A stretch of 27,356 nt of DNA from a virus. The notes under the pieces are model-generated. The model saw nothing but the letters and a program-made list of their open reading frames with translations. It did not search any database and was not told the DNA's origin. Of the stretch, positions 1 through 27,356 are shown in pieces. The position numbers and the translations under genes were made by a program. Position 1 is the first letter of the stretch; every line of letters begins with the position of its first letter. The DNA lies in IMG/VR virus record IMGVR_UViG_3300031240_000038, positions 1 to 27,356 of that record; one strand, given 5' to 3'.

Positions 1-87
1 CGGGTCTATCACTGCTATGAGCAGTACCAGCTTTATTTCGGCCAGAAGGGACGCTACCTGACCGACGCGAACCAGTTCGGCTACTAG
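1..87 (+). CDS. partial CDS, C-terminal end of an unknown protein
   Basis: Frame 1 is open from the first base and ends at TAG 85-87, leaving 28 residues that end in NQFGY. The tail is rich in Tyr, Gln and aromatic residues and shows no recognisable motif. Its stop overlaps the strong Shine-Dalgarno of the following leader ORF. The 5' part lies outside the window, so no function can be given. Confidence 0.6.
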   Translation, partial: RVYHCYEQYQLYFGQKGRYLTDANQFGY

Positions 88-95
88 GAGGAGAC

Positions 96-137
96 ATGGA
101 AAAGAAGGCTGACCACGTGGTGAAGTGCCGTGGGTGA
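96..137 (+). CDS. 13-residue leader ORF upstream of the initiator-like gene
   Basis: ATG 96 follows a very strong Shine-Dalgarno (AGGAGGAG, 86-93) and opens a 13-codon frame, MEKKADHVVKCRG, ending at TGA 135-137. That stop lies inside the start region of the next gene (GTG 130), which itself has only a weak ribosome site. The arrangement suggests the mini-ORF loads ribosomes that then translate the winged-helix gene by coupling. It may have no product function. The short length makes coding status uncertain. Confidence 0.35.
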   Translation: MEKKADHVVKCRG

Positions 138-693
138 GTACAAGAAGATCACCAGCATGTTCGACGCGCGGTACAACATGTGCCGTGAGATCGAGGAGAC
201 CGGCAAGGTCGGGACTGCTGGGGATATCGCCGTCCTGTTCTACATGCTGTCCTCCGCGTGGTGGGGGGACAAGTTCCACAAGAAGGAAGACGGTGTGGTG
301 GACTCCAAGTTCGCCACCCAGGATGCCATCGTGAAATACACCGGCCTGTCCCGGTCGACCGTGTTCCGCAGCCTGAAGAGTCTGCGTGAAGCCGGGTGGA
401 TTCTTATGTGGCCAGCCGACGACGGCGGGTTGCAGGTGCAGGTGCTCCTAACCCCCCAGAACCGGCGTGACAGGGACCACCGAAGGAAGCTGGCAAAATC
501 TCAATCTGACACATCAAAATCTCAAATTGACACTCGCCAGTCTCAATTTGACACTGGTCAGTCTCAAATTGACACAGCGCACCACCTCTCACCTGCGGAT
601 ATGCGTCTTCTAGAACTAACGAATTCTAGAACTAACGAAGACGCTTGCGCGTCACCGTCGTTGCTTACTCACCCACCAAGGAGGCCGAAGTGA
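130..693 (+). CDS. winged-helix DNA-binding protein, candidate replication initiator (lambda O-like)
   Basis: The protein has 187 residues and starts at GTG 130. Residues about 60-100 form a winged helix-turn-helix typical of replication initiators and lambda O N-domains (ATQDAIVKYTGLSRSTVFRS, then an LREAGW wing helix). Residues about 124-149 hold four heptads of the type SQxDTxx. They are encoded by four 21-bp-spaced direct repeats that look like iterons. The C-terminus (about 150-187) is Thr/Pro/Arg-rich and probably disordered. In lambda, O binds iterons inside its own gene to open the origin; the same layout is seen here. An unknown gene sits directly after it (GTGA overlap), followed shortly by a DnaB-type helicase, as in lambda-like O-P or initiator-loader-helicase orders. 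The role in origin binding is inferred; a transcription regulator is the alternative. Confidence 0.6.
   Translation: MGEYKKITSMFDARYNMCREIEETGKVGTAGDIAVLFYMLSSAWWGDKFHKKEDGVVDSKFATQDAIVKYTGLSRSTVFRSLKSLREAGWILMWPADDGGLQVQVLLTPQNRRDRDHRRKLAKSQSDTSKSQIDTRQSQFDTGQSQIDTAHHLSPADMRLLELTNSRTNEDACASPSLLTHPPRRPK
499..575 (+). repeat. four iteron-like direct repeats, 21-bp period
   Basis: A 14-bp core, TCTCAAATTGACAC (with small variants), occurs at 499-512, 520-533, 541-554 and 562-575. The spacing is exactly 21 bp, two turns of the helix, so all copies face the same side of the DNA. The repeats lie in the coding sequence of the winged-helix gene and are A/T-rich compared with their surroundings. The pattern resembles phage and plasmid iterons bound by an initiator. 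Confidence 0.8.
603..644 (+). repeat. 16-bp perfect tandem repeat inside an 8-bp inverted repeat
   Basis: TTCTAGAACTAACGAA occurs twice back to back (608-623 and 624-639). The pair is framed by GCGTCTTC (603-610) and its reverse complement GAAGACGC (637-644). CTAGAA (610-615) pairs with TTCTAG (624-629). The block is A/T-rich in a G/C-rich genome and sits 28 bp after the last iteron, so it could be the DNA-unwinding part of an origin. No T-run follows, which argues against a terminator. Confidence 0.7.
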
Positions 694-1244
694 GTAATCG
701 CAAGAGCTGGGACAAGGAAGTCGCAGAGAAGATCAGGGACACCAGGGCAACCTCCCGTCCCTCGTACCGTCAGGACCCCCGGCACCAGGAGAGGAAGGGG
801 CCCCGCGAGTTCGACAGGAACCAGTGCCCCGCAGGATGGGACCCGGACGTCTGGTCCCTGGCCCTGCAGTTCGAGCAGTGTGCCGCCAGGGAGGGAATCC
901 AGCTCGCCGTGGGCAGGCCGATCATCTACGCCGCACTCAAGGACCGCTGCGATGACTTCCGCCAGGTTCTCTACCTCCGCAAGAAGCGGTGGTCCCTGGA
1001 CGGCAGCAACCGGAGTGCCCCGTGGCAGGAGGTTGTGTCAGCGGCGATCACCCGGCACTTCGCGCGGTACCACGAGGATGAGTACGCCGTCGACTTCTTT
1101 TGCGGGCCGGTGGTGTTCAGCGATATGATCAAGGAAGTCTGGCAGCACGGGCACAACCTGTGGATCGTACGGCAGATCGAGGAGCAGTACGGCCCGTCAG
1201 ACTACGAGCAGAGCTACGCCAAGGAGGAACCTGGCCATGAGTGA
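690..1244 (+). CDS. unknown protein between initiator and helicase; loader position
   Basis: The start is GTG 690, preceded by AAGGAGG (679-685) and overlapping the upstream stop as GTGA. The product has 184 residues, a basic N-terminal third (about residues 1-50, many Arg, Lys and Asp) and a folded, aromatic-rich remainder. No P-loop or zinc motif is visible, so it is not a DnaC-type ATPase by sequence. Its place between a lambda O-like gene and a DnaB-type helicase would suit a helicase loader such as lambda P, but this is position only. An in-frame ATG at 645 lies inside the repeat-bearing gene and has no good ribosome site. Confidence 0.75.
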   Translation: MSNRKSWDKEVAEKIRDTRATSRPSYRQDPRHQERKGPREFDRNQCPAGWDPDVWSLALQFEQCAAREGIQLAVGRPIIYAALKDRCDDFRQVLYLRKKRWSLDGSNRSAPWQEVVSAAITRHFARYHEDEYAVDFFCGPVVFSDMIKEVWQHGHNLWIVRQIEEQYGPSDYEQSYAKEEPGHE

Positions 1245-1539
1245 CACCGGATACAACTGGAACGAGTACTTCGCATCCCTCAGCACGCGGGAGCTTCACA
1301 AGGTCCGTGGTCAGTGGGTCGAGTATCGCGACGCCAATGTCCAGCACGGGGCGGCGTGGCTGGACTTCTCGTCCCGGCTCGCGGCGCTGGACGAGTACCT
1401 CCGGCCCGTCAAGTACACCGAGCGGGACGTGCAGGACCTCCTGGCGACCATCGGCCTGGCCGACCAGATCACCCCGTGGCAGCTCCGGATATTCACCCTG
1501 ATCCTGAACCACCCGGGCGAGAAGCTGACCGTTCGATGA
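1237..1539 (+). CDS. unknown 100-residue protein
   Basis: ATG 1237 overlaps the previous stop by 8 bases and follows AAGGAGGAACC. The product is mostly helical by composition, with many Leu, Glu and Arg and an amphipathic segment LLATIGLADQITPWQLRIFT near residues 69-88. No family was recognised. It belongs to the coupled run leading to the helicase. Confidence 0.75.
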   Translation: MSDTGYNWNEYFASLSTRELHKVRGQWVEYRDANVQHGAAWLDFSSRLAALDEYLRPVKYTERDVQDLLATIGLADQITPWQLRIFTLILNHPGEKLTVR

Positions 1540-1766
1540 CCGAGCGCCAGACATTCCACTGCGGCGCGGAGGTCATGCCTATTCTGCGTACGCACTGCTT
1601 GCAGGAGGAGTTCTTCCGGCAGCAGCTAGCGTTGGTGACCGGCCCGCTGTTCGGCATCGACATCTTCGAGGAGCCGGACTTCCCGGAGCACTACTTCGAG
1701 ATCCGTAAGGGCGCGGACGTACTCCTCACCGGATTCATAGAGGCAGGCAATGGATCTAGGACGTGA
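1536..1766 (+). CDS. unknown 76-residue protein
   Basis: ATG 1536 overlaps the upstream stop as ATGA, the usual coupling in this window. The product is acidic in its second half (IFEEPDFPEHYFEI). Its N-terminus holds Cys8 and Cys22, too few for an obvious zinc site. The frame extends upstream without a stop, but the ATGA junction marks the likely start. The end overlaps the helicase start by 17 bases. No function was recognised. Confidence 0.65.
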   Translation: MTERQTFHCGAEVMPILRTHCLQEEFFRQQLALVTGPLFGIDIFEEPDFPEHYFEIRKGADVLLTGFIEAGNGSRT

Positions 1767-3030
1767 GCTACTCCGCGCCGTTTTAACAGAGAAGGGCGCT
1801 CTCAAGAAGTTCCTGGACGCAGGGTTCGGGCCCGACTGGATTAACGACAAGCAGGATCTTTCCCGCGCCGCGATCTTCGGGGACTCGGACCTTGACGCCT
1901 ACCGGTTTATCCTCCGGCACTGGGAGGACTACCGTGAGGTCCCGAGCCTGAGCTTCTTCCAGCATTCCTACCCGCCCGAGTCCCTTCGCCTGCCGAAGTC
2001 CGATCTCAAGGTCGAAGAACTCCTGGCGATGGTGAAGTCCGACGTGACCCGCGTCCAACTGGAAGAGGGCGGCTCGGAATTCATCGACGCGTTCGAGTCC
2101 GGTGACCTTGAACTCGCGATCTCCAAGATGGAAGAGACCGCCCGGAAGATCCGCGCGGAGCGGACTAGCCGGAGTGTGCAGATCCCCTGGGACAGCCAGG
2201 ACTATGACCTTGAGTCCAAGCTGAACCGCAAGGAGAAGCCGGGCATTCGCACGGGTATCCCGAAGCTAGACGAGAAGTTCTCCGGCTGGCAGTCGAGCGA
2301 GATGATAACCTTCCTCGGCCGGGCTAAGGCCTGCAAGACCAGTCACTTGCTCAAGGCCGCGCTTCAGGCTCACGAGGACGGCTGGAATTCCCTCGTGGTC
2401 ACGGTGGAAATCAAGGGCGAGTCGATTGCCGAGCGGCTGGATTGCTTCGCCGCCGGGGTTGAATACGACCGGTACGTTCGCGGACGCCTGGACGAGGTTG
2501 AGAAGAAGCGCGTCCGGATGGCGAAGTCGAATCGCGGCAATGAGGAGTACCTCCACGTCATTCAGCCGACCGGGAAGTACACCATCCAGGATCTTGAGAT
2601 GGACATCGAGAGGTACCGCCCGCACGTCGTGTTCCTTGACGGCTTCTACTTCCTGATCGACAGCAAGACGGGGAAGCCCGGGTCGAACTGGGAGGGTCAC
2701 GATAACCTCGCCGCCGACCTGCACAATCTCTGCCTCCGGCATAACATCGTGATCGTCGTGACGATGCAGGTCCGGGAGAAGCAGGCGCGCGGTGGCAAGA
2801 AGGGCGACCTGGACGACAACACGATGATGGGCGGTACCGGCCTGATCATGTTCTCTGACATGGTGCTGACGCTGGACATGGACCGGGAGACCTGGCTGAA
2901 TACGATCCAGTGCTCGCGCTCCCGTACCAGGTACCTGCCCACGGTCAAGGGCACCTGGCACTGGGCGCGGTCGGAGTTCCGGGTGATGGAGAACTTCGAT
3001 GACGACGACGAAGAGGACGAGGACGAGTAA
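1750..3030 (+). CDS. replicative DNA helicase, DnaB-like (RecA fold)
   Basis: The protein has 426 residues. Residues 1-140 are a helical N-domain, followed by a DnaB-type RecA core: phosphate-binding loop GRAKACKTS at 190-198, a helicase glutamate in VVTVEIKGES (217-226), Walker B VVFLDGF (293-299), a Gln-containing motif VVTMQVREKQ, and a C-terminal region ending in a run of Asp/Glu (417-426). DnaB helicases unwind the fork as hexamers using ATP or dNTPs. The Walker A loop has Cys195 where GxxxxGK[ST] expects Gly. Primase, polymerase and SSB genes follow. The acidic tail is encoded by bases that also act as a Shine-Dalgarno for the next gene. Confidence 0.85.
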   Translation: MDLGRELLRAVLTEKGALKKFLDAGFGPDWINDKQDLSRAAIFGDSDLDAYRFILRHWEDYREVPSLSFFQHSYPPESLRLPKSDLKVEELLAMVKSDVTRVQLEEGGSEFIDAFESGDLELAISKMEETARKIRAERTSRSVQIPWDSQDYDLESKLNRKEKPGIRTGIPKLDEKFSGWQSSEMITFLGRAKACKTSHLLKAALQAHEDGWNSLVVTVEIKGESIAERLDCFAAGVEYDRYVRGRLDEVEKKRVRMAKSNRGNEEYLHVIQPTGKYTIQDLEMDIERYRPHVVFLDGFYFLIDSKTGKPGSNWEGHDNLAADLHNLCLRHNIVIVVTMQVREKQARGGKKGDLDDNTMMGGTGLIMFSDMVLTLDMDRETWLNTIQCSRSRTRYLPTVKGTWHWARSEFRVMENFDDDDEEDEDE

Positions 3031-3167
3031 TGGCTATGCACTACCACGGGACCCCCGGCGTGGTTAACCCCTGCTGGTGCGGTCGTCCGGAAAGCAAGTG
3101 GCCCAACGGAATCAAGCCCGAGCCCGGGGACCGGGACCTCCGGGTGCCACAAGACGAGGACGAGTAA
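3030..3167 (+). CDS. small unknown protein with CWC motif
   Basis: ATG 3030 shares the A of the helicase stop (TAATG), so translation is likely coupled. The product has 45 residues. A short CWCG segment (residues 15-18) is followed by many Pro, Lys and charged residues, and it ends in QDEDE. One Cys pair alone cannot form a full zinc site, though a dimer could. Too short for family recognition. Confidence 0.6.
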   Translation: MAMHYHGTPGVVNPCWCGRPESKWPNGIKPEPGDRDLRVPQDEDE

Positions 3168-3346
3168 TGGAACCACGGATAAGAGGACACATCATGGAAC
3201 CACGGATAGTCACGCGGGAGGACCAGGAGATTCTGGACCCGGTGTATGAGGAAGCCTTCAAGATCTGGGGCAACACTCCGAGGTACCGGCTGGCCTGCGA
3301 CCTGATCACCAGGGCATTCGTGCTAGGGAAGTACAGGGACGAGTAA
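3167..3346 (+). CDS. small unknown protein with duplicated start
   Basis: Two in-frame starts exist, ATG 3167 (TAATG overlap with the previous stop) and ATG 3194 (after AAGAGGACAC). Both begin the same 15-base string ATGGAACCACGGATA, so the product is 59 or 50 residues. The body is helical and charged (VTREDQEILDPVYEEAFKIW) and ends RDE. No family was recognised. Confidence 0.65.
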   Translation: MEPRIRGHIMEPRIVTREDQEILDPVYEEAFKIWGNTPRYRLACDLITRAFVLGKYRDE

Positions 3347-3510
3347 TGGAGATCATCGACGGCGAGGGGAACCTCTGGACCGACGACTCAGGTAGCAGTG
3401 AGTTCCCGTGGCGCACCGTGCGAACGGCGTCGGACTTTAACCGGGGCTACGCGAGAAGCCTTGAGTGGATTGAGGAACTGTTCGGTACCGCCGTGGTCTG
3501 GGAGGACTAA
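3346..3510 (+). CDS. small unknown acidic protein
   Basis: ATG 3346 overlaps the previous stop as TAATG and the frame ends with TAA 3508-3510, itself overlapping the next ATG. The product has 54 residues and is acidic and aromatic, with an amphipathic helix near RSLEWIEELFG (37-47). It is one of four consecutive small genes coupled between helicase and primase. Function unknown. Confidence 0.65.
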   Translation: MEIIDGEGNLWTDDSGSSEFPWRTVRTASDFNRGYARSLEWIEELFGTAVVWED

Positions 3511-3752
3511 TGTTTGAGCATGCAGCGCAGGATGCGTACATAGAGGAGCTTGAAGAGACCATCGATCATCTTTATGCCTGGCTGGTCGAGGTTGTGCATT
3601 TCCCGTTCGACTTTAACTTCGGTGACAAGCCGGAGTGGCTGAACGTTGAGAAGCTTGCACGCAAGTGGCATGAGTACGAGGGCAGCCAGGATTCGGTCGA
3701 GGACTACATTGCCACGATCTATATCGAAACATCATGGGGCCCTGATTCATGA
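3510..3752 (+). CDS. unknown 80-residue protein
   Basis: ATG 3510 uses the last base of the previous TAA, and GAGGA just upstream serves as ribosome site. The protein is rich in Glu, Trp and His, with a helical N-terminus (AYIEELEETIDHLYAWLVEV). Its stop overlaps the primase start as ATGA. No motif was recognised. Position between helicase and primase suggests a replication accessory, which is inference. Confidence 0.7.
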   Translation: MFEHAAQDAYIEELEETIDHLYAWLVEVVHFPFDFNFGDKPEWLNVEKLARKWHEYEGSQDSVEDYIATIYIETSWGPDS

Positions 3753-4708
3753 CCGAGCGGCGCGAGTTCATCCGGCGGCCGGTGCCGAGCGACGTTCCGG
3801 CTGCCCTGGACGAGCTTGGCCTGGACTATTCCATTGGCGGGGACAACGCTAAGATCCTCTGCCTGTTCCACCAGGACCATAGCCCCTCGTGCTATGTCCA
3901 CGTCGACAGTGGCGTCTTCCATTGCTTTGTCTGCGACAAGGCGGGTCAGTTCGTACAGCTCGTACAGCGCGTCAAGGGCATGTCTGAGGAGAAGGCAGCA
4001 CTCTGGTGCCAGACTCGTGCGATCGGCCGTCTCCGTGGCGCTGCGGACCGTCTGGAGCTATCCTCGCACCGAGTCGACACGACCCGCGTGATAAACGAGG
4101 CGAGCCTTGCCCTCTTCACCGCGCCACCGGAGAAAGAACTGCGGAAGCGTGGCATCGATTTCGACGCGGCCGAGTCCCTTGGCATACTATGGGACCCGAA
4201 GGAGCGCGCCTGGATTCTGCCCATGAGGGACGAGGACGGGAAGCTCGCGGGCTGGCAGGTTAAGAGGGGCCACGATGTCTGGAACTACCCGGGAGATGAC
4301 CGGAAGCGTGGAGTGGGGGGCGTCCAGAAAGCAGACTACCTATTCGGACTCCATGCCATCTCTCATGATCCTCCAGTTAGAGGCGTTCTGGTGGAAAGTC
4401 CACTCGACGTTGCTGTCTTCCGGAGTGCCGGATGCCGAAGCGCGGTCTCTAGCTACGGCGTACGTGTATCAGGTGTGCAGCTCTCTCTTCTGACGTCACA
4501 CTGTGACGAGCTTATCTTCGCGGGAGACAACGACGAGGCCGGATGGGAAATGGCCGAGCTGCTACGCAAGGAATTCAAGCGGCTGCCGCTGAGCTTCTAT
4601 AACTACGGCGAGACGAAGTGCAAGGACCCGGGCGAGCTGTGGCTGGAGGGAGAGGACATACTGTGGGGAATTCAGAACGCGACGCGGCGGATGACAGTGC
4701 GGTTCTAG
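3749..4708 (+). CDS. DNA primase, CHC2 zinc finger plus TOPRIM
   Basis: The protein has 319 residues. An N-terminal CHC2-type zinc ribbon uses Cys38, His41, Cys59 and Cys62 (LCLFHQDHSPSC, then FHCFVC). A TOPRIM domain follows, with acidic residues Glu216 (VLVESPLDVAVF) and Asp260/Asp262 (FAGDNDEAGWEMA). DnaG-type primases make RNA primers for lagging-strand synthesis. It is shorter than bacterial DnaG (about 580-640 residues) and lacks the C-terminal helicase-binding domain, as in many phage primases. The helicase is encoded separately just upstream. The start at ATG 3749 overlaps the previous stop by 4 bases. Confidence 0.85.
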   Translation: MTERREFIRRPVPSDVPAALDELGLDYSIGGDNAKILCLFHQDHSPSCYVHVDSGVFHCFVCDKAGQFVQLVQRVKGMSEEKAALWCQTRAIGRLRGAADRLELSSHRVDTTRVINEASLALFTAPPEKELRKRGIDFDAAESLGILWDPKERAWILPMRDEDGKLAGWQVKRGHDVWNYPGDDRKRGVGGVQKADYLFGLHAISHDPPVRGVLVESPLDVAVFRSAGCRSAVSSYGVRVSGVQLSLLTSHCDELIFAGDNDEAGWEMAELLRKEFKRLPLSFYNYGETKCKDPGELWLEGEDILWGIQNATRRMTVRF

Positions 4709-4920
4709 ACCACGAATGGGCCTACATGGACCTGCTGGACGACACGGGCCGCATGGTGTGGCAGGGAAGGATCTGCATAGAGGGCGAAGAGGACGTCGAC
4801 CGCATTAACGAGATCGTCCGGCCCTACCTGAACGTGTCGCTGACTGAGAACGCGGTGCATGAACTACTTTCCGTACTGCTTCAAGCAGGGTACTCGACAC
4901 GGACTAAGGGATCACGCTGA
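4663..4920 (+). CDS. unknown protein after primase, start uncertain
   Basis: The open frame ends at TGA 4918-4920. GTG 4663 has a good ribosome site (GGAGGGAGAGG about 10 bases upstream) but overlaps the primase by 46 bases. ATG 4726 would avoid the overlap but lacks a clear site. I prefer 4663, giving 85 residues. The core reads VWQGRICIEGEEDVDRINEI, suggesting a small alpha/beta fold. No family was recognised. Confidence 0.55.
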   Translation: MGNSERDAADDSAVLDHEWAYMDLLDDTGRMVWQGRICIEGEEDVDRINEIVRPYLNVSLTENAVHELLSVLLQAGYSTRTKGSR

Positions 4921-4967
4921 TGGAGACGCACTTCCTTCCGCTGACCGGTGAACATAGGTCGTGCTGA
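4920..4967 (+). CDS. 15-residue bridging mini-ORF
   Basis: ATG 4920 overlaps the preceding TGA, and the 15-codon frame (METHFLPLTGEHRSC) ends at TGA 4965-4967, overlapping the next ATG. It exactly bridges two genes by stop-start overlaps, so it may keep ribosomes moving between them rather than make a functional peptide. Evidence is context only. Confidence 0.3.
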   Translation: METHFLPLTGEHRSC

Positions 4968-5134
4968 TGTACGAATGTGACTGCTGTGGCCGGAGGAACG
5001 TAACGGCGAAGCTAAAGGGCATTGGCTACATATGTGGTGACTGCCTGGAGAGTTACCTGTACACGGGTTATGAGTCGGGGCCGCCCCCGGCGGATCATTA
5101 CCCGGTGTGCCCATTCAAGGGAGGAACAGAATGA
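4967..5134 (+). CDS. small zinc-ribbon protein
   Basis: The product has 55 residues and starts at ATG 4967. An N-terminal ECDCCG (Cys4, Cys6, Cys7) and a later YICGDC (Cys23, Cys26) together look like a treble-clef or rubredoxin-like zinc knuckle. A further Cys48 is near the end. The rest is Pro/Gly/Tyr-rich. Its TGA overlaps the next ATG. Such small ribbons in phages are often nucleic-acid or protein adaptors, but the target here is unknown. Confidence 0.65.
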   Translation: MYECDCCGRRNVTAKLKGIGYICGDCLESYLYTGYESGPPPADHYPVCPFKGGTE

Positions 5135-5556
5135 TCCGCTGGATGCTATGGGGACGGCAGTACGGTAAGACCCACCAGACACTGGAGTGGTTCCTTGGGG
5201 ACCCGGCGCACCGTGTCGTCCTGGCCATGAACGAGATCGAGGCCGAGCGCCTGCGCCGCGACCTTATGTACAGGTCACCCATGTTCGGGCATTACCCGTT
5301 CCTTCCCCTGGAGGAATGGAAGAAGCTACTGCAGAAGAACATCGTCTCCGCGAGTAAGTGGGCAACGGAGCGAGACCACACCAGGTACACCGAAGAGGAC
5401 GGGTTGTTCCTTCCACGCGTCGCGATCGATAATCTTGACTTGATACTCGACAAGCTGTTGGGTGCTGAGGTTGCCCTGGTTACCGCGACCGGTGTGAACG
5501 AGTCCCCCAAGGGCCTGCGTGTCGACCCGCAACGGATCAAGTACGACATCGACTGA
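5131..5556 (+). CDS. P-loop NTPase-like protein
   Basis: ATG 5131 follows GGAGGAACAGA, a good ribosome site; the frame runs further upstream but that part is the zinc-ribbon gene. The product has 141 residues. A phosphate-binding loop GRQYGKTHQT lies at residues 8-17 and a Walker B-like DNLDLILDKL near residues 107-116. It is small for a full motor, resembling minimal ATPase domains found beside phage helicases. It overlaps the SNF2-type helicase start by one base, so the two may work together. A terminase-like origin is less likely because no nuclease part exists. Confidence 0.7.
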   Translation: MIRWMLWGRQYGKTHQTLEWFLGDPAHRVVLAMNEIEAERLRRDLMYRSPMFGHYPFLPLEEWKKLLQKNIVSASKWATERDHTRYTEEDGLFLPRVAIDNLDLILDKLLGAEVALVTATGVNESPKGLRVDPQRIKYDID

Positions 5557-7223
5557 TGCTGACTGGAAAACTTCACCCGTACCAGGACCCCGTAGTCGAC
5601 GCCGCGCTCGACCGGGGCCGGTACCTTATCGCCGCAGACATGGGTACCGGCAAGACCGTGATGTCCATAGCAGTGGCCGAGGAGCTTCTCGGCTGCGGTG
5701 ATATTAGCCGCGTGCTTATAGTCGTCCCGTCGTCCCTGAAGTACCAGTGGGCTCAGAGCCTTTCGAAGTTCACCGACCTGCCGTCAAAGGAAATCAAGGT
5801 CGGCAAGAAGAAGATCACCGTCCCGGCAGATCCGAAGTGCGTCATCATCGACGGGCGCACATTCCAGAAGAACAAGGTGAAGTACTCGGCCGCCGACGAC
5901 CGGAAGCGCCAGTACGATTCGGTGACTGACGAGACTGAGTACGTGGTCCTGAGCTACGAGTCCATCCTTGACGACTCGCGCCAGGTACGGAAGCTCCACC
6001 CCGGCCTGGTTATCCTTGACGAGTGCACGCAGATAAAGTCATTCCGCGCGCAGCGGTCGAAGAAGATAAAGCGCATGCTTGACGCCGAGTACCGCATAGG
6101 ACTTACCGGAACGCCAATCGAGAATGGCAGGCCGGAGGAACTGTTCTCAATCATGCAGTGGGTTGACGAGTACGTGCTCGGACGGTGGGACTTCTTCGAC
6201 AAGACATACATCCGGCGCGACTCGAATGGCATCTCCAAGGGGTACAAGAACCTCCCGGTCCTGCGCGAGCGGCTTGCCCCCGCGATGTCCCGGCTGTCCC
6301 GGACAGACAAGGGCGTCAAGAGCTACATGCCCGACGTCGAAGAGGACGAGTGGGAGGTCCCGCTTGAGGGACCAATTCGTGACGCCTACTTCGCAATGGC
6401 CCGGCACCTGTACGCGGAGCTAAAGAACCTAGGCTATGCAGGCCGGAAGTTCAGCGTCTCGGATTACTACGGCGGACAGGCAGACGAGAACACAAAGGTC
6501 GGCCGGGTAATGGCCGTCCACATGGCAATGGAAATGCTGCTGGATCACCCTGACCTTGTGGTCGCGTCGGGCATGTCGTACGAGAAGACAAAAGACTTGC
6601 CATATGAGCAGCGAAAGGGCTCGAAGTACGCGTACCAGGTCTGGCAGGAGGGCCTGCTTGATGACGTATGGGACTCCCCGAAGCTAGAGCACTTGAAACT
6701 TCAGCTAAATGAGCGCCTGGCGGCAGGGACGAATAAGATCCTGGTGTACACAAAGTACCGGACCATGATCCCTATCCTCGTGGAGTACCTGGGAATGCCA
6801 ACGGTCCAGTATCACGGGGAGATGACGTCCAGCCAGAAAGCCGCTGCGGTCGTTAAGTTCGCGGACCCGGCCGGTCCTCAGGTGTTCCTTTCCAGTCATG
6901 CCGGTGCCTACGGGTGCGACATGAACATGGCAGACCACCTGGTGAACTATGACAATGCCTGGCAGGCGGGCAAGGCTGATCAGATTAACGCCCGCCACGT
7001 CCGCGCTTCTAGTGAGTTCTCCATGGTGCGCGTCAGCCGCATGCTCTTTGCTGACACGATTGAGCGCCGCATCCTGGACTCCCAGGTACACAAGCGCCGC
7101 GTGTCCGGCGCGGTCATGGACGGGCACGGTGCCGACAAGTACGGCCGGGTCGACAACGACGTGATCTCCCTGACGAAGTTCCTGGAGGAGACTGTCCCGG
7201 ACGTCGACCTCGTTTTGCCTTGA
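5556..7223 (+). CDS. SNF2-type superfamily 2 DNA helicase/translocase
   Basis: The protein has 555 residues with SF2/SNF2 motifs in order: HPYQ at the N-terminus, motif I DMGTGKT (28-34), motif Ia IVVPSSLKYQW (55-65), motif II LDECTQIKS (154-162; DEC instead of DEAH), motif III LTGTPIEN (183-190), motif IV/V region ILVYTKYRTM with a later FLSSHAGAYGCD, and motif VI QINARHVRASSE. SNF2 proteins translocate on double-stranded DNA. Phage members are annotated as helicases with roles in replication, recombination or repair, usually untested. It ends the first replication block; promoter-like sequence follows. Confidence 0.85.
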   Translation: MLTGKLHPYQDPVVDAALDRGRYLIAADMGTGKTVMSIAVAEELLGCGDISRVLIVVPSSLKYQWAQSLSKFTDLPSKEIKVGKKKITVPADPKCVIIDGRTFQKNKVKYSAADDRKRQYDSVTDETEYVVLSYESILDDSRQVRKLHPGLVILDECTQIKSFRAQRSKKIKRMLDAEYRIGLTGTPIENGRPEELFSIMQWVDEYVLGRWDFFDKTYIRRDSNGISKGYKNLPVLRERLAPAMSRLSRTDKGVKSYMPDVEEDEWEVPLEGPIRDAYFAMARHLYAELKNLGYAGRKFSVSDYYGGQADENTKVGRVMAVHMAMEMLLDHPDLVVASGMSYEKTKDLPYEQRKGSKYAYQVWQEGLLDDVWDSPKLEHLKLQLNERLAAGTNKILVYTKYRTMIPILVEYLGMPTVQYHGEMTSSQKAAAVVKFADPAGPQVFLSSHAGAYGCDMNMADHLVNYDNAWQAGKADQINARHVRASSEFSMVRVSRMLFADTIERRILDSQVHKRRVSGAVMDGHGADKYGRVDNDVISLTKFLEETVPDVDLVLP

Positions 7224-7244
7224 GCGGGGAGTAACTCCTATCAT
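7215..7244 (+). promoter_or_regulatory. putative promoter with operator-like repeat
   Basis: TTGCCT (7215-7220) and TATCAT (7239-7244) are 18 bp apart. The spacer holds GGAGT-A-ACTCC (7228-7238), an imperfect dyad. The string CGGGGAGTAA (7225-7234) recurs in the other promoter region at 9939-9948. The element overlaps the end of the helicase gene and precedes the 7270 gene. Confidence 0.5.
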
Positions 7245-7269
7245 GGGAAGGAACCCCAAGGAGGATACC

Positions 7270-7392
7270 ATGAGGACTGAAGACAAGCCCCGCTGGACCT
7301 ACAACTACCTGCCATGGCTGGACGACTTCCGCTACGTCCTGATCGACCCGGAGGCCTTCGACGGGGAGACCATCATTCGGGGGGAGAACTAG
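7270..7392 (+). CDS. small unknown protein, first of its transcription unit
   Basis: ATG 7270 follows AAGGAGGATACC, an excellent ribosome site downstream of the putative promoter. The product has 40 residues, is Trp/Tyr-rich (PRWTYNYLPWLDDFRYV) and acidic at the end. Its TAG overlaps the next GTG start. Function unknown. Confidence 0.65.
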   Translation: MRTEDKPRWTYNYLPWLDDFRYVLIDPEAFDGETIIRGEN

Positions 7393-7622
7393 TGCCCAGT
7401 TACGGAACGGACAAGCTGAATCTACGTATCACTGTCACCCCGGAGCGACTGGCGATTGACGTCACCAGGGACACGACCCCGGACTTCCGTATCGCCCTGA
7501 TCCACCGGCTGTTCTCCCAGGACCCGCACCTCGCGAATGAGATCCTGGACGACCCGGACATCGGGAAGTACCGGACCTCGGTCCCCCGGTACAAAGCGCC
7601 GTCTTCGAGTTACGCGGACTAA
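7392..7622 (+). CDS. unknown 76-residue protein
   Basis: GTG 7392 shares bases with the preceding TAG, and GGGGAG upstream can serve as ribosome site. The product begins with beta-strand-like sequence (LNLRITVTPERLAIDVTRD), then a helix (RIALIHRLFSQDPHLANEIL) and a basic Ser/Tyr tail. No family was recognised. Upstream in-frame ATG 7314 falls inside the previous gene. Confidence 0.7.
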   Translation: MPSYGTDKLNLRITVTPERLAIDVTRDTTPDFRIALIHRLFSQDPHLANEILDDPDIGKYRTSVPRYKAPSSSYAD

Positions 7623-7915
7623 TGAAGTCCAAGCAGCTCCTGTCCAAGTTCCTGGAGTACTTCGACCTCAGCCCTCTGGAGGCCGAGCACGTCTTCACCT
7701 GCCCGGACTGTGAACTCAGCGGCCTGGAGGGCAACCAGGAGTTCTGCCAGGAATTCCAGAAGGAGTTCCGGGGATGGACGCCTCCCGTTCCCCCCACGGC
7801 GGCAGAGATCGAGCGCGGCCGGATGATCGCCGGGCTGTGGCGCAAGGAAATTCTCCTCCAAGCTGCTCTGAAGTTCGATCAGTTCCATTCAAGGGAGCAA
7901 CATGACGATACGTAA
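7622..7915 (+). CDS. unknown protein with single CPDC motif
   Basis: ATG 7622 overlaps the previous stop (TAATG). The protein has 97 residues. FTCPDCELSG (26-35) gives a CxxC pair and Cys42 lies nearby; a fourth zinc ligand could come from His23 (EAEHVFTC). The middle is Glu/Phe-rich (EFCQEFQKEF). The last part is helical. It overlaps the next gene by 14 bases. A small zinc-binding adaptor is possible; function unknown. Confidence 0.7.
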   Translation: MKSKQLLSKFLEYFDLSPLEAEHVFTCPDCELSGLEGNQEFCQEFQKEFRGWTPPVPPTAAEIERGRMIAGLWRKEILLQAALKFDQFHSREQHDDT

Positions 7916-8483
7916 GCGCCGGTCGACGGCGGACATCGGGCATACATTCCAGCGGTTCCTGTTCCAGCGTGAGGTCGCCGCGACGGCGACCAAGGAGAAG
8001 GAAAAGGCCGCTAAGGATCTCCGTAAGTTCACCCGAGAGAACGGCGCGGTCCGCCTGGACGAGTACGACAACGAGGTTAACGGCGGTAACATCGAGTACG
8101 CCCTTGACGCCCCTATTCAAGTCGGGGACAAGGTATTCGCCGGGATGGAGCTGCGGAAGTCACGGCAGATCGACTTCGATGAAGAGGCCGCGCTTGCCCT
8201 GGCCAAGAAGAAGAAGGTCGACCTGTCCGATGTCGTTTCGTCGGTTACCATCACCCTGCCTTACAATTCCTTCAAGATGCTGGAGCGCGTGGCCATCTAC
8301 GAGGGTGCGTCGGCCGTCGACTGGCCCATGGACTACGACGCCGAAGTCACTACGGTGGTCAACCAGGACGCGTTCTACGTCCTGAACCAGCAGGGCAAGA
8401 TCAACGACGAGGAGCTTGACTCGCTGCTTGTCGAGGCCGAGCCCAAGTACGCTTTCTGGCCAATCGAAAGGGCAGCAGAATGA
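7902..8483 (+). CDS. unknown 193-residue protein
   Basis: ATG 7902 follows AAGGGAGCAAC. Residues about 20-45 are a Lys/Glu-rich likely coiled coil (ATATKEKEKAAKDLRKFTRE). Residues about 50-75 look like beta strands ending in VGDKVFAGMELRK. The later part (SSVTITLPYNSFKMLERVAI) has a strand-helix pattern. No catalytic motif was recognised. It sits in the run of unknown genes between the two replication blocks. Confidence 0.75.
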   Translation: MTIRKRRSTADIGHTFQRFLFQREVAATATKEKEKAAKDLRKFTRENGAVRLDEYDNEVNGGNIEYALDAPIQVGDKVFAGMELRKSRQIDFDEEAALALAKKKKVDLSDVVSSVTITLPYNSFKMLERVAIYEGASAVDWPMDYDAEVTTVVNQDAFYVLNQQGKINDEELDSLLVEAEPKYAFWPIERAAE

Positions 8484-8785
8484 TCGAGAGCATCACGTTC
8501 GAAGAACTCCGCGCTGCCATGGTACGCGATGGGTATTACACTCCCCTTGACCATGCTCTAGCTCTCTTCAAGAACGTGGAGAAGCACCGCGAGCACTTCG
8601 AGGTCCGCGAGTTCTATGAGGACGCCAAGGGACGTCGGTTCGTTTACACGGGCGACGAACTCTGGCCCTGGATTGTGCTCCGTGTCCCGGCCGACCAGTG
8701 GACGTTCACCAGTAACCCGGAGGGCATGCGCGTCACCGACAGCTACCCGCTGCGTCCCCTCAAGAAGCTAGTCCCGGAGGAGTGA
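8480..8785 (+). CDS. unknown 101-residue protein
   Basis: ATG 8480 overlaps the previous stop as ATGA. The N-terminus is helical (ITFEELRAAMVRDGYYTPLD). The remainder holds alternating strands (RRFVYTGDELWPWIVLRV), giving an alpha/beta profile. No known motif was found. Its end carries GGAGG for the following membrane-protein gene. Confidence 0.75.
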   Translation: MIESITFEELRAAMVRDGYYTPLDHALALFKNVEKHREHFEVREFYEDAKGRRFVYTGDELWPWIVLRVPADQWTFTSNPEGMRVTDSYPLRPLKKLVPEE

Positions 8786-9078
8786 TGGAGATACTCATAC
8801 TGAGCATGGTCGCCCCGCCCCTGGGCCTGGCCTCGTTCTGGTTCTCCATTCACCACCCGTGGGGATGGATCTTCGGAATCGCGCAGGCTGTTGTCTACGC
8901 CACGCTCGGCGTCGCCACCGGGGCCCTCGGACTCCTGGTCTTCTCTCCCCTGTACGTCCTGGTATTCGCCAGGAACTACTACCTGGACGAGAAAGCCCAC
9001 AAGAAGAAGCTCGCCAAGAAAGCACGTAAGGCCCTGAAGCGAGCACGGAAACTGGAGGTGCAGAATGCCAAAGGGTAA
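8785..9078 (+). CDS. small membrane protein with basic cytoplasmic tail
   Basis: ATG 8785 is preceded by GGAGG; GTG 8782 directly before it is an alternative start. The 97-residue product has a hydrophobic N-terminal segment (about 1-23) and a long hydrophobic stretch (about 28-65, probably one or two helices). A strongly basic tail with many Lys and Arg follows (EKAHKKKLAKKARKALKRAR). The positive-inside rule places the tail in the cytoplasm, where it could bind DNA or RNA. It is not near a recognisable lysin gene, so a holin role is unsupported. Confidence 0.7.
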   Translation: MEILILSMVAPPLGLASFWFSIHHPWGWIFGIAQAVVYATLGVATGALGLLVFSPLYVLVFARNYYLDEKAHKKKLAKKARKALKRARKLEVQNAKG

Positions 9079-9292
9079 GGGCAAGCGCCCCGAGCGTCCC
9101 GAGATCATCCCGACGCGTAAGCTCACGGCTCCCGTCCCCGAGCTGTTCCGTCAGGTCGACGTCCAGATTCCAAACGCTATCCAGTGGGTGCGCCAGGGAA
9201 TCAAGGAGCTGATCGAGGAGGCCTACTACAAGGGGTACCACGAGGGGTACACCCAGGGATTCGACGCGGCCCGGGAAACCTACGGTGTCTGA
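9065..9292 (+). CDS. unknown basic/helical protein with YxxG repeats
   Basis: ATG 9065 follows GGAGGTGCAGA. The product has 75 residues, a basic N-terminus (MPKGKGKRPERPE) and a C-terminal helix carrying a regular aromatic-glycine pattern (YYKGYHEGYTQGFDAARE). Such spacing often marks helix packing in small oligomers. No function was recognised. Confidence 0.7.
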   Translation: MPKGKGKRPERPEIIPTRKLTAPVPELFRQVDVQIPNAIQWVRQGIKELIEEAYYKGYHEGYTQGFDAARETYGV

Positions 9293-9689
9293 CGACTACT
9301 TCATCCCGGGGCTGAAGGGACCGCAGAAGTTCCGCGCCGCCGAGAAGCACGAGGACGAGCTTGAGACCCTGCTCGGCACGCCAATTCAAATGGGGTACCG
9401 GGGAGAGCTGATGGACTTCTTCAAGATCGGCTCCCTCGCGCGGGCAATGAACAGGTCCGTCGTCACCATACGGAAGTGGCAGGACAAGGGATTCCTCCCG
9501 CCGCCGAGCTTCATGATACCGACCAAGGCGATCGGTGGTAAGATCCGCCTGTACTCACGCCCGCAGGTCGAAGGTCTCCGAAGGATCGCGGCCGAGGAGG
9601 GCCTGCTTACCGACACGACCAAGGCAGTGACCCACACGCGCTTCGAGGAGCGCGCATTCAATCTCTTCCGAGAGCTGAGGCAGCAATGA
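9285..9689 (+). CDS. MerR-like helix-turn-helix DNA-binding protein
   Basis: The start is GTG 9285, overlapping the previous stop by 8 bases. Of 134 residues, about 44-100 match a MerR/excisionase-type winged helix: FFKIGSLARAMNRSVVTIRK, then WQDKGFLPPP, then RLYSRPQVEGLRRI. The first 40 residues are an acidic extension and the end is a helical tail (RFEERAFNLFRELR). MerR-type folds bind DNA as dimers. No effector domain or Cys sensor exists, so it is likely a phage regulator or DNA-architecture factor. Target unknown. Confidence 0.7.
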   Translation: MSDDYFIPGLKGPQKFRAAEKHEDELETLLGTPIQMGYRGELMDFFKIGSLARAMNRSVVTIRKWQDKGFLPPPSFMIPTKAIGGKIRLYSRPQVEGLRRIAAEEGLLTDTTKAVTHTRFEERAFNLFRELRQQ

Positions 9690-9931
9690 TCATCGAACGC
9701 AGCCGCGAGCACCGTGTGAACCTCGGTAACTACGAGTCCGTCCGGGTCGGCGCTAGGATCACCCTGGACCGGGCGGATATCGAGGAGCTACTTCAGGATG
9801 GCTTGAAGATCGAGGACGTGTCGGCTAAGGCTGACGAGATGCTCGATAGCCTGCTTAATGCGGAGCTGGCTGAGGCCGCCGCTAATGTCCCGCCGGGGCA
9901 AGACACACACCTGGAAACCTGGAAGAAGTAG
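9686..9931 (+). CDS. unknown 81-residue acidic protein
   Basis: ATG 9686 overlaps the previous stop as ATGA. The protein opens with a strand region (YESVRVGARITLDRADIEEL) and continues as an acidic helix with many Ala, Glu and Asp (DEMLDSLLNAELAEAAANV). The sequence around residues 10-40 resembles small phage beta-rich proteins but no family is claimed. It ends this transcription unit; a putative promoter starts at its stop. Confidence 0.7.
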   Translation: MIIERSREHRVNLGNYESVRVGARITLDRADIEELLQDGLKIEDVSAKADEMLDSLLNAELAEAAANVPPGQDTHLETWKK

Positions 9932-9933
9932 TT

Positions 9934-9963
9934 TTGACCGGGGAGTAATCCCCCCTGTACGCT
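9934..9963 (+). promoter_or_regulatory. putative promoter for the SSB-polymerase unit
   Basis: TTGACC (9934-9939) and TACGCT (9958-9963) are 18 bp apart, in the gap before the 9993 gene. GGGGA (9940-9944) and TCCCC (9949-9953) form a dyad just after the -35. TTGACCGGGGAGTAA matches the region at 7220-7234 in 14 of 15 positions. Confidence 0.6.
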
Positions 9964-9992
9964 ATAAGCGACAAGCAACTGGAGGATTTTCA

Positions 9993-10847
9993 ATGGCCCG
10001 TTCACTACGCCGTAACGTCTCCCGCACCGAGCCGGATGACGACCAGTTCGAGCCCGACACCGAAGAGACCGAGGACGAGGAGACCGAGCGCCCGTCGCGC
10101 GGTCGCCGGGAACTGTCCAAGCCTGCCGGTCGCCGGACCCGTAACGTCGAGCCTGAGGACGACGAGGACGACGACGAGGACGAGCCGCGCGGTCACCGTT
10201 CTTCCAAGCGCCGTTCATCGCGGAGCGACGAGGCCCCGCGTTCTTCTCTCGGCTCCGGCTGGGACGCCTACAAGGAGAACAAGGCCAAGACGTCCAAGTT
10301 CAACACCGAGGACCAGTTCAAGGTCCCGCTGTCTCCGAAGGAGGACAAGGCGCTCATTCTCTTCCTGGAAGAAAAGCCCTTCGCCACCTACAATGAGCAC
10401 GGCGTCGGCCAGGGCAAGGGCTACCGCGCCTACGTCTGCCTCTCCGACGACTGCCCGTTCTGTGAGCTTGGTGACTCGCCGCAGTACCGCGCCGTCTTTA
10501 ACGTCGTGGTCTTCGACCGGAAGGGCAACGCTTCAGTCAAGTACTGGACCGCTACCCCCGCTCCGCTGGACGAGATCGAGGAGCAGGCCTTTGACGAGTT
10601 CAATGGCCCGCTGAACAAGCCCGGCAATTACTACGTGGCCTACAAGAAGGAGCAGACGAACGGCTTCAACAAGTTCTTCCTGAACCTCGTGACCGAGGAC
10701 CAGGTTCGCGAGGTCTACAAGTTCGACCCGCTGTCCGACGACGAGATCGATGACCTCGCTAAGGACACCTTCGAGGCCAAGGACGTCGTGCGGGTTAAGA
10801 CCCGGCGCGAACTCCGTGAGGCCGTCCAAAAGGACGACGAGGACTAA
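9993..10847 (+). CDS. single-stranded DNA-binding protein, gp32-like (probable)
   Basis: ATG 9993 follows CTGGAGGATTTTCA, a good site. Of 284 residues, about 1-85 are disordered, alternating acidic and basic blocks. About 88-250 form the core. A candidate zinc site is His136-x12-Cys149-x4-Cys154-x2-Cys157 (YVCLSDDCPFCELG). T4 gp32 uses a similar His-x12-Cys-x9-Cys-x2-Cys arrangement in its OB-fold. The strands RAVFNVVVFDRKG and GNYYVAYKKEQ fit an OB-like core. The end is acidic (KDDED). It has its own promoter and lies before the DNA polymerase, a natural place for an SSB. The acidic part is N-terminal, unlike gp32, where it is C-terminal. Assignment is by motif and context. Confidence 0.65.
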   Translation: MARSLRRNVSRTEPDDDQFEPDTEETEDEETERPSRGRRELSKPAGRRTRNVEPEDDEDDDEDEPRGHRSSKRRSSRSDEAPRSSLGSGWDAYKENKAKTSKFNTEDQFKVPLSPKEDKALILFLEEKPFATYNEHGVGQGKGYRAYVCLSDDCPFCELGDSPQYRAVFNVVVFDRKGNASVKYWTATPAPLDEIEEQAFDEFNGPLNKPGNYYVAYKKEQTNGFNKFFLNLVTEDQVREVYKFDPLSDDEIDDLAKDTFEAKDVVRVKTRRELREAVQKDDED

Positions 10848-11053
10848 TGGCCGGGCTAGAACTCTCCCGTCTCACGACTGGTGACCTCCAAGACCTGGCT
10901 GATGCTATTGAGTCTGCGGTGGAGCACGACATCTCGGAATTCAATTTCCTGGTCAAGAGGTTCACCGAGCAGTCTGGAGAGCTGATAGTTATAGGCATCG
11001 TCCGGGTCCAGTACGACGGCGCGGAGTCCCAGCACTACATCAAGCTGGCCTGA
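10847..11053 (+). CDS. unknown 68-residue protein
   Basis: ATG 10847 shares a base with the previous TAA, and the GAC/GAG-rich end of that gene supplies the ribosome site. The product has a helical first half (TTGDLQDLADAIESAVEHD) and a strand-like second half (ELIVIGIVRVQYDG), possibly a small alpha/beta fold. No family was recognised. Confidence 0.7.
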   Translation: MAGLELSRLTTGDLQDLADAIESAVEHDISEFNFLVKRFTEQSGELIVIGIVRVQYDGAESQHYIKLA

Positions 11054-11187
11054 TGGAGTACACATTCCCCTACTTCGAGCGGGCCCCTGACGGAGGCCAG
11101 GTGGCCCGTGAGATCACGGTCGAAGCCGAGAACGACGAAGAGGCCGTGGAACTCGCAACAGCGGAATTCCATCGCCGGACAGGCTAG
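11053..11187 (+). CDS. unknown 44-residue protein
   Basis: ATG 11053 overlaps the preceding TGA. The product reads as a strand (TFPYFERAPDGGQVAREITV) followed by a Glu-rich helix, similar in size to small phage proteins with one beta hairpin. Its TAG (11185-11187) overlaps the Shine-Dalgarno of the DNA polymerase. Function unknown. Confidence 0.65.
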   Translation: MEYTFPYFERAPDGGQVAREITVEAENDEEAVELATAEFHRRTG

Positions 11188-11198
11188 GAGGAGCCATT
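11187..11198 (+). promoter_or_regulatory. Shine-Dalgarno and candidate ATT start of DNA polymerase
   Basis: GGAGGAG (11187-11193) is the only strong ribosome site before the polymerase. The in-frame codon at proper distance is ATT 11196. No in-frame ATG, GTG or TTG exists between the upstream stop (TGA 11109) and GTG 11238, which lies inside a hairpin without its own site. AUU starts are known for infC. Confidence 0.5.
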
Positions 11199-13160
11199 AC
11201 CGGGAACATTGTACTGACCACCGAGCATCTTCGCTCGGTGGTCAGGCATTTCCAGAAGCAACCCGCCTTTGCGTTCGACGTGGAGACCGTGGGCGCGCAC
11301 CGGGGGGTCCCGGCGCTGAACACCGTGACCTGGCTCAGCATGGCGACGCACGGCATGACGGTGGTCATTCCCTTCGGGCACCCGCTCGGCAGCAAGGTCA
11401 TAGGGACAACAAAGGAACCGCGCGCCGATAAGAACGGCAAGATCAGGTTCTTCTCCGTTCCCGTTTATGACGACCCACCCCCCCAGCTTTCCATCGGTGA
11501 GGCAGTGGCTATCCTGAAGCCGCTGTTCTTTAACCCGAAGATCACTAAGATCTGCCACGAGGCGACGTTCGACGTCGGCTCGATGACAAAGTACTTCGAC
11601 GGCGAGATCATGCCGGGCCCGTTCGATGACACCAAGGTCATCATGCGGCTGCTGGACGAGAACACCGCGCAGAAGGACAACGGACTCAAGGCCTGGACCA
11701 AGCGGACGTTCGGCGTGGAGTACGACCATGAGAACGTGGGTAAGTGCGTCGAGATTCACCCGTTCAATAAGGTCGCGCACTACAGCTACATGGACGCGCT
11801 GTACACCTGGCTGCTCTGGCTGCAGAAGCACCCGAAGATAGCCCGTGAGGGGCTCACAGAGGCCCACCAGGTCGACGTAGACCTTATCCCGGTACTGACA
11901 GACATGCGCCTTAACGGTGCCCACATGGACGTCCCCAGCCTTCTGAGCACCCAGAAGGAAATGGGCGAGCGCATGGTAATCCAGGAGGCGGACTGCTACC
12001 GCACGGCCGGTCAGGAATTCAACCTGAACTCACCACCGCAGAAGCAGAAGATCCTGTTCGGCCCGAAGGAAGAAGGAGGACAGGCCCTCAAGCCGTGGAA
12101 GCAGACGGACAGCGGCGGATGGTCGACGGACGCGGACGTCCTGGCGAGCTACCCGGGCAACCCGGTGTGCAAGGCCCTGCTAGCCTATGCTGACACGCAC
12201 AAGCTCCTCAGCACCTACATCAATTCGTGGCTGGGCGAGCCGGGGAATCCAAAGAAGCCCTGCCTGATTGTCGACGGCTACCTTTACACCGAATTTCAGC
12301 AGCACGGCACGGTCACCGGCCGGTTCAGCGGACGCGCGCCGAACCTCCAGAACATCCCGCGCCCCGACAAGCCGTACGGCAAGCTTATCCGTGGCGCGTT
12401 CGACTCCCTGCCCGGGTGGAAGCTCGTGGTCTCCGACTACGGGCAGATTGAGCTTGTGATCCTGGCCCACATGCTAGGCAAGGGCAAGCTTTACGACGGG
12501 TTCATGCACGGCGTCGACCCCCACATCGCACACGCGGCCGGTGTCTTGCACAAGAAGCCGTTCATCACTAAGGACGGTGGCAAGGACGGTGGCATTACCC
12601 CGGCCGAGCGCCAGAAGTACGGCAAGACCCTAGGCTTCACGATCGTAAACGGCGCGGGATGGAAGACGATCGCGGAGACGGCCGGTGTCTCGGGCAAGGA
12701 AGCTAAGAAGATCCAGGCGGACTACGACACCGAGTTCCCCGAGACCGAGCGGCTCAAGGTCAAGCTGATCAGGCAGGCGATGTCTGTCTCCGGCGTCCCT
12801 TACATCCGGACTCCTATTCTCGGCCGGAAGCGCAGGCTGCGCGGGCTGTTCTCAGACGACTACGGGACGCGTGGGTACAATGAGCGGCAACTGTTCAACA
12901 CCATGATCCAGGGTGGCGCGGCTGAGCTTATGAAGCTCTCCCTGATCCGTGTCTACTGGGCCCTGAAAAAGCATGTACCTGAAGCCCGGCTTAGCCTGAC
13001 GGTGCACGATGAAATGGTCATCATGTGCCCGGAGCACCTGGCCGAGAAGGTCCGGCAGATAGTTATCTGGTCCATGACTGGCGGGGGAATGCAGGATCGC
13101 GTCAAGGTACCCTTGAACGTTGACTGTAAAATCGTTGACCGTTGGGCGGCTGCCAAATAG
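11196..13160 (+). CDS. DNA polymerase, family A (PolA-type, with 3'-5' exonuclease)
   Basis: With the start at ATT 11196 the protein has 654 residues; from GTG 11238 it would have 640. The exonuclease motif FAFDVETVG holds Asp28 and Glu30. Polymerase motif A is SDYGQIELV (Asp414), the O-helix region is RQKYGKTLGFTIVN (Arg472, Lys477, Phe481), and motif C is TVHDEM (Asp605). There is no 5'-3' exonuclease domain, as in T7-like and many actinophage enzymes. Compared with E. coli Pol I (DYSQIELR), motif A has Gly for Ser and Val for Arg, and the position of Tyr766 appears to be Asn485. The residues LTTEHLRSVVRHF before the exonuclease domain look like genuine protein, supporting the upstream start. 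It is the replicative polymerase of the phage by context. Confidence 0.9.
   Translation: MTGNIVLTTEHLRSVVRHFQKQPAFAFDVETVGAHRGVPALNTVTWLSMATHGMTVVIPFGHPLGSKVIGTTKEPRADKNGKIRFFSVPVYDDPPPQLSIGEAVAILKPLFFNPKITKICHEATFDVGSMTKYFDGEIMPGPFDDTKVIMRLLDENTAQKDNGLKAWTKRTFGVEYDHENVGKCVEIHPFNKVAHYSYMDALYTWLLWLQKHPKIAREGLTEAHQVDVDLIPVLTDMRLNGAHMDVPSLLSTQKEMGERMVIQEADCYRTAGQEFNLNSPPQKQKILFGPKEEGGQALKPWKQTDSGGWSTDADVLASYPGNPVCKALLAYADTHKLLSTYINSWLGEPGNPKKPCLIVDGYLYTEFQQHGTVTGRFSGRAPNLQNIPRPDKPYGKLIRGAFDSLPGWKLVVSDYGQIELVILAHMLGKGKLYDGFMHGVDPHIAHAAGVLHKKPFITKDGGKDGGITPAERQKYGKTLGFTIVNGAGWKTIAETAGVSGKEAKKIQADYDTEFPETERLKVKLIRQAMSVSGVPYIRTPILGRKRRLRGLFSDDYGTRGYNERQLFNTMIQGGAAELMKLSLIRVYWALKKHVPEARLSLTVHDEMVIMCPEHLAEKVRQIVIWSMTGGGMQDRVKVPLNVDCKIVDRWAAAK
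11214..11245 (+). promoter_or_regulatory. perfect 13-bp hairpin at the start of the polymerase gene
   Basis: CTGACCACCGAGC (11214-11226) pairs exactly with GCTCGGTGGTCAG (11233-11245) across the loop ATCTTC. The stem begins about 20 bases after the Shine-Dalgarno and contains GTG 11238. No T-run follows, so it is not a standard terminator. It may be a translational operator, as known for T4 DNA polymerase gp43, which binds a hairpin in its own message. Confidence 0.7.
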
Positions 13161-13199
13161 TGGACCTCAAAGTGATAGGCTTGCGGCGATAGGAGACCA

Positions 13200-13631
13200 A
13201 TGGCAAACGACATGGAACAACCAATTGACCTTGAGCCGCTGCTGAAGTCGCGGCTCGCATGGGACCTGCTCCCGCACGATCAGATGCGCGAGTGGATGGA
13301 GAAGCTCGGCCTGACGCCCCCGAACAAGGACGTCGAGGCAATGGAGCACCGGGAAGCCCACGGGAGGGCTAACCTGGTCCGTCCTATTTCCCGGCTGGTT
13401 GACGCGTACGTCGCCCAGATCTCGGAAATTCAGGCCGCGTACCTGGGTGAGCATTCCGAGGCCAGCGAGGAACAGCTTGAGGCATTCACTGAGGACGCCT
13501 TCCTGCTTGGCCGGGCATCCACGCTCGCGGTACTCGTGGAGTTCCTGGCCGATGGAATTCTGGTTTACGGACCGGAGCTTGTGCAGGGGATAATCGAAAT
13601 TCAGGAAGAAGAGGAAGAGGACGAGGACTGA
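13200..13631 (+). CDS. unknown 143-residue protein with acidic tail
   Basis: ATG 13200 follows GATAGGAGACCA. The product is helical throughout (AYVAQISEIQAAYLGEHSEA, then AFLLGRASTLAVLVEFLADG) and ends in an Asp/Glu run (EEEEEDED). The 39-base gap before it holds a weak TTGACC at 13135 but no convincing -10. The acidic codons double as ribosome site for the next gene. No family was recognised. Confidence 0.75.
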   Translation: MANDMEQPIDLEPLLKSRLAWDLLPHDQMREWMEKLGLTPPNKDVEAMEHREAHGRANLVRPISRLVDAYVAQISEIQAAYLGEHSEASEEQLEAFTEDAFLLGRASTLAVLVEFLADGILVYGPELVQGIIEIQEEEEEDED

Positions 13632-14209
13632 TGGCGACCTTCTGGGACCGGGCACTAGGGAACCCGGCAGCCCCTCGTGTTACCCCGGCGCAGCAGCCGG
13701 GCTGGGTTGCCCCTCAGCAGCCCCAGATGCCCCCTCAGGGGTACCCGCAGCAGCAGGGGTACCCACAGCAGGGGTATACCCCCCAGGCCCCTCAGCAGCC
13801 GGGCAGTGGCCTCCCGCCGCAATTCCAGGGACTGGCCCTTCAGCCGTCACGTAATAGCCAGCAGGATCAGCAGGCCGGGTACGTCGCCGCGACCCAGGGG
13901 TACATCCGGAAGCCGCCGGAGTGGGTCAAGAACCAGTCATCTGAACGCTGCCCGGAGTGCAATGGCGTTAACTTCGCGCGCCATGGTGACAGCGAGGGCA
14001 GCTACGGGAAGCTCCGCAGGACTAAGGTCGGCGCGGTTGAGTTCGGGCACTGCTTTGACTGCGGGTACACCATGAACGGTGGGAACCCAATGAGCGATGC
14101 CCAGATCGGGAACGCTCACTCCAAGGGCATCACGAACAACACCGGCATGATAAAAGCCACGCGGCAGCCGCATGGCATGAGGAACTTCTTCGAGATCAAA
14201 GTTGGATGA
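13631..14209 (+). CDS. Pro/Gln-rich protein with C-terminal zinc ribbon
   Basis: ATG 13631 overlaps the previous TGA. Of 192 residues, about 1-90 are low complexity with PQQ, QGYPQQ and QGY repeats (13,731-13,800 region). About 105-150 form a zinc ribbon: RCPECNGVNF and HCFDCGYTM give two CxxC pairs. Proteins of this type, a disordered tail plus ribbon, bind nucleic acids or polymerases. The location after the DNA polymerase suggests a replication accessory, which is inference. A Gln/Pro-rich tail could also promote condensate-like clustering; this is speculation. Confidence 0.75.
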   Translation: MATFWDRALGNPAAPRVTPAQQPGWVAPQQPQMPPQGYPQQQGYPQQGYTPQAPQQPGSGLPPQFQGLALQPSRNSQQDQQAGYVAATQGYIRKPPEWVKNQSSERCPECNGVNFARHGDSEGSYGKLRRTKVGAVEFGHCFDCGYTMNGGNPMSDAQIGNAHSKGITNNTGMIKATRQPHGMRNFFEIKVG

Positions 14210-14367
14210 CCCCCGCCCAGCTACGGGACCTAGCTGGCATCAAGGGACTACACAAGCTCAGTGAGCACACGACCACTGTGGTATTCCCGAATGGTGCAGC
14301 GCGTCCCGCAACGCCCCTAGAGATTCGCCTCTGGCAGATTTTGACGCGCCTGTCACAAGAGAACTAA
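14206..14367 (+). CDS. small unknown protein overlapping a promoter
   Basis: ATG 14206 overlaps the previous stop as ATGA. The product has 53 residues, basic and Leu-rich: LRDLAGIKGLHKLSEHTTTV, then a helix EIRLWQILTRLSQEN. Its last codons carry the promoter for the RecA-like gene. Function unknown. Confidence 0.65.
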   Translation: MTPAQLRDLAGIKGLHKLSEHTTTVVFPNGAARPATPLEIRLWQILTRLSQEN

Positions 14368-14370
14368 ACT
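14341..14370 (+). promoter_or_regulatory. putative promoter for recA-like unit
   Basis: TTGACG (14341-14346) and TAAACT (14365-14370) are 18 bp apart, 23 bases before ATG 14393. The -35 and most of the spacer lie in the end of the preceding gene. It matches a sigma-70/HrdB-type promoter well. Confidence 0.65.
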
Positions 14371-14392
14371 GTGCTCAGACGTAGGAGGACTT

Positions 14393-15508
14393 ATGCCCCT
14401 GAGCCCAGAAGTCATCGCCTGGATGGCGCAGTTAAACAAGTCGATCGGACCGGACACGATTGTCCGCGCGTCGGACATCGTGGTGGCCAAGCGCTTCCCG
14501 TCCGGCAGCCTCGCGCTTGACGTCGCACTCGGCGGCGGATGGCCTGGCAACCAGGCCGTGGAAGTCGTTGGCAACGAGTCCAGCGGGAAGACGTACACCG
14601 TACTGAAGACAATCGCGGCGAACCAGAAGCTCGACCCCGAATTCACGACCTTCTGGGTCGCCGCCGAGCACTACTCCCCCGATCAGGCCGCCGCCCTTGG
14701 CGTCGATAACGAGCGGGTCGTCGTCGCTCCCGCCGCGCAGCAGGCCGAGGTCGGGCTGGACCTCATGCTGGACGCCCTGGAATCCAAGCTCTACGACTGC
14801 GTGGTACTCGATTCATTCCCCGCCCTCATTCCAAAGGAAGAGGACGAGAAGGCGATGAACGAGGCGGTCATGGCGACCGGCGCGAAGCTGTTCAATAAGT
14901 TCTGGCGGAAGTACGGCACCGCCTCGCACCGGAACAGCGACGGTACCGAGCGCCCCTACCTCCTGATCGTGATAAACCAGTTCCGAGACAAGATCGGCGG
15001 ATTCCAGAAGTTCGGCGTCCCGCAGACGACACCCGGAGGACACGGAAAGGACTACGCGTTCTACACCCGGGTCAAGGTCGCACGCGATGAATGGATCACG
15101 GAGAAGCGCCCAGGTCTCCCGGACCCCGTTGTCGTCGGCCAGGTCATGGCCTACAAGACGACCAAGAACAAGTCCGCCGCGCCGCAGCAGACCGCTAAGG
15201 TTCGCGCGTACACCCGGAACGCTCCTTTCCTCGGATTCCACCGGGGGGACTACGACCTAGGCTCCGATTACGTCGACATGGGCATTCTCTTCGGCGTCGT
15301 CCAGCTAAAGGGCTCGTGGCTGAATTACGACGGACAGCAGTGGCAGGGCAAGGACGCCATGAAGGACTCCGTTCGCGAGGACGTCGATCTTCAGGTTAAG
15401 CTCGCGGCTGAGGTTCTGGAAGTCGCCGCCGACCCGCGCAAGGCCGACGCAATCCTACAACAGGCCGTCGAGGAAGCTCCACGGCGCAAGAGGGGACGTT
15501 CAGCATGA
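14393..15508 (+). CDS. RecA-like recombinase (UvsX/RecA family)
   Basis: ATG 14393 follows GTAGGAGGACTT. The 371-residue protein has a short N-terminal region, then SLALDVALGGGWPGNQAVEV (39-58), Walker A GNESSGKT (60-67), a catalytic-glutamate region FWVAAEHYS, Walker B CVVLDSFPALIP near residue 140, and an L1/L2 region LIVINQFRDKIG with TTPGGHGKDYAFYTRVKV. The C-terminus is basic (RRKRGR). RecA-type proteins form filaments on single-stranded DNA and drive strand exchange. It leads a unit with a resolvase-like nuclease and a Cas4/RecB-like nuclease, a sensible recombination set. It could also be classed as UvsX; sequence reading alone cannot decide. Confidence 0.85.
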   Translation: MPLSPEVIAWMAQLNKSIGPDTIVRASDIVVAKRFPSGSLALDVALGGGWPGNQAVEVVGNESSGKTYTVLKTIAANQKLDPEFTTFWVAAEHYSPDQAAALGVDNERVVVAPAAQQAEVGLDLMLDALESKLYDCVVLDSFPALIPKEEDEKAMNEAVMATGAKLFNKFWRKYGTASHRNSDGTERPYLLIVINQFRDKIGGFQKFGVPQTTPGGHGKDYAFYTRVKVARDEWITEKRPGLPDPVVVGQVMAYKTTKNKSAAPQQTAKVRAYTRNAPFLGFHRGDYDLGSDYVDMGILFGVVQLKGSWLNYDGQQWQGKDAMKDSVREDVDLQVKLAAEVLEVAADPRKADAILQQAVEEAPRRKRGRSA

Positions 15509-16071
15509 CGCTCATCGCAGGAGCCGTCACATCAGACGGGCACGTATGGCTTTCCGGAGACCGTGCCGCCCTTTCGCCGGAGGAACTGATCGCGGACGTG
15601 ATCAAGCAGCCGAAGGTATTCCAGAACGGCGAGTTCCTTATCGGCGGTAGCGAGTCTTTCAGGATGCTGCAGGTACTCCGGTACCAGCTAGAGCCACCCT
15701 TCCTCACGGACCTGGGCCTTTCAAACGGGGACCCCATGGGCTACATGGTCGAGGAGTTCGTCCCGGAGGTCCGCGAGCTTCTCACCAAGAACGGGTTCAA
15801 CGAGACTGGTGAAGAGGCCGCTCCCCCCGGCAATATCATGGTCGGAATTCGCGGCCACCTCTACGTCATCCAGGGTGACTACGCGGTCATGGAGTCTACT
15901 GACCCGTTCGACGCCATCGGATTCGGCAAGACGGCATTCATGGGTGCAATGCACGCGCTGCGCATAGCTCAGCCGAAGCTCGCGATCCACCATCAGCTTT
16001 CGGTAGCGATGGATTGCGCCGAGCGCGTGACCTTCGCCGTCAAGGGCCCGTTCGATCTCCTGGGCATCTGA
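15505..16071 (+). CDS. proteasome/HslV-like Ntn hydrolase
   Basis: The 188-residue protein starts MTLIAGAVTSDGHVWLSGDR, closely resembling the N-terminus of HslV and proteasome beta subunits. There, removal of Met exposes a catalytic Thr. Thr2 would be the nucleophile, with Asp19 in SGD and a Lys in IKQPKVF as expected partners. FLIGGSESFRMLQVL fits the following strand-helix, and IGFGKTAFMGAMHAL resembles the family's G-x-G-x-x-A-x-G-A segment. No ATPase partner such as HslU is encoded nearby. Similar proteins occur in actinophages without known substrate. It overlaps the RecA-like gene by 4 bases. Confidence 0.75.
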   Translation: MTLIAGAVTSDGHVWLSGDRAALSPEELIADVIKQPKVFQNGEFLIGGSESFRMLQVLRYQLEPPFLTDLGLSNGDPMGYMVEEFVPEVRELLTKNGFNETGEEAAPPGNIMVGIRGHLYVIQGDYAVMESTDPFDAIGFGKTAFMGAMHALRIAQPKLAIHHQLSVAMDCAERVTFAVKGPFDLLGI

Positions 16072-16436
16072 TGGACGCGCGAATTCGCCGGAGCAGGAAG
16101 CAGGAACGCGACGGGGCGAAGCGCTACGGCGGGACGGTGAACAGCCAGTCCGGGGCCGGTGACATTCGCAAGAACGACGTCCGAACCGATACCGAGAGCA
16201 TCGAATTCAAGGGGACGTCGAACACCGGCTACCGGCTGACCCTGGCGGATCTCTGTACTGCCTGGCGACACGCCCTGATGGACGGGCGCAATGTGATCTT
16301 CGGGATCGAGTTCTTCCGAACCGACAAGTTCTTCGGGGTGCCAACGCGCTGGGTAATCCAGCCAGAGGACGATTACCTCGCCATGAAGGAGCGCATTCAG
16401 GCGCTTGAGGCCCAACTACGTTTCTACGAGGACTGA
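16071..16436 (+). CDS. PD-(D/E)XK nuclease, Holliday-junction-resolvase-like
   Basis: ATG 16071 shares a base with the previous TGA. The frame is open upstream, but that part overlaps the hydrolase gene. The 121-residue product carries an N-terminal basic helix with Glu12, then GAGDIRKNDV (Asp31) and IEFKG (Glu45-x-Lys47). This is the core E...D...ExK pattern of small phage resolvases and VRR-like nucleases. The C-terminal helix (AMKERIQALEAQLRFYE) is a likely dimer coiled coil. Resolvases cut branched DNA before packaging; the neighbouring recombinase fits this. Confidence 0.7.
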   Translation: MDARIRRSRKQERDGAKRYGGTVNSQSGAGDIRKNDVRTDTESIEFKGTSNTGYRLTLADLCTAWRHALMDGRNVIFGIEFFRTDKFFGVPTRWVIQPEDDYLAMKERIQALEAQLRFYED

Positions 16437-16439
16437 CCA

Positions 16440-16820
16440 ATGGTCCTCCACTTGAGGCAACCCGCGCCGGACCAGTGGCGCAATTCAAAGTGCCTTGGAA
16501 AGGTATTTGACGACAAGGGGAATTACCAGGAGGAGCTTGACCCGTTCTTCACTCCCGACCGGGAAGAGGAAGCGGTCGATTTCTGCCGTGGTGCGGACGG
16601 CAAGCCCGTGTGTCCCCTTATCGAGCAGTGCCTTATCTTCGCCCTCGTGAATAACGAGAAGCACGGCACCTGGGGTGGTCACGGGGAGATCGACCGGAAA
16701 GCCATCAGAAAGAAATGGCCCCTTCGTCGCGGTAAGAATCCCCGGCCCGAGTGGAAGCTATTCGAGCCAGGAGAGCCCGCTTCATGGTACGCGGAAGAGG
16801 ATCTGGGGGACGATGACTAA
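16440..16820 (+). CDS. WhiB-family iron-sulfur regulator
   Basis: ATG 16440 lies 3 bases after the previous stop. The 126-residue protein has the WhiB plan: W13 and Cys18, then Cys49, Cys58 and Cys64 for a [4Fe-4S] cluster, followed by HGTWGGHGEIDRKAIRKK (GTWGG at 76-80 plus a basic helix). WhiB proteins occur only in actinobacteria and their phages and act with the primary sigma factor. Normally the second and third Cys are two residues apart; here eight residues separate Cys49 and Cys58 (FCRGADGKPVC), an insertion of about six. A phage regulator of host or phage transcription is likely; phage TM4 WhiB represses the host gene. Confidence 0.85.
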   Translation: MVLHLRQPAPDQWRNSKCLGKVFDDKGNYQEELDPFFTPDREEEAVDFCRGADGKPVCPLIEQCLIFALVNNEKHGTWGGHGEIDRKAIRKKWPLRRGKNPRPEWKLFEPGEPASWYAEEDLGDDD

Positions 16821-18207
16821 GCCAACCGGGAAGTTCGCCGCCCTCGCCTCTGCAAAGAGGTCAGGGGGGGTCCTGCTCCCCGAGCTGCAGAAAGTGGCTC
16901 TCGCGTCGGCCGGTGGAGGGCACCCCGGAGGGAATGACCACATTCACCCGTCCGAGATGTCAAAGGACGACTGGTGCCCCCGAGCGACCTATTACCGGCT
17001 GAAGACCGGAAAGGTCTTTGACGACAAGTTCTCGTTCATCCTTGAGAACATCTTTGACGAGGGTAATGAGATTCACGCCAAATGGCAGCGGAGGATGCGG
17101 GAGACTAAGAAGCTCTGGGGGTCCTGGAAGTGCCTGAACTGCAAGCAGTGGCGGCACCAGTGCTGGGAGCCGGGTCCCGCTGACGGCGGCATGTGCTACG
17201 ACAAGATCATCCACCACTGGGAGTACATGGAGGTCCCGCTCGAAGACAAGGAGTCACTGATCTGGGGCCACGAGGACGGGGCCATGGTCACACATGGCCT
17301 TGCACCGGAAGTTCTGGCAGACGGCTATATGGTCGAGATCAAGTCTATAGGACTTGGCACGGTGCGAATTGACGCGGCCGACCAGCTCAAGAAGTACTAC
17401 GTGGAGACGACGGACGGTGCCCGGATCTACAACCTGGACAAGTTCTATAAGGACCTGAAGCGCCCGTTCCTGAGCCACGTCAAGCAGGCGAACATCTACC
17501 TTTACCTGGCCGAGCGCATGGGCCTGCCGTTCAAGGAGGTCCGCTTCCTGTACGAGTTCAAGGCGAACCAGCAGGTCAAGGAGTTCGTCATCAAAAAGTC
17601 GGACAGCATCCTGAAGCCCCTTTTGACGCAGGCCCGTGCGGTGGTCTACGCTCTGGAGTGTGGGAAGCCCCCGGAGTGCCCCCACGAGGATGACCAGGGC
17701 CAGCGGGGATGCAAGCAGTGCCGTAAGTACGAGGAGGACGCGGGTGGGCGAGTACCGGCTCCACGAGCTTCAGACCAAGGCGATCTACCAGCTCATGATC
17801 GAGAAGGGCTGGCAGCTCCGCGACGTCGCAGAAGTTCTCCAGATCCCGATGGAGGTCGCGCGGGAGATAGCCCGGATGTTCACGGGCGACCCGTGGAAGC
17901 TGGCCTAGATGCCCCGCCGCAGACTTCCCCCGGACAGCCCGGAGCGCCCTCAGGAGACGCTGTACCGGGGCGAGGGAGCAAACGTCGCCGCCCGGCGTCT
18001 GGGGATGCAGGGGATCAACCTGGACCAGTGGGCGAAGCACCCGTCCGACGAGCCCCCCGACGTACCACGGGACGTGACGGAACTGCGCGACCGCGAGCTG
18101 ATGAATCTCTACCAGGAGATACAGCGGTGGGTGAAGTACCTGGCCCTGCAACTGGCAGCGGCCGAAGTGGACGAGTCCTACGCCGAAAGAGCAGTCACCC
18201 GGACTGA
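16813..18207 (+). CDS. Cas4/RecB-like PD-(D/E)XK nuclease with overrunning C-terminus
   Basis: ATG 16813 lies inside the end of the WhiB gene. The first 310 residues form a Cas4/RecB-type nuclease: CPRATYYRL (Cys55), GNEIHAKWQ, a zinc-like pair CLNC (107-110), GHEDG (152-156) and VEIKS (Glu175-x-Lys177). A Cys group near 283-303 (Cys289, Cys300, Cys303) with Cys55 could bind an iron-sulfur cluster. After about residue 311 the frame has no stop for 154 more codons. It runs across the next gene and into the one after, giving a Pro/Arg/Gly-rich tail with poor third-position G/C. The tail is probably not under selection; a lost stop codon, a frameshift or a sequencing error are all possible. The nuclease likely processes DNA ends for recombination. 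Confidence 0.7.
   Translation: MTKPTGKFAALASAKRSGGVLLPELQKVALASAGGGHPGGNDHIHPSEMSKDDWCPRATYYRLKTGKVFDDKFSFILENIFDEGNEIHAKWQRRMRETKKLWGSWKCLNCKQWRHQCWEPGPADGGMCYDKIIHHWEYMEVPLEDKESLIWGHEDGAMVTHGLAPEVLADGYMVEIKSIGLGTVRIDAADQLKKYYVETTDGARIYNLDKFYKDLKRPFLSHVKQANIYLYLAERMGLPFKEVRFLYEFKANQQVKEFVIKKSDSILKPLLTQARAVVYALECGKPPECPHEDDQGQRGCKQCRKYEEDAGGRVPAPRASDQGDLPAHDREGLAAPRRRRSSPDPDGGRAGDSPDVHGRPVEAGLDAPPQTSPGQPGAPSGDAVPGRGSKRRRPASGDAGDQPGPVGEAPVRRAPRRTTGRDGTARPRADESLPGDTAVGEVPGPATGSGRSGRVLRRKSSHPD
17744..17908 (+). CDS. small helix-turn-helix protein
   Basis: GTG 17744 follows GAGGAGG (17731-17737). The product has 54 residues. The segment AIYQLMIEKGWQLRDVAEVL with VAREIARMF reads as a helix-turn-helix of the sigma-region-4 or LuxR type. 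Third codon positions are strongly G/C in this frame, unlike the overlapping nuclease tail, so this is the real gene here. Regulator or packaging-type DNA binder; target unknown. Confidence 0.65.
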   Translation: MGEYRLHELQTKAIYQLMIEKGWQLRDVAEVLQIPMEVAREIARMFTGDPWKLA

Positions 18208-18436
18208 GGCTCTGAAAGGCTATGACTTCCGTAAGGTAGACGCGAAGACACGGGCGAACGAGGACCCGGAGTACCTGGACGTCAAGAACGCGCAGTTGTC
18301 CGCCTACGGATACCGGAAGATGATCGCGGCACTGTACGCGAACGTCGACCGGGACTCATTCCAACTGTCTAGGGAACTCACGCGGAGGAGCGCGCGTTCA
18401 GACAGGGACCATCGAGGAGAAAGGCATTCGAGCTGA
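17909..18436 (+). CDS. unknown 175-residue helical protein
   Basis: ATG 17909 directly follows the previous TAG. The N-terminus (1-60) is Arg/Pro-rich and probably flexible. Residues about 60-150 are helical (ELMNLYQEIQRWVKYLALQL, then AVTRTEALKGYDF). The sequence SAYGYRKMIAALYANVDRDS follows, and a basic tail ends it. It follows a nuclease and a helix-turn-helix gene, so a DNA-related role is likely but unproven. No family was recognised. Confidence 0.75.
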   Translation: MPRRRLPPDSPERPQETLYRGEGANVAARRLGMQGINLDQWAKHPSDEPPDVPRDVTELRDRELMNLYQEIQRWVKYLALQLAAAEVDESYAERAVTRTEALKGYDFRKVDAKTRANEDPEYLDVKNAQLSAYGYRKMIAALYANVDRDSFQLSRELTRRSARSDRDHRGERHSS

Positions 18437-18741
18437 TGCACCCGGTTACCGAGCGCGTGCTAAAGATCATGTGGCAGCTAGAGAGCGCCATGGTGGAGGA
18501 CCCAGATTTCGCCCTCATGCTCTCGTTCCAGGAGGCCCGGGAGCTGTACTATGACCTGAATCAGTACCACAACATGGAGGTCTGGACGTACGTTCCGGTC
18601 AGCCTGGGCCTTGGCCTGGAGAAGTCGCGCAGGAACCTCCCCGGCCGACTGGACGCACCCCCGTACCCGAACGGCAAGCGAGTCATGTGGGCCCAGTGCG
18701 ACGGTCTCAAAATCGGCATAAAAGGGACCGAGGACGCCTAG
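18436..18741 (+). CDS. unknown 101-residue protein
   Basis: ATG 18436 overlaps the previous TGA by one base, and AGGAGAAAGG lies upstream. The product starts with helices (TERVLKIMWQLESAMVEDP) and contains Tyr/Trp-rich and basic segments. No motif was recognised. It is the last gene of the recA-like unit; a promoter begins at its stop. Confidence 0.7.
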   Translation: MHPVTERVLKIMWQLESAMVEDPDFALMLSFQEARELYYDLNQYHNMEVWTYVPVSLGLGLEKSRRNLPGRLDAPPYPNGKRVMWAQCDGLKIGIKGTEDA

Positions 18742-18742
18742 T

Positions 18743-18771
18743 TTGCGCAGGGGCAGCTACCGAACTAGACT
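18743..18771 (+). promoter_or_regulatory. putative promoter of the PEPCK unit
   Basis: TTGCGC (18743-18748) and TAGACT (18766-18771) are 17 bp apart, in the 74-base gap before ATG 18816. TAGACT is a good -10. Nothing else is seen in the gap. Confidence 0.55.
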
Positions 18772-18815
18772 GAGGCTGCAACGTCATAGAAGCCCGGACA
18801 TCTAGGAGGATGCTC

Positions 18816-19031
18816 ATGAAGAAGACCATGCCGCGCGGACTTGAGCTTGCGCTCGTCATCGCGCTCGTCTACCCCGTCGACAGGCTGTACGCCCACTTCC
18901 TGTTCCCGTACGTCGCGCACTGGCCCTTCCTGGCCCAGCCCGTGCTGTTCCTTGGGGTACTTCTGAGCTTCCTGGTCCTGATTTACGTCCCCGGCGTTAA
19001 GAAGATTTACGAGCGTAGGAGGAATGCCTGA
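18816..19031 (+). CDS. small two-helix membrane protein
   Basis: The start is ATG 18816, placed 6 bases after GGAGG (18805-18809). ATG 18810 overlaps that site and is too close. The 71-residue product has a basic N-terminus (MKKTMPRG), a hydrophobic helix ([18 protein letters not shown]), a second helix ([20 protein letters not shown]) and a basic C-terminus ([10 protein letters not shown]). Both ends are likely cytoplasmic. It is co-transcribed with PEPCK and overlaps its start by one base. Function is unknown; it may anchor or regulate, or be unrelated. Confidence 0.7.
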
Positions 19032-20920
19032 TGTTCGCACCGACCACGTATAACAACAAGCTCATTACCTGGGTCTACAACGTCGCAAAACTGACGCAGC
19101 CCGATCAGGTTCTCTGGCTGGACGGCAGCGACGCCGAGTACCAGCGGCTTATCAAGACGCTTACTGCCGCCGGTACACTTCAGCCGTTGAACCAGCGTCT
19201 GCGCCCGAACAGCTACCTCGCCCGGAGCGACCCCAAGGACGTCGCCCGCGTCGAGTCCCGGACCTTCATCTGCTCGAAGGAAGAGAAGGACGCCGGGCCG
19301 ACGAATAACTGGCACGACCCGGACGAGATGCGCGAGATCTTGCGTGACCGGTTCGAGGGATCGATGCGCGGCCGGACAATGTACGTCGTACCGTTCAGCA
19401 TGGGCCCGGTCGGCGGCCCGATCAGCCAGGTCGGCGTGGAGCTTACCGACTCGGCGTACGTCGCCCTCTCCATGCACGTCATGACCCGTGTGGGCCAGGG
19501 CGCGCTTGACGTGCTCGGTAACGACGGGGAGTTCGTACCGGCCGTGCACAGCGTCGGCTACCCGTTGCGTGATATCTGGACTGACCGCAGGCCGGATATC
19601 CCGTGGCCGTGCAACGAGGACAAGTACATCGTGCACTTCCCGGAGACGCGCGAGATCTGGTCCTACGGCTCTGGCTATGGCGGGAACGCCCTTCTCGGCA
19701 AGAAGTGCTACGCGCTGAGGATCGCGTCCGTCCAGGCCCGGGATAACGGCTGGATGGCCGAGCACATGATGATCCTCAAGGTCACCCCGCCGCCGGTAAA
19801 GGGCATTGACAGCCCTGACGGCCTGCTGACCGAATGGACCCAGCCGGAGCCGATCTACGTCGCCGGGGCATTTCCTTCGGCCTGCGGCAAGACGAACCTA
19901 GCCATGATAGAGACTCCGGCCGACCTTCCCGGGTGGAAGTTCGAGACCATCGGGGACGACATCGCCTGGATGAAGCCCGGCGCGGACGGACAGCTCTACG
20001 GCATTAACCCGGAATTCGGATTCTTCGGAGTCGCCCCCGGGACGAACTACAAGACGAACCCGAATGCAATGCGCGCGATGGAGAAGGACACCATCTTCAC
20101 GAACGTCGCATTGACTGACGACGGGGACGTCTGGTGGGAGGGCATAGACGGCCCGCACCCCGCGCACCTGGTCGACTGGCAGGGCCGGGACATCTACTGG
20201 CGCGCGGCGAAGAAGTCCTACGTCCTTATGGACGCAGACATCACGCCGGTAAAGGCGGCGCACCCGAACAGCCGGTTCACCAGCCCCACCCGTAACGCCC
20301 CCAGCCTGGCCCAGGAGTACTCAAACGCTCCGGAGGGTGTTCCTATCTCGGCTATCTTGTTCGGCGGGCGTAGGCCCTCTCTGGTCCCCCTGGTGACCGA
20401 ATCAAAGTCCTGGGCCCACGGCGTCTACATGGGCGCGACCATCGCGTCCGAGCAGACCGCTGCGGCTGAGGGCACGGTCGGGGAGCTTCGCCGGGACCCG
20501 ATGGCGATGAAGCCCTTCATCGGCTACAACGTCGCTGACTACTGGCAGCACTGGCTGGACATGGAGACCATCATCGGGGAGTCGAACCTCCCGGTTATCT
20601 ACCGGGTGAACTGGTTCCGCCAGGAGGACGGCGAATTCCTCTGGCCAGGATTCACGCAGAACGCGCACGTTCTCAAGTGGGTCTATGAGCGGGTCACCGG
20701 AAAGACTCACGCGCTGGTCACTCCGCTCGGACTGACTCCCCTTCCCGCGCAGATCCCGCAGGCCGACGAGCGTCTGTTCAAGGTCGACGTTCAGGGCTGG
20801 TTCAAGGAGCACGAGCTTTCCGGGGAGTACCTCCGGAAGATGAATGCCCCTAAGGCCCTCCAGCGGGTCCTTACGGACGACGACGCGTCCCTGGTCGCGC
20901 TCGCGCTGCACGAGGACTAA
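19031..20920 (+). CDS. pckG: phosphoenolpyruvate carboxykinase (GTP)
   Basis: The 629-residue protein matches GTP-type PEPCK along its length. It has the Arg motif [10 protein letters not shown] (70-79), the substrate loop [15 protein letters not shown] (Tyr217-Gly219, Lys224-225), and AEHMMIL (His245). The P-loop is [15 protein letters not shown] (279-292, reactive Cys285), the metal site GDDIAWM (308-314), the phosphate site NSRFT (413-417), ILFGGRRP (442-449) and NWFRQ...[10 protein letters not shown] (527-545). PEPCK interconverts oxaloacetate plus GTP with PEP, CO2 and GDP. All expected catalytic residues appear present, and size is near the family norm (about 600-625), so it should be active. 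An insertion of roughly 17 residues precedes the P-loop. It has a phage-style ATG overlap with the upstream gene and phage-like codon use. PEPCK is a surprising auxiliary metabolic gene. Confidence 0.95.
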
Positions 20921-20922
20921 TT

Positions 20923-21279
20923 ATGAGCACTGCCGATCGGGAGATATTCCGGTACACGGAGAGAATCCGTACCGAGTACACCCAGCGCGCCGAATTGCGC
21001 GACCCGCAGTTCGCCGCCGAGTGGGCCCGGCTCCGGAAGCTCCTGGTCGCCGTGGACGAGGCCATGATGCTCCAGAACATCCCGGAGCTTACCCGCGCCA
21101 AGGTGATCAGGACGGTGCTGCTAGGCTCGCCCGACGAGATCGAGGCCACCGAACGAATTCGGCGGCGCGAGGAGGATATCGAACGGCAGCTAAAGGAAAC
21201 CAGGACCCTCCCTCCTTTTGACCTGCCAACCCTGCCTAAGGTACCGTGGGGACGCGGCACCACCGGCAGATTCTGGTGA
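20923..21279 (+). CDS. unknown 118-residue charged helical protein
   Basis: ATG 20923 lies two bases after the PEPCK stop, with GAGGA in the end of that gene as ribosome site. The product is mainly helical and charged (EFAAEWARLRKLL-like segments, then RIRRREEDIERQLKETR) and ends Pro/Gly-rich. A helical bundle or coiled coil is likely. It shares a transcript with PEPCK. No family was recognised. Confidence 0.75.
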   Translation: MSTADREIFRYTERIRTEYTQRAELRDPQFAAEWARLRKLLVAVDEAMMLQNIPELTRAKVIRTVLLGSPDEIEATERIRRREEDIERQLKETRTLPPFDLPTLPKVPWGRGTTGRFW

Positions 21280-21443
21280 AGAAGAGGACGACCGGAATTC
21301 CCAAGCGGGTATTCATCTTCGAGGATGATACTCCCGAAGTAAAGCGCTCCAAGCGCTACATGAACGTAATAATCGCACTGCGAAGGGAAGCCAATCATGG
21401 GATCATGGCGTGGAGTAGGACCGTGGATGTCCCCGGAGAATGA
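21276..21443 (+). CDS. small basic unknown protein
   Basis: GTG 21276 overlaps the previous TGA as GTGA. The product has 55 residues and is very basic at the N-terminus (MKKRTTGIPKRVFIFEDD). The C-terminal half overlaps the next gene by 47 bases. An upstream in-frame ATG (21246) falls in the previous gene. Function unknown. Confidence 0.55.
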   Translation: MKKRTTGIPKRVFIFEDDTPEVKRSKRYMNVIIALRREANHGIMAWSRTVDVPGE

Positions 21444-22038
21444 GGACCGGGCCCGGGAGATCGAGGAGACCATGAGGGATCGCTCCCATTACGCCGGGCA
21501 CAATGACGGCAGCGACGACGCGGACGAGATCCATTACCCGGAGAATTTGCCCCCGGCCCAGCACGTGCATACCCCCCATCACGGTCCGACAGATAAAGTC
21601 TGTCACCCGACCGTCTCAGAGCAGATCGCCAGCGCGACCATTCCGACGAGTCAGGAGGACGACGGCACGCTCCGGACCTTCGCGTCCGGCGCGACCCGCG
21701 ACACCTCGGACGGCAAGCCCGAGCACTGGGGCTTCAGCTCGGCCCTGGTGGAGAAGCGCTACGGGGAGTACATGCACTCGAAGCGCATTCAGACGGACGG
21801 GAAGCTCCGGGACTCGAATAACTGGAAGAAAGGCATTCCACAGTGGGCCTACTTCCATTCGCTTTCACGGCACACCAGTGACCTCAAGCTGATCGCTGAG
21901 GGCTTCCCCGGCGAGGCCAATGAGCCGGATATGGAAGTCGTTCTCTGCGCGATGCTGTTCAACGTTCAGGGCCTGCTCCACGAGGTTCTGAAGGAGAACA
22001 TGGTTCACGGGAACCCGGCAAAGGGTGAGCGCAAGTGA
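21397..22038 (+). CDS. dATP/dGTP diphosphohydrolase-like protein (DUF5664 type)
   Basis: ATG 21397 follows GAAGGGAAGCC. Of 213 residues, 1-80 are His/Asp/Pro-rich and probably disordered. About 85-210 resemble the DUF5664 domain found in phage dATP/dGTP diphosphohydrolases: FASGATRDTSDGKPEHWGF, ALVEKRYGEYM, DSNNWKKGIPQWAYFHSLSR and a helix LCAMLFNVQGLLHEVL. Proteins of this family and the related MazZ enzymes cleave purine dNTPs to monophosphates; some occur in phages with 2-aminoadenine genomes. PurZ is not in this window. The adjacent MazG-like gene suggests joint control of the nucleotide pool. Confidence 0.6.
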   Translation: MGSWRGVGPWMSPENEDRAREIEETMRDRSHYAGHNDGSDDADEIHYPENLPPAQHVHTPHHGPTDKVCHPTVSEQIASATIPTSQEDDGTLRTFASGATRDTSDGKPEHWGFSSALVEKRYGEYMHSKRIQTDGKLRDSNNWKKGIPQWAYFHSLSRHTSDLKLIAEGFPGEANEPDMEVVLCAMLFNVQGLLHEVLKENMVHGNPAKGERK

Positions 22039-22412
22039 CCGCCATCGCCCTGGCGACCTGGGCCACCCCTGACCTGGCCGAGGTGCTCCGGGAGATCGTG
22101 CGCGAGCGCAATGCCCAGGACACGAAGTTCGGCATTCAGGAATGGCGGGACGGCACGGGCCCGTTGATCCGGCCCCTGTACCTGACCGACGTGAACCTGG
22201 ATCTCCGTTCCGGTACTGAGCTTGCGGTTATCTTCCGCGAGAAGTGCAAGACCAAGTACGCGGGCGGGACCCTGACCTGGCGGGATATCCTCCTTGAGGA
22301 GATCTTCGAGGCCCTGGCCGAAGAGGACCCCGAGAAGCTCCGCGCCGAGCTTATCCAGGTCGCTGCGGTCGCAGTCGCCCAGGTCGAGGCTATTGACCGG
22401 AGACCTAAATGA
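22035..22412 (+). CDS. MazG-like nucleotide pyrophosphohydrolase
   Basis: GTG 22035 overlaps the previous TGA as GTGA. The 125-residue product has the all-alpha NTP-pyrophosphatase plan: IVRERNAQDTKFGIQEW (20-36), then WRDILLEEIFEALAEEDPEK with an ExxxE-type pair, and a long helix AELIQVAAVAVAQVEAI. MazG-type enzymes hydrolyse NTPs or dNTPs to monophosphate plus pyrophosphate, changing (p)ppGpp or dNTP pools during infection. The second acidic pair is not perfect (Glu then Gln/Val), so activity is uncertain. Confidence 0.7.
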   Translation: MTAIALATWATPDLAEVLREIVRERNAQDTKFGIQEWRDGTGPLIRPLYLTDVNLDLRSGTELAVIFREKCKTKYAGGTLTWRDILLEEIFEALAEEDPEKLRAELIQVAAVAVAQVEAIDRRPK

Positions 22413-22810
22413 GTTGCATAGCCCGGGTTGAGCATCTCCGGCAATGCGGAGCAGAGGACTTGAAGGACGAGTTCTACTGCTCGAAGCACCATGTCAAGAA
22501 CCTGTACCTCATTCGCACTTACGGGATAAACTTGCTCAGCGCCGAGCAGCTTCTGGACCGGCAGGGATGGCAGTGTCCTATTACCGGTGACGTACTTACG
22601 GAAGGGCACTGGGTAGTTGACCATTCTCACCGGAAAAAGAAGGTACGTGGGATAACTACCCGGTACGCTAACCACCGGCTGATTGGTCGTCATGAGGATT
22701 GGGTCCTTGTCCAGCACATCGCAGACTACCTGCGTGACCCTCCGGCCTACCATCTGATGCCTGACCAGAAGGTTCCGGTAAAAAAGCGTAAGAAACGGAG
22801 CAAGAAGTAA
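22409..22810 (+). CDS. endonuclease VII-like HNH nuclease with reduced zinc site
   Basis: ATG 22409 overlaps the previous TGA as ATGA. The 133-residue protein follows the recombination endonuclease VII layout: YGINLLSAEQLLDRQGWQC, VVDHSHRKKKVRGI, then ANHRLIGRHED. The DHxH nuclease core remains. However, most zinc Cys of the family (two CxxC pairs) are replaced: CPIT and TTRYAN stand where CxxC and CxxCN normally are. An N-terminal group, Cys3, Cys13, Cys24 and His27, might form another zinc site. T4 endonuclease VII resolves branched DNA. The C-terminus is very basic (KKRKKRSKK). The last gene before a terminator. Confidence 0.7.
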   Translation: MSCIARVEHLRQCGAEDLKDEFYCSKHHVKNLYLIRTYGINLLSAEQLLDRQGWQCPITGDVLTEGHWVVDHSHRKKKVRGITTRYANHRLIGRHEDWVLVQHIADYLRDPPAYHLMPDQKVPVKKRKKRSKK

Positions 22811-22816
22811 GTAACT

Positions 22817-22845
22817 GGCCCTCGGTACAACGCCGAGGGCCTTTT
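22817..22845 (+). terminator. rho-independent terminator
   Basis: GGCCCTCGG (22817-22825) pairs with CCGAGGGCC (22833-22841) around the loop TACAACG, followed by TTTT (22842-22845). It sits 7 bases after the endonuclease-like stop and closes the PEPCK unit. Confidence 0.9.
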
Positions 22846-22875
22846 GTGTATCCTGGAGGAGGGTAATTCTAACTT
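22844..22875 (+). promoter_or_regulatory. possible promoter overlapping the terminator
   Basis: TTGTGT (22844-22849) overlaps the T-run of the terminator. Two -10 options exist: TAATTC (22864-22869) and TAACTT (22870-22875). Spacings are 14 and 20 bp, neither ideal, so the exact boxes are uncertain. The gap holds no other feature, and the next gene must be transcribed somehow. Confidence 0.35.
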
Positions 22876-22887
22876 CTGGAGCACTAT

Positions 22888-23163
22888 ATGGAGCGTAATG
22901 AAGGGCTAGTCCTGCGGGTCGGCCGGGCAACACCGGTACCGGACCTTGCTAGCGCGATATCACACGGCGTATATGACGGCAAGCAGGTAACCCTGCGCTG
23001 TATCGGCCCACAGCCTATCTCCCAGGCGATTAAGGCGCTCGCGGTCGCACGTGGCTACGTCGCCCCGCGCGGAATTGACCTCGCCCTGGTCCCTGGATTC
23101 ATAAACGTCGAGATGCCAGAGGGCGTCGTAACAGGTCTGGCCCTCCGCGTCGTCGTACTGTAA
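22888..23163 (+). CDS. SpoVS-like protein (stage V sporulation protein S family)
   Basis: ATG 22888 follows CTGGAGCACTAT. The 91-residue product matches SpoVS along its length: VLRVGRATPVPDLASAI, then VTLRCIGPQPISQAIKALAVA, then RGYVAPRGIDLALVPGF and VVTGLALRVVVL. SpoVS has an Alba-like fold, affects sporulation timing and septation in Bacillus, and is thought to bind nucleic acid. Size matches the family (about 86-90). In a phage it could bind DNA or RNA, or disturb host development. It lies just after the terminator in its own unit. Confidence 0.8.
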   Translation: MERNEGLVLRVGRATPVPDLASAISHGVYDGKQVTLRCIGPQPISQAIKALAVARGYVAPRGIDLALVPGFINVEMPEGVVTGLALRVVVL

Positions 23164-23179
23164 TTGCCTGTTCTCCGGC

Positions 23180-23185
23180 TAGAAT
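23180..23185 (+). promoter_or_regulatory. possible -10 box before the 23214 gene
   Basis: TAGAAT (23180-23185) in the 50-base gap is a near-consensus -10. The -35 at the right distance is poor (TACTGT at 23156-23161, spacer 18). It may start a unit of small genes. Confidence 0.35.
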
Positions 23186-23213
23186 GGGTAGTGCATGCAG
23201 CTAGGAGATCATC

Positions 23214-23513
23214 ATGATGGACAACACCGGTAACGGCGGATTCGGGGGCCAGCCTCAGCCGCCTCCGTTCCAGAGCCGAGGCCAGGCTTTTGGCGAGGGA
23301 ATGGTCGGCGGCCAGGTCACTGCGCCACCGTCAATGCTTGAGGCCGCCGCGCGGTATAACGCTGCGGTCCCCCGTGCGTACCATCCCAGCGGCTCAATGA
23401 ACGGCATGAGCCAGGGTCAGTACCAGAACACCCTAGGCGGCCAGTTCAGTAACCCGAACGGGATTGCCCAGGACTACTACCAGACCAAGCGCTATTTCCA
23501 GGGGCAGCAATGA
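23214..23513 (+). CDS. Gly/Gln/Pro-rich small protein
   Basis: ATG 23214 follows TAGGAGATCATC; ATG 23217 is the alternative. The 99-residue product is low complexity, rich in Gly, Gln, Asn, Pro and Tyr, with a central helix (SMLEAAARYNAAVPRAY). It ends in RYFQGQQ. Disordered proteins like this are found near phage structural regions. No family was recognised. Confidence 0.7.
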   Translation: MMDNTGNGGFGGQPQPPPFQSRGQAFGEGMVGGQVTAPPSMLEAAARYNAAVPRAYHPSGSMNGMSQGQYQNTLGGQFSNPNGIAQDYYQTKRYFQGQQ

Positions 23514-23743
23514 GCACTAAGCGATTCAGCAACCCGGATGGCGTGAACGCTCCGGAATTCGGGAACTGGACTATCCAGGAGACCGGTGCGAACCCCGGTC
23601 ACGTCGCGGGCGGCGCGGTCTTTAACACCTACGCCCCCGACCATACCCACACCCCGGCCAATGTCCCCGGCTGGACCGTCCAGAGCCCGATGACCGGCTC
23701 GGACCAGAACCTCACCGAGCACAATGGAGTCCACCATGGGTGA
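23510..23743 (+). CDS. small Asn/Pro/Thr-rich protein
   Basis: ATG 23510 overlaps the previous TGA as ATGA. The product has 77 residues, with mixed polar composition, several His (TYAPDHTHTPANVPGW) and no hydrophobic core of note. It could be largely disordered. Function unknown; part of a run of small orphan genes. Confidence 0.7.
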   Translation: MSTKRFSNPDGVNAPEFGNWTIQETGANPGHVAGGAVFNTYAPDHTHTPANVPGWTVQSPMTGSDQNLTEHNGVHHG

Positions 23744-24071
23744 CCCGATCAAGACCGACTTCCCGGCGATGGGCCTTAACGGCATTCCCGAGTCGGTTAT
23801 CAACATGTCCGGCGAGCGGTCCCCGTACACCACGGCCCGCCCGAACTCCGGTCCGTCCGGCGACTCGATTGACGGCGTTAAGGGTGCCCCGGCGGCGCAC
23901 ACGCTCGTGAACGCGGAAGTCCTCGGCCCGGTTTGCGCGCCGCAGACCACGCTGTTCTACCCGAACGCGGCGGACCACGAGAAGACCGGCCGGAACGTAA
24001 AGCTACTGCCGAGCAAGTCGGGTGTCTCCGACTTCTGGGAGAAGCGTGCCCAGGGTGACGTCCTCCAGTAA
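23736..24071 (+). CDS. unknown 111-residue protein
   Basis: I choose ATG 23736, six bases after GGAG; ATG 23724 overlaps that site. The protein is rich in Gly, Pro, Ser and Asn with a strand-like middle (AAHTLVNAEVLGPVC) and an end VSDFWEKRAQGDVLQ. It overlaps neighbours at both ends. No family was recognised. Confidence 0.65.
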   Translation: MGDPIKTDFPAMGLNGIPESVINMSGERSPYTTARPNSGPSGDSIDGVKGAPAAHTLVNAEVLGPVCAPQTTLFYPNAADHEKTGRNVKLLPSKSGVSDFWEKRAQGDVLQ

Positions 24072-24282
24072 CCAGCAGCAGAATGTCGGCGCGTCGCGGA
24101 ATGAGAGTTTCTACGACGCGCTCGACACTACGCGCTCCGCTTTCCTGAATGCCGGTCGCACCATTAGCTATGGCCCGCAATCGGCTGGGAGTCCGCATGA
24201 CGGCGGGTACAATCCCTGGCGAAGCACACGCGAAGACATCACCGACGAGACTCCGGACAGCCCCTCTTCCGACCAGTGGTGA
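24055..24282 (+). CDS. unknown 75-residue protein
   Basis: GTG 24055 is a likely start, 17 bases before the previous stop; an in-frame ATG at 24022 gives a longer overlap. The product is polar, Ser/Gln/Asn-rich, with a short helix (ESFYDALDTTRSAFLNAG), and ends acidic. Function unknown. Confidence 0.6.
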   Translation: MTSSSNQQQNVGASRNESFYDALDTTRSAFLNAGRTISYGPQSAGSPHDGGYNPWRSTREDITDETPDSPSSDQW

Positions 24283-24285
24283 CCT

Positions 24286-25047
24286 ATGGTAGACGTTAGT
24301 TCACAGATAGTCCAGATGGACGACGATGGTAACACCATTCGTACTGGGCTGGATAAGCAGTCCCGTGGGCACTGGCCGAACACGCCCGGCGGGCGGCGCA
24401 GGCAGCGCATTGAAGACGTGCGAACCCACATGCCGCCGGTATATAACAAGAACGGCGAAGAGAGTTTCGGACGCAGCCGCAGGCGATTTGAGGGTGCAGT
24501 AGCCCGCTCGTCTATGCCCGCTGAGGATCTTGACGCGATTAACCAGGTCCACCTGACCCGGGCTAATCAGTCGACTCTCGCGGAGTACGAAATCCGTACG
24601 CGGAACATGAATATCCCGACGTACAAGAACCAGAGCCTGAAGCGGGATAATGACTCGGATAAGACCCTGCTCGCACACTCCATTATCCACGAGACAGGCC
24701 ACGGCGTCGACCGGAACCTTAACCCGGAGCAGTTCTTCCCGCTCGCTGACAAGCGGCGATCTGGCAGGCGCGAGGCGGTCGCGGAGAATTACGCCGGTAA
24801 GCACACGCGTGGTTACGGCGGGGACAGCGCAGACTACTCCACTTATGACGCCGCTGTGGACTACCACGGTCGCCGTACGGGCGGATACGGTCCGATAAAG
24901 AAGCAGTTCGGGGCGAATGGAGTCGCGACCTACAAGGGATTCCGCCAGCTCGGAATGACGCCGCACGACGAGGCCCCTTCGGATGAAGTGGTAAATCAGA
25001 AGCTATCCGCTCCCTGGTATCCCAAAGTCGACCCAAGGTGGGGGTGA
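24286..25047 (+). CDS. probable zinc metallopeptidase (HExxH)
   Basis: ATG 24286 lies three bases after the previous stop with a weak ribosome site. Of 253 residues, 1-90 are polar and basic. Residues 126-145 read LLAHSIIHETGHGVDRN-like, giving HETGH (135-139), and 24 residues later REAVAENYAG places Glu163 and Glu167 as a third zinc ligand. A HExxH plus downstream E is the gluzincin pattern, similar to the ATLF-type lethal-factor family. Such a protease could act in virion maturation or on host proteins. The C-terminus is Gly/Tyr-rich. No signal peptide is seen. Function is inferred from the motif. Confidence 0.65.
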   Translation: MVDVSSQIVQMDDDGNTIRTGLDKQSRGHWPNTPGGRRRQRIEDVRTHMPPVYNKNGEESFGRSRRRFEGAVARSSMPAEDLDAINQVHLTRANQSTLAEYEIRTRNMNIPTYKNQSLKRDNDSDKTLLAHSIIHETGHGVDRNLNPEQFFPLADKRRSGRREAVAENYAGKHTRGYGGDSADYSTYDAAVDYHGRRTGGYGPIKKQFGANGVATYKGFRQLGMTPHDEAPSDEVVNQKLSAPWYPKVDPRWG

Positions 25048-25056
25048 GGGGGGACG

Positions 25057-25632
25057 ATGGACAGCAACGCTAACGCCAATTGGGCTGTTCAAGCGCAACC
25101 CTGGAATGGCAGCGCCGGGAAGATCCTCGGTGGCGGTGGCGACCCGGCGGCGGTCGACCTCGGTACGGGCGCAGCCCGGCTGGACAAGATCCGCATGGGA
25201 GCGGGACAGCTCCCGGACGCCCAGTACCCGGACGGCTACCTAGGAAACTACCGCAGCAAGCAAGAGGGCAAGCTCCAGCAGCGGATGAACGACCGGAGCT
25301 ACCAGCGAGGCGTTCACAAGTTCGTCAAGATGACCCCTGACGAGTACCGCTGGCCCTCGGACTTCAACCCTGACGCGGGTATCGTGAACCAGGCCCGGAC
25401 CGCGCAGGCCATGGGAGACGGCACGATCCAGACCCGGCGGTTTGGTTCGACAGGAGACGTCACCGAGAGGTATCGTGGGTACATGCAGGGCGGCCCGATG
25501 GTCACCGACCGAGACATGGCCGATCTCTACCGGAAGTACGGCATTAACGGCGTAACCGGACAGGGGACGGACTCGGTGGACCCAGCACGACGGGCTGTAG
25601 TCTCCAAGATGGCACCCGGACTAAGCTGGTGA
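25057..25632 (+). CDS. unknown 191-residue protein
   Basis: ATG 25057 follows GTGAGGGGGGACG. The product begins polar (SNANANWAVQAQPWN) and contains Gly-rich (ILGGGGDPAAVDLGTG) and Arg/Gln-rich segments. The middle (QRGVHKFVKMTPDEYRW) and the end (DRDMADLYRKYGINGV) look folded. No family was recognised. It lies after the metallopeptidase and may share its context. Confidence 0.75.
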   Translation: MDSNANANWAVQAQPWNGSAGKILGGGGDPAAVDLGTGAARLDKIRMGAGQLPDAQYPDGYLGNYRSKQEGKLQQRMNDRSYQRGVHKFVKMTPDEYRWPSDFNPDAGIVNQARTAQAMGDGTIQTRRFGSTGDVTERYRGYMQGGPMVTDRDMADLYRKYGINGVTGQGTDSVDPARRAVVSKMAPGLSW

Positions 25633-25636
25633 GGCA

Positions 25637-25903
25637 ATGAGCGCACACATGAACATGAATGGCGAGCAGTTCTCTGGTGCACTCGAATGGCACCAGACGG
25701 CGCTTGACCCGCAGGGGCCGCTCCGCTCGAATCTCCGCGTGGATGACACGGTGCGCAGCGTGAAGCGTGACCAGCGCAGTGCCCAGGGGCGCACCGAGAA
25801 CTACTGCGCGGGCTGCGGGTACCACCAGCCCGTGAACCCGGCTACGTTCAAGTGCCCTACGTGCACCGACAGGGACCACGCCAGCATGGCGGCGCGGATC
25901 TAA
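25637..25903 (+). CDS. small zinc-ribbon protein
   Basis: ATG 25637 follows GGTGAGGCA. The product has 88 residues, with a disordered-looking first half. The second half holds YCAGCGYHQP and FKCPTCTDRDH, two CxxC pairs that form a zinc ribbon. The His in DRDH is close by. Its TAA overlaps the next ATG. A nucleic-acid or protein adaptor is likely; target unknown. Confidence 0.7.
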   Translation: MSAHMNMNGEQFSGALEWHQTALDPQGPLRSNLRVDDTVRSVKRDQRSAQGRTENYCAGCGYHQPVNPATFKCPTCTDRDHASMAARI

Positions 25904-26205
25904 TGCCGTGGCGGCTCCCCGATGGCTTCATCGATGACACGCACACCTGGCAGTCACATAACGACCAGGTAGCCTTTGAAAAGGCATTTGAATCCTCGGA
26001 CGACGAGGAGCAGAAGATGGCCATGGCTCTCTTTTGCGCCGACCCGTCGACTCCCGAGAAGTTCATTCGCCGGACATTAGTCGACACGCGGCAGACGGAT
26101 CGTACCGCTCCCTCTTTCCCCCCGGCTACAATAGAAGAGGTATTCGCCCGTAGTCAGGTCCCTACTGGTGACAATGACATGGCACGACAGAGCGGGGCTC
26201 ACTAA
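25903..26205 (+). CDS. unknown 100-residue protein
   Basis: ATG 25903 overlaps the previous TAA (TAATG). The product has an acidic middle helix (NDQVAFEKAFESSDDEEQKM) followed by MAMALFCADPSTPEKFIRRT and a Pro/Ser-rich region. An earlier in-frame ATG (25852) is inside the previous gene. No family was recognised. Confidence 0.7.
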   Translation: MPWRLPDGFIDDTHTWQSHNDQVAFEKAFESSDDEEQKMAMALFCADPSTPEKFIRRTLVDTRQTDRTAPSFPPATIEEVFARSQVPTGDNDMARQSGAH

Positions 26206-27155
26206 TGGCCAAGGCTAACCTGCCGAACAAGGAAACATTCGACTTTCACGTCAAGAACGTCGTGAATTCCGTTCAGTCTGCCACGCCGGAGGAGACAAAG
26301 GCTGGCCTCGGCTGGTACCCGGAAGCTCACGCGCAGACGCTCGGCGTCGCGGCGAAGAATCCCGGTCCGATCGAGGACTACGAGAACCCCGGCACGCGGG
26401 ATAAGTTCGGCGTCGGCGGAAACCAGGTCGGATCAGTCCACCCGGCCATGGCCCGCGCTGCGGGCGAGGTCGCGGCCCTGTCTCCCGCCCGTCCCGCTGG
26501 CATGCGCTGGGAGCAGAATGTCCCCGCCGCCGCGCAGCTCCAGAGTGTCACGCCAGAGCAGCGCGGGTCAATCAATGAGGCCCGGACGGCGGCTAAGGCA
26601 CAGTCGGCAGCTCAGGGGAAGCTAAAGGCGGCCAAGAACAGCGGCCTCGGCGTCGAAGAGGCGCAAGGGAATCTCGACAGGGCAGCGGAAGCATTCAAGG
26701 TCCGTTCGGCTTCAGCTCGCGCGCCATTCAAGGGCACCCCGCTTGGGCACGCCGGAGTCCACGCGATCGGCAAGGCCCTGGACATCCAGTCGGGCGACGT
26801 CCACCCGTTCACCGCGCTCGGTGAGGTCAAGGAGCGTCACTTCGCTCACGACCTAGCTCGCCCGTATGACGCTCACGAGGCGTTTAACGGCGCGAGCGGG
26901 ACCATTGACGAGCACATGCGGAATGTCATGGAGGGCCCGGAGCAGCGACACGGATGGAAAGAGGACAGCGCCGGAAGCATCGCCGCCCCGCGCACCGCCC
27001 CCGACCCCGGCCAGCTCAGCGGGTACATCTACGGCCGGTCAGTCCTCCATGAGGCGGCCCGCCAGCTCCGCATGCGACCAAACGCAGCCCAGCCCGTTTC
27101 CTGGGTCCATGAAAAGGCAAGTAAGCCGCGCCTGGGTAACCGGGGCACTAAGTAG
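26205..27155 (+). CDS. conserved phage protein (DUF7178-like)
   Basis: ATG 26205 shares a base with the previous TAA. The 316-residue protein resembles a family seen in many actinophages: an N-terminal helix followed by GLGWYPEAHAQTLG (35-48), then AGEVAALSPARPAGMRWEQN (86-105), a long Ala/Lys-rich coiled-coil insert (about 120-170), GKALDIQSGDVHPF, a Asp-rich segment GTIDEHMRNVM and SVLHEAARQLRM near the end. The pattern WYPEAH, ALSP...WExN and DxH is conserved in the family, but its biochemical function is unknown to me. Placement by memory of the family only. Confidence 0.6.
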   Translation: MAKANLPNKETFDFHVKNVVNSVQSATPEETKAGLGWYPEAHAQTLGVAAKNPGPIEDYENPGTRDKFGVGGNQVGSVHPAMARAAGEVAALSPARPAGMRWEQNVPAAAQLQSVTPEQRGSINEARTAAKAQSAAQGKLKAAKNSGLGVEEAQGNLDRAAEAFKVRSASARAPFKGTPLGHAGVHAIGKALDIQSGDVHPFTALGEVKERHFAHDLARPYDAHEAFNGASGTIDEHMRNVMEGPEQRHGWKEDSAGSIAAPRTAPDPGQLSGYIYGRSVLHEAARQLRMRPNAAQPVSWVHEKASKPRLGNRGTK

Positions 27156-27163
27156 GAGTTCGA

Positions 27164-27356
27164 ATGGGACGTCCAGTCAGCCGGTCAGTGAACCGGGAGC
27201 TAGCGCAGGGCCTGACCGATGGCAGCTATAAGCAGATCGTGAAGGACCGTGGCGGCATTGTCGAGAGTTCGACATACGAGGCCCGCAAGAACCTCTCTGT
27301 TCCGCTCTACGGCATTGTGGAGAAGGAAGAGAAGGAGCTTGGCGACGCCGTTGGCC
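27164..27356 (+). CDS. partial CDS, unknown, runs off the window
   Basis: ATG 27164 follows AGTAGGAGTTCGA, a good ribosome site. The 64 visible codons encode MGRPVSRSVNRELAQGLTDG, then YEARKNLSVPLYG and EKEEKELGD, a basic start and an acidic helix. The frame is open at the window end. No family can be named from the visible part. Confidence 0.65.
   Translation, partial: MGRPVSRSVNRELAQGLTDGSYKQIVKDRGGIVESSTYEARKNLSVPLYGIVEKEEKELGDAVG

Follow-up and report, generated by a model that had tools for sequence, protein, structure and literature searches.

We conclude that four 14-bp direct repeats very probably form the iterons of a phage replication origin, and that this putative origin sits within the gene for its own predicted initiator, in the style of lambda, SPP1 and Tuc2009. 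The repeats were found in a window of 27,356 nt, the whole stretch of DNA analyzed here, whose source record is a 27-kb virus fragment. The initial annotation had already read this DNA as a candidate in-gene origin, and that reading is favored by the sequence: by matches of the protein to initiator families, by its position ahead of a DnaB gene, by apparent constraint at the DNA level, by adjacent unstable DNA, and by the repeats of relatives. In-gene origins are already well known, and the present case is another example of a known design; what it appears to add is that initiator and in-gene repeats seem to be swapped as one unit in one slot.

Four phased repeats adjoin unstable DNA

The features of the candidate origin are as follows.

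130..693, plus strand: putative replication initiator gene (187 aa), with a winged-helix (wHTH) domain at about residues 10-108 and then a predicted disordered tail that holds the repeats
499..512, plus strand: candidate iteron 1, TCTCAATCTGACAC
520..533, plus strand: candidate iteron 2, TCTCAAATTGACAC
541..554, plus strand: candidate iteron 3, TCTCAATTTGACAC, with a dyad at 539-555 (7 of 8 arm pairs)
562..575, plus strand: candidate iteron 4, TCTCAAATTGACAC
477..640, no strand: AT-rich region in which the DNA of the window is least stable; GC is lowest in the 100-mer at 479 (0.43 versus a mean of 0.61)
608..639, plus strand: two perfect tandem copies of the 16-bp TTCTAGAACTAACGAA, not in codon phase, which may belong to a DNA-unwinding element

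Copies of the repeat, TCTCAAWYTGACAC, start at 499, 520, 541 and 562, which is 21 bp from start to start without a single indel; the four 21-bp-spaced repeats first noticed in a winged-helix gene are thus confirmed, with exact phasing, in ORF 130-693. Self-alignment of the initiator gene at period 21 scores 37, whereas 1,000 dinucleotide shuffles gave a mean of 8.5 and a maximum of 15, none of them reaching 37. Within the window, the four array sites are the only exact matches to TCTCAAWYTGACAC, and the two matches outside the array, with three mismatches each, are at chance level. An IMG/VR search with the exact repeat pair found a near-identical contig only. Every iteron is an imperfect dyad with the center TCAA-N-TTGA, the best being that of iteron 3. 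The 7-bp spacers diverge among the iterons and the cores are kept, the two variable core bases being those at the dyad center.

Nearest-neighbor energies put the stability minimum of the contig at or beside the repeats in the window and in two of the relatives described below, L004 and L025, at most of the window sizes tested; in a third relative, L026, the repeats fall within the top 0.3% least stable DNA of the contig. The minimum in the window spans both the iterons and the 608-639 duplication, and the 40-bp segment 599-638 ranks with the least stable of that length in the contig. By this measure, a predicted AT-rich unwinding element adjoins the iterons. Cumulative GC skew was followed in L004, a 112-kb contig, where the minimum lies at 46.5 kb and the iterons at 49.4 kb, about 3 kb apart. 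The turn agrees with a nearby origin, yet it roughly coincides with the boundary between structural and early (replication) genes; genes are mostly on the plus strand on either side of it.

The protein resembles phage initiators and its gene precedes a DnaB gene

The product of ORF 130-693 matches Pfam HTH_36 (E 1e-5). Its best phage-family match, a moderate one, is PHROG 8102, "replication initiation protein" (E 2e-8); several other initiator matches are weak, those to the O-like families PHROG 678 (E 0.0018) and PHROG 391 (E 0.0022) among them. AF2 with three aligned sequences gave a block-mean pLDDT of 77-90 for residues 61-100, in the wHTH domain, and values mostly below 50 for residues 109-187, placing the repeats in a predicted disordered tail. 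A helix through the repeats, modeled at low confidence by single-sequence AF2, was gone with three sequences and was dropped. Fold matches in the PDB are generic MarR/Fur-like regulators, and those among the BFVD viral models include annotated replication initiators. Together, family match and predicted fold suggest that the gene encodes a DNA-binding replication initiator. Searches with tblastn gave no match to it, whether in phages (at E 0.1) or in plasmids (at E 1); at E 10 there were weak matches to the wHTH region alone, most of them in phages of enterobacteria some 145 kb in size. Three of these phages had no in-gene arrays comparable to that of the window.

Three ORFs (645-1244, 1237-1539 and 1314-1766) lie between the initiator and DnaB genes. 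The initial annotation had placed the initiator just upstream of helicase and primase, which is roughly right once these ORFs and the actual positions of the two genes are allowed for.

645..1244, plus strand: 199-aa protein of unknown family, encoded between the genes for initiator and helicase, with homologs at the same position in L004 (63-64%) and L025 (41%)
1750..3030, plus strand: DnaB-like replicative helicase (Pfam DnaB_C, E 1.5e-13; PHROG 19, E 5e-34)
3749..4708, plus strand: DnaG-like primase with zinc ribbon and Toprim (Pfam, PHROG)

Genes for an SNF2-type helicase and a Pol A polymerase are also found downstream of the initiator. The 199-aa protein has no match in Pfam, PHROG or the PDB, and its true start may be the GTG at 690, given that alignment of the L004 homolog begins at that codon. 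It occupies the helicase-loader position, and this position suggests that it could be a loader. Between the DnaB and primase genes, at 3156-3208, there is an imperfect 27-bp tandem repeat, GAGGACAAATAATGGAACCACGGATAA. Farther downstream, next to a UvsX-like recombinase, the gene at 15505-16071 has an HslV-like peptidase family match (phrog_1040, E 1.3e-10).

The best-surviving alternative makes the wHTH protein a regulator of transcription, with the repeats as its binding sites for control of downstream early genes and with no origin involved. The MarR/Fur-like character of the PDB fold matches would fit this, as would the -35-like letters, of TTGACA or CTGACA type, in each repeat. However, autoregulatory operators usually lie upstream of a gene rather than in its 3' half, and no promoter-like pair was found near the repeats. 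The family matches, moreover, are to initiators, which also appear among the BFVD fold matches, and both the location before DnaB and the AT-rich minimum suit an origin. We consider a purely regulatory array unlikely; regulation and initiation by the same repeats could coexist.

Relatives carry other initiators and other repeats in the same slot

Four further IMG/VR contigs were examined: L001, L004, L025 and L026. L001 is near-identical to the window (99.96% over 5.6 kb) save for a 27-bp in-frame difference upstream. Because of this difference, a leader ORF that overlaps the GTG start of the initiator gene encodes 13 aa in the window (96-137) and 22 aa in L001 (4940-5008).

In L004, the flanks are kept: the upstream 147-aa protein at 87%, the 199-aa protein, and DnaB at 92% amino acid identity. 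The initiator between them has no BLASTP match. Its repeats, GATCACA at 4827, 4854 and 4876, cross the stop of the initiator gene at 4852. L025 likewise keeps its neighbors (upstream protein 60%, 199-aa protein 41%, DnaB 47%) and has another initiator, with CACAG..GGCAA three times, at 6903, 6936 and 6958, near the gene end. L026 keeps the upstream protein (60%), and the end of its contig falls within or beyond the initiator gene; here GACCGATCCGAACAGTTCCGAAT occurs three times (two copies exact, one 91%) with a 23-bp period, so that no two copies share a reading frame. The same-slot proteins of L004, L025 and L026 also match replication-initiation families.

All three relatives thus have other repeats at the matching position, each with dyads and adjoining very unstable DNA. 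The arrays of L004 and L025 are modest: their repeats are imperfect, and their scores of 17 and 16 narrowly top the 15 that was the most reached by 1,000 shuffles. The initiators of the window, L004 and L025 align at 25-29% identity, which means that remote common descent is possible. To judge from these contigs, the slot stays in place among conserved neighbors, and the initiator and its in-gene repeats appear to change together, as a unit. Among named phages the window DNA has no DNA-level relatives, and a scan of genome contigs found no relative.

The conserved element seems to be DNA rather than peptide

The iterons share one frame in ORF 130-693 and encode SQSDTSK, SQIDTRQ, SQFDTGQ and SQIDTAH. 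The SQ(I/F/S)DT heptads could in principle have a function as peptide, such as docking or oligomerization, with the DNA repetition a mere consequence; that four of four copies are in frame is what this explanation would predict. Synonymous resampling with phage codon usage also reached the observed repeat score often, in 74 of 2,000 trials. This result arises because the encoded peptide itself repeats, and biased codon usage is a further confounder. Permutation of codons within the initiator gene reached the score in 3 of 2,000. We set synonymous resampling aside as the main proof, and DNA constraint is argued from the rare codons and the relatives instead.

The codons argue against a peptide motif. 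TCT and CAA, which the phage picks 8% of the time, stand in all four repeats, and codon adaptiveness, scored in 5,546 27-codon segments of phage genes, reaches its minimum over the repeats (-1.26; mean -0.33, SD 0.18), so that composition seems to be held at the DNA level. The variable core bases, which sit at the dyad center, are those that change the residue among S, I and F, and the tail is predicted to be disordered. As for the relatives, L026 and L004 rule out a peptide as what is conserved there, because the repeats are read in three frames in the former and run past the stop in the latter. A pattern of protein heptads kept and DNA repeats lost, which the initial annotation had named as telling against an origin, is absent: the relatives have in-gene DNA repeats and no SQxDT heptads. 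We conclude that the conserved item seems to be the DNA, and we give a peptide-driven origin of the repeats very little credence.

Neutral minisatellite expansion in the disordered tail, without function, is more improbable still: tandem repeats do form readily, and the 16-bp duplication next to the array has a recent look, but the spacers have diverged around conserved cores and three relatives with other initiators carry other repeats, with dyads and unstable DNA, at the matching position.

Likenesses to and differences from known origins

In lambda and Stx phages, oriLambda lies in gene O, with mid-gene iterons, four in lambda, made of dyad-like units and adjoined by an AT-rich tract (PMC7466680). 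The window is alike in having four dyad-like iterons in the middle of an initiator gene together with an AT-rich tract. It differs in that the phage has its own DnaB and primase and no recognized homolog of gene P, and the likeness of its initiator to O is at the level of the weak O-like PHROG matches, with no homology shown by BLASTP. The string CTCAAATTG, common to the window repeats and lambda iteron 3, was treated as coincidence.

The arrangement also resembles that of SPP1, where oriL lies in gene 38, followed by the loader gp39 and the DnaB helicase gp40 (PMC6316719). Both have an initiator gene containing direct repeats and an AT-rich element, then an intervening gene, then DnaB; unlike in SPP1, the intervening 199-aa protein, in the place of gp39, is not recognizably a gp39 relative. 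No second origin was seen: beyond the array, the 112-kb relative has just one TGATCACA. In the lactococcal phages Tuc2009 and TP901-1, the replisome organizer genes contain their own ori repeats (cited in PMC8965321). These phages share with the window direct repeats within the cognate gene as an origin, here a candidate one; they are temperate phages of Firmicutes, and a relationship was undetectable at the sensitivity used.

Closer to the likely host, an origin has been proposed within or immediately upstream of repA in the mycobacteriophages Miko and Rachaly, in which repeated motifs were not found (PMC7157519). These are likewise phages of actinobacteria, as we infer for the window, with a proposed origin in or near the initiator gene. 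Their replication, however, is that of a plasmid-like prophage, whereas the window has clear repeats near DnaB, primase and Pol A genes. The initial view that such an origin had gone undescribed in actinophages is weakened by the repA proposal, although that proposal came without repeats. Our search of open-access papers found no report of in-gene iterons in an actinophage.

The nearest named relatives are Borockvirus BRock and its relatives, phages of Streptomyces with 112-115 kb of DNA. Identity to their proteins is 41% for Pol A, 38% for the SNF2-type helicase, 34% for the primase and 32% for the upstream 147-aa protein, and an actinobacterial host is therefore likely. In BRock-like phages the homolog of the 147-aa protein directly precedes DnaB, with no initiator cassette in that place, and no comparable iteron array was found upstream of DnaB in BRock, pSt2308, Cantare or Finch. 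BRock has a DnaC-like loader, to which the 112-kb relative has no detectable match.

A model for initiation and for exchange of the origin

In the model that we favor, the wHTH protein would bind the four dyad-like iterons as dimers, and the complexes would stack along a single face of the helix, their 21-bp spacing being equal to two turns. The assembled initiator might then bend the DNA and help to melt the AT-rich stretch formed by the iterons and positions 599-640. The phage DnaB would be loaded next, possibly by the 199-aa product, and phage primase and Pol A would act thereafter. Because the peptide encoded by the iterons is a predicted disordered tail with little constraint of its own, the cis site and the trans factor could be inherited and exchanged as a unit.

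We also offer a more tentative idea, which we think less likely than not: that in these soil phages the initiator-plus-origin cassette is a unit of fast turnover, in which wHTH initiator and iterons are replaced together in one fixed slot between conserved neighbors, perhaps because selection favors evasion of satellites or host plasmids bearing the phage origin. If so, placement of the iterons within the gene would be what keeps the cis site and the trans factor from being separated when cassettes are swapped. Mapped origins of large actinophages appear to be few, and the window offers a precise candidate. It is open to a clean test by synonymous recoding, and a short segment might serve as a phage-derived replicon. 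With four initiator and iteron sets in one slot, both initiator-iteron specificity and the reason for origin exchange become directly testable.

Finally, a separate array was observed in the Erwinia phage pEp_SNUABM_01. At 1789-1831, just 5' of an annotated replication initiation protein, TCAATTTGAGCATAGGC occurs twice with a 23-bp period, and these repeats have the dyad core TCAATTTGA, as does iteron 3 of the window.
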